Program-made: the position numbers and the translations under genes | Notes under the pieces: generated by a model | What the model saw: the letters and a program-made list of their open reading frames with translations, nothing else | What the model was told of the DNA's origin: nothing | The model's database searches: none | Part shown: positions 1 through 64,000 of the stretch, piece after piece | How the letters are laid out: every line of letters begins with the position of its first letter | Numbering within the stretch: position 1 is the first letter of the stretch | Assembly: GCF_028532725.1 (NCBI RefSeq) | Contig: NZ_JAQKGU010000008.1 | Span: forward strand, 1-64,000 | Direction of reading: 5' to 3' | DNA length: 64,000 bases | Source: Desulfovibrio sp. Fe33 | GTDB taxonomy: Bacteria; Desulfobacterota; Desulfovibrionia; Desulfovibrionales; Desulfovibrionaceae

Positions 1-195
1 CGAGAACGTGTGAGTTTGGTTTGTTGATTCCCCAAAGGGGAGAACTCCTCTTTATCTCCTTGAGGAGGAAAATCAGGTTGTGAAAGCCGCTTCGCGGCGG
101 TAGTCGGGTGATTTCGCCTCCGGCGGGCAAGGGCTCGCACCCTTGCATCCCCTTTTGCGCCTTCGGCGCGGGCTTTTCGCTCTGCGGCGTTCTGC
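1..195. repeat. 195-bp tandem repeat, copy 1 (cut by window edge)
   Basis: First of two head-to-tail copies of a hairpin-rich non-coding unit. Each copy contains short inverted repeats with small loops, such as GCCGC-TTCG-CGGC, a GCCTCCGGCGGGC block, AAGGGCTCGCACCCTT and GCGCC-TTCG-GCGC. The copy begins exactly at the window edge, so more copies may lie upstream. No coding potential is evident. A third, inverted and shorter copy lies downstream of groEL. Confidence 0.9.
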
Positions 196-392
196 CGAGA
201 ACGTGTGAGTTTGGTTTGTTGATTCCCCAAAGGGGAGAACTCCTCTTTATCTCCTTGAGGAGGAAAATCAGGTTGTGAAAGCCGCTTCGCGGCGATAGCC
301 GGATGATTTCGCCTCCGGCGGGCAAGGGCTCGCACCCTTGCATCCCCATTTGCGCCTTCGGCGCGGGCTTTTCACTCTGCGGGAGTTCTGCC
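196..392. repeat. 195-bp tandem repeat, copy 2
   Basis: The second copy differs from the first by only a few substitutions and a small insertion near its end. The string of hairpins could be structured RNA or a REP/BIME-like intergenic element; the sequence alone does not decide. It lies beyond the terminator of the hydrogenase operon. Confidence 0.9.
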
Positions 393-419
393 GCGAAAGT
401 TGGGGAATATGTAAATCCC

Positions 420-451
420 AAAAAAAAGGGGCCCGGCATATGCCGGGCCCC
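420..451 (-). terminator. Intrinsic terminator of the hydrogenase operon
   Basis: A perfect 24-bp palindrome with GGGGCCCGGC arms around a central ATAT is followed, read on the minus strand, by eight U residues. It sits about 30 bp after the stop codon of the large subunit gene and ends the two-gene transcript. Confidence 0.9.
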
Positions 452-480
452 ATGTCTTTCGCGAGTTCGCGTCTGTGTGA

Positions 481-2199
481 TTACAGGACGCGGAACTTTT
501 TGACGTTACCGGTCTTGTTGTCGATGACGTGCACGCCGCAGGCGATGCAGGGGTCATAGGAGTGGACGGTACGCAGGATCTCGACCGGGCGTTCCGGATC
601 GGCGATCGGGGTGTTGTCCAGCAGAGCCTCTTCGGTCGGGCCGGGCACGTTCATGTCGCAGCGGGGACCGAGGTTCCAGGTGGACGGGACCACGAGCTGG
701 AAGTTGTCGATCTTGCCGCCCTTGATGTTGATCCAGTGGCTCAGGCCACCGCGCGGGGCGTTGACGAAACCGACACCCTGAGCTTCGGAGGGCATATCCC
801 AATCCTTGCAGATGTCGAGGTCGCCCTTGGCGATGTTTTCCTTCAGATCGTTGACCATGTCTTCGGTCTTCAGGCAGGTGATGAGGCACTCGATACCACG
901 GGCGCCGGTGCGGCCCAGGGTGGAGAACAGGGCCTCGGGGCCGACTTCCAGTTTGCCGAGGACGAAGTTGACGTACTTGACGAACTCGGGATGGCCCAGG
1001 CCGTAGTTGACCAGGCAGGTGGCCAGGGGGCCGACCTCGGTGGCGCGACCGTCATAACGGGGAGCCTTCATCCAGGAGTACTTGGTCTTGTCGTCCAGGC
1101 TGGTGTACATGGGATCCGTGACACCGGCGTAAGGATGCTTCGGAGTGTCGTCCTTGTACCAGGAATGCTTGACGTGCTCCTCGATCTTGGAAGGATCGAA
1201 GGCCATCACGTTCTTGATGTCGCGGTCGAAGATGACACCGGGCTTGACGTAACGGGAGTTCAGGTCGGCTTCGCCGCCCTGAGCCGGGTATTCGCCGAAG
1301 CTCATGAAGTTGGTGGTGCCGCCGATGGAGGCCCAATCCTTGTAGTAGCTGGCCACGGCAATGAGGTCCGGGATGTAGCAGTCAAGAATGAAGTCCTTGA
1401 TGTCGGCGTACAGGGCCAGGAAGTCATTGATGTACTTGTCGGTCAGGGCTTCGTAACAGGTCACGCCGCCCATGACGGTGAACTGGGTGTGCGGGTTCTT
1501 GGCGCCGAACACTGCCATGGCGCGAGCGGCCTTGACCTGCAGATGCAGGGCGTTCAGGTAGTGGTTGGTGGCAAGCAGGTTGACCTCGGGCGGCAGCACG
1601 TAAGCCGGATGGCCGCCGAGGAAGTAGGCGTTGGTGAAGATGCCCAAACGGCCGGACTCGACGATGCCCTTGACGGTGTCCTTGGTCTTCTGAAGCTCTT
1701 CCTTGGAAGAGACGATCTTCGGATTCGGACGCACGGTCTTGGCGACGGCGACGGCGATTTCAGCGGTCTTGTTGACGTCGGCGGACAGGCAGCCGGCCAC
1801 GTCGACGAAGTCCAGGGCATGAAGATGATAGAAGTGCACGATGTGGTCATGCATGAACTGCGCGGCCATCACCAGGTTGCGGATGATGGTTGCGTTGTGG
1901 GGCAGCACTTTATCCACGCCGACGGCGTTGTCGACGCAGCGGATGGAAGCGAGCGCGTGCGTGTAGGTGCAAACGCCGCAGGAACGCTGGGTGAAGTGCT
2001 GGGCATCGCGGGGATCACGACCCTTGAGGATGATCTCCAGACCGCGGAACAGCTGGGAGCTGCTGCGGACATCAACGATCTTGCCATCTTCGACCACGGC
2101 TTCAATGCGCAGGTGACCCTCGATCCTGGTGACCGGATCAACTACGACATCGTGTTTCCCGTGCGCCATCGGGGCGGCTTTAGGGGAGCAACCGGACAT
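481..2199 (-). CDS. hynB: Periplasmic [NiFe] hydrogenase large subunit
   Basis: This is the catalytic subunit of a group 1 uptake-type [NiFe] hydrogenase (572 aa, normal family length). The N-terminal nickel motif RSCGVCTYTH lies at about residues 72-81. The C-terminal motif DPCIACGVH ends at residue 557 and leaves a 15-residue tail, which maturation proteases of this family remove after the His. The first residue of the C-terminal pair is Cys551, so this is a plain NiFe enzyme and not a selenocysteine type. It has no signal peptide and should be exported as a complex with the Tat-dependent small subunit encoded just upstream. Naming varies in this genus: some species call the large subunit hynA or hydB. 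No maturation protease gene follows. Confidence 0.97.
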   Translation of the reverse strand: MSGCSPKAAPMAHGKHDVVVDPVTRIEGHLRIEAVVEDGKIVDVRSSSQLFRGLEIILKGRDPRDAQHFTQRSCGVCTYTHALASIRCVDNAVGVDKVLPHNATIIRNLVMAAQFMHDHIVHFYHLHALDFVDVAGCLSADVNKTAEIAVAVAKTVRPNPKIVSSKEELQKTKDTVKGIVESGRLGIFTNAYFLGGHPAYVLPPEVNLLATNHYLNALHLQVKAARAMAVFGAKNPHTQFTVMGGVTCYEALTDKYINDFLALYADIKDFILDCYIPDLIAVASYYKDWASIGGTTNFMSFGEYPAQGGEADLNSRYVKPGVIFDRDIKNVMAFDPSKIEEHVKHSWYKDDTPKHPYAGVTDPMYTSLDDKTKYSWMKAPRYDGRATEVGPLATCLVNYGLGHPEFVKYVNFVLGKLEVGPEALFSTLGRTGARGIECLITCLKTEDMVNDLKENIAKGDLDICKDWDMPSEAQGVGFVNAPRGGLSHWINIKGGKIDNFQLVVPSTWNLGPRCDMNVPGPTEEALLDNTPIADPERPVEILRTVHSYDPCIACGVHVIDNKTGNVKKFRVL

Positions 2200-2266
2200 A
2201 TTGTATCCTCCTTGAGAATTCTGATTCTGTCTGCGTTAGTTGAACGAAACCCGTACGGACGACCGA

Positions 2267-3253
2267 TTAAAGTTCGGTCAGATCGGCGTACATGTAGGTT
2301 TCGCCGTCCCAATCGGCTCCATCCCAGAAATCGGGCTGCGAGCAGCCGATGCAGGGATGACCGGCCTGGACAGGCCAGTTGTACTGGTTGAACTTGACCG
2401 TGGGGCAGTTGTTGAAGGTCTCGGGACCACGACAACCGAGTTTACGCAGACACCAGCCCTTGCGAGCCTCTTCGGAACCGAAGGAAGGTGCGAATTCGTC
2501 CATGTCGAAGTGCTCCTGCCTCGGGCAGTTGTCGTGTACGGTCTCGCCGTAGAAGGGGATCGGACGCCCGACATCGTCGAGCTCGGGGATGCCCTTGGTG
2601 AGGAAGTGCACGATGGTGCCGACCAGGGAGAACGGGTTCGGCGGACAGCCGGGAACGTTGATGATGGCCTTGCCGGGGAACAGCTCACCGACGCCCTTGA
2701 CGGCGGTGGGGTTCGGAGCGGCTTTCTGGACGCCACCGTAGGAGGCGCAGGTGCCGTACGTGATGGTGGCGGCGGCCGCGTTGACTACCTTGGTGGTGGT
2801 CTCCAGCATGGTGTGACCGCCGACCTTGCCGTAAGCGCCGGGCTCGTTGGCGGTGCCGGCCGGAGCGGTGGGCACGCCACCCTCGATGACGGCGACGAAA
2901 TTGCCGGCGTTGACCGTATCCCACAGGGCCTTCTCGGCGGCGTGACCCGCAGCGGCCATGATGGTCTCATGGTAGTTCAGCGAAATGTAATCCAAGATGA
3001 GGGCATCGATATAAGGCTCGACGGTCCTCAGGATGGATTCGGAACAACCGGTACATTCGGCGTTGTGCAACCAGATCACGTTGGGCCTGTTGTCGGCCGT
3101 GAGGGCTTCCGCAATTCTCGGGGCAAAAGCAGGCCCCATGCCCATCACTGCGGCCACGGTTCCGCAGAACTTCATGAAATCACGGCGAGAAACGCCGCGT
3201 TTTTCCAGCCGTTCCACGGCTCCTTCCTTGCCATGACCTACGGAAAATTTCAT
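2267..3253 (-). CDS. hynA: Periplasmic [NiFe] hydrogenase small subunit, Tat-exported
   Basis: This is the iron-sulfur electron-transfer subunit (328 aa). Residues around 23-30 carry the Tat motif SRRDFMKF, followed by a hydrophobic stretch and an Ala-rich cleavage region. Cluster ligands are visible as NAECTGCSE (proximal), [14 protein letters not shown], and a C-terminal set that includes [11 protein letters not shown] and [13 protein letters not shown]. The start is supported by a GGAGGTG ribosome site a few bases upstream. It is the first gene of a two-gene operon with the large subunit. A possible sigma-54 promoter lies about 90 bp upstream. Gene naming (hynA, hynB or hydA) differs between Desulfovibrio species. 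Confidence 0.97.
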
Positions 3254-3988
3254 AGAACACCTCCGTAATAAAATGAGTCTGTTATGAAGAGAACACCGTT
3301 ATTCCCAGCATAACCGTCGGGCACACGCCCGAACTCGCACCTAAGCCATCTCCTTGCCACGAATACCGTATGCGTGACACGATTCGCATTCTTTTTCCAA
3401 GTTCGTGCTATAACCCCCCGGAAAAATTAATTAACAAAGTCGTATCGCGCTTTACAAACAAAATCAATAGGCAACTTCAAAAAACTTTCAAGCGAATCGG
3501 CAAACTAGGACTTGACAAGAACACGTGACAAAAATCACAGAATGCTTTCCTCTCAAGCGTCAGCGGACAAAACCTTGCTGCCGGGCCGCTCCCAAACAGA
3601 GCGTCGCGGCCGCCCCTTCGCAACGACGGGTGACGGCTTCTGCGAATAATCTATAATTGAATGCATTCTTCCACTAAGGATAATATTCCGATACGAATAG
3701 AAGACTAACCCTCGACCCTTTGGGAGGTCTTCCGCTTGGCCGTCATCTTCGCTCTTTCCGCTTTTCCCATGAACAAGGGGGGCTCCACATCGTGCATCCG
3801 CGAGCCCCTCGCCTCGAACGCCGCCTCGCCATCGAATCTGAGGAACCTCCGCCCTACTGATTTGGGCTTCAATACCGGACGGAAGCAAACCGTGAAAACG
3901 ACCGGCGGCGGGCATGGACGGCCCGCCTTCGGAATCCGTAGATTCCACGGCGTGGTAAACACGCAGGCTTGAGGAGAGCGTCCGCCCC
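3254..3988. other. Intergenic region between divergent hydrogenase and diguanylate cyclase genes
   Basis: No convincing gene lies in these 735 bp. The part next to the hydrogenase holds the candidate sigma-54 element and AT-rich runs; the part next to the diguanylate cyclase holds only short GC-rich inverted repeats. A 78-codon frame with a TTG start at 3736-3972 (plus) has a GGGAGG upstream, but its composition is not protein-like and I do not call it. Confidence 0.6.
3344..3359 (-). promoter_or_regulatory. Candidate sigma-54 promoter for the hydrogenase operon
   Basis: Read on the minus strand the sequence is TGGCAAGGAGATGGCT. This matches the -24/-12 pattern TGGCAC-R-N4-TTGC-W at most positions, with the required ten bases between GG and GC. 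It would place the transcript start about 80 bases before the small-subunit start codon. Two mismatches keep this tentative. Confidence 0.4.
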
Positions 3989-5950
3989 ATGACCGCCGAA
4001 AACAAAAAAACCGAACGGGCACAGGCCCATGAACGCAGGCCCCCGACCAGGTTCGGCGCAAAATCCCTGATCTTCAAGGCTCTGGTGCGCTTCCTGCCCC
4101 TCGCGCTCGCAGCCGCCCTGCTGCTCATGCTCCTCACATGGCATTTCACCCGGCGTGATCTTCTGGCCGATATCGACACCGAGGTCGGTATCTTCGCCAC
4201 AGCCACCTGCCGGGTCCTGGACGGACTCCTTTGGAACTTCCATACAGAGGAAATGGTCAGCGCCCTGGGAGCCATTTCGAGCCATACCGCCATACTCGGA
4301 GCCGAGGTTTACGACGAAAACGGCAAGCTCTTCCTTGCCTACGGCATAACGCCCGAAGATCGCGTCGGGGGCCTGCTGACCGTTTGGCGGGACATCTATC
4401 GCCGACAACCGGACGGAAGCCGCACGGACATGGGCAAACTGGCCATCCATTACACATACACCTTCGCCGAGGAGCGGCTTAAGCTGGCCCTCCTGCGCGA
4501 CATGGCCCTGGTTACGCTCATCATAGTACTCACTTTCTCCGGGGCCGCCTACGCCTTCAACAGAGCGGTGAACCGCCCGCTCAAAGCCCTGCGGAAGGCC
4601 ATCCGGACCACAACCGAAACCGGCCGCCGAACCGAGGCCGAATGGCGAAGCGACGATGAAATCGGCGAGGTCGTCCAGGCCCACAACGACATGCTCGAAC
4701 GCCTCGCCGACCGGAACGCGGCCGTAATCAAGAGCGAAAAGGTCTATCGCCAGCTCTTCGAAAACGCGCAGGTCGGCATCTACGTGACCAACTCAAACGG
4801 CGTCATTCTCGGAGCGAACAAAACCCTGGCGGCCATACTGGGCTATGAGTCCATCGACGAGCTGCCGGAAATCGACGTATCGTCCCATTATGTCGATCCC
4901 GACGACCGAGTCAGGCTCTGGACGCGCCTGGGTGAAACCGGCGAGATATCCCGCTTCAGGCTTCGTTTGCGCCGGGTGGACGGAGGGCTCATATGGGCGG
5001 AGATGTCCGGCCGGATGAACCCGGACGGCACATTCAACGGCATTCTCCAGGACATCACCGACCGGGTGGAAGCTGAACGGGCCATGGAGGAACGCGACGA
5101 GCTGTACCGCGCCTTTTTCGAGGAAAACAAGGCGGCCATGATTCTCCACGATCCCCTGAACCTGTCCATCCAGTTCGCCAACCCGGCCGCCTGCCGGTTT
5201 TACGGCTACTCGAACGCGGAGATGACCTCCATGACCATGCGGGAGGTGGACTGCATGACCGACGCCCAGGTTTACCAGGAACTCAAGGAGGCCACCGAGG
5301 AGCGGCGCAACTACTTCAAGCACGTGCATACCCTCAAGGACGGCACCCGCCGGCACGTGGAGGTATTCACCGGACCCGTTTCGCTGGGGCGACGCCAGCT
5401 CCACTACTCCATCGTCCACGACGTGACCGACAAGCGGCGTCTCGAAGCCAGGCTGCAACGCATGGCAACCCGCGACCAATTGACCGGATCGTACAACCGC
5501 CACGCCTTTTTCCAGCGCGCCAAAAACGAATTGGCCCGCGCGAGAAGATTCTCTCACCCGTTGTCCGTACTCATGTGTGATCTCGACTTCTTCAAGGAAA
5601 TCAATGATACATACGGGCACGCCGTCGGCGACGAAGTCCTGCGCGCCTTCGCCTTGCGCTGCCGGGCCGACTTCAGACAAAACGATATCTTCGCCCGCCT
5701 GGGCGGAGAGGAATTCGCCGCCCTGCTGGTGGAAACCGACGCCGGGCAAGCCATGACGGTGGCCGAACGCATCCGGGCCACGGCCGAGGCCATGGTCATC
5801 CCGACCGACGCGGGGGACCTTACCGTCACCGTTTCCATCGGGGTCGCGGCCCTGCGCGCCTCGGACTCCGTCAACGACCTGCTCAAACGGGCCGACGATG
5901 CGCTGTACGAAGCCAAGAAATCCGGCCGCAACGCCGTGGCCGGGCGATAG
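3989..5950 (+). CDS. Membrane diguanylate cyclase with HAMP, two PAS domains and GGDEF
   Basis: This 653-aa sensor is predicted to make cyclic di-GMP. A first membrane segment spans about residues 28-52, then comes a short periplasmic region and a second membrane segment at about 172-190. A HAMP linker follows, then two PAS domains (about 253-370 and 374-490) and a C-terminal GGDEF domain. The active site reads RLGGEEF (near residue 572), which is a catalytically competent variant. The product-inhibition site RxxD is present as RQND, five residues before GGEEF. The ligand is unknown. It is transcribed away from the hydrogenase genes and appears to be monocistronic. Confidence 0.95.
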   Translation: MTAENKKTERAQAHERRPPTRFGAKSLIFKALVRFLPLALAAALLLMLLTWHFTRRDLLADIDTEVGIFATATCRVLDGLLWNFHTEEMVSALGAISSHTAILGAEVYDENGKLFLAYGITPEDRVGGLLTVWRDIYRRQPDGSRTDMGKLAIHYTYTFAEERLKLALLRDMALVTLIIVLTFSGAAYAFNRAVNRPLKALRKAIRTTTETGRRTEAEWRSDDEIGEVVQAHNDMLERLADRNAAVIKSEKVYRQLFENAQVGIYVTNSNGVILGANKTLAAILGYESIDELPEIDVSSHYVDPDDRVRLWTRLGETGEISRFRLRLRRVDGGLIWAEMSGRMNPDGTFNGILQDITDRVEAERAMEERDELYRAFFEENKAAMILHDPLNLSIQFANPAACRFYGYSNAEMTSMTMREVDCMTDAQVYQELKEATEERRNYFKHVHTLKDGTRRHVEVFTGPVSLGRRQLHYSIVHDVTDKRRLEARLQRMATRDQLTGSYNRHAFFQRAKNELARARRFSHPLSVLMCDLDFFKEINDTYGHAVGDEVLRAFALRCRADFRQNDIFARLGGEEFAALLVETDAGQAMTVAERIRATAEAMVIPTDAGDLTVTVSIGVAALRASDSVNDLLKRADDALYEAKKSGRNAVAGR

Positions 5951-6001
5951 GCCGCCCTGTTCATTCGACGCCCGGCGCGATGCGCAAGGAGAACAACCGT
6001 T

Positions 6002-6538
6002 GTGAACGAATTCATGCTGGTCGAGATAAACACGGAACGCTGCCTGTTGCGCCCATGGAGAGTGGAGGACATTCCCCTGGTGCCGCCATTGGCCGACACC
6101 CGCGACATATCGTGGAACACTTCCTTCCGGTTCCCCTACCCCTATGACGAGGAGGCGGCCAAACGCATGATCCAATGGAGCCGCGACGGAGCGGGCGAGA
6201 ACAAATGGCAGTTCGCCGTGTCCAGCGACGGGGAGCTTGCTGGCGGCTGCGGGGCCATCCGGGGCGTCGGCGTGGAGGCGCACACAGCGACCGTGGGATA
6301 CTGGCTCGGCACCGCATGGTGGGGCCGGGGCCTGGCCACCGAGATGGTCGCCGCGCTGATCCGCTACATGCGGGAAGAAACCGACGTGGAGCAACTCTCG
6401 GCCAGTTGCTTCGGCTGGAATCCGGCTTCCCGCCGGGTGCTTGAAAAAACCGGCTTCGCACATGAGGGAGTGCGCCGGGGCGTGGTCCGCAAATGGGGAA
6501 GAACCACGGACCTGTGGATGTACGGCCGCCCCCTCTAA
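6002..6538 (+). CDS. GNAT family N-acetyltransferase (RimJ/RimL type)
   Basis: This is a 178-aa single-domain acetyltransferase. The N-terminal LRPWRVEDIPLV block and the acetyl-CoA region YWLGTAWWGRGLATEM, followed by NPASRRVLEKTGF, are typical of the RimJ/RimL subgroup that acetylates protein N-termini or small amines. The substrate cannot be inferred. The start is GTG, supported by AAGGAG upstream. It converges with the next gene, and the two stop codons overlap (6536-6538 against 6535-6537 on the other strand). Confidence 0.9.
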   Translation: MNEFMLVEINTERCLLRPWRVEDIPLVPPLADTRDISWNTSFRFPYPYDEEAAKRMIQWSRDGAGENKWQFAVSSDGELAGGCGAIRGVGVEAHTATVGYWLGTAWWGRGLATEMVAALIRYMREETDVEQLSASCFGWNPASRRVLEKTGFAHEGVRRGVVRKWGRTTDLWMYGRPL

Positions 6539-7284
6539 TCGAGAGCCACCAGCTCAAGGTCGCCCCACACGGCCACTTTGGCGTCATACTGGGCGAAAAC
6601 TCCATCCAGCCCGAGGGGAGCCAAATCCCGCGCCCGGCGAAGCACGCGGTCCAGGTCTCTCCCGGTATTGAGCATGTTGCACAGGGCCGTGGCCGCTGCA
6701 TCGGCCAGCCGCGCATCCCGCGAACGCACCGCCACGAGGTCGCCGGACCCCAGGCTCAGGGAGTGGCCGATAGTGCCGCTCGAGGCGCACAGGGCGACGG
6801 GAAAGGCCCCGGCTTCGATGCGAAGACCCACGGACGCCCCGGAACCCGGATCAGCCAGCAGGGCCGCAACCCTTTCGCGCGTGGACCGAAGATAGGCGTC
6901 CCCGCCGTTTTCCACCAAAATGTTCGGGCTGTGTTCGGCGAACGCATCGCCCACGGCCTGGGCCACCGCACCGGCAACGGCGGCCATTGGGCCGACTCCG
7001 CAGACCTCGGCGGCCGAAGCCATGGCCCGAACGATCTCCGGCGCATCGCCCGGAACGGCCACCGGCTCCAGACTCTCGGCAAACTCGGGATGAAACAGTA
7101 TCCAATTCTTGATCTCGCCGCGTACCTGCGAGACGAATGCTGCGATTTCATTGTGTAAATCGATTTCGGCCACCACAAGCAAATCCGTCTGCTCAACCGC
7201 AACCTGAAAACGGACCTCGCCCTCACGCGGACGGATCGCCCTGCGGTACCCCCGATCTGTGGAAAGATGCCTACCGGCCGCCAT
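6535..7284 (-). CDS. UPF0280 family protein (ApbE-like fold)
   Basis: This 249-aa protein matches the conserved UPF0280 family, which is related in fold to ApbE FAD:protein FMN transferases and has no established function. The glycine-rich region CGVGPMAAVAGAVAQ and the NILVENGGDAYL block are the recognisable family signatures. I chose the ATG at 7284 because GGAGGGG precedes it; a TTG at 7320 extends the frame by 12 codons but has no ribosome site and overlaps a palindrome. Its stop overlaps that of the convergent acetyltransferase gene. Confidence 0.85.
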   Translation of the reverse strand: MAAGRHLSTDRGYRRAIRPREGEVRFQVAVEQTDLLVVAEIDLHNEIAAFVSQVRGEIKNWILFHPEFAESLEPVAVPGDAPEIVRAMASAAEVCGVGPMAAVAGAVAQAVGDAFAEHSPNILVENGGDAYLRSTRERVAALLADPGSGASVGLRIEAGAFPVALCASSGTIGHSLSLGSGDLVAVRSRDARLADAAATALCNMLNTGRDLDRVLRRARDLAPLGLDGVFAQYDAKVAVWGDLELVALD

Positions 7285-7300
7285 CAACCCCTCCAACGCC

Positions 7301-7320
7301 TTGTTCCCAATACGGAACAA
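7301..7320. promoter_or_regulatory. Perfect inverted repeat upstream of the UPF0280 gene
   Basis: TTGTTCC and GGAACAA arms flank a 6-bp spacer, 17 bp before the chosen start codon. The size and symmetry suit a dimeric repressor site. No regulator is identifiable from the sequence. Confidence 0.45.
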
Positions 7321-7344
7321 CTTACGAACACCATTACAAACACC

Positions 7345-7353
7345 TTATCCACA
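7345..7353 (+). other. Consensus DnaA box (TTATCCACA)
   Basis: This is a perfect 9-bp DnaA box in a locally A-rich intergenic stretch. Two weaker look-alikes (TGTGGAAAG at 7257 and TTTCCACAC at about 7387) lie within 130 bp. It is about 1 kb from rpmH, a gene that often sits near replication origins in other bacteria. One good box is not enough to call an origin. Confidence 0.4.
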
Positions 7354-7464
7354 GTCGGAAAAACAACGAACAAGAAACGAACATACTTTCCACACACGCT
7401 TCAGCGGAGCCGAAACGTTCCGGAGAAAGATCGGGAAAGAGAGCCAACGCCCCCCTTCCCGTCC

Positions 7465-8118
7465 CTAGAACCCCTCGTCCGAGTTGATGAGAACAATCTT
7501 GATGCGTCCCTTGGGGAAGGACTTTTCCGTAATCGCCCAAACGTTGCAGATGCGGTCCGGGGAGGAGCAATCCATACAGTAGCCGGTCTTGACGCAGGGC
7601 GTCTTCGCGTCCAGCCGCATGGTATTGACCGGGGCCACGTACTCCTTGATCCGCTCCATGGCCCGCTCGAGGTCGGGAACAAGCTTGTTGCGGCCGACGA
7701 GAAGGACCACGTTGCGCGGTCCGAAAGAGATAGCCCCGGTGCGGTTGCCGCACTTGTCGAGGTTGACCAGGTGGCCGTCGCGCGTAACGGCGTTGGTGCC
7801 CGCAAAAAAGCAGTCGACCAGCAGAGATTTTCGGCGCAACTCGTACTTCTCCTCGGGAGAAAGGGCCTTGTCCCAGGTGTCCAGCGCCTCGAAGTCGGGA
7901 CAATCGCGCAGGTACTCGTAGAGCCCGGAAGCGGCCAGCGTGGCTGACCCGCCCCATGAAACCGTCTTCGGCGCGAGCGCGGGCAATATTTCGTCGATCA
8001 CGATGGCGCGCGCGTCGTCCAGAGACGCGGCCAGATAGGCGTCGAAGCCGTTATTCTCAAGCTGCTCCATGAGATCAGCAAGGTTCAGACTCCAATAATT
8101 GTCCATGGGTTTGTCCAT
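7465..8118 (-). CDS. LUD-domain (LutC/YkgG-like) protein
   Basis: This 217-aa protein belongs to the LUD family found in lactate-utilisation proteins. Visible signatures are the TVSWGGSATLAASG block, the FAGTNAVTRDGHLVNLDKCGNR block and a GPRNVVLLVGRNKLVPD core. A Cys-containing tail (CVKTGYCMDCSSPDRIC) resembles metal or Fe-S ligands seen in some anaerobe members. No lutA or lutB partner is adjacent, so a role in lactate oxidation is not supported by context. The start is backed by GGAGG five bases upstream. Confidence 0.85.
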   Translation of the reverse strand: MDKPMDNYWSLNLADLMEQLENNGFDAYLAASLDDARAIVIDEILPALAPKTVSWGGSATLAASGLYEYLRDCPDFEALDTWDKALSPEEKYELRRKSLLVDCFFAGTNAVTRDGHLVNLDKCGNRTGAISFGPRNVVLLVGRNKLVPDLERAMERIKEYVAPVNTMRLDAKTPCVKTGYCMDCSSPDRICNVWAITEKSFPKGRIKIVLINSDEGF

Positions 8119-8351
8119 GAGGCCTCCGGGATATATTCCCTAACTATGGTTAAGATCGGAACAATCGCAAAAACGGGCATTTTTTCGCTCGCCAAGCGAA
8201 GGAAAAACTTGTAGCAGAAAAGCCGCTCGGCCGAAAGTCGGCAGTCGGGATCGTTCCCAAAATACAGCTTGACGACCCTCATGACAGCGGTTATATGCTT
8301 CCGTTCGACGCAACTTCTAGCATAATATCACTCTTTAGGAGATAATTGGAT
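8119..8351. other. Divergent promoter region between the LUD gene and rpmH
   Basis: This stretch should hold promoters for both directions. A CATAAT at 8321-8326 is a possible -10 element for the rpmH operon, but no good -35 is visible at the right spacing. The rpmH ribosome site AGGAG lies at its end. Confidence 0.4.
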
Positions 8352-8486
8352 ATGAAACGTACTTACCAGCCCAGCAAATGCCGTCGCAAAAGAACCCACG
8401 GATTCCTGGTGCGTTCCCGCACCAAGAATGGTCGCAAAGTGCTTGCGCGCCGTCGCGCCAAAGGTCGCAAGAGATTAGCCGTCTAA
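8352..8486 (+). CDS. rpmH: 50S ribosomal protein L34
   Basis: The 44-codon frame encodes a highly basic protein beginning MKRTYQPSK, with the RTHGFLVR and [14 protein letters not shown] blocks that define L34. An AGGAG ribosome site precedes it. It opens the conserved rpmH-rnpA-yidD-yidC-jag-mnmE cluster. Its 3' half is overlapped in another frame by the only canonical start available to rnpA. Confidence 0.97.
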
Positions 8487-8845
8487 CTTGGAACAAGGAG
8501 CGCCGGCTGCTCCGAAGCCCTGAATTCACAGCTTGTTACGAGCAGGGCAAGAAGCATTTCACGAAAAGTTTCATCCTGTTCATCCTCAAGCGCAGCGACC
8601 TCTCAGGCGGATACCGCCTGGGTCTGACTGTCAGTAAAAAGATGGGGCACGCGGTGGCGCGCAACCGTATAAAGAGGGTGGTGCGCGAGTATTTCAGGCT
8701 GCATCAATTCGATTTTGATTTGCCTCTGGATATTGTCATTGTTCCGAAGCGGAACCTTGAGGCCAAGCAGCTGACCCTCGCTCTCGCCACGGAAGAGTTC
8801 ACCCCGCTTTTGGGCCGCTTGTGCTCGAAAGCGGAGGCCTCTTAG
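8378..8845 (+). CDS. rnpA: Ribonuclease P protein component, start uncertain
   Basis: This is the protein subunit of RNase P, which with the catalytic RNA trims tRNA 5' leaders. The core is clear: [38 protein letters not shown] and the DIVIVPKRN tail. Downstream of the rpmH stop there is no in-frame ATG, GTG or TTG before the core. The only canonical start is the ATG at 8378 inside rpmH, giving 155 aa and a 109-bp overlap, but without a ribosome site. An ATT codon at 8474, preceded by AAAGG, would give 123 aa, the normal family length. Overlap of rnpA with rpmH is established in Thermus. Family identity is certain; the start is not. Confidence 0.9.
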
Positions 8846-8852
8846 AGAGGAA

Positions 8853-9134
8853 ATGATGCGCTCGCTATTCTTGGCGCTCATTTGGTTTTACCAGAAACTC
8901 ATCTCCCCCTTGCTGCCTCCGGCCTGCAGGTTCTATCCGACGTGCTCCCAGTACGCCAAGGAAGCCCTGATCAGACACGGCGTCATCAAGGGGTGCCTTC
9001 TTACGCTTTGGCGTCTCCTCCGTTGCCAACCTCTTTGCCGCGGGGGATATGACCCCGTCCCGGCCGTTTGGCCCGACTCCACAACCAAAGCGAGATTCAC
9101 CCCATGGAGAAGAAGGAGCAAATCCGTCTTGTAA
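8853..9134 (+). CDS. yidD: Membrane protein insertion efficiency factor YidD
   Basis: This 93-aa protein has the YidD signatures [23 protein letters not shown] and [14 protein letters not shown] (given here as partial blocks of the family pattern). YidD assists YidC-dependent membrane insertion. It starts seven bases after rnpA, with GAGG just before tandem ATG codons. Its last 31 bp overlap the yidC start, so translation of the two is likely coupled. Confidence 0.95.
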
Positions 9135-10768
9135 TTGCCCTGGTCCTGAGCTTCATTGTCCTCTTCGGATGGCAATACATCACTGGACCCTCGGCGGAAG
9201 AAAAGGCGGAAATGGCCCGCAAGGCCGCCGAAGCCGAACAGAAGACGGCCGCCCTCACCGAGCAGTCCCAAGCCGCCAAGGCCGCTGCGGAAACCGCTCC
9301 CGTTCCCGAATTCATTCCCACCGACGGTGTGCCCGTGACGGTGGACACCCCGCTGTATACCGCCGTGTTCACTTCCCAGGGCGGCGTGCTCGAAAAGTTC
9401 ATACTGAAGAACTACCGCGAGACCATCGACGCGGATTCCCCCAATGTCGACCTGGTGGGCGCCAACGCCTTCGCCAAGGGACCGCTGGGTCTTATTCTGA
9501 CCCTGAACGACAAGGAATACCACACCTGGAAGCGCGGCAACTGGGCCTTCACCGGTTCCGACCTGACCCTCGCCGAGGGCGACGGCACCAAGACCCTGAC
9601 CTTTACCGGCCAGGTCGACGGCTATCGCGTGGAACGCGTCCTGACCTTCCATGCCGACACCTATCTCATCGACGAATCCGCCACCATCACCAACCTTAAC
9701 GCGATCGGCGCGGAGGGCGCGATGTCCTTCACCGCCGCCGCCAAGTCCATGTCCGATGAGGACGACCGGTACAATCCGACCAAGGTCGCCTTCCTGACCA
9801 GCGACACCCGCAAGGAAGTGAGCGACCGCGACGACCTGCGGGATGAAGGGCTGTCCGCGCCCGGCGGCCTCAAGTGGGGGGCCATCGAGTCCAACTACTT
9901 CCTGTTCGCGATCATGCCCAAAACCGAGGACGCATCCATGTCCGCGGGCCTTCAGGACAACGTCTTCCGCATGGCCGTGACCGACAAGGCCACGTTCCTG
10001 CCGAACGTCGCCAAGACCTTGAAGACCTCCTATTTCGTCGGTCCCACGGATCGCAAGATGCTCGCCCAGATGCCCAACGATTTGAGCGACGCGGTCAACT
10101 TCGGCTGGTTCGACTTCCTGGCCAAGCCCCTGCTGGTCGGTCTGAACTTCTTCTACGGCTTCATCGGCAACTACGGCGTGGCCATCATCATCCTGACCAT
10201 CATCATCAAGCTGCTCTTCTGGCCCCTGTCCCAGAAAAGCTACGCTTCCATGGAGCAGATGAAGAAGCTTCAGCCCATGGTCGCCAAGCTGCGCGAGAAG
10301 TACGGCGACGACAAGCAGCGTCTCAACCAGGAGACCATGGCCCTTTACAAGACCTACAAGGTCAACCCGATGGGCGGCTGTCTGCCCATGGTCGTCCAGA
10401 TCCCCGTCTTCTTCGGCCTCTACAAGGCCCTGCTCGGCGCGGTGGAACTGCGACACGCTCCCTTCATCGCCCATGTGCCCTTCACCGACCTTCCCTGGCT
10501 GGCCGACCTGTCCGCCAAGGACCCGTATTACGTCACGCCTATCATCATGGGCGCGTCCATGTTCCTGCAGCAGAAGATGACCCCGAGCGCGGGCGATCCC
10601 ACTCAGCAGAAGATCATGCTGTTCATGCCGCTGGTCTTCACCTTCATGTTCCTGCAGTTCCCGTCCGGCCTGGTCATCTACTGGCTCTTCAACAACCTCC
10701 TGTCCATCGGGCAGCAGTTGATGATCGCCAGAAAGTCCAAAGCCAAAACGGCCAAGAGCAACGACTAA
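9104..10768 (+). CDS. yidC: Membrane protein insertase YidC
   Basis: This 554-aa inner-membrane insertase has the Gram-negative layout. There is an N-terminal membrane anchor (about residues 7-23), a large periplasmic beta domain, then five C-terminal segments starting near [20 protein letters not shown]. The cytoplasmic hairpin with [16 protein letters not shown] and the [22 protein letters not shown] block are typical. I chose the start [10 protein letters not shown] because it gives the standard N-terminus; an upstream frame extension (TTG at 9068) is only the yidD overlap. It lies between yidD and jag in the operon. Confidence 0.97.
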
Positions 10769-10807
10769 CGCCTCCGGGGGGCTTATCCGCCCCGGCTTGA
10801 TAAGGAT

Positions 10808-11881
10808 ATGAGAATGAGCGACTTCAAGGAATTCCAGGGAAAGGACCTGGACGAAGCGATCGAAAGCGCCTGTAACTATTTCAACTTGCAGCGCGAACGC
10901 CTGGAAATCGAAATCCTGTCCGGAGGCTCCTCCGGAATCTTCGGCCTCATGGGCGTGAAGAAGGCCAAGGTCCAGGCCCGGCCCCGTGCCCAGGTGAACG
11001 CTTCCGACATCCTCAACGGCGAGGCCAAGCAGTCCAAGCCCGCGCGTCAGGCCAAGCCCAGACGTGAGAAAGAACCCGCACCGGCTCCGGTCGAGGTTGC
11101 GGAACCCGAGGAGACCTTCGAAGAGGAGCCCAACGGCAACCTCATCGAGGAGGAAGTATTCAACGACATCAACGGCAACGTGGCCGAACCCGAGCCGTCC
11201 GACGAGGCCCCCGCACGCAAGCCGCGCGAGAAGAAGCCCCGCCAGCCCCGGAACGAGAAGAAGGGACGCGAACGCAAGCCGCGCGAAAAGAAACAGCGCG
11301 AACCCCGTGACCCCCGAGAGCCCCGTGAGCCCCGCGAATCCAATGAGTTCGATGAGGCCCACGAGGAGCATCCCCGCACCGACATGTCGGCGTTCGATCC
11401 GATAGCCCTGGAAAACGCCGTACGCGAGGTCATGAACGAAATGCTGACCCCCATCGTGGGCGAAACCTCCGTGGAAATCACCCTGGAGTCCGACCGGGTC
11501 AAGGTCTTCATCGACGACGAAGAGAACTCCGGCCTGATTATCGGCCGCGAGGGCCAGACCCTCTCCTCCATCCAGTACCTGGTCAACCGCCTGGTCTCCC
11601 GCAAGATGGGCGACTCGGTGCGCATCCAGGTGGACACCGGCGACTACAGGGAACGTCAGGACGACAAGCTGCGGCAGATCGCCTGGCACCTGGCCGAGAA
11701 GGCGGACTCCCTTGGCAGGACCCAGTCCACCAAGCCCCTGTCCTCCTATCATCGTCGGGTCATTCATCTGGCCCTGCAGGACAACGAGACGGTCTTCACC
11801 CGCTCCAAGGGTGACGGTCCCATGAAGCGCGTGCTCATCGTCCCCAAGAGCCGGAAGAGCAACGGCCGCGCACGCTACTAG
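10808..11881 (+). CDS. jag: Jag/KhpB-type RNA-binding protein (Jag-N, KH, R3H)
   Basis: This 357-aa protein has the three domains of the SpoIIIJ-associated family. A Jag_N domain occupies residues 1-60 (ILSGGSSGIFGLMGVKKAKV). A KH domain carries the GREGQT loop (LIIGREGQTLSSIQYLVNRL), and a C-terminal R3H domain contains RRVIH. Between Jag_N and KH lies a long, charged, low-complexity linker with PRE repeats, about 150 residues, longer than in Firmicutes homologues. Binding of specific RNAs is inferred from the domains. The start could also be the second Met at 10814. It follows yidC by 39 bp, as in most genomes. Confidence 0.93.
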   Translation: MRMSDFKEFQGKDLDEAIESACNYFNLQRERLEIEILSGGSSGIFGLMGVKKAKVQARPRAQVNASDILNGEAKQSKPARQAKPRREKEPAPAPVEVAEPEETFEEEPNGNLIEEEVFNDINGNVAEPEPSDEAPARKPREKKPRQPRNEKKGRERKPREKKQREPRDPREPREPRESNEFDEAHEEHPRTDMSAFDPIALENAVREVMNEMLTPIVGETSVEITLESDRVKVFIDDEENSGLIIGREGQTLSSIQYLVNRLVSRKMGDSVRIQVDTGDYRERQDDKLRQIAWHLAEKADSLGRTQSTKPLSSYHRRVIHLALQDNETVFTRSKGDGPMKRVLIVPKSRKSNGRARY

Positions 11882-12008
11882 CGGCGTCGGCTTCGGACGA
11901 CGGCTTCACGGCTTCCGGACTACTCCGGTCGGCGCGGACCTCCGCGCATCGGATCGGGCATGTCCGGGAAAACGAATGCGCCGCCGGATTGAAAGTCGTA
12001 TATTTGAA

Positions 12009-12040
12009 GGGCCGCTCCCTGTAGCGGCCCTTTTCCTTTT
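12009..12040 (+). terminator. Intrinsic terminator between jag and mnmE
   Basis: A GGGCCGCT stem pairs with AGCGGCCC around a 6-base loop, followed by TTTTCCTTTT. It lies 127 bp after jag and 34 bp before mnmE, so mnmE may depend on read-through or on a promoter close to its start. Confidence 0.85.
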
Positions 12041-12074
12041 TGCCATTCCCCCGAAGCTCCTGTAAGGAATCTCC

Positions 12075-13466
12075 ATGCTCGATCCCAGGCTTTCCAAGGA
12101 CACCATCGCGGCCATAGCCACCCCGCCCGGCGACGGCGGCGTGGGCATCGTCCGCATCAGCGGCCCGCGCGCCCGCGACATCGTCCGGGCCATGTTCCGG
12201 CCCGCGCGGGAGACCTTCACGGACTTCCGGCCCTACCGGCTGCACTACGGGCATGTGACCGACGCGGACGGCGCGGTTCTGGACGACGCCCTCTGCGCCT
12301 TCATGCCCGGTCCCAACTCCTACACGGGCGAAGACGTGGTCGAGGTCAACTGCCACGGCGGCCGCGCCGTGCTCGGAGCCGTGCTCCAGGAAGCCCTGGA
12401 CCGTGGCGCACGTCTGGCCGAACGCGGCGAATTCACCTATCGCGCCTTCATGAACGGCCGGATGGACCTTTCCCAGGCTGAAGCCGTGGCCGAGATGATC
12501 CACGCTCCCACCAAGGCGGCCATGCACCTGGCCCAGGTCAAACTCTCCGGCCTGCTCGGCAAAAAGATAACAGATCTTCGCGCCAGACTTGAAACGTTGC
12601 GCGCCCAACTCGCCGTGGCAGTGGATTTTCCCGAGGAAGAGCTGGAATGCCTGTCCCCGGAACAACTGATCGGGACCGTGGGGGAAGTGCGAGATGAAAT
12701 CGGCTCGCTGCTCAAGGCGGTGGACCGCACCCGCGCCTGGCGCGAAGGGGCGCTGGTCGTCCTGGCAGGCCGGGTCAACGCAGGCAAGTCGAGCCTCATG
12801 AACGGGCTGCTCGGCCGCAACCGGGCCATCGTCACCGACCAGCCGGGCACCACCCGCGACTATCTCGAGGAAACCCTGAACCTGGACGGCCTCACCGTGC
12901 GCCTGGCCGACACCGCCGGCATCCGCGCCACAGAGGACGCGATCGAAGCCGCCGGTCTGGAAATGGGTCGCGAACTCATGGACCGCGCCGACCTCGTCCT
13001 TATCCTCGCCGACGGGTCCGTCCCTGTTGACGGCGACACCCTGGAAACGGCACGGCGTATCGGCCCTGAAAAGGGACTGGCCGTGCTGAACAAGGCGGAC
13101 CTCGGCGCTTTCGACGCGAATAACGGCGAAGCGCTTGCCGAACTCGGTCTGGAGACCGTCTCCGTCTCGGCCAAGAGCGGCGCGGGTCTGGACCTTCTGT
13201 CCTCCCGCATCCGTGAACGCGTCCTTGGGAACGCGGGCCAGCCCGATCCCGATGAACTCGCCCCAAACGCCCGCCAGGCGGCCGTGCTGACCGAAGCCAA
13301 CCGCGAGCTGGCCTGTCTGGCCGAAGACACCGAGGCCGGAATCCCATACGATCTCCTGAGCGTGCGGCTGGAAACAGCCTGCAACGTGCTCTCCGGCATC
13401 ACCGGCGAAATCGCGGCAAACGACATCCTCAACTCCATCTTCGACTCATTCTGCATAGGTAAATGA
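12075..13466 (+). CDS. mnmE: tRNA modification GTPase MnmE
   Basis: With MnmG this 463-aa GTPase installs the 5-carboxymethylaminomethyl group on wobble uridine of certain tRNAs. The N-terminal folate-binding domain begins DTIAAIATPPGDGGVGIVRI. The inserted G domain shows the P-loop GRVNAGKSS, the DTAG switch and the NKAD specificity motif. The protein ends in FDSFCIGK, which supplies the catalytic Cys of the family. A GTAAGGA ribosome site precedes the start. Confidence 0.98.
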   Translation: MLDPRLSKDTIAAIATPPGDGGVGIVRISGPRARDIVRAMFRPARETFTDFRPYRLHYGHVTDADGAVLDDALCAFMPGPNSYTGEDVVEVNCHGGRAVLGAVLQEALDRGARLAERGEFTYRAFMNGRMDLSQAEAVAEMIHAPTKAAMHLAQVKLSGLLGKKITDLRARLETLRAQLAVAVDFPEEELECLSPEQLIGTVGEVRDEIGSLLKAVDRTRAWREGALVVLAGRVNAGKSSLMNGLLGRNRAIVTDQPGTTRDYLEETLNLDGLTVRLADTAGIRATEDAIEAAGLEMGRELMDRADLVLILADGSVPVDGDTLETARRIGPEKGLAVLNKADLGAFDANNGEALAELGLETVSVSAKSGAGLDLLSSRIRERVLGNAGQPDPDELAPNARQAAVLTEANRELACLAEDTEAGIPYDLLSVRLETACNVLSGITGEIAANDILNSIFDSFCIGK

Positions 13467-13467
13467 C

Positions 13468-13737
13468 ATGACTACGGAACCCGAACTCATCGATGTGCAA
13501 CATGTGACCTGCGGCCTCGTGCCGCTCATGCAGACCTATCTGGAGGGGACCGAACCCGAGGTTGAATCCGTGTCCTTCAAGGTCAGGCAGGGCATCCAGA
13601 CCGAACTGTGGAACTCCTTCGGCACGGGCAGCCGATGGAGGCTGACCGAGATAACTTCGGACCTCTTCTTTGACGTGGCCACCTTTGTGCGCGTGGAAGT
13701 CTCCGCCCTCGACCCCCTGGGTCTGATGGAATTCTAG
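13468..13737 (+). CDS. Conserved small protein of unknown function
   Basis: The frame starts one base after the mnmE stop and is probably translationally coupled to it. It encodes 89 aa, acidic, with no membrane segment, signal peptide or familiar motif. The mixed alpha/beta pattern (WRLTEITSDLFFDVATFVRVEVSA-like alternation in the C-terminal half) suggests a small folded domain. I do not recognise a family. Codon use matches the neighbours. Confidence 0.7.
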   Translation: MTTEPELIDVQHVTCGLVPLMQTYLEGTEPEVESVSFKVRQGIQTELWNSFGTGSRWRLTEITSDLFFDVATFVRVEVSALDPLGLMEF

Positions 13738-13828
13738 ACGCCAAACGTCACCGTCGATTCACCGCCCCGTCACCGGGCGGTGCTACGCTACTCCTCCACC
13801 GACATTGAACGCATCACAGGAGGATGGA

Positions 13829-15361
13829 ATGCATCGACTATTCTTCGCCGTCTTGAGCGTCATGCTCATGGCCGCCTCGGCCCATGCCCTCGAACTGACT
13901 CCCGCCGGGACGTATTCATCCGGCATCTTCAACGAATCCGCAGCCGAAATCGTGGCCTTCGACCCAGAGGGGAAACAGGTCTACGTGGTCAACGCCCACA
14001 AGAACGTGGTGGACGTCCTCGACGTTTCGGACATCGCAAAACCCGTCAAAAAGACCAGCTTCGACTTTTCCCGATACGGCAAGGGGGCCAACTCGGTGGC
14101 CTACCATGACGGCATGATCGCCGTGGCCGTCGAGGCCGATCCCAAACAGGCACCCGGACACGTCGTCGTGGTGGACCGCATGGGGCGCACCCTGGCCGCC
14201 TTCCGCGTGGGCGCGCTGCCGGACATGGTCACCTTCTCGCCGAACGGCAAGTACATCCTGGCCGCCTGCGAGGGCGAACCCAATGACGACTACTCGAACG
14301 ACCCCGAAGGCTCGGTCAGCGTCATCGACATCTCCGCCGGACTGGACAAGGCCGTCAACCACAGTGTCCGGTTCACCGCCTTCAACCCGGTCAAGGAACA
14401 CCTCCAGGCACAGGGCGTGCGTATTTCCCACCCCGGCTCCACCGTGGCGCAGGACCTTGAGCCCGAGTATATCGCGGTGTCCCCTGATTCCCGCCTCGCC
14501 TTCGTGACCTTGCAGGAGAACAACAGCGTGGCCGTGGTGGACATCGCCGAAGCCCGCGTGACCAAGATACTGCCCCTCGGCCTCAAGGACTGGTCCGGAC
14601 TCGTCATGGACGCCAGCGACAAGGACGGCGCCATCAACCTGAAGCACTGGCCCGTATACTCGGCCTACATGCCCGACGGCGTCTCCGCCTTCGCCATGGA
14701 CGGTCGCAATTATTTCATCACCGCCAACGAAGGCGACTCCCGAGAGTACGGCGACTATGCCGACGAAAAGCGGCTGGGCAAGGCGGACCTCGACTCCAAG
14801 GCGTTCCCCGACGGCGAAGCTCTCAAGGACAAGAAGGCCCTGGGCCGCCTCAAGACCATTCCCGATCTGTCCGACACCGACGGAGACGGCGACTACGACC
14901 GCATCGTGGCCTTCGGCGGACGCTCCTTCTCCATCTGGGACGAAAACGGCGGCCTGGTCTTCGACTCCGGCGACATGTTCGAGCGTTTCCTGGCCCGCGA
15001 CCATGCGGAATGGTTCAACGCCACCAATGACGAAAACAAGTTCGACGACCGTTCGGACGACAAGGGGACCGAGCCGGAATCCGCCGAGATCGGCGTCATC
15101 GACGGCCGCACCTATGTCTTTGTGGGCCTTGAGCGGATGGGAGGCATCATGGTCTTCGACATCACCGATCCCCGCAAGCCCGCCTTCGTCACCTATAGGC
15201 TGGACCGCGACTTCTCCGGCGACCCGGGAAAAGGCACCGCAGGCGACCTCGGCCCCGAGGGACTTCTTTTCGTGCCCGCCTCGGAAAGCCCCTCCGGGAC
15301 TCCCCTGCTCATCGTCGGGAACGAAGTCTCCGGGACCACGACCATCTACACCGTGCAATAA
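13829..15361 (+). CDS. Secreted choice-of-anchor I family beta-propeller protein
   Basis: This 510-aa exported protein has a clear signal peptide (MHRLFFAVLSVMLMAASAHA, cut before LE). Propeller-like repeats follow, with VAFDPEGKQVYVVNAHKNVVDVLD and later AVSPDSRLAFVTLQENNSVAVVDI segments, then a C-terminal part with GDSREYGDYADEKRLGKADL and GPEGLLFVPA. This is the pattern of the choice-of-anchor I family, whose members are extracellular and sometimes annotated as phosphatase-like. The enzymatic role is unknown. The start follows AGGAGG by six bases. A short GC-rich hairpin at about 13760-13785 lies upstream. Confidence 0.85.
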   Translation: MHRLFFAVLSVMLMAASAHALELTPAGTYSSGIFNESAAEIVAFDPEGKQVYVVNAHKNVVDVLDVSDIAKPVKKTSFDFSRYGKGANSVAYHDGMIAVAVEADPKQAPGHVVVVDRMGRTLAAFRVGALPDMVTFSPNGKYILAACEGEPNDDYSNDPEGSVSVIDISAGLDKAVNHSVRFTAFNPVKEHLQAQGVRISHPGSTVAQDLEPEYIAVSPDSRLAFVTLQENNSVAVVDIAEARVTKILPLGLKDWSGLVMDASDKDGAINLKHWPVYSAYMPDGVSAFAMDGRNYFITANEGDSREYGDYADEKRLGKADLDSKAFPDGEALKDKKALGRLKTIPDLSDTDGDGDYDRIVAFGGRSFSIWDENGGLVFDSGDMFERFLARDHAEWFNATNDENKFDDRSDDKGTEPESAEIGVIDGRTYVFVGLERMGGIMVFDITDPRKPAFVTYRLDRDFSGDPGKGTAGDLGPEGLLFVPASESPSGTPLLIVGNEVSGTTTIYTVQ

Positions 15362-15385
15362 TCCCGCCCCCGCCCGCGACACGAA

Positions 15386-15426
15386 AAGCCCCCGCCGATC
15401 ATCCGACCGGCGGGGGCTTCATTTTC
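15386..15426. terminator. Bidirectional terminator between convergent genes
   Basis: Arms AAGCCCCCGCCG and CGGCGGGGGCTT flank a 10-base loop. T-rich tails occur on both strands (CATTTTC on plus, TTTTCGTG on minus), so it can serve both the propeller gene and nhaA. Confidence 0.9.
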
Positions 15427-15437
15427 GCATATGGCCG

Positions 15438-16808
15438 CTAGGCGTCTGTGGGGAGTTCCTCCTGGCCGTCCTTCCCGACATCCGGGGCGAGGAATCTGAG
15501 GACCAGATAGCCGAGCACCCCCGAAACCAGGGAGGCGAAAAGAATGGCGATCTTGGCCAGGGCCACCAGGTTCGTGCCCTCTTCAAACGCAAGATTGCCT
15601 ATGAAGATGGACATGGTGAAGCCCACGCCGGCGAGGCAGGACGCGCCCCATAGATGGACCATGGTGGTCCTGTCCGGGAACGAGGCCAGCCCCAACTTGT
15701 TGATAATCCAGCACGCCCCGGCGACACCGACCTGCTTGCCCACCACGAGGCCGATGAACACGCCAAGGGAAACCGGCGTGAGCAGTTCCTGGAAGACGTT
15801 CGCATCCAGCAGCACGCCCGCGTTGGCCAGGGCGAAGACGGGCATGATGAAGAAGGACACCCACGGGTGCAGGGAATGCTCGATGTTCTGCAACGGCGTG
15901 GTGGCCGCATCGTATGCGTGCTCCATGGAGTGCAGGGCCATCTGCTGCTCCTTGTTGGTCAGCACGGTCTTGCCGGGCGTGATGGCCATTTCGAAGACCT
16001 CGGCCGCTTGGCGCAGTTCCTCGACGAAGGTGGAGCAATTCATGCGAGTTCCGGCCGGGATGGTCATGGCCGCCAGCACGCCCGCGATGGTGGCGTGAAT
16101 GCCGGACATGAGGAAGGCCAGCCAGACCACGACGCCGAGCACCATGTACGGAATGGAGTTGCGGATGCGCCAGCCCAGGTTGAGCATGAGCATGAAGGCG
16201 AGCGCGGCCAGCCCGATGAAGAGGGCCAGCAGATTCAGGGTGTCGGTGTAGAAGACGGCGATGACCAAAATGGCCCCGATGTCGTCCACGATGGCCACGG
16301 CGGTCAGGAAAATCTTGAGCCCAACAGGCACCCGGCTGCCCAGCAGGGACATTATGCCCAGGGCAAAGGCGATGTCCGTGGCCATGGGGATGCCCCATCC
16401 TGAAGCCGAATCCAGGCCGTTGTTCAGGGAAAAGAAGATGAGCGCGGGCACGGCCATGCCGCCCACGGCAGCGGCCACGGGCATGATGGTCTGGCTCGGC
16501 GTGGACAATCCGGCCACCATCAATTCGCGTTTGATCTCCAGCCCGACGAGAAAAAAGAAAATGGCCATGAGGCCATCGTTGATCCACAACAGCGCGGGTT
16601 TGGACAGAATCCAATTGCCCACGCCCACAGTCAGCTTGGTCTGCCACAGCGCATGGTAGCTTGCCGCCCAGGGCGAGTTGGCCCAAACCAGGGCGGCAAC
16701 GGTGCAGACCATCAGCGCGATGCCGCCTGCGGCCTCCATACGGAAAAATTTATCAAATGAACTCAGTACGTAATGGACCGGCAATGGCCTGTCCTGGGGT
16801 CGCCTCAT
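15438..16808 (-). CDS. nhaA: Na+/H+ antiporter NhaA
   Basis: This 456-aa polytopic antiporter exports Na+ in exchange for protons. The paired aspartates of the ion-binding site are in IVDDIGAI, and the conserved TDIAFALGIMSLLG block precedes them, as in E. coli NhaA. The N-terminus FDKFFRMEAAGGIALM is typical. About eleven or twelve membrane segments are visible. A long cytoplasmic loop in the middle (about residues 260-310) is larger than in E. coli NhaA, a feature seen in some bacterial homologues. AGGAG precedes the start. Confidence 0.96.
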   Translation of the reverse strand: MRRPQDRPLPVHYVLSSFDKFFRMEAAGGIALMVCTVAALVWANSPWAASYHALWQTKLTVGVGNWILSKPALLWINDGLMAIFFFLVGLEIKRELMVAGLSTPSQTIMPVAAAVGGMAVPALIFFSLNNGLDSASGWGIPMATDIAFALGIMSLLGSRVPVGLKIFLTAVAIVDDIGAILVIAVFYTDTLNLLALFIGLAALAFMLMLNLGWRIRNSIPYMVLGVVVWLAFLMSGIHATIAGVLAAMTIPAGTRMNCSTFVEELRQAAEVFEMAITPGKTVLTNKEQQMALHSMEHAYDAATTPLQNIEHSLHPWVSFFIMPVFALANAGVLLDANVFQELLTPVSLGVFIGLVVGKQVGVAGACWIINKLGLASFPDRTTMVHLWGASCLAGVGFTMSIFIGNLAFEEGTNLVALAKIAILFASLVSGVLGYLVLRFLAPDVGKDGQEELPTDA

Positions 16809-17100
16809 AGGTCGCTCCTGTTGCGGTTACGGTAAATATTATAACACCATTCGCCCCGAGAGCAACACCCCGTGATAATTTCGCCGATATTTCCAAGAGG
16901 TTTCCGCATTGCCGCCCCATTCCATCCGCTCGGCCCAAGCCGTTCGGCCGGGGCGAATCCCGCGCCGGAAAGCTGCTCCAGCGCATACCGTCCCCGCGTC
17001 CACAGCGGCCCGGTTGAGGAAATGGCGCGTGCGAAGCTTGCCTTCGGCCCCATGGAAGCTTACTAGTCTGTTTTCCGTTTTTGATTAAATTGGAGGAACC

Positions 17101-17547
17101 ATGCGCAAAGACGTAACCCAAGACAAGTCCGTGATCTCCGACATTCTGGACAGAGCCGAGGTCGTCTGGCTGGCTCTTTCCGACAAGGACGGCCCCTACT
17201 GCGTCCCCGTCAATTTCGCCCGGGACGGCGACACGCTCTACATCCACTCCGGCATGAAGGGCCGCAAGGCCGCCTGCCTAAATTCGGGCGCGCCCCTGGC
17301 TTTCTCCGCGGCCGTGGACATAGAGCTCCGGACCAGCGACGAAAACGCCTGCAAATGGGGATACCGCTTCCGCTCGATAATGGGCGGCGGCACGCCCCGC
17401 GCACTGGACGGCGACGATAGAATGCGCGCCCTGGACCGCATCACCCGCAAGTACGCGGGCCGGGAACTCCCCTACAACGAACAGGTTTTGGGCATCACCG
17501 CCGTGTACGCCATCGATATCACGTCCGCCACCGCGCGGATCAAGTAA
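17101..17547 (+). CDS. Pyridoxamine 5'-phosphate oxidase family protein
   Basis: This 148-aa protein has the split-barrel flavin-binding fold of the PNPOx/NimA-like group. The YCVPVNFARDGDTLYIHSGMKGRK block is the diagnostic strand pair and phosphate-contact region. The substrate is unknown; family members include nitroimidazole reductases and haem or FMN-binding proteins. GGAGG lies just before the start. It opens a four-gene plus-strand group with the SGNH hydrolase, ltaE and the LOG-family gene. Confidence 0.85.
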   Translation: MRKDVTQDKSVISDILDRAEVVWLALSDKDGPYCVPVNFARDGDTLYIHSGMKGRKAACLNSGAPLAFSAAVDIELRTSDENACKWGYRFRSIMGGGTPRALDGDDRMRALDRITRKYAGRELPYNEQVLGITAVYAIDITSATARIK

Positions 17548-17559
17548 CGAGAGGAAACC

Positions 17560-18150
17560 ATGATTACCTTTTTCATCGGCGACTCCCTGACGCTGGGCTG
17601 CGGCGACGCGACCGGGCTCGGCTGGCCCGGCAGAATCGCGACCGCGCTCATGCGCGGCGGCCAGGACCTCACCTGGTACAACCTGGGCGTCCGGGCCAAC
17701 ACCACCATCAAGATTCTCAACCGCTGGCGGGACGAATTCGCTCTCCGCTTCCTGCCGGGCCAGAACACCCGCCTGATATTCTCCTTCGGCGTGGCCGACA
17801 TCGCCAACGACGTTCCCACACAGACGTCCTTCGACAACGCCGAGGCGATCCTGTCCGAGGCCAAGGGCATAGGCCCCACCCTGTTCATCGGCCCCACGCC
17901 CGTGGGCGACCAGGACAGGACAGAGCGCATCACGCGGCTCTCAATGGGATTCGAGTCCCTGTGCGACCGGCTCGGCGTGCCCTGCGTCCCGGTAATCCAA
18001 TCTCTCAAGGACTCAGCGCCCTACGCGTCCGCGCTGGCGGCCTACGACAACGTCCATCCCGCGGCCGGGGGCTACGAAACCCTTGCCGAGCTTCTTCTCA
18101 AATCCGACACGGTGCGTAATTTCTTCGATCTGGAGAACGACAATGACTGA
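17560..18150 (+). CDS. SGNH/GDSL-type hydrolase
   Basis: This is a cytoplasmic 196-aa esterase/lipase-like protein. The nucleophile block is IGDSLTLGCG at the very N-terminus. The oxyanion Gly is in YNLGVRANTT, and the catalytic Asp-x-x-His is in YDNVHPAAGG near residue 165. Block III reads FGVADI, where the usual GxND Asn is replaced by Asp, which may alter the oxyanion hole. The substrate is unknown. It overlaps ltaE by eight bases. Confidence 0.88.
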   Translation: MITFFIGDSLTLGCGDATGLGWPGRIATALMRGGQDLTWYNLGVRANTTIKILNRWRDEFALRFLPGQNTRLIFSFGVADIANDVPTQTSFDNAEAILSEAKGIGPTLFIGPTPVGDQDRTERITRLSMGFESLCDRLGVPCVPVIQSLKDSAPYASALAAYDNVHPAAGGYETLAELLLKSDTVRNFFDLENDND

Positions 18151-19183
18151 TCTGAAATCCTTTGCCAGCGACAACAACGCGGGCGCCCACCCGGCCGTAA
18201 TGGAGGCCGTTGTCCGGGCCAACACCGGATTCCGCAAATCCTACGGCGACGACGAACTGTCCATCCACACCGACGAGGTGTTCAAGGAATTCTTCGGCTC
18301 CCAGGCGCGCATCCACTACGTGACCACCGGCACAGCGGCCAACGTGCTCGGCCTGCGCTCCGTCACTCATACCTACAACTCCGTGCTCTGTGCCGCCCAG
18401 GCCCACATCAACAACGACGAATGCGGAGCGCCCGAGGCGTTCGGCGGCATCAAGCTGGTGCCCATTCCGTCCAAGGACGGCAAGCTCACGCCGGGTATGG
18501 TCGCCCCCTATCTCGGCCACATCGGCTTCGTCCACGCATCGCAGCCCAAGGTCATTTCCATCACCCAGCCCACGGAACTCGGCAAGCTCTACACCTTGAA
18601 GGAGATCGAGGACCTGGTGGAGTTCGCCCATGACCGCGACCTGCTCGTGCACATGGACGGGGCGCGCCTTGCCAACGCCTGCGCCGCGCTCGACTGCTCC
18701 TTCTTCGACATGACCACCGCGCTCGACGTGGACTTCATTTCCTTCGGCGGCACCAAGAACGGCTGCCTCATGGGCGAGGCCGTGCTGTTCCTCAACCCGG
18801 ACATAGGCGAAGGGTTCCCCTACCTGCGCAAACAGGCCATGCAGCTGGTCTCCAAGATGCGTTTCGTCTCGGCCCAGCTCGAAGCCTACCTGGCCGACGA
18901 CCTGTGGCTCAAGAACGCCACGCACGCCAACGCCATGGCCAAACGGCTGGCCGACAAGGCGGGAGCCATCGAAGGCGTGGACATCAAGGGAACCGTGGAC
19001 TGCAACTCCCTGTTCGCGCACATCCCGCCACGGGCCACGGAAATCCTGCTGGAAAAGTATTACTTCTATGTCTGGGACGAGCACGACCACACCGTTCGCT
19101 GGATGACCTCCTGGGCCACCACCGAGGAAATGGTCGACGAATTCGTGGCAGACCTGCGCAAAGCCGTGGAGGCCGCCAAGTGA
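18143..19183 (+). CDS. ltaE: Low-specificity L-threonine aldolase
   Basis: This 346-aa PLP enzyme of the beta-eliminating lyase family cleaves threonine or allo-threonine to glycine and acetaldehyde. The N-terminus FASDNNAGAHPAVMEAV, the VTTGTAANVLGL cofactor loop and the PLP lysine in SFGGTKNG are clear. I place the start at the ATG overlapping the end of the SGNH gene, since that yields the standard N-terminus; its stop overlaps the next start as GTGA. Translation of these three genes is probably coupled. Confidence 0.95.
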   Translation: MTDLKSFASDNNAGAHPAVMEAVVRANTGFRKSYGDDELSIHTDEVFKEFFGSQARIHYVTTGTAANVLGLRSVTHTYNSVLCAAQAHINNDECGAPEAFGGIKLVPIPSKDGKLTPGMVAPYLGHIGFVHASQPKVISITQPTELGKLYTLKEIEDLVEFAHDRDLLVHMDGARLANACAALDCSFFDMTTALDVDFISFGGTKNGCLMGEAVLFLNPDIGEGFPYLRKQAMQLVSKMRFVSAQLEAYLADDLWLKNATHANAMAKRLADKAGAIEGVDIKGTVDCNSLFAHIPPRATEILLEKYYFYVWDEHDHTVRWMTSWATTEEMVDEFVADLRKAVEAAK

Positions 19184-19776
19184 CCAGGGAGCTGAAACGA
19201 ATCTGCGTCTACCTGGGGTCCAACCCCGGCAACAACCCGGCATATGTGGCCGCCGCCGTGGCCCTCGGCCGCGAACTGGCCGCCCGCCACATCGGACTGG
19301 TCTACGGGGGGTCCTCCACCGGTCTCATGGGCCGGTTGGCCGACACCTGCCTGGCCGAGGGCGGGGAGGTCATCGGCGTCATCCCCAAGCGTCTGGTGGA
19401 AAAGGAAATCGCCCATAAGGGGCTGTCCGAGTCCCATGTGGTCAATTCCATGCACGAGCGCAAACAGCTCATGGCCGACTTCTCCGACGCCTTCATCGCC
19501 CTGCCCGGCGGCATCGGCACCCTTGAGGAGTTCTTCGAGGTCCTGACCTGGAACCAGCTCGGCTACCACGCCAAGCCGTGCGGCCTGCTCGACGTGTCCG
19601 GGTACTACGCCTGCCTGACCGACCATCTCAACCGCATGGTCGACGAAGGGTTCCTCATGGCCGACCACCGCCGCATGGTCCTTACCAGCCCGGACCCGGG
19701 CGAGCTTATCGATCGCTTTGCGAATTACGTCCCGCCGCAGGTGGATAAATGGATTGAGATAAAGAAGGGGTTGTAG
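19180..19776 (+). CDS. LOG family protein (TIGR00730 type)
   Basis: This 198-aa Rossmann-fold protein belongs to the LOG family, whose characterised members are cytokinin riboside 5'-monophosphate phosphoribohydrolases. The GGSSTGLMGRLAD motif and the catalytic block PGGIGTLEEFFEVLTW are intact. The GTG start overlaps the ltaE stop, with GGAGG upstream. The last 77 codons are duplicated 3.68 kb downstream, past the inserted segment, so this gene's 3' end appears to have been supplied or replaced by the insertion. Its own downstream region lacks the intrinsic terminator that the distal copy carries. Confidence 0.93.
   Translation: MTRELKRICVYLGSNPGNNPAYVAAAVALGRELAARHIGLVYGGSSTGLMGRLADTCLAEGGEVIGVIPKRLVEKEIAHKGLSESHVVNSMHERKQLMADFSDAFIALPGGIGTLEEFFEVLTWNQLGYHAKPCGLLDVSGYYACLTDHLNRMVDEGFLMADHRRMVLTSPDPGELIDRFANYVPPQVDKWIEIKKGL
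19544..19776 (+). repeat. Direct repeat copy A (3' end of the LOG gene)
   Basis: This 233-bp segment matches 23224-23456 without gaps. The first 160 bases are identical, and nine mismatches are confined to the last 73 bases; almost all are synonymous (one Ile/Leu change). It is the proximal copy, in frame with the complete gene. Confidence 0.95.
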
Positions 19777-19800
19777 CCTGCGGCAGGTAGAGTAAAAAAA

Positions 19801-20172
19801 CTACCCGTAAGTTGCTTGAAACAACTCCCTTTCTTCTCTGCTTGCAGGACGAACAGGAATCACCCGAACGGTTTCATCGGGGCGCATAGTCGTGACCATG
19901 AATACCACGTTGTTTTGGTCATCGTAGCAAAGATGGTTGTGCCTAACTTCATCACCGTACTCGTTATTTGCGACAACTTTTTTTCTGGTCATCATTGGTG
20001 ATAACGAGAAAGGTTGTATGATTCTGTTCAAAAAATCGACTCCGCTTTCTAGAGCGTATCCATGCTTTTTACGGTTTATTTCGTCCTTGTCCGGGTCGTA
20101 GTCTATCTTTGTACTTCCAAAAACAATGCGGAAGTCCTCGTCTTCAATTCCAAGTATGTCGACGATGTTCAT
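19801..20172 (-). CDS. BrnT-like protein, solo toxin candidate
   Basis: This 123-aa protein resembles the BrnT ribonuclease-toxin family. The DYDPDKDEINRKKHGY segment corresponds to the family pattern (W)DPxKxxxNxxKHG, and the C-terminal VRVIPVRPASREERELF matches the conserved R-x-I-S-x-R-x-A-x-x-x-E-R end. Two features depart from typical BrnT: an N-terminal extension of about 25 residues and an unusual middle region (LSPMMTRKKVVANNEYGDEVRHN, shown in part). No BrnA antitoxin gene is adjacent. It starts 14 bp after the ATPase stop and is the last gene of the cassette, so a role as effector or regulator of that system is plausible. A weak GAGGTG precedes the start. Confidence 0.6.
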   Translation of the reverse strand: MNIVDILGIEDEDFRIVFGSTKIDYDPDKDEINRKKHGYALESGVDFLNRIIQPFSLSPMMTRKKVVANNEYGDEVRHNHLCYDDQNNVVFMVTTMRPDETVRVIPVRPASREERELFQATYG

Positions 20173-20186
20173 GGTCACCTCTTTTG

Positions 20187-22616
20187 TTACAGACTCGGTT
20201 CTCCAGAGCAGTAGCCGCAAGCCAAACAGTGCTCCTCAGCTTCTTTTAGGCTCAAAGCGAAATCTCGAACTGCACCAAAACCTACGTCAAAGAGATTTGG
20301 AGAGTCGTGGCTTAACTCATTGATTAGGTTGTCGACTCCAAAAACTCTCATGACCAATTGCTCTGCCCGTGCCTTTTCCAAGGCTGGATGTCCATTTTGT
20401 GAAGACATCAACGCTCCTGCCAACACTTGTTTAAGTTTAGTCGGGTTGTTCAGACCATTCTCTGCGCAGGCTTTCTTGGCAGCTCTGTAATAGGCGTTGC
20501 TTTCAGATGGCTTTGAAAAATCGAGCAAATCTTTAATGGTGTATCGATTGTCGACCTTATAAGGGAGATACATCTGGAATCGGACGATCATCCTTTTCAT
20601 AAAGGATTCAGTGACTATTCGTAAAAGACTTCCAAGAGTAAGATATCTTTCCTCTGTCAATGCAGTCTGAATGTGATCCCAATTCCCATTGAGTGTTGTA
20701 AGTGTTGGGCCAGTCTCAGGAGTCCACGAACCATACTTAGTTGCTTTCCAGGACTTCTTCAGGCCGAGCGCATCGGCTTTGTTGAGTAGAATCTTTCCCC
20801 ATCGTTCATCGTGGGTAGTCACCAATAGTTGATAGTCTTGGAACTGATGCACAAGCAACTCCGCAATCCTGTCTTGATGATCACGGTCAATGCTGGAGAC
20901 GACATCGTCTAGGACCAGAAGCGTCCCTTTGGGATTGAATTCTTGGACAGCGGCAAGATAGACAGCCAGTCCAAGGGAATCCAAATGGCCCTCGCTTAAG
21001 AAAAGTTCGGGGTTGGCGTCAACGACACCAAGAAAGTCAACTCCTAGTCTAAGGAGCCATGCCCTCCCCTGTTGGGGAGTGATGAATATGTCTTTACACT
21101 CTGGAGCTTCCCCACAACCTTCGTGCAGAAAATTATATATTTTTAAAACCCTACCCTTAAACCGCTGTAGGCTGTCTGCTAATGATTTTGAGTAGGCTTT
21201 ATTATAGGTCTTTTTGATTCTGTCGGCCAAGCTCGCAAATCTTATCGCTGCAGCAACTTCCTCTTCAAGGGACTCGATAGCTTTTGCATGCTTATTAAGC
21301 ATTGTGAGAGACACATGTAGCCCAACAATATCTCTGTCTAATCTCTTCTCTAAGATATCCTTTTCATTCTGTAATTTCTCTTGAAGTTTTTCGGCGATGC
21401 TCCTGTTAAGCTGGCACCCATCTGCAAACTGGGTGAATGCTTCATTGTTATCTCCGATGAATTGTTCAACGCCTTCCAGAACAATGTGCTTTAGCCAAGC
21501 GTATGTTGCACTCCATAGTTCTTTTTCTCCGTCAGAACTGAAGTGTTCAGCACAGCTTTCGAGGACTTCGAGGTAGTTGTCTCTTGCTTTCGCGAGCGCA
21601 TCGGTGAATCTAGCCAGCATCATCCTTTTTCGACTTTGCGCTGACCTGAGGTTGGCAAGACTTTCTTCCCGTTGACGTAAATCATCAAGCAATTCAACCG
21701 GAGAAACCCCGTTACCACATAACGGGCAGAGATTTTCATTTGGGTGTTTCTCAAAAAAGCTTATTCCTTCGTTAATAATTGCCCATTTTTCTCCATCTAC
21801 CGAATTTTTAAGAGCCTGTTCTACATCCGAGTATGCCTCTTCCAATAGAATTAATTCTTCTTCGTAGTTCGGAGGGAAGGTTGGGCTGAGGCTTGCAAGT
21901 CCTAAACAGACTTTATCCAAAAGAACCTGGTCGGCTCCTCCAATTTTTGGGGAGAGAAGTTCTATTGCCGTCGGAATGTCATCGACTGAGTTGATTGCAG
22001 GCAGGTCTATTCTTACAGCTAATACAGATGCCGCTTGAATGCCTTGTATGAGTGATTTTGGCACATCGCCATCAGGCAGGGAGCATTGCTCCAACTTCCC
22101 TTGCAATAGCTGCTGAACTCTATCTAATTCGAGTTTGGCTTCATTGTGAGCCTCATTGAACGCCTCTTTCTGGCGTTCTAAATTATCCATGCCCAACAGT
22201 GCCATAAACGCTTTAAATCTATCGCCCGGACGAGCTTGAATGAAAGCGAGCAAACGATTCCGCCTGAGAATAAAACTCTCAACAGAGGGATAGCCAGCAA
22301 AGCCTCCTTGCCCTGGTGGTGTCCAAATCGGTGCCCCCCCCTTGGGGATGTCTACAACAGATGGGTCTCCTGAGCGTGGCCAAATAGAAATTTTGGGGTC
22401 GTTAGTCGCATATACGTTTGGTAAAGAGGATGCGTCTTCTAAATGAGAAACAGCTCCTTGGAAAAAAAGCTCAATGCCGTCGGCTATGGATGATTTCCCC
22501 TTTCCATTGCCGCCGACGATGAGGACATTGTTCCCGTCAAATTGAACGGTACAAGTGTTAGCTCCGAGTCCGCGGAACCCTTGGAATTGGATGGCCTTGA
22601 TTTTGGAGAAGATCAT
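20187..22616 (-). CDS. Rad50/SMC-like ATPase with CPLC hook
   Basis: This 809-aa ABC-type ATPase of the RecF/SMC/Rad50 class has all nucleotide-binding parts: Walker A GGNGKGKSS (35-43), signature LSEGH (540-544), Walker B LLVLDD (566-571), D-loop SSID and the His-loop THDE (601-604). The two half-ATPases are separated by helical, partly coiled-coil sequence with a zinc-hook-like CPLCGNG at 297-303, as in Rad50. A C-terminal appendage of about 190 residues follows the ATPase and ends in CLACGYC, a possible metal site; I see no nuclease motif in it. The start overlaps the previous stop as ATGA. Such hook-bearing ATPases are common in anti-phage and DNA-surveillance systems, but the exact family is not recognised. 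Composition is AT-richer than the host genes. Confidence 0.85.
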   Translation of the reverse strand: MIFSKIKAIQFQGFRGLGANTCTVQFDGNNVLIVGGNGKGKSSIADGIELFFQGAVSHLEDASSLPNVYATNDPKISIWPRSGDPSVVDIPKGGAPIWTPPGQGGFAGYPSVESFILRRNRLLAFIQARPGDRFKAFMALLGMDNLERQKEAFNEAHNEAKLELDRVQQLLQGKLEQCSLPDGDVPKSLIQGIQAASVLAVRIDLPAINSVDDIPTAIELLSPKIGGADQVLLDKVCLGLASLSPTFPPNYEEELILLEEAYSDVEQALKNSVDGEKWAIINEGISFFEKHPNENLCPLCGNGVSPVELLDDLRQREESLANLRSAQSRKRMMLARFTDALAKARDNYLEVLESCAEHFSSDGEKELWSATYAWLKHIVLEGVEQFIGDNNEAFTQFADGCQLNRSIAEKLQEKLQNEKDILEKRLDRDIVGLHVSLTMLNKHAKAIESLEEEVAAAIRFASLADRIKKTYNKAYSKSLADSLQRFKGRVLKIYNFLHEGCGEAPECKDIFITPQQGRAWLLRLGVDFLGVVDANPELFLSEGHLDSLGLAVYLAAVQEFNPKGTLLVLDDVVSSIDRDHQDRIAELLVHQFQDYQLLVTTHDERWGKILLNKADALGLKKSWKATKYGSWTPETGPTLTTLNGNWDHIQTALTEERYLTLGSLLRIVTESFMKRMIVRFQMYLPYKVDNRYTIKDLLDFSKPSESNAYYRAAKKACAENGLNNPTKLKQVLAGALMSSQNGHPALEKARAEQLVMRVFGVDNLINELSHDSPNLFDVGFGAVRDFALSLKEAEEHCLACGYCSGEPSL

Positions 22617-22852
22617 CCTTCACCCTCCAGACCTTCTTCATAGTCACACAGAATATTAAGAATTTTATGAGGGTCGGGGTATTTTTCATTGAGGTAAGCA
22701 GTGAGCTTGTCCCTGACTTGATCACAAATAGCTTGCTCTTTCTTTAGCCCGCCATCGAAATTGCTTGCCAGCTCATTCATCAGATAGCTTTTTAAACCAG
22801 CTGCTTCAGCCTTCTCCTCGGGGGAGAGTTCCTTGACATCATCTCCTTGCAT
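22613..22852 (-). CDS. Small acidic protein preceding the ATPase
   Basis: The gene encodes 79 aa, acidic and predicted mostly helical, with no recognised family. It is the first gene of the cassette, and its stop overlaps the ATPase start (ATGA), which implies coupled translation and a fixed ratio of products. A GGGAG ribosome site lies seven bases upstream. By position it could be the small middle component or adaptor seen in multi-component ABC ATPase conflict systems, but this is inference from gene order only. Confidence 0.7.
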   Translation of the reverse strand: MQGDDVKELSPEEKAEAAGLKSYLMNELASNFDGGLKKEQAICDQVRDKLTAYLNEKYPDPHKILNILCDYEEGLEGEG

Positions 22853-23223
22853 GTTTCAACTCCCGAATGTTTGTGAATTCAATGGTGCATTTTGGTCTAT
22901 ACATGTTTTATGAATTGCATACACTAAAGTTGATTTTACTCAATAAAGTCAACGATTATCTTTGCTAGCTGCTTTTTGAAATTAGCTCGTTATAAATTTA
23001 TTGTTGAGCTGGTCAAGTTCTGCCTATAGACGATTCCGGCTCTGGGTTTGGGGAATACCCATCAGGCACCCCAGGATATCCCCTTGCACTCAAATGTATA
23101 TCAAGCGCGTATATCAAAGCCTTATGGAGTGAACTTGGCTGTCGCCGTAGATGTTCAATAAGACGCTGATATTATGTATAGTTTTGCAGTGGGCGAACGA
23201 AGGCCATGTGCTCCTTGAGCATT
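22853..23223. other. AT-rich non-coding end of the insert
   Basis: These 371 bp hold the presumed promoter of the ATPase cassette and no credible gene. A short frame from 23151 runs into the LOG remnant in phase but has no ribosome site. No terminal inverted repeat or attachment core could be found at the junction. Confidence 0.5.
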
Positions 23224-23456
23224 TGACCTGGAACCAGCTCGGCTACCACGCCAAGCCGTGCGGCCTGCTCGACGTGTCCGGGTACTACGCCTGCCTGACC
23301 GACCATCTCAACCGCATGGTCGACGAAGGGTTCCTCATGGCCGACCACCGCCGCATGGTCCTTACCAGCCCGGACCCGGGCGAACTTATCGATCGCTTTG
23401 CGAATTACGTCCCGCCACAGGTGGATAAATGGATTGAACTGAAAAAGGGCCTCTAG
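23224..23456 (+). pseudogene. 3' remnant of the LOG-family gene
   Basis: This fragment encodes the last 77 residues of the LOG protein, from LTWNQLGYHAKPCG to KKGL, with an intact stop but no start of its own and none of the catalytic half. The stop codon sits in the loop of an intrinsic terminator, so this copy looks like the original chromosomal 3' end. It is in frame with a short upstream ATG frame (from 23151), which is probably chance. Confidence 0.9.
23224..23456 (+). repeat. Direct repeat copy B
   Basis: This is the distal copy of the 233-bp repeat, with the same orientation and length as copy A and the mismatches clustered at its 3' end. Confidence 0.95.
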
Positions 23457-23471
23457 AAGAGGCCCTTTTTT
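23444..23471 (+). terminator. Terminator overlapping the LOG remnant stop codon
   Basis: An 11-bp stem (AAAGGGCCTCT with AGAGGCCCTTT) and a three-base loop are followed by a run of six T. The remnant's TAG stop spans the stem end and loop. The proximal LOG copy has no equivalent. Confidence 0.9.
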
Positions 23472-23517
23472 GTTCATTAGGTCGGGAGCCTTCCGCCCCC
23501 CGGATTCCCGGCACCCG

Positions 23518-25140
23518 TTATTGCAAGTGCCCGGGGTTGTGGAGTTGGCGCTGGTCCGCCGGAGGCGGGCTCCATTGGTAGGTCCAGGTCTCGGACAAGG
23601 CCCGCCCGCCGGATTTGAGGACCAGCCGCAGATTGATCGGGCGCTCGCTCTCGTCAGGCGGGACGAGATCGAAACGGACACGGTATCCGTTGGCGGAATG
23701 CAGCGGCAGGACCGAGGTCAGCTCGATCTCACCGGCCGAAGTCTCGATGGCGGCGGTGACCTTTTCGCCTTTGGCCAACCCGGTAAGCGGACCGCCGGAA
23801 AAATCCACCACGAATCGCTTGCTGTAGTGCGTGCGCCGTTTGCCCACTTCGCCGCCGAGTCCGGTGAACGTGTCCGCGACATGGGCCAGTTCTTCGGGGC
23901 CGGGCAAAGCCGTACCCCAGAGCAGATCATAGCTGAAGAGCAATTCCTGGCCCGGCTCCACTGGTTTTTCCGGATTCCAGAAGGCCACGATATTGTCGAA
24001 AGTCTCGTCCAGGGCAGGAATCTCCACCAACTGCACCGTCCCTTTGCCCCAGCCGCCTCGCGGGACGACCCACAGGCCGGGCCGCTTGTCGTAGTATACG
24101 CCGTCGTCCTGATAATGATCGAAATCCTGGTCGCGCTGGAGCAGGCCGAAGCCCTTGGGATTCTCGTCCATGTATGCGTTGAAGCGGAGGTTGCGCGGAT
24201 TGTTCAGAGGCCGCCAGATCCATTCCCCCGTCCCGGTGTGCATGGCCAACCCGTCCGAATCGTGAATCTCGGGCCGCCAGTCGTAGCCGGTGCGCCTGTC
24301 GTTCTCTCCGACCATGAACATGCTGGTCAACGGAGCGATGCCGAGACGTTCAACCGCAGTGCGCGGATAGAGCGCCGTGTCCACGCGCATGGACAGCGTG
24401 TCGCCGGGGGTTATGTCGAAGCGGTAGGCCCCGGTGATGCTGGGTGAATCGAGCAGCGCATAGACCGTGGCGGTATGGCTGCCCGGCTCCGGGCGCTGGA
24501 GCCAAAAGGCGGTGAAGGTCGGAAACTCCTCGGGCCTGGGCAAGGCGGTGTCCACCGCCAGACCGCGCGCGGACAGGCCGTACTGCATTTCCTTACCCAC
24601 GGCGCGGAAATAGCTCGCCCCGAGAAACGCGACAACATCGCGCTCCCAATCGGGACTGAATTGCATACGGAAGCCCGCGAACCCCATGTCCTTGGGCAGC
24701 TTGTCCGGGTCGATGCCGGACTTGCCGTAGTCGAACAGCCCGGCATCGTAGCCGACCATTTTCACCTTGCCGCCGTTCAATTCATAGATGGCCACAGGCC
24801 GCTTGAAATACAGGCCGAGGTGAAAAAGCGTGGCCTGGAATTTCGAATCCCGGTCGCGCCACAGGGCATGATCCTTGTTGAAGCGGATGGCCTGGTATTG
24901 ATCCCAGGTCATGTTCCCGACAGCCTCGGGAACCTCGCCGTCATGGTCGGCGTACGGCTGCTGGGCCAGGGCGCGGGCCATGCCCTTGAGCGCGGCGTAG
25001 TCGAAGGAAGCGGCGGGAGGCGAATCGGCAAAGGCGCAGCCCGAAAAGACGGGCAGCAGCAGGCCCGCTGCGACGAACAGCAAAACGGCCAGGGACCGAA
25101 TGCGGCGCGGGGCGGGCGTCGTGGTAGATGAAATGGCCAT
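23518..25140 (-). CDS. Periplasmic glucan biosynthesis protein (MdoG/OpgG family)
   Basis: This 540-aa exported protein belongs to the MdoG/MdoD family needed for osmoregulated periplasmic glucan synthesis. Residues 13-39 form the export signal; it includes FSGC, so lipidation is possible though the -3 residue is atypical. The family domain starts near FDYAALKGMARALAQQPY and contains NMTWDQYQAIRF, GLFDYGK and YRFDITPGD blocks. G and D paralogues cannot be separated by eye. The start is the ATG after AGGAG; the open frame upstream has no support. No MdoH glucosyltransferase is adjacent. Confidence 0.92.
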   Translation of the reverse strand: MAISSTTTPAPRRIRSLAVLLFVAAGLLLPVFSGCAFADSPPAASFDYAALKGMARALAQQPYADHDGEVPEAVGNMTWDQYQAIRFNKDHALWRDRDSKFQATLFHLGLYFKRPVAIYELNGGKVKMVGYDAGLFDYGKSGIDPDKLPKDMGFAGFRMQFSPDWERDVVAFLGASYFRAVGKEMQYGLSARGLAVDTALPRPEEFPTFTAFWLQRPEPGSHTATVYALLDSPSITGAYRFDITPGDTLSMRVDTALYPRTAVERLGIAPLTSMFMVGENDRRTGYDWRPEIHDSDGLAMHTGTGEWIWRPLNNPRNLRFNAYMDENPKGFGLLQRDQDFDHYQDDGVYYDKRPGLWVVPRGGWGKGTVQLVEIPALDETFDNIVAFWNPEKPVEPGQELLFSYDLLWGTALPGPEELAHVADTFTGLGGEVGKRRTHYSKRFVVDFSGGPLTGLAKGEKVTAAIETSAGEIELTSVLPLHSANGYRVRFDLVPPDESERPINLRLVLKSGGRALSETWTYQWSPPPADQRQLHNPGHLQ

Positions 25141-25381
25141 GGGGCTATCTCCTTGTATTGAGACTGGTGCGAACCACCCGGGCACCCGAATTGTTCCGGG
25201 GGAATGGCAAAAGATAAAATGTAGGGGGAATCGATGGTCGAAGCATAGCTCAGGCATCCTGACAGTTCCTCGGTGGACGGCAACGGTTTCCCCTTCTATG
25301 GGAATGCCGGAGAACCTGCAAGCAAGTCCAATGGGACCGAGGCCGCAAGGCGTTTTTAAGCCTAAATCGGCCGAGACACGA

Positions 25382-26104
25382 TCATTTGCACATACCGGCC
25401 CCTTCGAGCACCTTGAGCCAGACGCCGGGGCCGAAACCCAGAACAACGCTGTCGCCCGCCACCAGAATGGGGGTGCCGGGGAGATGGGCCGCTTTGGAGA
25501 GTTCGGCGCTTTCCAGCACGTGGACCTCATGGTCCTTTTGAAGCCGCAAATACAACGCATCGAGCGTCGTGCCGTCGAGCAGTTCGGGAAAGGCCTCGGT
25601 GAACTGGGCCAGCACGATCATGCGCGCCTCCATGAGGTCTTCCGCCTTGGGCTGCCGAAGGTCCTCGTAGGCGAAATCGACCAATTTGCGCAGACGCTTC
25701 GTGCCTGCCGCGTCCTCCATGATCCAGGCGGCCATGTCGGAGCCGATAAAGCTTCGGCGCGGGAAAAAGGAAAGGCGAAGCTTGCCGTACAGCTTGGGAT
25801 ACTCGCCCAAAAGCTTGTGGGCCAGTCGGCAATGCCAGCATAGGGGATCGGTGACCACTACCACGTCCAGCTCGCCCTGGCCGCGCATCTCCACCACAGC
25901 ATGGTCGAAGAGCGCACGGAACTCGGGCGAACAGCCGTTCGGAGCCCCGGCCTTCTTGTGGTCACGAGCCCTATCCCGGCTCTCGCTTTCGGCATGAGCG
26001 GCGGGGTTGTACTTGTCGGGCGGCAGGTCGCCGACCCGCTGACAACCGGCAAACAACCCCAGGGCAACGATCAGCAACGGCAGAAGTGTAAGCTTGGTTC
26101 GCAT
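25382..26104 (-). CDS. Thioredoxin-fold (DsbA/DsbC-like) lipoprotein
   Basis: This 240-aa protein begins with a lipoprotein signal peptide (LGLFAGC, Cys21 as the lipidated residue). A linker and a thioredoxin-like domain follow, with the redox motif CWHC at residues 89-92 and the cis-Pro loop LPGTPILV near the C-terminus. It should act at the inner or outer membrane on the periplasmic side as a thiol oxidoreductase or disulfide handler. The partner is unknown. It lies upstream of the glucan gene on the same strand with a 241-bp gap. Confidence 0.88.
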   Translation of the reverse strand: MRTKLTLLPLLIVALGLFAGCQRVGDLPPDKYNPAAHAESESRDRARDHKKAGAPNGCSPEFRALFDHAVVEMRGQGELDVVVVTDPLCWHCRLAHKLLGEYPKLYGKLRLSFFPRRSFIGSDMAAWIMEDAAGTKRLRKLVDFAYEDLRQPKAEDLMEARMIVLAQFTEAFPELLDGTTLDALYLRLQKDHEVHVLESAELSKAAHLPGTPILVAGDSVVLGFGPGVWLKVLEGAGMCK

Positions 26105-26179
26105 TTGCTCAACATATGCTCTAAACGCCGGAAAGCCAAGCCCGGGGCTGCAATACGGACGGCCCTCCGCCGCCCGTGG

Positions 26180-28009
26180 TCAGGCGGCGGCGTTGCCGAT
26201 CCGGCTTACCGGCGCAGGCCGGTTGGCGTCTTGGAAACGGGCCGTACCCTCGCGTCCCATGAACCGGGACAGGACCTTGGGGTCCGATTTGTGAAGATCC
26301 ACCAGGATGAGCCCGTCCATGCAGTTGCCGAAATCCGGGTCCATGTTGAAGCCGATGATCTTGCCGCCCAGCTTGAGGTACTGTTTGAGCAGCACCGGAA
26401 TGGACCGGCCGTCCTCCACGTCGCGCACGAAGTCGGCCACGTCCTCGGGGTTGTCGAAAACCGCCTCGGGCAGGGAGAAGTCGAGCCTTTTCAATTTCTT
26501 GACCTTGGGCGGCCGCTTGGGAAGGGCCATCCGGGCCAGCTCGGGCATGGAGCAGTGGCGTTCCATGAAGCCTACGATAAGTTCCCGGGCGATCACCGAG
26601 TATTCGCTGGAAATGGACACGCAGCCGAAGAGCCTTGAATAACGGGGATTGCGGACCACATACTCGGCCAAGCCTTTCCACAGCATGAGCAACGGCTGGT
26701 AACTGCGCTGGTATTTGGGAATGACGAAGGAACGGCCCAGCTCCAACGCGGGTCCAAGCCCCTCGAGGAAGCCGGGGCGGTAGTCGAAGAGCGTGGAAGT
26801 GTACAGCCCGGAAGCGCCCTGCTCGGCAATGATCTCGTCGGTCCTGGCGAAACGGTACGCCCCGGCCACCTCCCGCTCCTTCCGGTTCCAGAGGACCAGG
26901 TGGTGGTAGGTGTCGTCGAACTTGTCGATGTCCATGGCCCGGCCGGTGCCCTCCCCAACCTGGCGGAAGGTCTCCTCGCGCTGTATTCCGATCTCGCGCA
27001 GCAGCCGGGGAATCATGAACGCCTGGGCGTGGAACACGATGAAGTCGGCGCTTTCGAGCAGGATGTTTTCATCCGGCAGGGTAGCCACTTCGGAGGCGAG
27101 GATATGCTTGCCGCGGGAATTGGCGATGGGTTCCATGCGACGCCTGGATTCGCGGGGCTTGAAATTGAAACGGGGCTTGCGCTCGCGGCGCAAAAGATAG
27201 GTGCGGAAACGAAGGTAGTCCACAACCGCCTGGTCGTCGCCGTGCTCGGCCAGCTTGTCGTGGCCGATGACCGTGCCCAGGCGCACGCCGATAACGTCGC
27301 GGGAGGCGTGCTTCAGGTTCTCATGGGGCAACAGCACGGTGCGCAGCCGGGGATGGATAAGGCCCAAGGTCTGAAACAGGCCCGAGTTGCGGCCGTCGAA
27401 GAAGACCGGCAGGGCTGCGGCCCCGGTCTTGCGGATCATGCGGCCGATCATGGGACTCCAGTTCGGGTCGCCCACGCGCCGTTTCTTGACCTTCAGGCTC
27501 GACACTTCGCCCGCCGGGAAAACCACCAGCATACCGCCGTCCTTGAGCCAACGCATACAGGCCTTTAGACCGGCGATGTTCTTTCGCGAGGACTCGGCGC
27601 CCCCGAACGGGTCCACCTGAATGATGAGGTCGTCCATCTCCGGGATCATGCCGAGCATGAAATTGGCCATGATCTTGATGTCGGAGCGGACCTCCCGAAG
27701 GATGCGGACCAGCAAAAGCCCCTCAAGCACGCCGAAGGGATGGTTACAGACAGCCACCAGCGGCCCGGTGCGCGGCACCCGGCTGACGGGCTGGCCGTCG
27801 ACGGAGAAACGCACCCCGAGCAGATCGAGGGCCTTGTCCACAAAAGAGCCGTCCCCTCCATCCTGCAACGTCGAGTACAGGGAATTGAGGGTGTCGAGCC
27901 TGAGGACTTTGGCCAGCGGCCTCCTGACCATGGAAAAAAGGGTGTGGCGAACGGGGTCGTTGAAAGGCGAATCCAGATTGAACAGCGGACCGGCTAGGCG
28001 ATCTTCCAT
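26180..28009 (-). CDS. Two-domain acyltransferase (PlsC-like plus OlsB-like GNAT)
   Basis: This protein of about 609 aa joins two acyltransferase modules. The N-terminal half has a PlsC-type fold with the catalytic block CNHPFGVLEG (H-x4-E) and FPAGEVSS. The C-terminal half resembles the OlsB-type acyl-ACP N-acyltransferase (ELGRSFVIPKYQRSYQPLLMLW, GCVSISSEY). This layout recalls the bifunctional ornithine-lipid synthase OlsF, but lipid specificity is not proven. I prefer the second ATG (28009), which stands six bases after AGGAGG; the ATG at 28015 abuts the ribosome site. Confidence 0.85.
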   Translation of the reverse strand: MEDRLAGPLFNLDSPFNDPVRHTLFSMVRRPLAKVLRLDTLNSLYSTLQDGGDGSFVDKALDLLGVRFSVDGQPVSRVPRTGPLVAVCNHPFGVLEGLLLVRILREVRSDIKIMANFMLGMIPEMDDLIIQVDPFGGAESSRKNIAGLKACMRWLKDGGMLVVFPAGEVSSLKVKKRRVGDPNWSPMIGRMIRKTGAAALPVFFDGRNSGLFQTLGLIHPRLRTVLLPHENLKHASRDVIGVRLGTVIGHDKLAEHGDDQAVVDYLRFRTYLLRRERKPRFNFKPRESRRRMEPIANSRGKHILASEVATLPDENILLESADFIVFHAQAFMIPRLLREIGIQREETFRQVGEGTGRAMDIDKFDDTYHHLVLWNRKEREVAGAYRFARTDEIIAEQGASGLYTSTLFDYRPGFLEGLGPALELGRSFVIPKYQRSYQPLLMLWKGLAEYVVRNPRYSRLFGCVSISSEYSVIARELIVGFMERHCSMPELARMALPKRPPKVKKLKRLDFSLPEAVFDNPEDVADFVRDVEDGRSIPVLLKQYLKLGGKIIGFNMDPDFGNCMDGLILVDLHKSDPKVLSRFMGREGTARFQDANRPAPVSRIGNAAA

Positions 28010-28255
28010 TTTCATCCTCCTAAATATGGTTGCCAGACCATACTCGGGCAGCCGCCCTCCCTTCGCGCCACATCCATGACATTTCAGCGCATTTTGGTGA
28101 CGTCTTTCAGGCGGTGGTGTGACGCCGCCGACCGGCTCGCACTTGCCTGCTCCCGGTTACCATTTCCATGGAAAAGGATTTGAGAACAGGTGACATATTT
28201 TCGGATTCCCGGTATGGGGAATGTAAAAAAACAACCCGCGTTACAGGAGAAACGC

Positions 28256-28690
28256 ATGTCAGCCAAATCGAAACCGGCCGGATATCCGCCCATCATGGCC
28301 CTGGGCATTCCTGAAATCGACGAACAACACGAAACCTTCTTCGCCATGCTCGGCCGCATCGACACGGTGTCGCCGGACATGTATCGCCAGCTCGATGACG
28401 ACGAAACCGACAACATGCTCGACATCATGAGCGATCTCAAAGACTTCGCCATGCAGCACTTCAGTTTCGAGGAAAACCTCATGGACGAGGCCGACTACCC
28501 CGGCCTGGACGGCCAGCAGGATTCCCACGAACGGTTCCTGGACGATATCACCCGCCTGGAAGCCGAGCTCATGAACGGCACCTCCGTGCCGCCCGTCAAG
28601 CTCCACGGATTCCTTGCCGACTGGTTCGCCGAACACGTCCGTGAGATGGATCTGCCCTTCGCGGAATTCAGAAAAAAATCCGCAGAATAG
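28256..28690 (+). CDS. Bacteriohemerythrin with a missing His ligand
   Basis: This 144-aa single-domain hemerythrin should bind O2 at a diiron site. Ligands visible are His25, His68, Glu72, His91, His127 and Asp132. The position that normally holds the first His of the H-x3-H pair is Gln87 (YPGLDGQQDSH), so one of five histidines is absent. The start is chosen from the AGGAG site nine bases upstream. The gene appears monocistronic, ahead of groESL. Confidence 0.9.
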   Translation: MSAKSKPAGYPPIMALGIPEIDEQHETFFAMLGRIDTVSPDMYRQLDDDETDNMLDIMSDLKDFAMQHFSFEENLMDEADYPGLDGQQDSHERFLDDITRLEAELMNGTSVPPVKLHGFLADWFAEHVREMDLPFAEFRKKSAE

Positions 28691-28763
28691 GGGCCGCCGC
28701 CCTCCGCTTTTCCCCATTCCTCCGTCGGCCGCAGGCGGACCATATTTTTTTTGTCCGTTCGGG

Positions 28764-28791
28764 TTGACTCCTGCCATGCCGTGTTTATCTA
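28764..28791 (+). promoter_or_regulatory. Candidate sigma-70 promoter of groESL
   Basis: TTGACT and TATCTA are separated by 16 bp and lie about 70 bp before groES. No CIRCE inverted repeat (TTAGCACTC-N9-GAGTGCTAA) and no obvious sigma-32 consensus could be seen. Confidence 0.5.
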
Positions 28792-28860
28792 ACAGCAAGC
28801 CGGGCGGCTCATGTCGCTCGGCGCAAACATTCAAAAAATCCATTTTGGAGGTATAAGAGG

Positions 28861-29148
28861 ATGAAATTGAAACCGCTGAACGACCGAGTCCTGGTCAAGC
28901 GTCTGGAAACGGAAGAGAAAACCGCGGGTGGCATCTACATCCCGGATTCCGCAAAGGAAAAGCCCATGAAGGGTGAAGTCGTGGCCGTCGGCCCCGGCAA
29001 GCTGGACGAGGCCGGCAAGCGCGTGAACACCACCGTCAAGGCAGGCGATCTGGTCCTGTTTGCCAAGTACGCCGGAACCGAAATCAGCATTGACGGCGAA
29101 GAGCACCTGGTCATGCGCGAGGACGATATCCTCGCCATCGTCGAATAG
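28861..29148 (+). CDS. groES: Co-chaperonin GroES
   Basis: This 95-aa GroES forms the heptameric lid of the chaperonin. The N-terminus [20 protein letters not shown], the mobile loop with [13 protein letters not shown] and the C-terminal [16 protein letters not shown] are standard. GGAGG lies upstream, and it forms an operon with groEL, 57 bp downstream. Confidence 0.99.
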
Positions 29149-29193
29149 CTCCATATCCGGTACCAATACACTAAACACAATTTTTATATTTAA

Positions 29194-30858
<1,665 letters not shown>

Positions 30859-30892
30859 GCCTCCCGGCGCTTTCAGCCCAGCTTACAAAACC

Positions 30893-30927
30893 CGGCCCCG
30901 ATCCGCATGGATCGGGGCCGTTTTTTT
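30893..30927 (+). terminator. groESL terminator
   Basis: CGGCCCCGATCC pairs with GGATCGGGGCCG around a GCAT loop, followed by seven T residues. Confidence 0.95.
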
Positions 30928-30941
30928 GAGACCTATATATT

Positions 30942-31036
30942 CCCCCGCGCCGAAGGCGCATACCGGGATGCAAGGGTGCGAGCCCTTGCCCGCCGGAGGC
31001 TAAATCACCCGGCTATTGCCGCGAAGCGGCCTTCAA
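30942..31036. repeat. Inverted partial copy of the 195-bp repeat
   Basis: The reverse complement of this stretch matches the middle-to-end part of the tandem repeat at the window start, with only scattered differences. Shared hairpins include GCGCC-GAAG-GCGC, the AAGGGTGCGAGCCCTT block and GCCGC-GAAG-CGGC. It lies directly behind the groEL terminator, as the tandem copies lie behind the hydrogenase terminator. Confidence 0.9.
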
Positions 31037-31120
31037 CGCCTGATGTTCCTCTTCAAACAGTAAAAGCGTCGATGGCACATACACCGATCGCGAAAGGACG
31101 CCGATTGTCCCGGCGCGTCC

Positions 31121-31546
31121 CTATTTGGTCTCTCCGCAAAGCTCTTTGGGAGCAGGAACACATTGCTGCCGCCTGAGACTCCATGTCTGGCAGTCCGGGC
31201 AGGGAACCGGCGCGACCCACTCGGGGCAATCGAAATCCGCGGTCCGGGCATTCGGGCCAATGGCGGAACTCGCCCGCTCCAGGCAATCCCGGCAGCACAT
31301 GAGAGCCTTGAGGCCTTCCAGCGATTCACATTTCCTGGTGCAGGCGACGTAGCCGTCGAGAACGGCCCGCTCCTCCTCCGAAGAAAACGCTTCGGCGCAA
31401 CAGTTGATGCACTCGGCATCGCCGGGCCGACATCCGGACAGACAGACCGTCAGCGGCCCGGACTCGGCCAGTGCGGACGGAGCCGGGCCGCATATGGCCA
31501 ATAATCCGATCAACGCGGCCAAAAACGTAATCAGTGACTTGCGCAT
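31121..31546 (-). CDS. Secreted cysteine-rich protein of unknown function
   Basis: This 141-aa protein has a signal peptide (MRKSLITFLAALIGLLAICG, cut near ALA-ES) and a very Cys-rich mature part. Pairs such as CLSGC, CINCC, CTRKC, CCRDC and CPDC recur at regular distances, which suggests several disulfides or metal sites. No family is recognised. The start is fixed by GGAGGG upstream. It is transcribed toward the repeat behind groEL. Confidence 0.75.
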   Translation of the reverse strand: MRKSLITFLAALIGLLAICGPAPSALAESGPLTVCLSGCRPGDAECINCCAEAFSSEEERAVLDGYVACTRKCESLEGLKALMCCRDCLERASSAIGPNARTADFDCPEWVAPVPCPDCQTWSLRRQQCVPAPKELCGETK

Positions 31547-31638
31547 GACGCACCCTCCTTCATTGCGGGTTTGGGTGCAGCATACAACACGAACCTGTCC
31601 AAAAACAGGTTTTCGCACAGATTATAACATTCCCGTTC

Positions 31639-32529
31639 CTAACCGACCTTTCGGAATGCGCGGACTACTTCGAGGAATTTCTGCAATATTGCGGATTGAT
31701 TTGTTTTTTTCCAAAGAGCGGTAATCTCCCACTGGGGCAGATCGCCGGAAAGCGGCTTGAAGACCACACCGTTCCGTCCGCCCGACGCGCTGGAAGCGGG
31801 CACTAGGGCGCAGCCCAGGCCGGTGGCGACCAAGGCCACGGTGGATTGCTCGGTATTCACTTCCTGAACGATGTTGGGCATGAACCCAGCCTTGTGGAAG
31901 GAGCCTACCAGCGACCGGTACAGGGCGGGCTGCGCGATACGCTGGTTGAAGATGAGCGGCTGGCCTTCGAGGTCGGTTATATCCAGAGCCTCCCGTTCTG
32001 CGAAGGGATGTCCGTCCGGCACAGCCAGGACATACGGCTCACGCAGGAACAGCAGGGAATTGAGCCCGCCGGTGTCGTGGCCGAACAACCGGACAAAGGC
32101 GATATCGATGCGGTCGCCGCGCAGAAGCGGCAATTGCTCCGAGGTGGATTGCGCCGAAAAATCCAAGCGGATGCGCTGGTTGCGTTCCCGGAAGGCTCGG
32201 ATCGCCATGGGCAGCATGGAGAGCGACGCAGGACCGATGAACCCCACGCGCAACTGGCCCTCCAACCCCTTGGCCATATCCTGAACGCAGACGACCGCCT
32301 CGGCCAGCCTGTCGCGGACGTCCTTGCACCGCTTGAGAAATTCCTTGCCCTCCGGGGTCAGTGACACCCTCCGGCTGGTCCGCTCAAGGAGCGTGACGCC
32401 TAGCTCGTCCTCAAGACGCTTGATCTGCTGCGACAGCGGAGGCTGGGCGATATGGCACCGTTCGGCGGCCCGGCCAAAATGCAGTTCCTCGGCCACGGCG
32501 ATGAAATAGTTGATCTGTCTCAATTCCAT
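31639..32529 (-). CDS. LysR family transcriptional regulator
   Basis: This 296-aa regulator has the N-terminal winged helix-turn-helix ([20 protein letters not shown] to [13 protein letters not shown]) and a typical effector-binding domain. It resembles the BenM/CatM-like subgroup in overall layout, but the ligand cannot be named. It is divergent from the gene at 32626, with a 96-bp shared intergenic region, the classic arrangement for a LysR regulator and its target. Confidence 0.93.
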
Positions 32530-32544
32530 TATTCAGACCTAATC

Positions 32545-32584
32545 CATATTAATCTTCGTGTAAATATGTATTGGACATATTAAT
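32545..32584. promoter_or_regulatory. Candidate LysR operator in the divergent promoter
   Basis: CATATTAAT occurs at 32545-32553 and again at 32576-32584, 31 bp apart, about three helical turns. Between them lies GTAAATATG, which forms an imperfect inverted match with the first copy. The AT-rich block lies between the two divergent start codons. Confidence 0.45.
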
Positions 32585-32625
32585 GACACATTTCTACCGT
32601 GGCTCCAACGCAAAGGAGGCACGAT

Positions 32626-33087
32626 ATGCAGAACGGTTCGCGTATCAAGACATTTTTCATGGCGTTCATCCTCATCTCCATCCTGCCGGGAACGGTCCTC
32701 CCAGCACTTGGGGGCGAGGAAGGACAAACGATCTGCTCCGACCTGCCGGGCTCCGCCGGGCTGGTCCTGGACGGACGAGGCAATGCCTACACTGCGGACT
32801 GCGCGGCAAACGAAGTGCTGTGCGTTCCGCCAAACGGCGACCCGGTGGTCTACGCCAGGGTGGAAGCGCCCACGGCCCTCGCCATTGACCGGACGCGCAT
32901 GGTTTTCGTGGGCACGGCTTCCGGCTTGATCTTCATGATCGCCGCCGACGGCGCGGTCAAGCGAACGTATGACTGCGGCAGCCCGGTCTCCGGCCTGAGC
33001 TTCGACCGTGACGGCAATCTTCTCGCGGCCACGGGCAAGGGATCGATCCTACGGCTGGCCCGCAAAAATCTCAACGTCCCGAACTAG
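32626..33087 (+). CDS. Small secreted beta-propeller-like (NHL/SMP-30-like) protein
   Basis: This 153-aa exported protein has an N-terminal signal peptide. Repeats of the type GLVLDGRGNAYTADCAANEVLCV, ALAIDRTRMVFVGTASGLIFMI and GLSFDRDGNLLAATGKGSILRL follow. These are three or four NHL/SGL-like blades, too few for a closed propeller, so the protein is either truncated or oligomeric. It is probably the target of the divergent LysR regulator. The start is fixed by AAAGGAGG. Confidence 0.75.
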   Translation: MQNGSRIKTFFMAFILISILPGTVLPALGGEEGQTICSDLPGSAGLVLDGRGNAYTADCAANEVLCVPPNGDPVVYARVEAPTALAIDRTRMVFVGTASGLIFMIAADGAVKRTYDCGSPVSGLSFDRDGNLLAATGKGSILRLARKNLNVPN

Positions 33088-33189
33088 CCTCCACCAAACC
33101 GGACGGGACCAGGGCGTGCCTGATGAGCGTTCCCGGTCCCGCCCGCATTCTTCACGCGCACCGGCTCCGGACGGCGCAAAGCATCCGCG

Positions 33190-33216
33190 AAAAAAAGCCC
33201 CTCGATCGGGGGGGGG
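33190..33216 (-). terminator. Terminator of the TPR protein gene
   Basis: Read on the minus strand, a CCCCGATCGAGGGG hairpin is followed by a run of seven T. Confidence 0.8.
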
Positions 33217-33235
33217 GAAAATGGGCAGGGCCGGC

Positions 33236-34093
33236 CTAGAAATTCAGGTCGTGCGTTTTTTTCACGGCGCGGCCCTTGGAAGAGGCGAATATCTTGGGCT
33301 CGGCCTGCTTCATGAGCGCGGCCGCTTCGGAGTTGAGCGGATTGCGGTCCCGGGCGGCCTTGGCGTTGTTGAAGACCTCTCCCCACTCCCTCTTGGTCAG
33401 GTACAGCTTGGCCAGACGCAGGTAGAGGTTCTCGCCGGGGCCGAGCCAGCGCATGGCGTCCTTGATGGCGGCTATGGCCTTGTCCACCTCATGCATTCCC
33501 TCGTAACAGAGGATGAGCGCATTGTGGGCGCGCACGTCGTTGTTCTGGATTTCCAGGGCCCTGTTCAGGTAGGGCACGGCCTCGGCAAAAAGGCCGAAGG
33601 CGGCCATGCGGTTGCCGATATCCGAATGAATGCCGTCGATATCCTGAAAATACTCGGCGATCTTGCTGTAGAGCTTGCGGGCTTCAAGCGGCTGACCCGC
33701 CCGAATGAGCCGCGCGGCCTTGATGAGGTTGTCGTCCAGCACGGCCAGACGCTTGCGCAGCTTGGCCACACGGGCCTTTTCCATGGCTTCCCCGAGTTTG
33801 CGGTGCAGCCGCATGAGGGTCTGGAAAAACGCCTTTTCCCTACCCTTCCGATACGTGAGGCCGTCCGGAAATAGCTTCTGAATCATCTTCATCTTGTTCA
33901 GGTCGCGCAAAGCCTCGTCCAGATGGGCCTGAATCTCATACTTTTCCACCCCGTAGACTTGGCTGGTGACCATTCCCCGAATGGCGTTGGCCAGGCACTT
34001 GAGGGTCCGCAGGTAATCGTTTTTCTTTGCGTAGGCGCGGGCGCGCGCGATGTCTTCGCGGATTTCCTTGGCGGTCATGGGGCTTCCTGACAT
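33236..34093 (-). CDS. Tetratricopeptide repeat protein
   Basis: This cytoplasmic protein of about 285 aa has an N-terminal helical region (IREDIARARAYAKKNDYLRTLK) and several TPR-like units in the C-terminal half, for example AVPYLNRALEIQNNDVRAHNALILCYEGM and LYLRLAKLYLTKREWGEVFNNAKAA. The function is unknown and it likely acts as a scaffold. The start could be 34093 or 34078, each with a weak AGGA. Codon use is host-like. Confidence 0.82.
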   Translation of the reverse strand: MSGSPMTAKEIREDIARARAYAKKNDYLRTLKCLANAIRGMVTSQVYGVEKYEIQAHLDEALRDLNKMKMIQKLFPDGLTYRKGREKAFFQTLMRLHRKLGEAMEKARVAKLRKRLAVLDDNLIKAARLIRAGQPLEARKLYSKIAEYFQDIDGIHSDIGNRMAAFGLFAEAVPYLNRALEIQNNDVRAHNALILCYEGMHEVDKAIAAIKDAMRWLGPGENLYLRLAKLYLTKREWGEVFNNAKAARDRNPLNSEAAALMKQAEPKIFASSKGRAVKKTHDLNF

Positions 34094-34290
34094 GGCTTCC
34101 TTCGTTTCGGGAAAAGCGGTAAGCAACTTCCGTAAATTAATACAGCCACGGGAAATAGGCAAGCACGCTCCCGATTATCCCGCATTTCCGAGCCTCTAGG
34201 CGACACTCAGCCGCCTCCGGTTGACGACCGGAGACGAATCCGTATAGCGTAATCATTCAACGCGATCCGTCTCAGCCCCGGGAGGGCTTC

Positions 34291-35538
34291 ATGAACATCT
34301 ATCTCGTCATCATCATCGGTTCCCTGATTGCGGCCTGGTTTCTGGGCATGTTGTCCGACAGGCTTTCCGCCAAGGCCATGCAGCCGACACCGCCCGAGGA
34401 ACTGTCCGATGTCTTCGACGAAAAAACCTATGCCGAATCACGGGCCTACACCTTGGAATCCATGAAATTCTCCACGGTGTCCGAAACCTGCAACACCGTT
34501 GTGCTGGTGGCCGCAATCCTGTTCGGCGGTTTCAATCTCCTGGACCTGATCGCGCGCGCCGCCGATGTCGGCCCCATTCCTACCGGCCTCCTGTTCATCG
34601 GCGGGCTGGCATTGATCGCGGGCCTCATCGGTCTGCCTTTCGAAACGTATCATACCTTTATTCTGGAAAAACGGTTCGGGTTCAATACCACCACCGTTTC
34701 CACCTTCATCATGGACAGAATCAAAGGCATCGTCCTGACCGCGCTCATCGGCGGAGCGCTTGTGGCGGGCATCCTGCTCTTCCTGCGCGAGACCGGCTCC
34801 TACGCCTGGCTCCTGTGCTGGGGGTTCGCGGTGATCCTCTCCCTGGGGCTGACCTATGTGGCGCCCACCTGGATTCTGCCGCTGTTCAACAAGTTCACCC
34901 CCCTGGAAGACGGCGAACTGCGCGACAAACTCGAAGCCTTCGCCGACAAGGCCGGGTTCGAGCTGTCCGGCATCTTCGTCATGGACGGTTCCAAACGGTC
35001 CACCAAGGGCAACGCCTTTTTCACGGGATTCGGCAAACGGCGGCGTATCGCCCTGTTCGACACGCTCATCAAGGAAATGAGCGCCGACGAGATCGTGGCC
35101 GTGCTGGCCCATGAGGTGGGCCACGCCAAGCTCGGACACATCAAGAAAGGTCTCGCCTTGGGCATCCTCAAGACCGGGGTGATCTTCTACCTCATGTCCC
35201 TGTTCCTGGAATCCGAAGGACTGTTCGCGGCCTTCGGCATGGAGCACCAGTCGCTATACGCGGGGCTGGTCTTCTTCGTCCTGCTCTACACCCCGCTTTC
35301 CCTGGCCCTTTCCATCGCGGCTAACCGGCTCTCCCGCAAGCACGAATTCGAAGCCGACGCTTTCTCGGCCCGGACCACGGGCCGCCCGGACACCCTGATC
35401 TCGGCCCTGAAAAAGATGTCCGCCTCCCACCTCTCCAATCCGACCCCGCATCCGCTCACGGTCTGGCTCGAATACAGCCACCCTCCGGTTCTCGCCCGCA
35501 TCAAGGCGTTGGCCGCCGTGAACACGCAGCCCCGATAA
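34291..35538 (+). CDS. M48 family membrane metallopeptidase (Ste24-like)
   Basis: This 415-aa zinc protease has about seven membrane segments. The metal site HEVGHAKLGH and the downstream Glu region HEFEADAFSA are intact. N-terminal features (FSTVSETCNTVVLVAAILFGG, PFETYHTFILEKRFGFN) match the Ste24/CAAX protease subgroup and not HtpX. In bacteria these enzymes are thought to act in membrane protein quality control. GGGAGG lies upstream. Confidence 0.93.
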   Translation: MNIYLVIIIGSLIAAWFLGMLSDRLSAKAMQPTPPEELSDVFDEKTYAESRAYTLESMKFSTVSETCNTVVLVAAILFGGFNLLDLIARAADVGPIPTGLLFIGGLALIAGLIGLPFETYHTFILEKRFGFNTTTVSTFIMDRIKGIVLTALIGGALVAGILLFLRETGSYAWLLCWGFAVILSLGLTYVAPTWILPLFNKFTPLEDGELRDKLEAFADKAGFELSGIFVMDGSKRSTKGNAFFTGFGKRRRIALFDTLIKEMSADEIVAVLAHEVGHAKLGHIKKGLALGILKTGVIFYLMSLFLESEGLFAAFGMEHQSLYAGLVFFVLLYTPLSLALSIAANRLSRKHEFEADAFSARTTGRPDTLISALKKMSASHLSNPTPHPLTVWLEYSHPPVLARIKALAAVNTQPR

Positions 35539-35646
35539 GACGAGAAAAAGCCGCCTCGCATCCCGCGAAGCGGCACCAAATAGTTTAGGGAAAAGAGAGG
35601 ATGGGGGCCGGAGGCTTCCCGCGCCCCCCTTGCACCGGGCTCCGCG

Positions 35647-38070
35647 CTACCCCGCGGCACGGGCGGCCACGAGAGCGGCCTCCTCGCCTTTGCCCTGCGC
35701 TTCGAGGGCTTCGACGAGGGTTTCCCAGTAGGCCTTGACGCCGGGGGCCAATGCCGAGGACTGGCGGGCCAGGACTTCGGCGATCTGCGGGTCTTCGCCC
35801 TGGTCGAGATAAAGCTTGGCGAGCATGTGCATGGCCTGATGGTCGTTGTGGTCGGCGTTGAGCGCCAGATGGAGATATTCGCGGGTCCCCTCGATGTCTC
35901 CCAGACGATACGCCACACGGGCCAGGGGCCGGAGGACCATGCGTTCGCCGCCGGGCTGTTCCGCGGCCTTTCTGTAGAGATTCCCGGCCTTCTTGAGATG
36001 ATTGGCCTTCTCCTCGATGGAGCCGAGCCGCATGAGGGAATAGACATGCCCCGGCTCCGCCTTGAGGCACTGGCGGTACGCCTTTTCCGCACTCTCAAGG
36101 TCGCCGAGACGATGATTCGCCCACCCGAGGTTGTAGAGAGCGAGGATATCCTTCTTATCCAGCTCCACCACCCGCTCGAACTCATGGCGGGCCTCTTCGA
36201 ACTTGCCGAGCTGGGCATAGCAGATGCCGAGCGAATTGCGGGCCAGCAGGTTGTTGTCGTCGTCGAGCAGGGCGAGCTTGAATTCCTCGATGGCGCCGTA
36301 GATGTCGCCATCCATAAAACGGCGGTCGGCAGAGAGATTGAGGGAAATGGAATCGAAAACGGCCACGCGGGGGTCGGGCAAAAGCAGGGCGTGCTCCAAG
36401 GCCTTGCGGCAATTTTCGAGCATGTCCGCCCGATCGAAATTGAGGAACGGGAAACGCGAGGAGCCCACGGCGAGCTTGAGGCCGAAGGTTCTGAGGGCGA
36501 CCTTTTCAAGTTCCAGGGACCGGTCCATGAGAGTCTGCCGGTCCACGCCCTCCGTGAAGAAAATCATGCCGTTGAGACCGAAACGGCCGCCGGTTGCCGA
36601 GTCGCCGAACACGCCCTTGGCGAGTCTGGCCACGTCACGGGCCATGTGATCCATGCCATCCTGATAGCGGTCGCCCTCCTCGGGCTGATCCAGTATGCGG
36701 ATGAGCGAAAGGCCGAAGGCCTCCGGCTTGAGGCGGGCCTTGGAAAACCAGGAAACGAATTCGCCATAGCGGAGGAGCTGGGTCGCGCCGTCGTGGCTCG
36801 GCATGGACTCGTCGCGAATCTCCTGCTCGGGGGAGAACAGGCTCTCGTCGCCCTCGATGAGATTGAGCCGGTCGCCGGGCTCCACGGACCAAGCCGCGTC
36901 CCCGAGATGCAGGGCCTCGGCAAAGGCGATGTCATCCTGAACTTCCACCAGCACCACCTCGCCCTTGTACATGGCCGGATAGCGGCCGGAAATACGTTCG
37001 TCCTCGGTCAGGGAAGCGGAAGCGACCCCGCCGGACTTGGGTGAACGGACCAGAAAACGCTGGCCCACCTTGGCCCCCGACGCCTCGCCAAGGGAGACGA
37101 CCATGCGGTTCATGGGCAGGATTTCGAGGACCCGGCCGCCCTTGGACAGGATGTCGGCATAACCGAATACCCGGTTGCGGCCCTGATCCTTGGCCACGGC
37201 CACGCCCTTGCGCGCCTTGCGGACGATCATGCGGGCCTGCTCGGAAGGAGTGCGCCGGAACTGCGCGCCCTCCAGGCCCTGCGGATAACAGACATACCCC
37301 AGGCTGCCGGTGACGGTAATGGTGTCGTTGGTGATGTCATCGGTGAAGGAGAGCTTGCTCAGCCCCGAGCGAATGACCTCGGAAAGCTGGAAACACGCGT
37401 GGGGCTTGGCATCGGGCACCAGGATGGCGAACTTGTCGTTGGCGAAGCGCGACACGGTGGTGTACTTGGGGCAAACCAGATGGAGCAGCCGCCCCACTTC
37501 GCCCAGGATATCGTCGCCCTTGAGGTAGCCGTACCGTTCATTTATGGGCTGGAACGTGTCCAGATCAAGGAAGATGACCCCGAACGTGCCGGAAAAGGTG
37601 ATTTCCGGTTCGCGGGCCTCCACGGCCGCCCGGCAACTGCCCGCGGCCAGGCAGTCCTGAACCTGCTCAATGGCCTGCTCCAGCTCCTCGAAAAAAAAAT
37701 TCCGCGAATACAGGCCGGTAAGAGGATCGGTCACGGCCTTTTTGTACAGGGCCAGCTTTTCGAGCACGGACGAAGCCAGCGCCATGAGATACTTGGGGGC
37801 CGTGGACGGGGCTTTGAGCCGCACGCCCTTGGCGATGAAATAGCACATCATCTCGCCCTTGAAGACCATGGGCAGGATCAGTTCGTTGTCTTCGCGGCGG
37901 AACTCGGGATCGGGAATGACATCCGACCGTTCCCGGGGGAAGAACAGGCTGTAGGAGGAAAAGGGAACGAACTCCGCCATGCAATCCTTGATGGTGTGCT
38001 CGAAGTCGATCAGCTCCTGGGGAGTGAGCGACGTGGCCCGGTCCGAGAAGATGTCCTTATTTGTCCTCAT
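35647..38070 (-). CDS. Degenerate tandem GGDEF and TPR protein
   Basis: This large cytoplasmic protein (807 aa from this start) begins with a GAF-like region. A GGDEF-fold domain follows (DPLTGLYSRNFFFEEL, IFLDLDTFQPINERYGYLKGDD), but its signature loop reads RFANDKF, not GGDEF. A second, more diverged cyclase-like region (FGLNGMIFFTEGV) comes next, then at least five TPR units to the end. Neither loop can be catalytic, so it is probably a c-di-GMP or protein-interaction sensor. The ATG at 38070 lacks a ribosome site; a TTG at 38136 preceded by CGGGAG would add 22 residues. Confidence 0.88.
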   Translation of the reverse strand: MRTNKDIFSDRATSLTPQELIDFEHTIKDCMAEFVPFSSYSLFFPRERSDVIPDPEFRREDNELILPMVFKGEMMCYFIAKGVRLKAPSTAPKYLMALASSVLEKLALYKKAVTDPLTGLYSRNFFFEELEQAIEQVQDCLAAGSCRAAVEAREPEITFSGTFGVIFLDLDTFQPINERYGYLKGDDILGEVGRLLHLVCPKYTTVSRFANDKFAILVPDAKPHACFQLSEVIRSGLSKLSFTDDITNDTITVTGSLGYVCYPQGLEGAQFRRTPSEQARMIVRKARKGVAVAKDQGRNRVFGYADILSKGGRVLEILPMNRMVVSLGEASGAKVGQRFLVRSPKSGGVASASLTEDERISGRYPAMYKGEVVLVEVQDDIAFAEALHLGDAAWSVEPGDRLNLIEGDESLFSPEQEIRDESMPSHDGATQLLRYGEFVSWFSKARLKPEAFGLSLIRILDQPEEGDRYQDGMDHMARDVARLAKGVFGDSATGGRFGLNGMIFFTEGVDRQTLMDRSLELEKVALRTFGLKLAVGSSRFPFLNFDRADMLENCRKALEHALLLPDPRVAVFDSISLNLSADRRFMDGDIYGAIEEFKLALLDDDNNLLARNSLGICYAQLGKFEEARHEFERVVELDKKDILALYNLGWANHRLGDLESAEKAYRQCLKAEPGHVYSLMRLGSIEEKANHLKKAGNLYRKAAEQPGGERMVLRPLARVAYRLGDIEGTREYLHLALNADHNDHQAMHMLAKLYLDQGEDPQIAEVLARQSSALAPGVKAYWETLVEALEAQGKGEEAALVAARAAG

Positions 38071-38260
38071 AATATGGCAGGGTACTACGGGGGCTGTTTT
38101 TTCACAAACAAAAGTTTGGGGATTCGAGTGTGACAACTCCCGTTTTTACTTCCCTTTCCGCCCTTCTTCGAGCAACTATATCAATGTATCCAGATATAAA
38201 CATTTTGTTTGACTCCCGACTTCAAATCTGTCAGGTGTTCACCAAGATTCGAGGCAAACC

Positions 38261-39109
38261 ATGAAAATCATCACAAATCCGACTGAATTGCAGCGCCAAT
38301 GCCTGGCTTGGCGCAAGCAGGGCCTTTCCATCGGTCTCGTTCCGACCATGGGCTACCTGCATAATGGACACACCTCCCTCATCGACCGGGCGCGGCCCGA
38401 GTGCGACAGGCTGGTGATTTCCGTCTTCGTCAACCCGGCCCAGTTCGGCGCGAACGAAGACCTCTCCTCCTATCCCCGCGACTTCGAGAGCGACTGCGCC
38501 AAGGCCGAAGCCCACGGCGCGGACCTCGTATTCGCCCCCGAACCGGGAGCCATGTACGCGGACAACCACGCCACCTGGGTGGAAGCGCCGAAACTCGGCG
38601 AACACCTCTGCGGCGCAAGCCGGCCCGTCCATTTCCGGGGTGTATGCACGGTGGTGACCAAGCTGTTCATGCTCACCCAGGCCGAAACGGCCGTGTTCGG
38701 CGAAAAGGACTGGCAGCAACTCGCCATCCTCCGCCGCCTGGTCCGCGACCTGAACATCCCGATCCGACTCATCGGCCATCCCATCGTCCGCGAAGAGGAC
38801 GGCCTGGCCCTGAGTTCCCGCAACGCCTACCTGACCGGCGTCGAGCGCGCAGCCGCCCCGAACATCCGCAAGGGGCTGCTCAAGCTGGCCGGAAAAGTCC
38901 GCGAGGGTGAACGCGACGCCGAAACCCTGAAACGGTTCCTGACCGAAGAGTACGCCGCCGCCCTGCCCATGGGCGTGGTGGACTACATCGAGATCGTGGA
39001 CCCCGACGAAATTTCCCCCGTCGAGACCATAGCCCGCAACGCGCTGGCCGCCGTGGCCGTGCAAATGGGCAAGGCCCGGCTCATCGACAATATACTCTTA
39101 GAGGTATAA
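38261..39109 (+). CDS. panC: Pantothenate synthetase
   Basis: This 282-aa enzyme condenses pantoate with beta-alanine using ATP. The nucleotide motif PTMGYLHNGHTSL, the VFVNPAQFG block, GEKDWQQL and SSRNAYL (KMSKS equivalent) are all present. It is followed directly by panD, which makes the beta-alanine, and then metK. No panB is in the window. Confidence 0.98.
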   Translation: MKIITNPTELQRQCLAWRKQGLSIGLVPTMGYLHNGHTSLIDRARPECDRLVISVFVNPAQFGANEDLSSYPRDFESDCAKAEAHGADLVFAPEPGAMYADNHATWVEAPKLGEHLCGASRPVHFRGVCTVVTKLFMLTQAETAVFGEKDWQQLAILRRLVRDLNIPIRLIGHPIVREEDGLALSSRNAYLTGVERAAAPNIRKGLLKLAGKVREGERDAETLKRFLTEEYAAALPMGVVDYIEIVDPDEISPVETIARNALAAVAVQMGKARLIDNILLEV

Positions 39110-39114
39110 TAATC

Positions 39115-39501
39115 GTGGCTCAAAGATGTTTTTTGAGCGCCAAGATTCACGGCGCCACCATTACCTGCGCTAACCTGGAATACCGGGGAAGCATCTCCAT
39201 CGACACGAAACTGATGAAGTCCGTCGGGCTGCTGCCCTACGAGCAGGTCGACGTGTACAATTTGGACAACGGCGAACGGTTGACCACCTACGCCATCCCC
39301 GGCGCGCCCGGCGAAATCTGCCTTAACGGGGCTGCCGCCCACAAGGGCGGAGTCGGTCAGCGCGTTATCATCGCGGCCTTCATGTGGCTGGACGAGAACG
39401 AGGCCAGGACCCGCAAACCCAGAGTCGTGGTCGCCGGCAAGAACAACACTATCGACGAAATCCTCGAGTGCGAGCTCATCAACCAGGATTTCCAGGCGTA
39501 G
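39115..39501 (+). CDS. panD: Aspartate 1-decarboxylase proenzyme
   Basis: This 128-aa pyruvoyl enzyme makes beta-alanine from aspartate. The self-processing site is Gly25-Ser26 (EYRGSISID), which yields the pyruvoyl group on the alpha chain. The GTG start lies five bases after panC, with GAGG overlapping the panC stop region. It forms a pantothenate module with panC. Confidence 0.97.
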   Translation: MAQRCFLSAKIHGATITCANLEYRGSISIDTKLMKSVGLLPYEQVDVYNLDNGERLTTYAIPGAPGEICLNGAAAHKGGVGQRVIIAAFMWLDENEARTRKPRVVVAGKNNTIDEILECELINQDFQA

Positions 39502-39528
39502 CACGCAGCATCCCTGAAGGAGGACCCG

Positions 39529-40698
39529 ATGCAGATCGAAGGCAAATACCTTTTCACTTCCGAATCCGTGACCGAAGGCCACCCCGACAAGGTCGCAGAC
39601 CAGATTTCCGACGCCATCCTGGACGCCATCATCGGCCAGGACCCGAATGCCCGAGTTGCCTGTGAAACGTTGGTCACCACTGGGCTGGCCTTCATCGCCG
39701 GTGAGATTTCCACCACCGCTTTCGCCGATTTCCCGGAGATCGTCCGCGAGACCATCAAGGGCATCGGCTACAACAGCTCCGACACCATGGGCTTCGATTG
39801 GCAGACCTGCGCGGTCATCTCGTCCATCGACAAGCAGTCCCCCGACATCGCCCAGGGCGTCGACCGCACCAAGCCCGAGGAACAGGGCGCGGGCGACCAG
39901 GGCATGATGTTCGGTTTCGCCACCAACGAGACCCCGACGCTCATGCCCACTCCCATCTACTACGCCCACAAGCTGTCCCGCCGCCTGACCTACGTGCGCA
40001 AGGAGGGCATTCTCGACTTCCTGCGCCCGGACGGCAAGACCCAGGTCTGCGTGCAGTTCGAAAGCGGCAAGCCCGTGCGCATCGACAACGTCGTCGTCTC
40101 CTCGCAGCACGACGAGCACATCGCCTACGCCGACCTCAAGGAAGCCATCCTGCAGGAAGTCATCATGAAGTCCCTGCCCGAGGAGCTCATCGACGACAAG
40201 CTCAAGACCTACATCAACCCCACCGGCCGGTTCGTCATCGGCGGCCCCGTGGGCGATTGCGGCCTGACCGGACGCAAGATCATCAACGACACCTACGGCG
40301 GCGCGGGCGCGCACGGCGGCGGCGCGTTCTCCGGCAAGGACCCGTCCAAGGTGGACCGCTCCGGCGCATACATGGCCCGCTATGTGGCCAAGAACGTCGT
40401 CGCTTCCGGCCTGGCAGACATATGCGAAGTCCAGATCGCCTACGCCATCGGCGTGGCCGAGCCGGTTTCCGTGGTCGTCAGCTCCAGGGGCACCGGCCAG
40501 GTCTCCGACGAGCATCTGACCAAGGCCGTGACCGAAGTCTTCGACATGCGCCCCTACTTCATCCAGGAACGGCTCAAGCTGCGTCGTCCCATCTTCCGCA
40601 AGACCACCAACTACGGCCACTTCGGCCGCGAGCTCCCCGAATTCACCTGGGAAGCGACCGACGCCGTGGACGATCTGCGCACCGCCTGCAAGATCTAG
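39529..40698 (+). CDS. metK: S-adenosylmethionine synthetase
   Basis: This 389-aa enzyme makes S-adenosylmethionine from methionine and ATP. The family signatures [12 protein letters not shown] and GGGAFSGKD are present, as are the N-terminal [20 protein letters not shown] block and its catalytic His. AAGGAGG precedes the start. It is the third gene after panC-panD, 27 bp downstream of panD, and a strong terminator follows. Confidence 0.98.
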
Positions 40699-40725
40699 CA
40701 CCAACCATACGGCAGACATACCCTT

Positions 40726-40757
40726 GGGGGTGGGAGCACGGCTCCCGCCCCCTTTTT
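40726..40757 (+). terminator. Terminator after metK
   Basis: GGGGGTGGGAGC pairs with GCTCCCGCCCCC around an ACG loop, followed by five T. Confidence 0.9.
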
Positions 40758-40854
40758 CCCATCCTCCGCCCGGCGGCGACCAGTCATTGCGCCCGCCACG
40801 ACACATCGCCGCCCGGCACGGCCCCTCGCCTTCCGCACCAGTCCCCCTGTTTCG

Positions 40855-40884
40855 TACAAAATGATAAAAAAATACTATTTTGTA
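40855..40884. promoter_or_regulatory. Perfect inverted repeat upstream of the glutamate synthase gene
   Basis: TACAAAAT and ATTTTGTA arms are separated by 14 bp of A/T-rich sequence, within the 308-bp gap between metK and the glutamate synthase gene. The rest of that gap is AT-rich with no gene. The symmetry suits a repressor or activator dimer; the regulator is unknown. Confidence 0.5.
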
Positions 40885-41006
40885 GCCTATTGTTACCCAA
40901 AAATGGCATTTTTTAATGACTTTCCTACATCTTCCTGCTAGGGATTTTCACCTTTATTACAGACTTGTTCAATTTCAACTTACTCTTGATTCCATTTGGA
41001 GCTCGA

Positions 41007-42635
41007 ATGAACAACTACCCCAAAAGCAATGACGTCATCGGCAGCGTCAACCGAGGCAACGCCATTGAATCCGGACTCTGCACCCTGTGCAGGGCCGACT
41101 GTCAGGGCAAATGCGAGACATGGCTCTCGTCAATGCGCGGACGCGAAATCCTCTACCCCCGCGATTTCGGTATGGTCACCGCGGGCAGCGGCAACACCAC
41201 CCATGTGGGCGTGTCCTACAATTCCCTCAGAATTCAGGGCCTGAACTACGGCGCGATGGGCGCGGCCAACACCGATGCCGACCTGCTCTTCACCGACGTC
41301 AGCCTGGAGACCTCCTTCGGCGCGCATGAAATCACCAAATGCAAGGTGCCCTTCATGACCGGTGCGCTGGGCTCCACCTTCATCGCCGCCAAGTACTGGG
41401 ACGCCTTTGCCGTAGGCTGCGCCCTGGTGGGCGCCCCCATCGTCATCGGCGAGAACGTCGTCGGCGTGGACCGCGATGCCGAGATCAGCAACGGACGCAT
41501 CCGCAAGGCCCCGGAACTGGAACGCCGCATCGACACCTACATGCGCTACTATGACGGCTACGGCGCCATCATCGTGCAGATGAACGTAGAGGACACCCGC
41601 AACGGCGTGGCCGAATACGTGGCCGAAAAGTACGGCGACAAGGTCATCATCGAGCTCAAATGGGGTCAGGGAGCCAAGAACATCGGCGGCGAGATCGAAG
41701 TTTCCAGCATCGAATACGCCCAGTTCCTCAAGAAGCGCGGCTACCTCGTCGACCCGGACCCCGAGAAGCCCGAGGTCAAGGACGGCTACGCCCGCGGATC
41801 GATCAAGCATTTCGCCAGGCACAGCAGGCTCGGCTACACGAACCTGTCCACCTACGAGCAGGTGCGCGACGAGTTCATGAACTCGATCAAGTATCTGCGC
41901 AAGCTCGGCTTCAAGCGCATCTCCCTGAAGACCGGCTCCTACGGCATGGAAGCCCTGGCCATGGCCATCAAGTTCGCCTCCGAGGCCGAACTCGACCTGC
42001 TGACCATGGACGGCTCCGGCGGCGGCACCGGCATGAGCCCCTGGAACATGATGGAAAGCTGGGGCGTGCCCTCCATCCTGCTCCACGCCAAGGCCCACGA
42101 GTACGCTTCCCGCCTGGCGGCTCGCGGCAAGCGCGTGGTGGACCTGTCCTTTGCCGGAGGTTTCGCCAAGGGCAGCAACATCTTCAAGGCGCTGGCCCTG
42201 GGCGCACCTTACGCCAAGATGATCTGCATGGGACGCGCCATGATGATACCCGGCTTCCTGGGAGCCAACATCGAAGGCGCGCTCTTCCCCGAACGGCGCG
42301 CCGCCGTCCACGGCAACTGGGACAAGCTCCCCGCCTCCGTCACCAATTACGGCAAGACTCCCGAGGAAATCTACGCCTGCTACCAGGACGTTGAAAAGTA
42401 CGTCGGCGCGGACGAGATGAAGAACATCCCCCTCGGCGCGGTCGGCATCTGGAGCCTGGTGGACAAGTTGTCGGCAGCCCTGCAGCAGCTCATGTGCGGA
42501 GCGCGCAAGTTCCGCCTCGAAGAAATCAGCCGCGCGGACATCGCCTCGGGCAACCGCGAAACCGAACGGGAAACCGGCATCGGCTTCATCACCGACATCA
42601 TGGACGAGACCGCCAAGAAGATTCTCGACATGTAA
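41007..42635 (+). CDS. FMN-binding glutamate synthase family protein
   Basis: This 542-aa protein covers the FMN/synthase domain of glutamate synthase without the amidotransferase domain, the short form common in archaea and sulfate reducers. An N-terminal Cys cluster is at 25, 28, 32 and 36 (CTLCRADCQGKC). The FMN-binding barrel carries RISLKTGSYG, LDLLTMDGSGGGTG and FAGGFAKGSNI. Partner amidotransferase and ferredoxin genes are not adjacent, so full glutamate synthesis cannot be claimed from this locus. TTGGAG lies before the chosen ATG. Confidence 0.9.
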   Translation: MNNYPKSNDVIGSVNRGNAIESGLCTLCRADCQGKCETWLSSMRGREILYPRDFGMVTAGSGNTTHVGVSYNSLRIQGLNYGAMGAANTDADLLFTDVSLETSFGAHEITKCKVPFMTGALGSTFIAAKYWDAFAVGCALVGAPIVIGENVVGVDRDAEISNGRIRKAPELERRIDTYMRYYDGYGAIIVQMNVEDTRNGVAEYVAEKYGDKVIIELKWGQGAKNIGGEIEVSSIEYAQFLKKRGYLVDPDPEKPEVKDGYARGSIKHFARHSRLGYTNLSTYEQVRDEFMNSIKYLRKLGFKRISLKTGSYGMEALAMAIKFASEAELDLLTMDGSGGGTGMSPWNMMESWGVPSILLHAKAHEYASRLAARGKRVVDLSFAGGFAKGSNIFKALALGAPYAKMICMGRAMMIPGFLGANIEGALFPERRAAVHGNWDKLPASVTNYGKTPEEIYACYQDVEKYVGADEMKNIPLGAVGIWSLVDKLSAALQQLMCGARKFRLEEISRADIASGNRETERETGIGFITDIMDETAKKILDM

Positions 42636-42661
42636 CGTCGAATCACTCGCGTTGAAAAACG

Positions 42662-42692
42662 AAGGGGAGGACCGAACGGCCCTCCCCTTTTT
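42662..42692. terminator. Bidirectional terminator
   Basis: AAGGGGAGG pairs with CCTCCCCTT, with an inner CCG/CGG pairing and a T-run on plus. It lies between the convergent glutamate synthase and EAL genes. Confidence 0.85.
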
Positions 42693-42718
42693 CGTCGTTT
42701 CCGCTCCGCGAACCGACT

Positions 42719-43963
42719 TTACGGGCAGCAGGCGGGCTCATCCTCGCGCGACATGTCCACGCAAAGAATACGATGCCTGCCGCTGCTCTTGTGATAGAAG
42801 ACGTGTGAGATGGTGATGCACAGATTGCCGGAGGCCAGGGAGATGTATGGCCGGGTGGTGAACTTTTCGAGCCCCGCCTGGATGGGCAGGAAATATTCCT
42901 TGAGCGAATGGTCTGCCCCCACCTCGGCGGGTTCATAAAGGAACCGCTTGCAGGTCGTGAGCCGCCGCTCATCGCAGACAGTTTCCGATATCTGGTTCCC
43001 GCGCATGTCGAGAACGTAAAGGCATTCCACCACATCATAGGTTTCGATGAAACCGGCCAATGCCGGCCCCGTGTCCTTGGCGGGCGTTTCGGCCAGCGAC
43101 TGGCACATGGTCAGCACGATCAGGTCGTAGCTGGAATAGAGCCGCTTGGCGTCGGCAATCTGCTGGGTGCGGTTCTCCCGATGCCGCTCAGCCAGCGCAT
43201 CGACCTTGGAGGACATGCCGGGCACCGCGTCCAGCCCCGGCGCGGGCCGGGCGAAATAGAATCCCTGGAACACGTCCACCCCGTTGGAGAGCAGGCACAT
43301 GGCCTCCTCGGCCGTCTCCACTCCCTCGGCCAGAACCAGGCAGCCGAGTCGGTTGGACATCTGAACGAAGCTGCGGACCACCTCCAGTTTGTGGAAGTGC
43401 CGGTCCACGGCGCTTACCAAAGAGCGGTCCAGCTTAATGACGTCCGGCTTGAGAATGGGGATGCGGTCCAGATTGGAAAATCCCGCCCCCACATCGTCAA
43501 GCGCGATAAGGAAGCCGCGCTCCCTGTAGAATCGCACGAAAGTTATGAGGGCTTCGATATCCTCGCATCGGGACTCGATGATTTCGATGATGACGTTTGC
43601 GGGACTGATTCCGCAGCGGGCGACCAGGTTGAGCAGATGGCAGGAGCCGCGCGTCTCCTCGTTAATGCAGGAGGCGTCGATGTTCATGGAGAGCATCAAC
43701 CCCTTGTCCCTTCTGTGAAGAGCGGCGAAGGATTCCGCCGCGTTGGTTCGGCAGGCCCGGTCCAGGGCGAGCCGGGATGCCCTGTCCCGGGCCTGCTCGA
43801 ACAGCAGGGTAGGAGGTATGATTTCTCCGCTTTGGGGGTCGAACCCCCTGCTCAGCGCCTCCAGCCCGACGACCGCCTTCCTCTTGAGGGAGACCTGGGG
43901 CTGGAAATGCGTGACCAGGAAGCGATTTTCAATGATCTCTTGTATGTCAGGCACTTCGGTCAA
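42719..43963 (-). CDS. EAL-domain cyclic di-GMP phosphodiesterase with C-terminal sensor
   Basis: This protein of about 414 aa has an N-terminal EAL domain with intact signatures: GLEALSR, the N of SMNIDAS, E of IIEIIES, DDVGAGFSNL, KLDRSLV, AEGVET and QGFYFARP. It should hydrolyse c-di-GMP. The C-terminal 150 residues look like a PAS/Cache-type sensor (ECLYVLDMRGNQISETV), but lack membrane segments. The start is uncertain: TTG at 43963 or GTG at 43954 fit the domain, while a longer frame would begin inside glnB and run through a large palindrome. Confidence 0.88.
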   Translation of the reverse strand: MTEVPDIQEIIENRFLVTHFQPQVSLKRKAVVGLEALSRGFDPQSGEIIPPTLLFEQARDRASRLALDRACRTNAAESFAALHRRDKGLMLSMNIDASCINEETRGSCHLLNLVARCGISPANVIIEIIESRCEDIEALITFVRFYRERGFLIALDDVGAGFSNLDRIPILKPDVIKLDRSLVSAVDRHFHKLEVVRSFVQMSNRLGCLVLAEGVETAEEAMCLLSNGVDVFQGFYFARPAPGLDAVPGMSSKVDALAERHRENRTQQIADAKRLYSSYDLIVLTMCQSLAETPAKDTGPALAGFIETYDVVECLYVLDMRGNQISETVCDERRLTTCKRFLYEPAEVGADHSLKEYFLPIQAGLEKFTTRPYISLASGNLCITISHVFYHKSSGRHRILCVDMSREDEPACCP

Positions 43964-44026
43964 CCTTGAAATATCTTGCCTGTCGGCCGTTAACGCTTTT
44001 GGTTCCGTGTGCCTTGCCGCTTTTTT

Positions 44027-44056
44027 GCCGGGGCGGCCCGATCGGGCCGCCCCGGC
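44027..44056. other. 30-bp perfect GC palindrome downstream of glnB
   Basis: GCCGGGGCGGCCC arms flank a central GATC, giving a fully self-complementary 30-mer 20 bp after the glnB stop. It should form a very stable RNA hairpin but lacks a U-run on the glnB strand, so it may block RNA decay or act as a factor-dependent terminator. Confidence 0.8.
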
Positions 44057-44075
44057 TATATTGTCGCAATCCGCT

Positions 44076-44408
44076 CTAGAGAATCCCGTCCTCACCGGTC
44101 CTGATGCGCAGGGCCTTGGTCAGTTCGGTTACGAAGATCACGCCGTCGCCCTCGGTGCCGGTCTGCCCGGAGGCCAGGATGGCTTCGATCGCCTTGGCTT
44201 CGAAATCGTCGTTCACGCCGATTTCGAGACGGACCTTCTTAAGCAGGTTCACTTCCATCTGCACGCCGCGGTAGGTTTCGGTGAACCCCTTCTGGCGTCC
44301 GGAACCGAGGATGTTGGTCACGGACAGGGAATAGATTTCCTTGGCGTACAGGGCCTGCTTCACGTCGTTGAGCTTTTCGGGCCTGATGTATGCAATGATG
44401 AGCTTCAT
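44076..44408 (-). CDS. glnB: PII nitrogen regulatory protein lacking Tyr51
   Basis: This 110-aa PII trimer subunit senses ATP/ADP and 2-oxoglutarate and gates the ammonium channel. The T-loop [12 protein letters not shown] is clear, and the C-terminal ligand region [12 protein letters not shown] is intact. Position 51, the tyrosine uridylylated in enteric GlnB/GlnK, is Met (YRGVQMEV), so that control is absent; Tyr46 is present. It follows amtB at 39 bp, with AAGGAG upstream. It may equally be called glnK. Confidence 0.95.
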
Positions 44409-44447
44409 TTTATTATTCTCCTTGAATGATCTCTGGTTGCGCTTCGA

Positions 44448-45806
44448 CTACTCGTTGCTGAAGAGCTGGAAGCCGTTGTAGGACTCGGAGCCGTGCTCGG
44501 CGATGTCCAGACCCTTGAGCTCCTCTTCCTTGGTCACGCGGATGCCGAAGATCGCCTTGACGATGTTCATGAGGATGAAGCCGCAGCCGAAGGCCCAGAC
44601 GAAGAAGGTGCCCGCGCCGATGAGCTGCACGCCGAGCTGTCCCATGCCGCCGCCGAAGAACAGGCCGCCGTCGGTGTTGAACAGGCCGCAGGCGATGGTG
44701 CCCCACGCGCCGCAGACGCCGTGAACCGAAGCCGCGCCGACCGGATCGTCGATCTTGAGGACCTTGTCGATGAACTCGATGGACATGACGACCAGCACGC
44801 CCGCCACCAGGCCGATGAGGATCGAGGGGCCGGGAGTGACGGTGGCGCAAGGTGCGGTGATGCCGACCAAACCGGCCAATGCGCCGTTCATGGTCATGGA
44901 GATGTCGGGCTTGCCGTAGCGGAACCAGGAGATGAACATGGCGCCGAGGGTGCCGCCGCAAGCCGCCAGGGAGGTGTTCATGGCGATCAGGCCGATGGTG
45001 TCGTCGGCGGTGGTGGTGGAGCCGGGGTTGAAGCCGAACCAGCCGAACCAGAGGATGAAGACGCCCAGGCCTGCCAGCGGGATGTTGTGACCCGGAATGG
45101 CCTTGGCCTTTCCGTCCTCGGAATACTTGCCGATGCGCGGGCCGAGCACCAGGGCTCCGGCCAGGGCGACCCAGCCGCCCACGGAGTGGACCACGGAGGA
45201 ACCGGCGAAATCACAGAAGCCGAGGGCTTCCAGCCAGCCCGCACCGTCATCGCCCAACCACAGGGAACCCCACGCCCAGTGGCCGGAGATCGGGTAGATC
45301 AAACCGGAAATGACGATGGAAACGACGATGTAGCTGCCGAACTTGGTGCGCTCGGCCATGCCGCCCGAGACGATGGTGGCGGCGGTGGCGGCGAACACGG
45401 ACTGGAAGAACCAGAAGGTGTAGGTCCACATCATGTCGCCCTCGGCCACGCCGCTCAGCGCGTATCCGGAGGTGCCTATGAACCCGCCCGCATCCAGGCC
45501 GAACATGACGGCGAAGCCGAACAGGAAGAAGACGATGGACCCCGCCGCGAAGTCCAGGAAGTTCTTCATCATGATGTTGCCTGCGGACTTGGCCCGGGTG
45601 AATCCGGCCTCGACACAGGCGAATCCTGCCTGCATAATCATGACCAGGCAGGCGGCGATCAACGTCCAAAGGATGTTGGCGTTGGACTGGGTGAGCAGCT
45701 CCACGTCCTGGGCATAGGCGAAGGTGGGGGCCAGGGTTGCCGCCAATACGGCCGCGCCGATGGCGAGCCTCTTGGAAACATGGGTCGGGGACTTTCTCGA
45801 AAACAT
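44448..45806 (-). CDS. amtB: Ammonium transporter
   Basis: This 452-aa channel has an N-terminal signal peptide (cut near AYA-QD) and eleven membrane segments. The two pore histidines are in SSVVHSVGGWVAL and ASVHGVCGAWGTI, and FAGSSVVH and GFNPGS are family signatures. The ATG is chosen for its GAGGAG ribosome site. It is co-transcribed with glnB, here in the order amtB then PII, the reverse of enteric glnK-amtB. A near-consensus sigma-54 promoter lies 50 bp upstream. Confidence 0.97.
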   Translation of the reverse strand: MFSRKSPTHVSKRLAIGAAVLAATLAPTFAYAQDVELLTQSNANILWTLIAACLVMIMQAGFACVEAGFTRAKSAGNIMMKNFLDFAAGSIVFFLFGFAVMFGLDAGGFIGTSGYALSGVAEGDMMWTYTFWFFQSVFAATAATIVSGGMAERTKFGSYIVVSIVISGLIYPISGHWAWGSLWLGDDGAGWLEALGFCDFAGSSVVHSVGGWVALAGALVLGPRIGKYSEDGKAKAIPGHNIPLAGLGVFILWFGWFGFNPGSTTTADDTIGLIAMNTSLAACGGTLGAMFISWFRYGKPDISMTMNGALAGLVGITAPCATVTPGPSILIGLVAGVLVVMSIEFIDKVLKIDDPVGAASVHGVCGAWGTIACGLFNTDGGLFFGGGMGQLGVQLIGAGTFFVWAFGCGFILMNIVKAIFGIRVTKEEELKGLDIAEHGSESYNGFQLFSNE

Positions 45807-46128
45807 TGCGATACTCCTCTTTGAATGGAATGCGTTTCTAACCTGCCCTCCTTCTATCAAGAGTCGTGCCAAATACGTTTTTTGTCGCTATTCATGTAAA
45901 ATCGCCACTTTCCAGCGATTAAAAATAGCTCATTTTTTGCATTTTTGTCATAAAGTACATTTTTGCAGGGTGGAAAATGCATCAAAATTGTCAATTTGTA
46001 AAAAAATGTCAAACCACACAAAAATGACCGCCGGTCGCGAACTTATAATACATATAACGCTATCTCCTTGAAATCGTAACATATCTTTTTGTTGACAGAC
46101 TGGCCCCATGGGTGTAGCTCTAGAAGCC
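45807..46128. other. Divergent control region between amtB and the aromatic operon
   Basis: This AT-rich stretch holds the sigma-54 promoter of amtB and, for the plus strand, a good -10 element (TATAAT, 46044-46049) without a strong -35. A TTGACA at 46092-46097 has no good -10 and would start transcription almost at the leader ATG. No protein gene other than the leader peptide is seen. Confidence 0.5.
45856..45872 (-). promoter_or_regulatory. Sigma-54 promoter of amtB-glnB
   Basis: On the minus strand this reads TTGGCACGACTCTTGAT. It matches TTGGCACG-N4-TTGCW except for GA instead of GC at -12. Its place 50 bp before amtB and the nitrogen role of the operon support it; sigma-54 with an NtrC-like activator is the usual control of amtB. 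Confidence 0.75.
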
Positions 46129-46224
46129 ATGAAAACCTCCATCGTTACCTCCGCATACTTTTCCAACTTTTACTTTTGGTATTGGTATAGCCACGCTCGC
46201 GGGCTTGGAAGAGGCGCTGTGTAA
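46129..46224 (+). CDS. Aromatic leader peptide of the aro/trp operon
   Basis: This 31-codon frame starts MKTSIVTSA and then reads YFSNFYFWYWY: nine of eleven residues are Phe (3), Tyr (4) or Trp (2). It ends in SHARGLGRGAV with TAA. The chance of such a run is very low, and its place just before a strong terminator and the first common-pathway gene is typical of ribosome-mediated attenuation. The ribosome site is weak (AGAAG); an in-frame ATG at 46108 would add seven residues. The peptide itself probably has no function beyond being translated. Confidence 0.8.
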   Translation: MKTSIVTSAYFSNFYFWYWYSHARGLGRGAV

Positions 46225-46300
46225 CCTTTTGGTGGATCACACAACCGATAGATAACTTCTTCAAGGGCCGCGGGCGAAAGCCGGCGGCCCTTGTTTTTTT
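46204..46300 (+). terminator. Attenuator terminator of the aro/trp operon with possible antiterminator
   Basis: The terminator occupies 46262-46300: a 13-bp GC-rich stem (CAAGGGCCGC with GCGGCCCTTG outermost), GAAA loop, one mismatch, then seven T. Upstream, CTTGGAAGAGG (46204-46214) inside the leader frame can pair with CTTCTTCAAG (46256-46265), with one bulge and one G-U pair, which would consume the base of the terminator stem. Stalling at the aromatic codons (46156-46188) would leave the first segment free; a ribosome at the stop would cover it. Confidence 0.75.
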
Positions 46301-46358
46301 CACCGGCCGCCGGTCCAGCCCGGCTCCTTGAGGAAACAAACTTCAGAGGAGAAACAAC

Positions 46359-47156
46359 ATGCACATCGGAAAAGCCATCAGGTTGGAGCGCATCTTCAAC
46401 CGCAACACAGGCAGGACCATCATCGTCCCGATGGACCACGGCGTGACGGTCGGCCCCATCGACGGACTGGTCGACATGCGCGAGGCGGTAGGCAAGGTCG
46501 TCGACGGAGGGGCCAACGCCGTCATTGAACACAAAGGTCTCGTCCGCTGCGGCCACCGCGCCGAAGGCAAGGACATCGGCCTCATCGTCCACCTCTCCGC
46601 CTCCACATCCCTCTCCCCCTTCCCCAATGCAAAATCCCTGGTCGCATCCGTAGAGGACGCCATCCGGCTCGGCGCGGACGCCGTGTCCATCCACTGCAAC
46701 CTCGGCGACGAGACCGAAGCCGCCATGCTTAACGATTTCGGCAAAATATCCTCCGACGCATCCAACTGGGGCATCCCGCTCCTGGCCATGGTCTACGCAC
46801 GAGGCCCCAAGGTGGACAACGAATACGCCCCCGAGATCGTGGCCCACTGCGCCCGCGTGGGCACCGAACTGGGCGCGGACGTGGTCAAGGTCAACTACAC
46901 CGGCGACATCGAGTCCTTCTCCCGCGTATGCGACGCCTGCTGTGTCCCGGTAGTCATCGCGGGCGGCCCTAAACTCGACAGCACCGAGGCGTTCCTCCAA
47001 ATGGTGCACGACTCCCTGGAAGCCGGAGGCGCAGGCCTGTCCGTGGGCCGCAACGTCTTCCAGCACGACAATCCCACCCGCCTGGTGGAGGCGCTGAACA
47101 TGGTCGTCCACAACGACGAATCCGTCGAGGCCGCCCTTAACCATCTCAACGCATAG
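46359..47156 (+). CDS. 2-amino-3,7-dideoxy-D-threo-hept-6-ulosonate (ADTH) synthase
   Basis: This 265-aa class I aldolase-type enzyme performs the first step of the alternative shikimate entry, which bypasses DAHP synthase. Signatures are [17 protein letters not shown] and the Schiff-base region [11 protein letters not shown], with the [10 protein letters not shown] phosphate loop. Its partner is the next gene. The pair is known from methanogens and Desulfovibrio relatives. GGAG lies before the start. It is the first structural gene behind the attenuator. Confidence 0.93.
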
Positions 47157-47166
47157 CGAAGCAGCC

Positions 47167-48150
47167 ATGAAAAAAATCATCCTCAAGTCTGTGCCCTTCG
47201 ACAAAAACCTCGTAACCCTGGCGCTCGAATCCGGCGTGGACGCCGTCATGGTCGAAAAGGACCACGCTGAAGCGGTCAGGGCGCTCGGCCGCGTCACCGT
47301 CATCACTCCCGAGGACATGCCCGTCGTGGAACTGACTGAAAAGGCGGACGAAGACGCGGCGGTCAAGGCGATCAAGGCAGGCAAGGACGTCGTCCTCAAA
47401 AAAGGTTGGGAAATCATCCCCGTGGAAAACATCCTCGCCCAGGTGGAATCCCTGGCCCTGGAATGCGAATCCCTCGACCGCGCCCTGCTCGCCGCCGGAA
47501 TCCTCGAACGCGGCTGCGACACCATCGTGGTCCTGCCCGAAGGCGGAGCCGACCTGAAGCGGATCATCGCCGAACTCAAACTCTCCCAGGGAACCATGGA
47601 ACTGCAAACCGCCATCGTCACGGCCATCGAGCCCACCGGCATGGGACACCGAGTCTGCGTGGACACCATCTCCATGCTGAAAAAGGGACAGGGGATGCTC
47701 ATCGGCAACTCCAGCGCCTTTTCCTTCCTCGTCCATGCCGAAACCGAGTCCAATCCCTATGTGGCCGCACGCCCCTTCCGGATCAATGCGGGCGCGGTCC
47801 ACGCCTATGCCCAGATGCCCGGCGACAAGACCACCTATCTTGAGGAACTCGCGGCAGGCACGGACGTGCTCATCGTGAACGCGAACGGGACCACCTCCCT
47901 GGCCACCGTGGGCCGCGTCAAGGTCGAAGTCCGGCCCATGCTGCTCATCACCGCCGAGGTGAAGACCGGCGACAGGACCAAGACCGGCCAGGTGTTCCTG
48001 CAAAACGCAGAGACCATCCGCGTGGTTTCGGACAAAGGCGAGCCCGTGTCCGTGGTCACGCTCAAGGTCGGCGACAAGATTCTGGTCCGCACCGACGAGG
48101 CCGGACGCCACTTCGGTATGCGCATCAAGGAAGATATCAAGGAAGGCTAG
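47167..48150 (+). CDS. 3-dehydroquinate synthase II
   Basis: This 327-aa protein is the archaeal-type 3-dehydroquinate synthase, unrelated to AroB, which converts the ADTH product to 3-dehydroquinate. Family blocks visible are VTAIEPTGMGHRVCVDT, LIGNSSAFSFLVHAE and NPYVAARPFRINAGAVHAY. It follows the ADTH synthase by 10 bp. A 230-bp gap to pheA follows, in which I see no terminator. Confidence 0.94.
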   Translation: MKKIILKSVPFDKNLVTLALESGVDAVMVEKDHAEAVRALGRVTVITPEDMPVVELTEKADEDAAVKAIKAGKDVVLKKGWEIIPVENILAQVESLALECESLDRALLAAGILERGCDTIVVLPEGGADLKRIIAELKLSQGTMELQTAIVTAIEPTGMGHRVCVDTISMLKKGQGMLIGNSSAFSFLVHAETESNPYVAARPFRINAGAVHAYAQMPGDKTTYLEELAAGTDVLIVNANGTTSLATVGRVKVEVRPMLLITAEVKTGDRTKTGQVFLQNAETIRVVSDKGEPVSVVTLKVGDKILVRTDEAGRHFGMRIKEDIKEG

Positions 48151-48380
48151 GCCAGGCCCCATTTCCCTGGTTCCCCTGACGATTCGGTGAACGCGGGGAT
48201 TGAGAAAATGCGTTCGATGACGCATTATCGTAATGAGTGACACGAATCCGCGCAAAGACATGGCGATGCCGACGGCGCACGGACTCGACGAAAGCGCGAA
48301 AACACCTATTGGAAGGGTCGGAGAAAGCACCCGCCGCCCAAGGCGGTACACAAACGCCCGAAGGCGCTCCTGGAGAAGAC

Positions 48381-49484
48381 ATGGCTGACACGAAAGACCA
48401 AAACGATATTCCCGACCTCGGGGAACTGCGGGATTCCATCGACTCGCTGGACAAGCGGATCGTGGACCTGCTCAATCAGCGGGCCAGGCTGTCCCTGAGC
48501 GTCGGCCGCTACAAGGCGGCCAAGGGCGAATCCATATACAAGCCGTTCCGCGAGCAGGAAGTGATGGACAAGATCGCCAATTCCTCGCCCGGCCCGCTGC
48601 CGGACAAGCACCTGCGCACCATCTACCGCGAGATCATGAGCTCGTCGCGCCACCTCCAGCGGCCCGAACGGGTAGTTTATCTCGGCCCGGAAGGCACCTT
48701 CTCCTATTTCGCGGCGGTCGAGCATATGGGGTCGTCCGCCTCCCTGACCCCCAAGAACAACTTTGAAGAGATATTTCGGGCCGTGGCCGAAGAAGGAGCC
48801 GAGTTGGGGGTCATCCCGCTCGAAAATTCCATCGAAGGCACCGTTGGGCAGGTGGTGGACCTGTTCATGAAATACAAGGTCTACATCCAGGCCGAGGTTT
48901 TCAGCCGCATCAGCCATTGCCTCATTTCCCGGGCCGATAAGGTGGAGGATGTGGAGGTTATCTACTCGCACCCGCAACCCCTTGGCCAATGCCGGGAATG
49001 GCTCCACTCCCATCTGCGCGACGTCCCGACCATCCCCATGGAGTCCACGGCCGAAGCGGCCGAAGCTGTGGCGGGCAAAAAGGCCGCCGCCGTGATCGGA
49101 CACCGCAAGCTGGCCGACATGCACGCCATGAACATCCTGGCCGAATCCATCGAGGACTTGCCGGACAACTGGACCCGCTTTGTCATCATCGGCGCGGCCC
49201 CGTCCCAGGAGGACAAGCGCGACAAGACCTCCATCCTGTTCACCACGCCCAACCGGCCGGGCGCGCTGGCCCGCGTGCTGACCACCCTGGCCCACCAGGG
49301 CATCAACGTGACCAAGCTTGAATCCCGTCCCTTCCGGGGCGAAAAATGGAAATACGTCTTCTTCGCCGACCTGGCCTGCGATCTGGGCGGCGACCGTTAC
49401 CAGGACGTATTGGACGACATCCGCGACCAATGCCTTACACTGCGCGTGCTCGGCACCTACCCCACTCAGGAGGAACTCCAATGA
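48381..49484 (+). CDS. pheA: Bifunctional chorismate mutase / prephenate dehydratase
   Basis: This 367-aa enzyme leads to phenylalanine. Residues 13-95 form an AroQ-type mutase (RDSIDSLDKRIVDLLNQRARL). The dehydratase domain starts YLGPEGTFSYFAA and carries the TRF motif (NWTRFVII). A C-terminal ACT domain has GALARVL and ESRP, the Phe-binding determinants, so feedback inhibition by Phe is expected. The start follows GGAGA. It overlaps aroA by ATGA. Confidence 0.96.
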   Translation: MADTKDQNDIPDLGELRDSIDSLDKRIVDLLNQRARLSLSVGRYKAAKGESIYKPFREQEVMDKIANSSPGPLPDKHLRTIYREIMSSSRHLQRPERVVYLGPEGTFSYFAAVEHMGSSASLTPKNNFEEIFRAVAEEGAELGVIPLENSIEGTVGQVVDLFMKYKVYIQAEVFSRISHCLISRADKVEDVEVIYSHPQPLGQCREWLHSHLRDVPTIPMESTAEAAEAVAGKKAAAVIGHRKLADMHAMNILAESIEDLPDNWTRFVIIGAAPSQEDKRDKTSILFTTPNRPGALARVLTTLAHQGINVTKLESRPFRGEKWKYVFFADLACDLGGDRYQDVLDDIRDQCLTLRVLGTYPTQEELQ

Positions 49485-50821
49485 CCAAAGATCCGATCAT
49501 CGTCAACGCTCCGGCCAGCAAGTCCCTCTCCCACCGCACACTGATCGCCGCCACCCTGGCCAAAGGCGTGTCCCATATCAGTTCGGTCCTCGACTCCGAA
49601 GACATACACCGCACCCGCGACTGCCTCACGGCCTGCGGGGCCGTCATCGAGGAAAAGGACGGCAAGCTGGTGGTCACGGGCATGGAGGACGGCCCGAAAG
49701 GGGCCAATGCGGACGGCAAGCACAAGGATGAGACACCTCGGGAACTGTTCATGCACGAGTCCGGCACCACCTGCCGGTTGATGACCGCCGTGGCCGCCGC
49801 GGGCAAAGGCGTTTTCCGGGTTCACGGCGCGCCGCGTATGCATGAACGCCCCATGGCCGAACTGACCGACGCCCTGTCGAGCCTGGGAGCCAAATTCGAT
49901 TTCGAGGGGAAAGAGGGATTCCTTCCCTTCATCATGACCGCCGGGGGATACCGGAAGAAGAGCGTGGACATAACCCTTGAGGAAAGCAGCCAATACCTGT
50001 CCGGCCTGCTCCTGGGAGCGCCCATGGCGGACCACGAGACGACTATTTCGGTAACAGGCAAAAAGGCCGTGTCCTGGCCCTACGTGGCCCTGACCCTGCG
50101 GATCATGGAAGACTTCAAGGCCGGATTCGCCGTGGAGATCAAGGAGGACCGCGCCTGGAAGGAGGTGCCCTGGCGTTCGATCAAGGGCGTGACCCCCGGC
50201 CAGGTCCGATTCATCGTCAAGCCCACCGGCTACGAAAACACCGGCTACATGGTCGAGGGCGACTGGTCCAACGCCAGCTATTTCCTGGCCGCCGGAGCAG
50301 TCGGTTCGCGTCCGGTGCTCCTCAAGGGGTTGGCCGCCGACTCTCTCCAGGGCGACCGGGCGATCATGGATATCCTCAGCCAGATGGGCGCGTCCATCAA
50401 GGTCAATTTCGACGGCATCCTGGTGGAGCCGAGCCGGTTGCGCGGCATCCGGGTCGACATGGGCCGCTGCCCGGACCTGGTGCCCACCGTGGCCGCCGCG
50501 GCCGCCTTCGCCTCCACTCCGACGACCATTGAGAACGTGGCCCATCTCCGCCTCAAGGAGACGGACCGGCTGGCCGCCTGCGCCGCCGAACTGACGCGCG
50601 CCGGTTGCGAGGCCGAAGCCTCCGACGATTCGCTCTCCATCCGCCCGGGCCGCCCCCTTCGGGACGGTGAAGTGGAATTCAAGACCTACAACGACCACAG
50701 AATGGCCATGGCCATGGCCCTGTTCGAACTGGCCGGGGCCAAGGTCGGTTTCGACAACCCGGAATGCGTCAACAAATCCTTCCCGGGCTTCTTCGACGAG
50801 TGGAAAAAGATCGTCGGCTAA
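49481..50821 (+). CDS. aroA: 3-phosphoshikimate 1-carboxyvinyltransferase (EPSP synthase)
   Basis: This 446-aa enzyme joins phosphoenolpyruvate to shikimate 3-phosphate. The N-terminal PASKSLSHRTLIAATLA and the C-terminal LRLKETDRLAA and YNDHRMAMAMAL blocks are typical. The start overlaps the pheA stop, with AGGAGG upstream. Confidence 0.97.
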   Translation: MTKDPIIVNAPASKSLSHRTLIAATLAKGVSHISSVLDSEDIHRTRDCLTACGAVIEEKDGKLVVTGMEDGPKGANADGKHKDETPRELFMHESGTTCRLMTAVAAAGKGVFRVHGAPRMHERPMAELTDALSSLGAKFDFEGKEGFLPFIMTAGGYRKKSVDITLEESSQYLSGLLLGAPMADHETTISVTGKKAVSWPYVALTLRIMEDFKAGFAVEIKEDRAWKEVPWRSIKGVTPGQVRFIVKPTGYENTGYMVEGDWSNASYFLAAGAVGSRPVLLKGLAADSLQGDRAIMDILSQMGASIKVNFDGILVEPSRLRGIRVDMGRCPDLVPTVAAAAAFASTPTTIENVAHLRLKETDRLAACAAELTRAGCEAEASDDSLSIRPGRPLRDGEVEFKTYNDHRMAMAMALFELAGAKVGFDNPECVNKSFPGFFDEWKKIVG

Positions 50822-50844
50822 TCGCGCAAGGACCGAAATAAATC

Positions 50845-51615
50845 ATGGCAACGGAAATACACAACATCGCCGTCGTGGGCGCAAACGGGCAGATGGGCGG
50901 CCGCTTCTCGGCGGACTTCGCGGCCCTCGGCCTGAACGTCGCGCGCCTGGACCGGGAATCCTCGGACGAGGACGTGCGCGCGGCCCTCGACGGCTGCGAC
51001 CTGCTCCTGCTCAGCGTGCCCGTCACGGCCATGGACGCCGTGCTCGACCGTATGCTGCCGAGGCTTGGCCGAACGGCCATCCTCTGCGACGTAGGCTCCG
51101 TGAAGGTCATGCCCGTGAAGGCCATGACGGCCCGCTATGAAGGGCCTGTGGTGGGCACGCACCCTCTGTTCGGCCCCGTCGTTCCCGAGGGATTCGAGCC
51201 CAGGGTGGCGGTCATGCCCGGCCGCGACCGCGATGCGGACGCCGCGGCACTGGTGGCCGACCTGTTCACCCGCTGCGGCTACCACTGTTTCGCCTCCGAC
51301 CCGGAAGAACACGACCGGGCCATGGCCTACATCCAGGGCCTGAACTACACATCCACCGTGGCCTTTCTGGCCGCGGCCCGGGATGTGGAGGGCATCAGCA
51401 ATTTCGTCACCCCGTCCTTCCGGCGCAGGCTCGATGCCGCCGCGAAAATGCTGAACCAGGACATGGAGCTCTTCGAGATCATCTCGGAGGCCAACCCGTT
51501 CCTTCAGGAAGTCAGCCGCAAGTTCATGTCCTACCTCAGCCTGGCCGCCGGCGGCGATCTCGATCTGCTCGCCGACCGGGCGCAGTGGTGGTGGCGCAAC
51601 GAAAAGTCTTATTGA
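50845..51615 (+). CDS. tyrA: Prephenate dehydrogenase with a WWW C-terminus
   Basis: This 256-aa NAD(P)-dependent enzyme leads to tyrosine. The Rossmann motif VVGANGQMGGRF is followed by LCDVGSVK, the GTHPLFGP signature and EHDRAMAYIQGLNY. No chorismate mutase domain is fused; that activity is in PheA. The final residues are AQWWWRNEKSY: three consecutive TGG codons nine codons before the stop. Immediately downstream lies a terminator/antiterminator, so this tail probably doubles as a trp leader peptide. Confidence 0.94.
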   Translation: MATEIHNIAVVGANGQMGGRFSADFAALGLNVARLDRESSDEDVRAALDGCDLLLLSVPVTAMDAVLDRMLPRLGRTAILCDVGSVKVMPVKAMTARYEGPVVGTHPLFGPVVPEGFEPRVAVMPGRDRDADAAALVADLFTRCGYHCFASDPEEHDRAMAYIQGLNYTSTVAFLAAARDVEGISNFVTPSFRRRLDAAAKMLNQDMELFEIISEANPFLQEVSRKFMSYLSLAAGGDLDLLADRAQWWWRNEKSY

Positions 51616-51695
51616 TGGGGTGCGGCGTTTCGCCGGGCACACGATTACACCTGTAACCGAAGCCGCACCCCGACCAAGGGTGCGGCTTTATTTTT
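51586..51695 (+). promoter_or_regulatory. Intra-operon Trp attenuator using the tyrA tail as leader peptide
   Basis: TGG TGG TGG occupies 51586-51594 and the tyrA stop 51613-51615. Segment 1 GGGGTGCGGC (51617-51626) pairs perfectly with segment 2 GCCGCACCCC (51662-51671). Segment 2 also pairs perfectly with segment 3 GGGTGCGGC (51678-51686), extended to AAGCCGCACCC/GGGTGCGGCTT and followed by TATTTTT, a terminator. A ribosome stalled at the Trp codons leaves segment 1 free (antiterminator 1:2); a ribosome at the stop covers it (terminator 2:3). A tiny frame (MMNGT, 51705-51722) follows AAGGAG. Confidence 0.8.
51660..51695 (+). terminator. Terminator half of the tyrA-trpE attenuator
   Basis: An 11-bp perfect stem, a 7-base loop and TATTTTT lie 160 bp before trpE in the middle of a functionally continuous operon. 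An unconditional terminator here would silence the trp genes, which supports conditional use. Confidence 0.88.
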
Positions 51696-51857
51696 AAGGA
51701 GAATATGATGAACGGAACGTGAAAGAAATGGGAAAACCACAAGAAGATCAAAGGGTGGCAGGTCATACCCAGGCCATATCATTAATAGAACAGCCAAAAC
51801 CGGCACCATTGCGAGTGGAGCGCACGCTCTGCGCGCCTGAAGTGCGAAGGATACAAA

Positions 51858-53324
51858 ATGCAGAAAATAACCATCACGCAGCACGGCAAATGGATGCCTG
51901 CCGACGTGCAGACCACCATCTCCCTCTACATGGGACTGGTGGGCGACCAGCCCGGCATTCTCCTGGAATCCGCCGAGGTTGACGGGCGGCTCGGCCGCTA
52001 TTCCCTCATCGCCTTCGACTACCGCCTCATGCTCCACCCCGTGGACGGCAGGCTGGTGGTCGAGGCCTCCGACGAGCGTCTCGCGCCCCTCAAGGAGTTC
52101 GAGGGCATGGACTTCCTGGCCGGGATCAAGGAAGTCGTCAAACATCTCTCCATCGAACAGGAGGCCACCGGCACCTCCCCGGCCATCGGCCGCGACGGGC
52201 TGCCCGGACTGACGCGCGGCCTGTACGGCTATTTCGGCTACGGCGTGGCCGGGATGTTCGAACGCAAACTGAAAGATGTGTGCAGGCCCGAGGACGCCGA
52301 GGCGTGCCTGGTCCTGCCCGGCCAAATGGTCCTCTTCGACCACCTGCGCCACTCCTGCTGCTATCTCTCCCTGGACGAGGGAGCCACGCCCATGCCCGCA
52401 CCGATCCAGTGGGGCGGCGACCTGGCCGCGCCCGAGACCGGCGCGCCCGAGGTGCATCCGGGCAAGGAGGAATACATGGCCGGGGTGGCGCGGTGCAAGG
52501 AGCTCATCGCCGAGGGCGAATGCATCCAGGTGGTCCTGTCCACCCGGTTCTCGATGCCCCTGCCCGACGAGCCGTTCCGGATCTACCGCCGACTCCGCCA
52601 GGCCAACCCCTCCCCGTTCATGTTCTACATGAAATTCCCGGACTGCCCGTCCATGGGCAAGACCTGCGGCACCACCCTGCTCGGCTCCTCTCCCGAGATG
52701 ATGGTCCGCTCCGCGCGCGGCAGCCTTGAAGTGCGCCCCATCGCAGGCACCCGCTGGCGCGGAGAAACCGAGAAGGAGGACATCCGCCTGGAGCAGGAAC
52801 TCCTGTCAGACCCCAAGGAGCGGGCCGAACACGTCATGCTCGTCGACCTGGGCCGCAACGACCTGGGCCGAATATCCAAGCCCGGCACCGTGACCGTGGA
52901 AAAGTTCATGAACGTGGAAAGATTCTCCCACGTCATGCACCTGACCTCCTACGTGGAAGGCGAACTCAAGGACGGGCTCGACGGCGTGGACGTGCTCCAG
53001 GCCACCTTCCCGGCAGGAACCCTGTCCGGCGCGCCCAAGATTCGGGCCATGGAGATCATCGCCGACCTGGAACCCGAAGCGCGCGGCCCTTACGGAGGCT
53101 GCATAGGCTGGATGGGCCTGGACGACGGCGAGGTCAGTCTCGACACCGGCATCACCATCCGCTCCATGTGGATCAGGGACAACGTCTGCCACTGGCAGGC
53201 GGGCGCGGGAATCGTCTACGATTCGAACCCCGAGGCCGAATGGGTTGAATGCAACAACAAGGCCCGTGTGATTCTCGAAGTCATCACCGGCAAGGGAGGC
53301 ACCGATGTTTTTGCTGATCGATAA
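51858..53324 (+). CDS. trpE: Anthranilate synthase component I
   Basis: This 488-aa subunit converts chorismate to anthranilate with ammonia from TrpG. The Trp feedback motif LLES is at residues 35-38. The catalytic part shows RPIAGTRWRG, HVMLVDLGRNDLGRI and GTLSGAPKIRAMEII. It is the first gene behind the intra-operon attenuator. AAGGA lies upstream. It overlaps trpG by 20 bp. Confidence 0.97.
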   Translation: MQKITITQHGKWMPADVQTTISLYMGLVGDQPGILLESAEVDGRLGRYSLIAFDYRLMLHPVDGRLVVEASDERLAPLKEFEGMDFLAGIKEVVKHLSIEQEATGTSPAIGRDGLPGLTRGLYGYFGYGVAGMFERKLKDVCRPEDAEACLVLPGQMVLFDHLRHSCCYLSLDEGATPMPAPIQWGGDLAAPETGAPEVHPGKEEYMAGVARCKELIAEGECIQVVLSTRFSMPLPDEPFRIYRRLRQANPSPFMFYMKFPDCPSMGKTCGTTLLGSSPEMMVRSARGSLEVRPIAGTRWRGETEKEDIRLEQELLSDPKERAEHVMLVDLGRNDLGRISKPGTVTVEKFMNVERFSHVMHLTSYVEGELKDGLDGVDVLQATFPAGTLSGAPKIRAMEIIADLEPEARGPYGGCIGWMGLDDGEVSLDTGITIRSMWIRDNVCHWQAGAGIVYDSNPEAEWVECNNKARVILEVITGKGGTDVFADR

Positions 53325-53877
53325 TTTCGACTCCTTCACCTTCAATCTGGTGCAGGCGTTCCAGCAGCTCGGAGCCGACCCCGTGGTCATCCGCAACGAC
53401 CGGAAACGAATCCTGGAACTGGCCGAAAGCGGCGAATTGGAGCGCGTCTGCCTCTCCCCCGGGCCGAGCAACCCGGAAAACGCGGGTTTCTGCCTGGAGT
53501 TCCTGGCGCGGCTGCCCAAGGAAACGCCGGTCCTCGGCGTCTGCCTGGGCCACCAGACCCTGGGCCATTTCGCGGGCGCACCCGTGGAACGCGCCGGGCG
53601 GATCATGCACGGCAAGACCTCCGAGGTTTTCCACGAAGGCCGAAGCGTATTCGAAGGACTGCCTTCCCCGTTCACGGTCTGCCGCTACCACTCCCTCATC
53701 GTCCCGGCCGAGAAGGCCGCCGACAAGATCGAGGTCACGGCCCGCACCGAACAAGGCGAGGTCATGGGATTGCAGTACAAGGACCGGCCGTGGCACGGCG
53801 TGCAGTTCCATCCGGAATCCATCCTCACCCCCGAAGGCCCCAAGCTCCTTGCAAACTTCCTCAAAATAGAAGGATAG
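53305..53877 (+). CDS. trpG: Anthranilate synthase component II (glutamine amidotransferase)
   Basis: This 190-aa class I amidotransferase supplies ammonia to TrpE. The nucleophile block GVCLGHQTLG and the catalytic pair in GVQFHPES are intact. It begins LLIDNFDSFTFNLVQ, the normal start. It is not fused to TrpD. Overlap with trpE suggests coupled translation. Confidence 0.97.
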   Translation: MFLLIDNFDSFTFNLVQAFQQLGADPVVIRNDRKRILELAESGELERVCLSPGPSNPENAGFCLEFLARLPKETPVLGVCLGHQTLGHFAGAPVERAGRIMHGKTSEVFHEGRSVFEGLPSPFTVCRYHSLIVPAEKAADKIEVTARTEQGEVMGLQYKDRPWHGVQFHPESILTPEGPKLLANFLKIEG

Positions 53878-53881
53878 AATC

Positions 53882-54889
53882 ATGACCGTAGCCGAAATAC
53901 TTGAAATACTGGCCCAGAAAAAAGCCCTGACCGACGACCAGGCGGACTTCATGTTCGCGGAACTGATGACCGGCAACCTGACCGAAGCCCAGGCCGGGGC
54001 ATTCCTCATGGGGTTGCGCGCCAAGGGCGAAGACTCCACGGACCTGGCCGCGGGCGTGCGCGCCTGCCTGGCCCACGCCCGGACCATTCCCGGCGTCAAG
54101 GCCACGCCCGAGAACCCCATCTTCGACACCGTAGGGACCGGCGGCGACGGCCAGCACTCCTTCAACAACTCCACGGCGGTGTCCCTGTTCCTGGCGGACA
54201 TGGGCTGCACCGTGGCCAAGCACGGCAACCGCGCCCTGTCGTCCTCCTGCGGCTCAGCCGACGCCCTCGAAGGACTGGGCATCCCGCTGGAACAGACCCC
54301 GGAGGAAGCGGCGGAGGGACTCGCGAAATACAACTTCGCCTTCCTGTTCGCCCCGGCCTACCACCCGGCCTTCAAGCACATCATGCCCGTGCGCAAACAG
54401 CTCGGCATCCGCACCCTGTTCAACTTCATGGGACCGCTGCTCAACCCGATCCGCCCGTCGCACCAGCTCATAGGCGTGGGAGATCCCGAGCGGCTGTTCC
54501 TCATGGGCGAGACCCTGCTCCTGACCGGCGTGCGCCGCGCCCTCATCTTCGCGGGCGCGGGCGGCTTCGACGAGCTGACCACCTGGGGCGTAAACCGGGG
54601 CTACATCATCGACGACGGCCGCATGGACAAGGCGGTGGTCGATCCCGGAACCCTGGGCTTCCCGCGCCACTCTCCCGACGACGTGCGCGTTACCGGCAAA
54701 GAGGACGCCGTTGCCAAGCTCAGAGCCATCCTGGCGGGCAAGGGGCCGGAGGCCATGATGGACATGGTGGCCCTCAATCTGGCAGGGTGCCTGAATCTGC
54801 TGGACAAGGGCACCATGGCCGAATGCGCCGATATCGCCCGCGACGTGGTACATGCCGGACTGACAAAAGGAATCCCCTATGCTGAATAA
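53882..54889 (+). CDS. trpD: Anthranilate phosphoribosyltransferase
   Basis: This 335-aa enzyme transfers phosphoribosyl to anthranilate. DTVGTGGDGQHSFNNST is the PRPP-binding loop and KHGNRALSSSCGSAD the second signature. It starts four bases after trpG and overlaps trpC by 11 bp. Confidence 0.97.
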   Translation: MTVAEILEILAQKKALTDDQADFMFAELMTGNLTEAQAGAFLMGLRAKGEDSTDLAAGVRACLAHARTIPGVKATPENPIFDTVGTGGDGQHSFNNSTAVSLFLADMGCTVAKHGNRALSSSCGSADALEGLGIPLEQTPEEAAEGLAKYNFAFLFAPAYHPAFKHIMPVRKQLGIRTLFNFMGPLLNPIRPSHQLIGVGDPERLFLMGETLLLTGVRRALIFAGAGGFDELTTWGVNRGYIIDDGRMDKAVVDPGTLGFPRHSPDDVRVTGKEDAVAKLRAILAGKGPEAMMDMVALNLAGCLNLLDKGTMAECADIARDVVHAGLTKGIPYAE

Positions 54890-55649
54890 ATTCCGTGAAG
54901 CCAAGCGGCTCGAAATCGAGTCGCTGCACAAGGACTTCGCGGCGGGACGCATTCCCGCCGCCTTCCGGGGCGAACGCCCCTCCTTCATCGACGCCATCCG
55001 GGCCAAGGGGCCGGGCGCAATCATCGCCGAGTTCAAACCGGCCAGCCCCAGCCGGGGCGTATTGCGACCGGACGCCAACCCCCTGGACTTCGCCGACGCC
55101 TATGCGAAAAACGGCGCGGCCGCCATCTCCGTGCTGACCGAACACAAGTACTTCAAGGGCACCCCGGACTTCCTCTTCATGATGAACGGATCGGGACTGC
55201 CGCTCCTGCGCAAGGACTTCATATTCGACCCGCTCCAGGTGGCCATGACCGCGTCCAGCCCGGCCTCGGCCGTGCTGCTCATCGCCCGCATGTGCGACGA
55301 CGCCGCCCATCTGAAGCAGCTCGTCGACATCGCCAGGATGCCGGGCCTGACCCCTGTGGTCGAGATATTCGACCAGGCGGACCTGGACCGCGCCCGCGAG
55401 GCCGGTGCCGACGTCATCCAGGTCAACAACCGCGACCTGGACACCCTGCAAACCTCCCTGGACCAGGGCCGCGCCTTCATCCGGCAGAAGCGCGACGGCG
55501 AGCTGTGGATCTGCGCCAGCGGCGTATCCACCCGCGCCCAGGTGGAGGAAATGGCGGCGCTCGGCTTCGACGCCATACTCGTCGGCACCTCCCTGATGGA
55601 AGCCGAAGACCCCGGCGCCATGCTGGCGGAACTGACGGGAGCGCGATAA
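54879..55649 (+). CDS. trpC: Indole-3-glycerol phosphate synthase
   Basis: This 256-aa TIM barrel closes the indole ring. IIAEFKPASPSRG holds the substrate Lys region, then LRKDFIFDPLQV, VNNRDLDTLQT and ICASGVSTRAQV. It is monofunctional, with the isomerase on the next gene, trpF. Confidence 0.97.
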   Translation: MLNKFREAKRLEIESLHKDFAAGRIPAAFRGERPSFIDAIRAKGPGAIIAEFKPASPSRGVLRPDANPLDFADAYAKNGAAAISVLTEHKYFKGTPDFLFMMNGSGLPLLRKDFIFDPLQVAMTASSPASAVLLIARMCDDAAHLKQLVDIARMPGLTPVVEIFDQADLDRAREAGADVIQVNNRDLDTLQTSLDQGRAFIRQKRDGELWICASGVSTRAQVEEMAALGFDAILVGTSLMEAEDPGAMLAELTGAR

Positions 55650-55650
55650 A

Positions 55651-56277
55651 ATGGCACGCCCCCTGGTCAAGGTCTGCGGCATGACCCGCATGGAAGACGT
55701 GGAACTCTGCGTGAAGCTCGGCGTGGACCTGCTCGGCTTCATCTTCCACGAAAAAAGCCCGCGCAACGCGGACCCGGATTTCGTGGCTTCGGTCAAGACC
55801 GGCAAGGTCTCCAAGGTGGGCGTCTTCGTCGACCAGACCGCCGACGAGGTCATCGAGACCATGGACCGCTGCGGGCTTCATGCGGCGCAACTGCACGGAG
55901 GCCAGGATTCGATCTTCTGTTGGAAGATCGGACCCGACCGGGTCATCCGGGCCTTCTGGCCCGCCGCGTACTCATCGCCCCACGCCCTGGAGCGCGACCT
56001 CGACGCCTATACCGAGGTCTGCGGACATTTCCTTCTGGACGCGGGCGCGAAAGGCCAGGGCGGGACAGGCCGAACCATTGATCTCGCCGCTTTGCAACAT
56101 ATTGAAATACAAACGCCTTGGTTCCTCGCTGGGGGACTTGGACCGGACACACTCAGGGCCGCCCTGGCCGTGAATCCCCCGGGCCTGGACTTCAACTCCG
56201 GCGTGGAAAGCGCACCGGGAATCAAGGACGAAACCAAACTGCGGGAAGTCTTTCGGATTCTCGCGGAATTGGAATAA
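55651..56277 (+). CDS. trpF: Phosphoribosylanthranilate isomerase
   Basis: This 208-aa TIM barrel starts VKVCGMTRMEDVELCV, with the catalytic Cys in KVCG. The catalytic Asp is in HFLLDAGAKGQGGTGRTID and the phosphate loop at LAGGLGPDTL. One base separates it from trpC. Confidence 0.97.
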   Translation: MARPLVKVCGMTRMEDVELCVKLGVDLLGFIFHEKSPRNADPDFVASVKTGKVSKVGVFVDQTADEVIETMDRCGLHAAQLHGGQDSIFCWKIGPDRVIRAFWPAAYSSPHALERDLDAYTEVCGHFLLDAGAKGQGGTGRTIDLAALQHIEIQTPWFLAGGLGPDTLRAALAVNPPGLDFNSGVESAPGIKDETKLREVFRILAELE

Positions 56278-56286
56278 GGAATCATC

Positions 56287-57450
56287 ATGAGAAAAGGATA
56301 CTTCGGCGACTTCGGCGGGCAGTTCATCCCCGAACTGCTCATGCCGCCGCTCATAGAACTCGAAGAGGCCATGGAGACCATCCTCCCGAGCGAAGCGTTT
56401 CAAACCCGCTTCGCGGCCATGCTCAAGGAAAACGTGGGCCGTCCCTCGGCCATCACCTACTGCCCGAACCTGTCAAAGGACCTCGGCCTGGACCTCTGGC
56501 TCAAGCGCGAGGACCTCAACCATTCGGGCGCGCACAAGATCAACAACACCCTGGGCCAGGGACTGCTGGCCAAGATGATGGGCAAGAAGGTGCTCCTCGC
56601 CGAAACCGGCGCTGGAATGCACGGCGTGGCGACCACCGTGGCCGCGGCCATGCTCGACATGAAGGCGGTCATCTACATGGGGGCCACCGATGTGATCCGC
56701 CAGGCTCCCAACGTCAACCGGATGCGCCTCATGGGCGCGGAAATCATCGCCGTGGAATCGGGCACCAAGACCCTCAAGGACGCCATCAACGAGGCGCTCA
56801 GACGCTGGCTGGCCGACCAGGAGACCACCCACTACTGCTTCGGCACCGCCGCCGGACCGCACCCCTTCCCCACCCTGGTGCGCGAATTCCAGCAGATCAT
56901 CTCCAAAGAAGCGCGCGAACAGTTCATGGCCCGCAACCAGGGCAAACTGCCCGATGTGGTCGTGGCCTGCGTGGGCGGCGGCTCCAACGCCATCGGCATG
57001 TTCCACAACTTCGTCCCCGACGAGTCCGTCAAGCTCGTCGGCGTGGAGGCCGCAGGCACCGGCGAGCCCGGCTGCTACAGCTCCGCGCCCATCGACCACG
57101 GCACGGAAGGCGTGCTGCACGGCATGAAGACCAAGCTCTTGCAGACCCCGGAAGGCCAAATCGAGCCCTCCCACTCCGTGGCCCCCGGCCTGGACTATCC
57201 CGGCGTCGGCCCCGAACACGCCTATCTCGACGCCATCGGCCGCGCCGACTACACGACCATCAACGACGCCCAGGCAATCAATGCCTTCAAGGTCCTGTCC
57301 CGGCGCGAAGGCATCATCCCGGCCCTGGAATCCTCCCACGCCGTGGCCTACGCCATCGAAAACAAGGATAAGCTCCAGGGCAAGTCGGTGCTCGTCTGCC
57401 TCTCCGGGCGGGGCGACAAGGATTTGGGGATACTCGACGAGATCATGTGA
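56287..57450 (+). CDS. trpB: Tryptophan synthase beta chain
   Basis: This 387-aa PLP enzyme condenses indole with serine. The PLP lysine is in KREDLNHSGAHKINNTLGQ and the phosphate loop in CVGGGSNAIGMF. Length and motifs are of the TrpB1 type, which pairs with TrpA. AAGGA lies upstream. Confidence 0.98.
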   Translation: MRKGYFGDFGGQFIPELLMPPLIELEEAMETILPSEAFQTRFAAMLKENVGRPSAITYCPNLSKDLGLDLWLKREDLNHSGAHKINNTLGQGLLAKMMGKKVLLAETGAGMHGVATTVAAAMLDMKAVIYMGATDVIRQAPNVNRMRLMGAEIIAVESGTKTLKDAINEALRRWLADQETTHYCFGTAAGPHPFPTLVREFQQIISKEAREQFMARNQGKLPDVVVACVGGGSNAIGMFHNFVPDESVKLVGVEAAGTGEPGCYSSAPIDHGTEGVLHGMKTKLLQTPEGQIEPSHSVAPGLDYPGVGPEHAYLDAIGRADYTTINDAQAINAFKVLSRREGIIPALESSHAVAYAIENKDKLQGKSVLVCLSGRGDKDLGILDEIM

Positions 57451-57583
57451 GGAACGCTTCCGGCGGCGCTTGATCGACGAACCGTCCCCGACGCCCCAAG
57501 GACCTCCCGAAAAAGGTCCTTGAGAATCTCCGAAACTTTTTGTGCGCGCCTCGCGCAGGAAGCGCACGGACAAGGTAAATGAT

Positions 57584-58345
57584 ATGAATGCAATGCAGAG
57601 AAAAATAGAAGAGGCCAGGGGCAAGGGAAAGGTGGGGTTGATCCCCTTTCTGCCCGCAGGGTTCCCGGACCGCGAGCGGTTCTGGAAGGAGCTTGAGGAA
57701 CTGGACGCCGCAGGCGCGTCCGTCATCGAGATAGGTATGCCCTTTTCCGACCCGGTGGCCGACGGCCCGGTCGTGGAAAAGGCGTCCCTCCGATGTCTCG
57801 CGGACGGCGTCAACCTGGCCTGGATTCTCACCGAGCTGCGGAAGCGCAAGGGGCAGTTCAACGCTGCCCTGCTGCTCATGGGCTACCTCAATCCTGTCTA
57901 CCAGTACGGTCTGGACCGATTTGCCGAGGACTGCGAAGCGGCGGGCGTATCCGGCCTGATTATCGCGGACATGCCCCATGAGGAATCCCGATTCGTCAGG
58001 GACGCCGTCGAGCCGCACGGCATAGCCCTGGTCCCCCTGATCGGCCTGAACACCTCGAAGGAACGCATGAAGCTCTACGCCGACGGGGCGCAGGGATTCT
58101 GCTACTTCGTGTCGGTGCTCGGCACCACAGGACAGCGCGACGCCCTGTCCGCGCGCATCAAGGAAAAACTCGCCGAGGCCAGGGAAGTCTTCGACATCCC
58201 CATCGCGCTCGGTTTCGGCATCAAGCACCCGGACCAGCTCACGCAGTTCGACGGACTCCTCGATGCCGCCGTGTTCGGCTCCGCCCTCATCTCGCACATA
58301 GAATCCGGCCGCTCCAGCGACTCCTTTATGGAGCCGTGGAAGTAG
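57584..58345 (+). CDS. trpA: Tryptophan synthase alpha chain
   Basis: This 253-aa TIM barrel cleaves indole glycerol phosphate. The family blocks GLIPFLPAGFPD, IEIGMPFSDPVADGPV with the catalytic Glu and Asp region, and ALGFGIKHPDQL are present. It follows trpB after a 133-bp gap containing a hairpin (CAAGGACCT with AGGTCCTTG) without a U-run. It is the last gene of the operon. Confidence 0.96.
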   Translation: MNAMQRKIEEARGKGKVGLIPFLPAGFPDRERFWKELEELDAAGASVIEIGMPFSDPVADGPVVEKASLRCLADGVNLAWILTELRKRKGQFNAALLLMGYLNPVYQYGLDRFAEDCEAAGVSGLIIADMPHEESRFVRDAVEPHGIALVPLIGLNTSKERMKLYADGAQGFCYFVSVLGTTGQRDALSARIKEKLAEAREVFDIPIALGFGIKHPDQLTQFDGLLDAAVFGSALISHIESGRSSDSFMEPWK

Positions 58346-58360
58346 GGCGGCCTCCGGCGG

Positions 58361-58417
58361 CCGGGGGAAGGGAGAGAAAAACCCTTTGAAAAGGGTTGTT
58401 TCTCTCCCTTCCCCCGG
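58361..58417 (+). terminator. Long hairpin ending the aro/trp operon
   Basis: A nearly perfect 57-bp inverted repeat starts 15 bp after trpA. The outer arms are CCGGGGGAAGGGAGAGAAA and its complement; the inner arms AACCCTT/AAGGGTT close on TGAA. Only short T-rich sequence follows, so it may also protect the mRNA end. Confidence 0.8.
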
Positions 58418-58516
58418 ACCCCCATCCCTCTCTTTTCCCAAACTTTTTGGCGCGCCTTCGGCGGGTGGCTGACTTATGTCTTTGACGGGTTCGAAGGGTG
58501 GTGCTATCATTATTAA

Positions 58517-59110
58517 ATGAGTAGCACGAAGGGTCTGCAAGCTGACGAATCGTCCCGCAAGGGATATGGGCCGACCAGTTTCTGGTTGCAGGAACCCGGC
58601 GTGGTCTTTGCCCATCTGGACCTGCAAGCGGGCCAGGTGTTTCTGGACGCGGGTTGCGGCGCGGGAGAGTATTCCCTGTACGCGGCTCCCCTGCTCGGCG
58701 AAACGGGCAAAGTCATCGCCGTGGACAACATCCGCATCTCCACCGACGCCCTCAACGCGCTGCCCGCCAGGCCCGGCGAAGCCCCCATCACCGCCTTTGC
58801 CTGCGACATCACCGCCACTCTGCCCATTGAGACGCACTCCGTGGACGTGATTTTCCTGTCCACGGTCCTGCATATAAAGAAGGTCCGTGACCGCGCGGGG
58901 GAAATGTTCCGCGAATTCCACCGCGTCCTGCGCACCGGCTCCACCCTGGCCGTACTCGAATGCAAGAAGGTCGAAGCAAACTTCGGACCGCCTCTGCACT
59001 CCCGTCTCTCCGAAGACGACGTCCGCACCCTGGTGGAACCCCACGGCTTCCGCCACGCCTCCACCCTCGACACCGGCCACGCGAACCTGATCTGTTTTCA
59101 AGCCGAATAA
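58517..59110 (+). CDS. Class I SAM-dependent methyltransferase
   Basis: This is a 197-aa Rossmann-type methyltransferase. Motif I is FLDAGCGAGEYSLYA, with the acidic residue of motif II in VIAVDNIRIS. Motif III/IV is VDVIFLSTVLHI. The substrate is unknown; the pattern fits the methyltransferase-11/UbiE-like group. It is apparently monocistronic. No good Shine-Dalgarno is seen before the ATG. Confidence 0.88.
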   Translation: MSSTKGLQADESSRKGYGPTSFWLQEPGVVFAHLDLQAGQVFLDAGCGAGEYSLYAAPLLGETGKVIAVDNIRISTDALNALPARPGEAPITAFACDITATLPIETHSVDVIFLSTVLHIKKVRDRAGEMFREFHRVLRTGSTLAVLECKKVEANFGPPLHSRLSEDDVRTLVEPHGFRHASTLDTGHANLICFQAE

Positions 59111-59246
59111 ACGACGACGCCGAAGACGAAATCAGCCGGTTAAACCGCGAAAAGCGGCATCCATGCCCGATTTCATGATGCGGCGATCTGGACGCCGCGG
59201 CTTCTTTCTTGCCTCTCTCCACCGAATAATATATTTGGTGTCGGTT

Positions 59247-60830
59247 ATGACCATGCCTCGCGACACCTATACTCCCAGGCTCGATGTCCTCGCCTTTTTC
59301 ATCATTTTTGCGTCCTTTGCGGTACGTTACTGGTTCGTGGCATCCGGCCAACTGAACCTGGTGCAGGACGAGGCGCAGTATTGGGATTGGATCAGGCGGC
59401 CGCAATTATCCTATTATTCCAAGGGGCCGCTCATCGCCTGGGTCATCACCCTATGGACCCAGATTTTCGGGAATACCGAGTTGGGCGTGCGCTTCGGGTC
59501 CATCATCGGCATGACCGGCATTCAGGCCGCGCTTTATATCGGGGTGTCGAGAGTCTGGCGGGAATACCGGCTGGCCATCTTCGTACTTTTCGCGGCGGCG
59601 ACCATGCCCATGCTCAACGCATTGGGTATCCTGGCCACCACCGATTGCCCGCTGATTTTCTGCTGGACCGTGGCCTTCTTCGCCCTGGCGGCGGCCACGC
59701 GCAACGAGCCGGACCGGCCCGTGTCCAACATCCCCTTCATAGTTCTCGGCGTGTGCATGGCCGTGGGAATCCTCGCCAAATACATGATGCTCACCTTCAT
59801 CGCCCTGGCCGTGATTCACGCCCTCATCCTCCAATGCCGGGGACAGATGCCCGAACGGTTCTGGACGCGTTTCGTCGTGGCCGCGATCGCCGGTTCGGTG
59901 GTGGGGCTCACCCCCATTATCCTCTGGAACATGAGCAACGATTGGGTGGCCTACAAGCATGTGGCCAAGCTTACCTCGGGCGTGGGCGGCAGCGACTGGC
60001 TGCCCGACCGCATCGGGCCGTTCTTCGAAATGCTGGGCGCGCAGATCGGCCTGCTGGCCCCGTGGTGGGCCTGGTTCCTGGCCATCGCCTCGGTCGGCGC
60101 AATGCGCAAGGCGTGGGTCGGCCCGGTGGGACGTTTCGACGCCGATTACCGGCGCGACCTGATGACCATGCTCTTCTTCTGGCCTCTGTGGACGATCATT
60201 ACCTTCAAGGCGCTCTTTTCCAAAGTCGAGGCCAACTGGACCGCCGTGACCTTCTCGGTGGGAGCCGTCCTGGCGGGCATGGCCCTCAAAGCCTGGTGGG
60301 ACGCGCCCAACCGCAGAACGCGCGGACGCGCCGTCCTGACCTCCTCAGCCGTGGCCCTCACCCTGGCCATATTCGTCTCGCCGCTTCTCCCGCTCCCGGA
60401 CTCCATGAACCCCACCCTCCGCCTCAAGGGTTGGGCCGACCTGGGACGCAAGGTGGATGAAATCATCCGCACCGAATTCGACGACCCGGCCAAGGTCTTC
60501 GCCATGTCCGACAACTACGGGTTCACCTCCGAACTGGCATTCTATCTTGAAGGGCAACCCCTCACCTACTGCACCTGGACCGAAAACCGCCGGATGAACC
60601 AGTATGACCTGTGGCCTTCCCCGGCTGAAGACAAAATCGGCTGGGACGCGGTCATGATCCGCAAGCGGTTCACTTCCGCCAACGTGCGGGGCCTGAAGAA
60701 GATGTTCGCGCACGTGTCCGACCCAATCCACTACCAATCCTCCTTCAACGGTGGAGAAGGCCGCAAGTTCACCATCATCGTGTGCAAGGGATTCACGGGC
60801 TTCTGGCCCCGCCACGAAGGCAAGTTCTAG
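59247..60830 (+). CDS. ArnT/PMT-like glycosyltransferase (GT39 family)
   Basis: This integral membrane transferase (527 aa from this start) uses a polyprenyl-phosphate sugar donor. The catalytic region in the first periplasmic loop is NLVQDEAQYWDWIRRPQLSYY, followed by KGPLIAW, as in bacterial GT39 proteins. About ten membrane segments are visible, and a soluble C-terminal domain closes the protein. The acceptor is unknown (lipid A, protein or glycan). The ATG at 59163 would add 28 residues; neither start has a strong ribosome site. Confidence 0.87.
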   Translation: MTMPRDTYTPRLDVLAFFIIFASFAVRYWFVASGQLNLVQDEAQYWDWIRRPQLSYYSKGPLIAWVITLWTQIFGNTELGVRFGSIIGMTGIQAALYIGVSRVWREYRLAIFVLFAAATMPMLNALGILATTDCPLIFCWTVAFFALAAATRNEPDRPVSNIPFIVLGVCMAVGILAKYMMLTFIALAVIHALILQCRGQMPERFWTRFVVAAIAGSVVGLTPIILWNMSNDWVAYKHVAKLTSGVGGSDWLPDRIGPFFEMLGAQIGLLAPWWAWFLAIASVGAMRKAWVGPVGRFDADYRRDLMTMLFFWPLWTIITFKALFSKVEANWTAVTFSVGAVLAGMALKAWWDAPNRRTRGRAVLTSSAVALTLAIFVSPLLPLPDSMNPTLRLKGWADLGRKVDEIIRTEFDDPAKVFAMSDNYGFTSELAFYLEGQPLTYCTWTENRRMNQYDLWPSPAEDKIGWDAVMIRKRFTSANVRGLKKMFAHVSDPIHYQSSFNGGEGRKFTIIVCKGFTGFWPRHEGKF

Positions 60831-60966
60831 CGGCTTCAAAGTCCACTTTTACTGGACGATTCGCCCCATCCCCCGATCGGGAATCCACATATTGTAGATT
60901 GCCGATTCGCTTTCCCGAAAGCCCCCGACATTGCAAAATCTTTGTCCTCCATGGGCTGTACGGACC

Positions 60967-61001
60967 GCCTGCCGTTTCCCGAGAAACTGGCAGGCTTTTT
61001 G
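60967..61001 (+). terminator. Terminator between the GT39 and lipoprotein genes
   Basis: GCCTGCCGTTT pairs with AAACTGGCAGGC (one bulge), followed by five T. It lies 137 bp after the glycosyltransferase gene. Confidence 0.8.
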
Positions 61002-61054
61002 CTTTTCCCCACGCAGGGGTGGGGCCTGAACACTTTACTTTTCCTGGGGGGACG

Positions 61055-61861
61055 GTGCTCAAATTCGTTTTCAAACTGCTGATCGCGGCCTCGCTTTTCT
61101 TCCATTTGCCGGGATGCGCCATGGTGCCCATGGGCATCGGGCTCATCCCGGGCGCGCCCGCCTATGTATCTTCACTCATAGGAGGAGGCCAATCCGTGTA
61201 TGAAGCCACCATGGACGAACGGACCACCGAGCAACAGATGCTGGACGCCATCGTGGCCGGGCACGCCCAGGCCGAGCTGTACAAGGCCAAAGGCATCGAG
61301 CCCACGCAGATCACCCCCTACTGCTATTTCGGCAAGCTCTACCTGGTGGGAGAATACGACTCCCCGGATCAATTGAAGAAAATCTATCAGTGCGTGGACA
61401 AGGTCAACGGCAAGCGGGCGGTCATCAGCCGCCTCTACCTTCGCGACGCGGACGCCAAGAACACGTTTTTTCATAACCAGGCCCGGTACGCCGAACTGAG
61501 GGCGCAGCTCATGGCCGACTTCGAAGTGACCAGCACGCCCATCGAGGTGGAGATAGTCCAGGGCGACATCATTCTCCTCGGCGCCGTCCAGAACAAGGAG
61601 GAACGCGACCGCATCGTGGGCCACGCCATGGACATGGACGGCGTGCACAGGGTGGTCTCATACCTCTATCACCAGGAAAACGCGGCAGAGCCCAATATCA
61701 TGACCGCCCAGATTGCTCCTGCTCCCGAGCCGCCCAAGGAAATCCCGCCGCCGCCCGAGACCAAGCCGAAAAGCTCCAAGACCCGGCCAAAGGTGGAAAA
61801 AAAGAAGAAGCCGCAGGCGAGTCCGTCGCTGGCCGTCACCAACCCCGACAGGGGAAGGTAG
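61055..61861 (+). CDS. BON-domain lipoprotein
   Basis: This 268-aa protein starts at a GTG preceded by GGGGGG and has a lipoprotein signal (FFHLPGC, Cys21). The central part holds BON-like repeats, with VISRLYLRDADAKNTFF and the clearer IEVEIVQGDIILLGAVQNKEERDRI segment. A Pro/Lys-rich tail ends the protein. BON domains bind membranes or stabilise envelopes. The partner is unknown. I reject the much longer frame from 60782 because it runs through the terminator. Confidence 0.85.
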   Translation: MLKFVFKLLIAASLFFHLPGCAMVPMGIGLIPGAPAYVSSLIGGGQSVYEATMDERTTEQQMLDAIVAGHAQAELYKAKGIEPTQITPYCYFGKLYLVGEYDSPDQLKKIYQCVDKVNGKRAVISRLYLRDADAKNTFFHNQARYAELRAQLMADFEVTSTPIEVEIVQGDIILLGAVQNKEERDRIVGHAMDMDGVHRVVSYLYHQENAAEPNIMTAQIAPAPEPPKEIPPPPETKPKSSKTRPKVEKKKKPQASPSLAVTNPDRGR

Positions 61862-61957
61862 TTCTCCTTCCCTCCAAGCGAGAACACGGCATATTGCGAA
61901 AAACCGTCCGCGCCATCCGGGCGGTTTTTCCGTTGTGCGAGAGAGCGGCCGGGCGGC

Positions 61958-62740
61958 CTAGATATCCAGCCAACGCATGATCTGCGGGCCGTAGAGCAGG
62001 TAGAGCAGGCAGCCGAGGCTCAGGAAGGGGCCATAGGGAATACGGCCCCGAATGCCGCCCTTGCCGGGGCGGAGCATATAGAAAACGGAACCGGCCGCCC
62101 CGGTCACGCTGCCCACCAAAATTGTCAGGGGCAATCCGCCCAGCCCGGTCATGGCGCCGATCATGGCCATGAGCTTGACGTCGCCTGTGCCGAGCCCCTC
62201 CCGTTTGCGCCACAGGCGGTAGAGCTGCTGCACGACCCAGAACAGTCCCGCGCCCACGGCCGCGCCGAGCAACGCATCCTGCCAGCCCGGGCCTTCCTCT
62301 AGCACGAAAGAGGCCGCCAGCGCGACGGCCGTCCCGCCTAAGGTGATGCGGTCGGGCAGCAGAAAGGTTTCGAAATCGATGAAGCTACCCGCGATGAGCA
62401 TGACCCCGAGCACCAGATACACGCCCCATTCCGGCGATGGCCCGAAGGTGTGGGCCGAAGCCAGGGCCCAGGCCATGCAGGACAACTCCACCAACAGGTA
62501 CTGCGGTCCGATGGGCGATCCGCAATGGCGGCACCGCCCCTTCAGAAGCAGGAAGCTGAGCAGCGGGATGGTGTCGCGCCAGCCGAGCCGGGCTTCGCAG
62601 GCGGGGCACTTGGACCCGCCCGGGCGGCAGATGGGCTCCTCGTCGATCCAACGCTGAATGAAGATGGTGGACAGCCCGCCGAGTTCGAGACCGGCCACGG
62701 CGGCGGCGAGGAAAAACGCCCAGATGGGGATGGTGTCCAT
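61958..62740 (-). CDS. pilD: Prepilin peptidase / N-methyltransferase
   Basis: This 260-aa inner-membrane aspartic protease processes type IV prepilins or type II secretion pseudopilins. The cytoplasmic zinc site has two pairs, CPACEARLGW and CRHCGSPIG. The catalytic aspartates are in IDFETFLLPD and GTGDVKLM. AAGGAG lies before the start. No pilin gene is in the window. Confidence 0.96.
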   Translation of the reverse strand: MDTIPIWAFFLAAAVAGLELGGLSTIFIQRWIDEEPICRPGGSKCPACEARLGWRDTIPLLSFLLLKGRCRHCGSPIGPQYLLVELSCMAWALASAHTFGPSPEWGVYLVLGVMLIAGSFIDFETFLLPDRITLGGTAVALAASFVLEEGPGWQDALLGAAVGAGLFWVVQQLYRLWRKREGLGTGDVKLMAMIGAMTGLGGLPLTILVGSVTGAAGSVFYMLRPGKGGIRGRIPYGPFLSLGCLLYLLYGPQIMRWLDI

Positions 62741-62871
62741 AGGCTCCTTGGGGCTTGAAGATTAGCGGCTTTTGCTGCATGAATACCGCTGGCGCAATAT
62801 TACGGACGCTACCGGATTTCCCCTTCCGGCACAAGGGACGCGCCGCCTCACACGCATCAAGGGAGCCCCAG

Positions 62872-64000
62872 ATGGACCATCGTTTCATACCGAATTTGAC
62901 CGAGGACCAGATCGCCGACATTCAGCTCGAAGGCCTCAAATGGACCGTGGGCCACGCCTACGCCAATTCCCCCTTCTACCAAGACCGCCTGAAGGAAGCG
63001 GGAGTTGAACCCGGCGACATCGCCTCCCTGGACGATCTCGGCAAGCTCCCCTTCACCACGGCCGAAGACCTCAAGGACGGCTACCCCCTGCCGCTGCTGT
63101 CCGTGCCCGAGCGGGACGTCGTCCGCATCCACGGGTCCAGCGGGACCACCGGCAAGCGCAAGATCCTGGCCTACACCCAGAACGACGTCGACGTCTGGAA
63201 GGACATGTTCGCCCGCTGTTACGAGCTGGCCGGACTGACCCGCGAAGACAGGGTCCAGATTTGCGTAGGCTACGGCCTGTGGACCGCGGGCGTGGGCTTC
63301 CAGCTCGGCTGCGAACGGTTCGGGGCCATGGCCCTGCCCGTGGGTCCCGGACTTTTGGAAATCCAGCTCCAGATGCTCACCGACCTCAAACCCACCTGCA
63401 TGTGCTCCACCGCCTCCATGGCCCTGCTCATGGGCGAGGAGGTCCAGAAACAGGGATTGGCCGACAAGATAAATCTCAAGAAGGCCATCTTCGGGTCAGA
63501 GGCCCACACTCCCAAGATGCGCCGCCAGTTCGAGGAGGCCCTGGGGCTGGAGGACAGCTTCGACATCATCGGCATGACGGAGCTGTACGGGCCCGGCACC
63601 GGCCTGGAATGCGAGGCCCACGACGGCATCCACTACTGGGCGGACATGTTCATCACCGAGATCATCGATCCCGAAACGCTCCAACCCGTGGCACCCGGCG
63701 AGGTGGGCGAGATGGTCGTCACCTCCCTGCGGAAGGAGGCGTCCCCGCTCATCCGCTACCGCACCCACGACCTGACAAGGTTCATCCCCAGCCAATGCGC
63801 CTGCGGCGTGACCATGCCGCGCCTGGACAAGATCATGGGCCGGTCCGACGACATGTTCATCTTCCGGGGCGTGAACATCTACCCCGGCCAGATCGGTTCC
63901 GTGCTCGAACATTTCAAGGAACTGTCCGCCGAATACAAGATTTTCCTCACCCGCAAGGACGGCCTGGACCACATGTCCGTGCATGTGGAGCGAGCGCCCG
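62872..64000 (+). CDS. Phenylacetate-CoA ligase family protein (3' end beyond window)
   Basis: The open frame runs off the window after 376 codons. It belongs to the PaaK-like adenylate-forming ligases. The ATP motif is HGSSGTTGKRK (near residue 87), the later motif IIGMTELYGPG is present, and the C-terminal hinge region begins at IMGRSDDMFIFRGVNIYPGQ. In anaerobes these activate phenylacetate or related aryl acids formed from Phe or Trp; the substrate is not determined. GGGAG lies upstream of the ATG. Confidence 0.93.
   Translation, partial: MDHRFIPNLTEDQIADIQLEGLKWTVGHAYANSPFYQDRLKEAGVEPGDIASLDDLGKLPFTTAEDLKDGYPLPLLSVPERDVVRIHGSSGTTGKRKILAYTQNDVDVWKDMFARCYELAGLTREDRVQICVGYGLWTAGVGFQLGCERFGAMALPVGPGLLEIQLQMLTDLKPTCMCSTASMALLMGEEVQKQGLADKINLKKAIFGSEAHTPKMRRQFEEALGLEDSFDIIGMTELYGPGTGLECEAHDGIHYWADMFITEIIDPETLQPVAPGEVGEMVVTSLRKEASPLIRYRTHDLTRFIPSQCACGVTMPRLDKIMGRSDDMFIFRGVNIYPGQIGSVLEHFKELSAEYKIFLTRKDGLDHMSVHVERAP

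Follow-up and report, generated by a model that had tools for sequence, protein, structure and literature searches.

The aromatic amino acid operon of Desulfovibrio sp. Fe33 is preceded by what is, with a probability that we put at about 0.9, a ribosome-mediated transcription attenuator reading Phe-, Tyr- and Trp-tRNA at once. Sequence comparison brought together a leader frame, a sensor block of aromatic codons with a sharp edge, two competing RNA helices and a match between sensor composition and target gene. The window in which the element was found is a stretch of 64,000 nucleotides (contig NZ_JAQKGU010000008.1, positions 1 to 64,000, forward strand), and all the coordinates below refer to this stretch unless a contig is named.

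The first gene of the operon encodes ADTH synthase (2-amino-3,7-dideoxy-D-threo-hept-6-ulosonate synthase; 46359-47156, + strand; TIGR01949, E 4.7e-120). It is followed at 47167-58345, on the same strand, by 3-dehydroquinate synthase II, pheA, aroA, a tyrA-like gene, trpE, trpG, trpD, trpC, trpF, trpB and trpA, where the trpF call comes from gene order and translation rather than from a domain scan. The close spacing suggests that the genes from ADTH synthase to trpA are co-transcribed, and by its gene content the operon covers all three aromatic amino acids. An earlier note on this DNA had argued that a leader mixing Phe, Tyr and Trp suits an operon making all three, and relatives bear this out, since 68 of 75 leaders of pan-aromatic operons carry F, Y and W (66 of 73 by another count).

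The leader peptide frame (MKTSIVTSAYFSNFYFWYWYSHARGLGRGAV; 46129-46224, + strand) runs over 31 codons from the ATG at 46129 to a TAA stop at 46222-46224 and is kept in relatives. Its sensor block, YFSNFYFWYWY (46156-46188, + strand), has 11 codons, among them 3 for Phe, 4 for Tyr and 2 for Trp, and these 9 aromatics in 11 residues form the densest aromatic run of the window in all six frames. The Phe codons lie at 46159-46176. In first-order Markov sequences of window length, the aromatic peak was 6 in 18 of 20 sequences and 7 in the other 2, and an AT-rich local Markov model (300 runs of 2 kb each) gave a peak of 8 in 5 runs and of 9 in none. We regard a constitutive terminator preceded by a chance aromatic frame, with no regulation, as having an almost negligible probability, because the aromatic density is above the Markov expectation, the frame is conserved across families and the terminator faces competition from a further helix that covaries, as described below.

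Upstream of this frame, we predicted a promoter at 46092-46120 (+ strand), composed of a -35 box TTGACA (46092-46097), a 17-nt spacer and a -10-like TAGCTC (46115-46120), the latter being a weak -10 match. The transcript would probably start at about 46127-46129. The reading frame is likewise open from an ATG at 46108, and the earlier note had placed the start of the 31-codon frame with YFSNFYFWYWY in that region. The frame itself stands, at 46129-46224, whereas the start region does not: the ATG at 46108 sits inside the predicted promoter, between the -35 and the -10 boxes, and is therefore probably untranscribed. Most of the related loci possess a TTGACA-like box 36-38 nt 5' of the leader ATG, a -10-like element about 8 nt 5' of it, with several weak assignments, and no Shine-Dalgarno sequence. 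A second group, mainly of the Desulfovibrio type, does have a Shine-Dalgarno sequence, and the box stands at 51-54 nt in most of its loci. In total, 60 loci showed a TTGACA-like box at 42 nt or less without a Shine-Dalgarno sequence, 13 a Shine-Dalgarno sequence without a near box, 1 both and 10 neither. The near box together with the lack of a Shine-Dalgarno sequence predicts leaderless leader frames for the first group, and the window frame, judged by its promoter spacing and the same lack, is probably one of them.

Between the leader frame and the first gene, an intrinsic terminator was found at 46262-46300 (+ strand), with a stem (46262-46275/46280-46293), a GAAA loop and seven T at 46294-46300. 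The 14 stem positions make 13 pairs and one conserved G-G mismatch (46272/46283), and the element ends 58 bp before ADTH synthase (46359), in agreement with the 13-bp terminator with seven T noted at that distance earlier. A terminator stem and T-run occupy the same place in nearly all the relatives' loci, and in an alignment of 61 sequences 8 pairs of the stem showed changes on both sides. RNA folding, which the earlier note had suggested, revealed that leader codons pair with the 5' arm of this terminator. The 5' strand of the resulting antiterminator (46195-46214, + strand) lies within the leader frame and covaries with the terminator arm; it comprises a core (46195-46204) and an extension (46208-46214). 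The 3' strand (46256-46275, + strand) comprises the matching extension (46256-46262) and core (46266-46275), this core being part of the terminator 5' arm. The core pairing of the window holds one G-G mismatch (46203/46267). An antiterminator had previously been proposed at 46204-46214 with 46256-46265; this pairing is possible and its distal part is conserved, but the conserved core at 46195-46204/46266-46275 had been overlooked. We rejected it as the sole antiterminator, since conservation covers the distal part only and the core lies upstream.

To assess the competing helix, we examined its covariation in the same 61 aligned sequences, leaving aside an alignment with a misplaced row (L002). 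Core pair 4, which joins C46198 and G46272 in the window, was C-G in 27, U-A in 27, U-G in 5, A-U in 2 (L050 and L052) and unpaired in none, the core having been found by best complementarity and being to that extent biased toward pairing. The leader codon at this pair is CGC (Arg), TGC (Cys) or AGC (Ser), and in 50 of the 61 sequences the terminator leaves the corresponding column unpaired. A position always paired with the leader and mostly unpaired in the terminator suggests that the base of the arm is maintained for its match to the leader codon, not to the terminator. Both sides had changed in 7 sequences at core pair 6, and in the extension helix all seven pairs were changed on both sides, with 78% of cells paired. 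The antiterminator covariation score was 0.314, compared with a shuffled mean of 0.220 (sd 0.009) and with 0.171 or less for slid registers, and exceeded all 500 shuffles; these tests count related sequences many times, against which stands the occurrence of three Watson-Crick pair types, one transversion included, across different genera. Separately, a possible small hairpin at the leader stop codon (46219-46245; TGTGTAACC..GGTGGATCACACA) is kept in part of the genus, and could serve as a pause site for the polymerase or the ribosome.

From these features we infer a mechanism that involves ribosome stalling, polymerase timing, a leaderless start and a separate response to each amino acid. Transcription would start at, or a couple of bases from, the AUG at 46129, as the promoter spacing suggests, and a ribosome would load on the leaderless frame. 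When the supply of Phe-, Tyr- or Trp-tRNA falls short, the ribosome would stall within the codons at 46156-46188 and leave 46195-46214 free to pair with 46256-46275, terminator 5' arm included; with this antiterminator formed, RNA polymerase would continue into the operon. When all three tRNAs are charged, the ribosome would pass over 46195-46214 and block the antiterminator, the hairpin at 46262-46293 would form and transcription would end at 46294-46300. Scarcity of any one aromatic tRNA would be expected to relieve termination. A ribosome that has reached the stop codon (46222) presumably covers back only to about 46205, if we assume a footprint of general size, so that the core at 46195-46204 could be free and termination may need either the timing of ribosome passage or a 1:2 hairpin. 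Folding predicts such a hairpin, between the sensor codons and 46205-46213, in 29 of 29 sequences of the genus.

We then considered the conservation of the leader in ADTH synthase loci from 30 whole genomes and 80 named contigs, with partly overlapping strains, in which each upstream region was searched. In Desulfovibrionales and in part of the Desulfobacterales, nearly every ADTH synthase gene with DHQ synthase II and pheA behind it is preceded by an aromatic-rich leader; Desulfoluna possesses an additional F/W leader on a lone ADTH synthase gene. As the earlier note had also proposed, the aromatic run was compared across relatives, and it proved to be conserved: with the antiterminator as the reference point of the alignment, 73 relatives have 73-95% aromatic residues at codons -9 to -3 and 1% at codons -2 and -1. 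In most loci, the last aromatic codon begins 9 nt before the antiterminator does. This sharp aromatic edge at codon -2 is as expected from a ribosome ruler. Among relatives, F, Y and W interchange at every sensor position. An arrest peptide, in which a specific nascent chain rather than codon starvation stalls the ribosome, as for TnaC and the Erm leaders, would account for a conserved, aromatic-rich leader with a conserved C-terminal ARGLG or ACGLG motif. This explanation appears very improbable, given that the free swapping of aromatics leaves no conserved arrest residues in the sensor, that leader composition tracks the target gene (see below) and that the C-terminal motif is accounted for by antiterminator pairing, its individual codons covarying with the terminator arm.

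A covariance model (R1) of the attenuator matched 145 of 149 genomes of the class, in 36 of 38 genera, and in the phylum 42 of 247 genomes, many weakly, some of the matches being echoes of the terminator on the opposite strand. No Rfam family was returned at gathering score for the window region and eight loci with other members. Two further strong copies were present in the genome holding the window (C3:109271 and C4:194729), of which Pseudodesulfovibrio are near relatives. The first is a Phe-only leader, MQTRHNRFGFFFFFSFRFFRSACGFEVCV (L112; G000:C3:109271-109357, - strand), before two genes, for a small membrane protein and for an SSF sodium:solute symporter, and it suggests that the symporter is a Phe transporter; 10 of 10 close orthologues have a Phe leader, as do several more distant orthologues, and two symporter loci carry a Tyr-rich one. 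The second copy is the Phe-only leader MHNITARFFFFFSFIRNACGLGVR (L113/L192; G000:C4:194729-194812, - strand), before a lone ADTH synthase paralogue. An initial ORF scan had classed this C4-type gene as having no leader, and it was the covariance model and targeted inspection that revealed the short Phe-only frame. Phe-dominated leaders, some with one or two Tyr, precede C4-type genes in 21 of the 21 Pseudodesulfovibrio-group genomes sampled, which suggests a Phe-assigned isozyme. By the model and targeted inspection, no aromatic leader was detected before ADTH synthase genes of a third type, the C13-type in the genome of the window (L188-L191, L064, L072, L073, L075, L079, L082).

Other sensor codons were observed before other targets. 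A Phe-rich mini-leader, MRNFLFARFFQFTNSL (L293, upstream of G000:C3:331556), precedes a PaaK phenylacetate-CoA ligase and went unreported by the covariance model. Such PaaK leaders occur in some relatives, at roughly a quarter of the loci examined, and suggest salvage of phenylacetate into Phe. Tyr-only leaders (e.g., SSYYYYGYACARGPAGWRTI) stand before another clade of lone ADTH synthases (L159, L161, L162, L258, L262). Six genomes from four families, none of them the family of the window, have Trp-rich leaders (e.g., AWWWQWWRVSCGLAG) before a DctP TRAP solute-binding protein (L261, L268, L317, L321, L326, L345), and no Trp leader was present in any of the Desulfovibrionaceae DctP homologues examined. 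In one genome (G114), whose trpE is placed separately, this gene has a Trp leader and the leader of the ADTH-DHQS-pheA-aroA operon is mixed. Trp leaders also precede a TrpB-like gene (L263) and the trpE of more distant phylum members; beyond the order, the trpE leaders may have arisen independently. Weak model matches at C10:98636 and C1:96690 in the genome of the window, and elsewhere at L267, L272-L274, L276-L278, L282 and L284, had no convincing aromatic leader and were discarded as chance terminator matches. One model match outside this set (L285) is an Fe-alcohol dehydrogenase locus. Overall, it is likely that one chassis is used across Desulfovibrionales with its sensor codons exchanged, so that some ADTH isozymes answer to Phe, some to Tyr and some to all three amino acids, and uptake and salvage genes are tied to single aromatics.

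We quantified this match on the densest 12 residues of each leader. Pan-aromatic operon leaders contained F 0.43, Y 0.39 and W 0.18, and symporter leaders F 0.93; the values for PaaK (F 0.95), DctP (W 0.68) and trpE/TrpB-like leaders (W 0.78) come from PaaK, DctP and trpE loci picked for a visible leader and thus describe leader appearance, not leader frequency. The within-class variance of composition was 7.4, compared with 29.4 when shuffled, and 0 of 2000 shuffles were as low, in a test whose sets lack phylogenetic independence and whose lone ADTH class, divided by its own leader type, is circular. As an independent check, the ADTH synthase proteins placed the Tyr-type in one clade (100/98) and the Phe-type in at least two places.

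Codon usage in the leaders was also distinct. For Phe, the leaders of the genus use TTT 95 times and TTC 7 times, compared with 21 TTT and 212 TTC in 16 genes of the window; for Tyr, they use 59 TAT and 39 TAC, compared with 28 TAT and 98 TAC. The TTT bias could reflect slower wobble reading or the avoidance of RNA structure. This bears on a further explanation, that the attenuator is real yet responds to one or two amino acids, for example the Tyr and Trp nearest the antiterminator, the other aromatic codons being U-rich and keeping the RNA unstructured. Phe codons that are almost all TTT also lower structure, Trp is commonest at codon -4 and Tyr or Phe at the two neighbouring codons, -5 and -3, and in theory mixed codons reduce the sensitivity to each amino acid (PMC1183508). 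We nevertheless consider such a restricted response unlikely, because all three amino acids are kept in the 68 of 75 leaders despite variable single positions and because the single-target siblings carry single amino acids, which suggests that sensor composition is under selection. A sensor reading all three aromatic tRNAs remains the reading that we prefer.

Leaders reading several amino acids are known for branched-chain operons, and the ilvGMEDA and thr attenuators read more than one amino acid. The element described here resembles the attenuators of the trp, his, pheA, thr, leu, ilvGMEDA and ilvBN operons of E. coli and Salmonella (listed in PMC1183508) in its regulatory-codon leader, competing hairpins and cognate operon, and differs from them in that the Desulfovibrio leader would read three aromatics, holds the antiterminator strand inside the frame and is probably leaderless. 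In Corynebacterium glutamicum, a putative Phe-Tyr-Phe leader precedes aroF, for the first common-pathway enzyme (PMC4046766); it involves two amino acids, with no Trp reported, a DAHP synthase and another phylum. The trpL (rnTrpL) RNA of Sinorhizobium meliloti begins at the AUG and thus encodes a leaderless leader peptide (PMC7298713), but it serves trpE(G) only, and its start is established where that in Desulfovibrio is predicted. A 2005 paper lists a computer-predicted attenuator for aroA'>aroB'>aroQ-pheA>aroF>tyrA>[trp operon] of D. vulgaris (PMC1173090, Table 7, from Merino's website). This is the same supraoperon in a relative, given there without a leader peptide, aromatic codons or a regulon. 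Our literature search, which mostly excluded subscription journals, returned no description of the attenuator element in Desulfovibrio, no leader reading all three aromatics and no set of attenuators with swapped sensors.

If this reading is correct, the leader would act in nature as an OR-gate with three amino acids as its inputs. Mixed and single-amino-acid siblings in the same genomes would provide a series relating the number, mix, order and position of codons to sensitivity, and the effects of codons on attenuation sensitivity have been modelled (PMC1183508). The leader code would also predict the substrate of the SSF symporter as Phe (or as Tyr, in the case of Tyr-rich leaders) and that of the DctP TRAP system as Trp or a Trp precursor; such predictions can be tested, and they concern families of transporters for which substrates are difficult to guess. 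Finally, these results suggest that an organism entering the aromatic pathway via ADTH synthase could use attenuation to apportion this entry step to the different end products.

Follow-up and report, generated by a model that had tools for sequence, protein, structure and literature searches.

The aromatic supraoperon of Desulfovibrio sp. Fe33 raises the question of whether the coding end of an enzyme gene can act as the leader peptide of an attenuator for the genes that follow it in the same operon. We analysed a window of 64,000 nt (NZ_JAQKGU010000008.1, positions 1 to 64,000), in which the 12 supraoperon genes lie in the order aroA' (aldolase), aroB' (3-dehydroquinate synthase II), pheA with chorismate mutase, aroA and tyrA, then trpE and the other trp genes (trpEGDCFBA). 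The original prediction, made from sequence alone, was that the end of tyrA and the RNA just behind it form a Trp attenuator. Our analysis supports this: very likely, the C-terminal coding end of tyrA is the leader peptide of a ribosome-mediated attenuator of trpEGDCFBA, with ribosome stalling and Trp-dependent termination themselves remaining inferred.

Three RNA segments between tyrA and trpE

TyrA is 256 aa long, and its gene ends in CAG TGG TGG TGG CGC AAC GAA AAG TCT TAT TGA (51583-51615), i.e. a C-terminus of WWW-RNEKSY-stop, with the first Trp codon 9 codons ahead of the stop (Table 1). A single base separates the stop from segment 1. Segment 1 pairs with segment 2 through 10 perfect bp (helix 1:2, here called the antiterminator), and segment 2 pairs with segment 3 (GGGTGCGGC, 51678-51686, within the terminator arm 51678-51689) through 11 perfect bp and one G-U (helix 2:3, the terminator). 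The two helices are mutually exclusive because both need segment 2. ATTTTT follows directly 3' of the 12-pair hairpin, which is the only terminator that an independent scan found in the region, and the terminator lies 168 nt ahead of trpE. Direct reading and the terminator scan thus bore out the Trp run, segments, pairings and U tail at the positions originally given for them.

Table 1. Features of the tyrA–trpE switch and of the operon head (window coordinates)
Feature	Position	Strand	Basis
Operon-head leader ORF, MKTSIVTSAYFSNFYFWYWYSHARGLGRGAV; upstream tier	46129..46224	+	Direct reading
Operon-head attenuator terminator	46263..46300	+	Hairpin, -29.6 kcal/mol
tyrA, prephenate dehydrogenase; 3' end is the proposed leader-peptide coding region	50845..51615	+	ORF; PF02153 PDH_N, E 3.6e-16
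Three tandem Trp codons, TGG TGG TGG; proposed Trp-tRNA sensor	51586..51594	+	Direct reading
tyrA stop, TGA; a ribosome there would cover segment 1	51613..51615	+	Direct reading
Segment 1, GGGGTGCGGC; 5' arm of antiterminator	51617..51626	+	Direct reading; pairing, folding, covariation
Terminator hairpin (2:3)	51659..51689	+	Terminator scan; -23.0 kcal/mol; congener pairing
Segment 2, GCCGCACCCC; arm common to both helices	51662..51671	+	Direct reading; folding, covariation
Terminator U run, predicted 3' end	51691..51695	+	Direct reading; terminator scan
Mini-ORF, MNGT(TGA)KKWENHKKIKGWQVIPRPYH; between terminator and trpE, genus-specific	51708..51785	+	Sequence comparison
trpE, first gene under proposed control	51858..53324	+	PF00425, E 2.4e-88; PF04715

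The RNA from 51613 to 51700 is more stable than chance (z = -3.58, with 0/200 dinucleotide shuffles as stable), and so is the pairing of segment 1 with segment 2 (z = -4.6, 0/300 shuffles as good). The window is GC-rich, however, and by our own reading of the hairpin survey, about 3 of its ~18 U-tailed hairpins of -20 kcal/mol or lower face a competitor upstream that is stronger than they are. Strong competitors are therefore not unique here; we rate the evidence of this locus by itself as only moderate, and it is conservation, rather than any single sequence, that shows more than chance.

Segment 1 also has an alternative local partner just downstream (51617-51642, -11.4 kcal/mol here), a hairpin common in Pseudodesulfovibrio. 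Conceivably it is a protector that leaves segment 2 free when no ribosome is near.

Conservation, covariation and spacing across Desulfovibrionales

Genomes searched with TyrA numbered 288 in the family and 348 in the order, and we compared 170 tyrA 3' ends from genomes of the order. Switches were detected by a folding-based search followed by manual removal of clear false positives; this replaced an earlier hairpin finder that missed or mis-picked terminators at some loci. The later statistics omit seven loci that we removed manually: six controls judged to be false positives (g11, g18 and g23) and L022, which the finder had mis-located. Among our genus labels, g1 is Pseudodesulfovibrio, g12 Nitratidesulfovibrio and g24 Halodesulfovibrio, and g25 matches Humidesulfovibrio.

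The three-segment switch occurs between tyrA and trpE at ~110 loci of 22 genera and six families, namely 13 genera of the window's own family f1 (g1, g4, g12, g13, g14, g15, g19, g24, g25, g27, g31, g34 and g42) and nine of five other families (g45, g46, g50, g51, g52, g54, g55, g57 and g58). Where trpE lies downstream of a real spacer, ~109/127 sampled loci have it, and the three segments are the only elements common to the spacers of sampled relatives. WWW is present in every switch-bearing genus; two exceptions, each a single species, have WW. All loci with the switch have two or three W. Relatives with the same gene order that lacked both Trp run and stems would have refuted the original prediction; this is not the general pattern, as 22 genera keep both.

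The loci without a switch fall into several kinds: (i) At 22 loci (g2, g3, g16, g17, g39 and one of g23) trpE abuts or overlaps tyrA, leaving the switch no room; the tail is WW in g3, g16, g17 and g39, but WWW in g2. (ii) In a g46 subclade without adjacent trpE (L153, L155), the third Trp and the structure are both lost. (iii) WWW is kept without the switch in g18, g5 and g6, where trpE is not beside tyrA. (iv) The WWW genera g28, g32, g36 and g37 have a spacer with no recognisable U-tailed terminator. The g37 spacer (L068, L070, L074) contains three mutually pairing G-rich or C-rich blocks and no U run; these blocks might be a translational or Rho-type form of the switch.

At the genus level, WWW is found in 22/22 genera with the switch vs 10/19 without it (Fisher p 2.6e-4, with no correction for phylogeny), the latter often having WW only. 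A WW ending is absent from all 26 TyrA loci taken from outside the order, which makes the Trp tail an order-level feature; WWW as an ancestral feature of TyrA was rejected on the same grounds. Attenuation cannot be the sole force keeping the tail, since WWW persists without the switch in the genera of (iii); a role in the protein is possible too, and neither exaptation nor protein constraint behind WWW is excluded. AlphaFold models the tail as closing the last TyrA helix, at a confidence too low to settle the point.

The sequences of the segments have diverged among genera, with compensatory changes in both helices. Counting on from the CCG core, seven segment-2 positions (+3 to +9) change pair type in both helices: at each of them 2–5 standard pair types are used among the genera, in 1:2 as well as in 2:3. 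In the 23 Pseudodesulfovibrio sequences, 95.1% of helix 1:2 is paired and four of its pairs have changed on both sides (0/500 shuffles); sliding the register lowers the paired fraction to 39-49%. Helix 2:3 of the same sequences has 96.4% of its cells paired, and double changes are seen in three of its pairs (6/500 shuffles) and in 13 cells (0/500). At L011 a triple change carries G-C to A-U through all three segments.

Segment 1 holds its position relative to the Trp codons and not to the stop. Over 111 loci it lies 20-39 nt from the first Trp codon and 14-33 nt from the last; genus medians for the first range over 22-31.5 nt (SD 2.2), whereas, measured from the tyrA stop, the segment 1 core begins anywhere between -26 and +11, a drift of about 35 nt (SD 7.5). 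Segment 1 positions were found without reference to the Trp codons, and when Trp positions were redealt among genera, 0/10000 shuffles were as tight as the observed spacing. The front edge of a stalled ribosome lies some 12-15 nt past its A-site codon, and the spacing ahead of segment 1 is footprint-sized in 22 genera. A constant distance to Trp with a drifting distance to the stop is what would be expected if the ruler were a ribosome stalled on Trp. In Pseudodesulfovibrio, g25 and g34, segment 1 comes after the stop; in most other genera it falls within the last tyrA codons. The original emphasis on segment 1 beginning just after the stop is corrected accordingly, the conserved feature being the distance from the Trp codons.

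Proposed mechanism and rival explanations

In constrained folding, a ribosome on Trp codon 1, 2 or 3 lets the RNA made as far as segment 2 adopt 1:2, at about -26.9 kcal/mol. A ribosome at the tyrA stop hides segment 1; the same stretch of RNA then reaches only -7.7 kcal/mol, and the completed RNA folds into the terminator. Equilibrium folding with segment 1 free still favours the terminator (-37.0 kcal/mol), so the model requires kinetic priority of 1:2 by order of synthesis, like classical attenuators. We propose that, when charged tRNA-Trp is scarce, a ribosome translating tyrA would stall at the WWW codons with its front edge short of segment 1, which would capture segment 2 as it emerges; helix 1:2 would then block the 2:3 terminator, and RNA polymerase would continue into trpE. 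With Trp plentiful, a ribosome at or near the stop would mask segment 1, segment 2 would pair with segment 3, and transcription would stop at the U run behind tyrA. The shared and the Phe and Tyr genes upstream would remain on, governed by an aromatic attenuator at the operon head. No Trp-dependent 3' ends have been measured, and stalling and Trp-dependent termination are inferred.

The head leader has a Phe/Tyr/Trp-rich stretch, AYFSNFYFWYWYSHARG (within 46129-46300), and among the 22 heads examined, which span genera and families, such an F/Y/W-rich leader with a terminator is missing only from L269. Control appears to be two-tiered, aromatic at the head and Trp-only at tyrA/trpE, a hierarchy that is likewise inferred. 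The original prediction had Trp shutting off the trp genes while the upstream genes stay on; given the conserved head leader, we amend this to the second of two tiers.

The simplest alternative is an unregulated intrinsic terminator or processing hairpin that sets a fixed lower level of trp expression, segment 1 being a chance repeat and WWW merely the C-terminus of TyrA. In its favour, WWW is also seen without the switch, terminators with a strong competitor upstream are not especially rare in the window, and the position of the tail in the AlphaFold model leaves a role in the protein possible. We consider it very unlikely: a plain terminator would have no need of segment 1, which covaries with segment 2 and stays fixed to the Trp codons while drifting ~35 nt against the stop. 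No more probable, in our judgement, is that the structures are real but governed by tyrA translation in general (ribosome occupancy, growth rate or Rho/NusG coupling) rather than by Trp. Segment 1 would be masked whenever tyrA is translated to its end, and published expression changes track pressure or biofilm state, not Trp; against this, the element sits at a fixed, footprint-sized distance past the Trp run in 22 genera, what follows it is the set of Trp pathway genes, and no such tail is seen on TyrA outside the order.

A Trp leader bound by a ligand or protein (T-box, TRAP or riboswitch) would also fit a terminator/antiterminator switch ahead of trp genes. It is all but excluded. No Rfam family reached threshold across the window and the spacer gave only chance-level matches; RF00513 (Trp_leader) had no hit at gathering in the window and none at E <= 10 in the spacer, the T-box covariance model matched neither window nor spacer, and genes for TRAP (PF02081) and TrpR (PF01371) were not found in the window's genome. 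Sampled relatives, moreover, share only the three segments. Attenuation by a ribosome stalled in the tyrA tail remains the preferred reading.

Published expression data touch the preferred reading only lightly. RNA-seq of D. hydrothermalis at 10 vs 0.1 MPa called trpE, trpG and trpD down and did not call the five upstream genes from aldolase to tyrA, while at 26 MPa all cluster genes (DESAMv2_21548-21557) were down (PMC4162548). This fits an internal switch at tyrA/trpE, but weakly: the pattern depends on the threshold, the variable was pressure and not Trp, and 'not called' does not mean unchanged. The evidence is also at the cluster level only, as this species' own locus was not identified among those compared.

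A mini-ORF of 25 codons, found only in the tyrA–trpE spacer of Pseudodesulfovibrio, is present in 23/36 genomes of that genus, with the consensus MxxT-TGA-KxxENRKKxKGWxVIPRPxx. Its in-frame TGA is invariant and the coding signature is clear beyond it, with 22 variable columns at third positions vs 10 and 8 at the others; five more congeners (L010, L012, L016, L017 and L019) retain just MxDT-TGA-K. The window's genome carries selB and tRNA-Sec. We found no family match for the peptide, and no SECIS element or conserved hairpin directly after the UGA, with a local hairpin further downstream. A bolder reading, which we think unlikely, is that the mini-ORF is an extra Pseudodesulfovibrio sensor whose UGA is read by Trp-tRNA(Trp) or as selenocysteine and whose product tunes trpE; if true, it would join two attenuators, the order-wide one in the tyrA tail and the aromatic one at the operon head.

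Comparison with known attenuators

Leader peptides are usually regarded as throw-away short ORFs; here sensing would fall to the coding end of an enzyme gene, throughout an order. The fused aromatic supraoperon may split its output in this way, through a general aromatic switch at its head and a Trp-only switch inside. Amino acid attenuators elsewhere could have been overlooked where they start inside annotated genes.

No published precedent for the tyrA-tail arrangement was found in the literature searched, mostly open-access, and to that extent the original statement that no named precedent was known holds. On this basis we regard the arrangement as very likely a previously undescribed form of ribosome-mediated attenuation, real and conserved. 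It has a translated stretch that repeats the codon for the amino acid made by the operon (WWW, near the end of tyrA), an exclusive antiterminator and U-tailed intrinsic terminator ahead of the structural genes, and a geometry in which a stall at Trp leaves segment 1 free and a near-stop ribosome covers it. What it lacks of the usual attenuator is the dedicated short leader ORF, the frame here being that of the 256-aa tyrA; hence we call it a variant.

The closest familiar system is the TrpL attenuation of E. coli and other proteobacteria (RF00513), which likewise has tandem Trp codons and a U-tailed terminator before trpE, and in which ribosome position picks antiterminator or terminator, Trp scarcity giving read-through. 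TrpL, however, is a dedicated short ORF, whereas here that place is taken by the last codons of a complete enzyme gene within the operon. Classical trp attenuation also uses four segments, and the switch described here three, with no conserved classical 1:2 pause hairpin; the classical geometry originally proposed is amended to this three-segment form. The head aromatic attenuator belongs to the same operon and shares the attenuator logic, with F/Y/W codons, but it lies upstream of the first gene and has its own dedicated leader peptide. For D. vulgaris, Table 7 of Song et al. 2005 (PMC1173090) lists a Merino-predicted attenuator ahead of aroA' and none between tyrA and trpE.

In the literature searched, the nearest case of WWW within a functional protein sensing Trp is YtgCR of Chlamydia trachomatis (PMC7755916), where a WWW in a functional protein gene links Trp-tRNA, termination and trp control. 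There, Trp starvation leads to termination within ytgCR and acts in trans because the YtgR repressor is lost (PMC7755916). The tyrA switch would differ in both respects, being of opposite sign and acting in cis: at tyrA, starvation would prevent termination.
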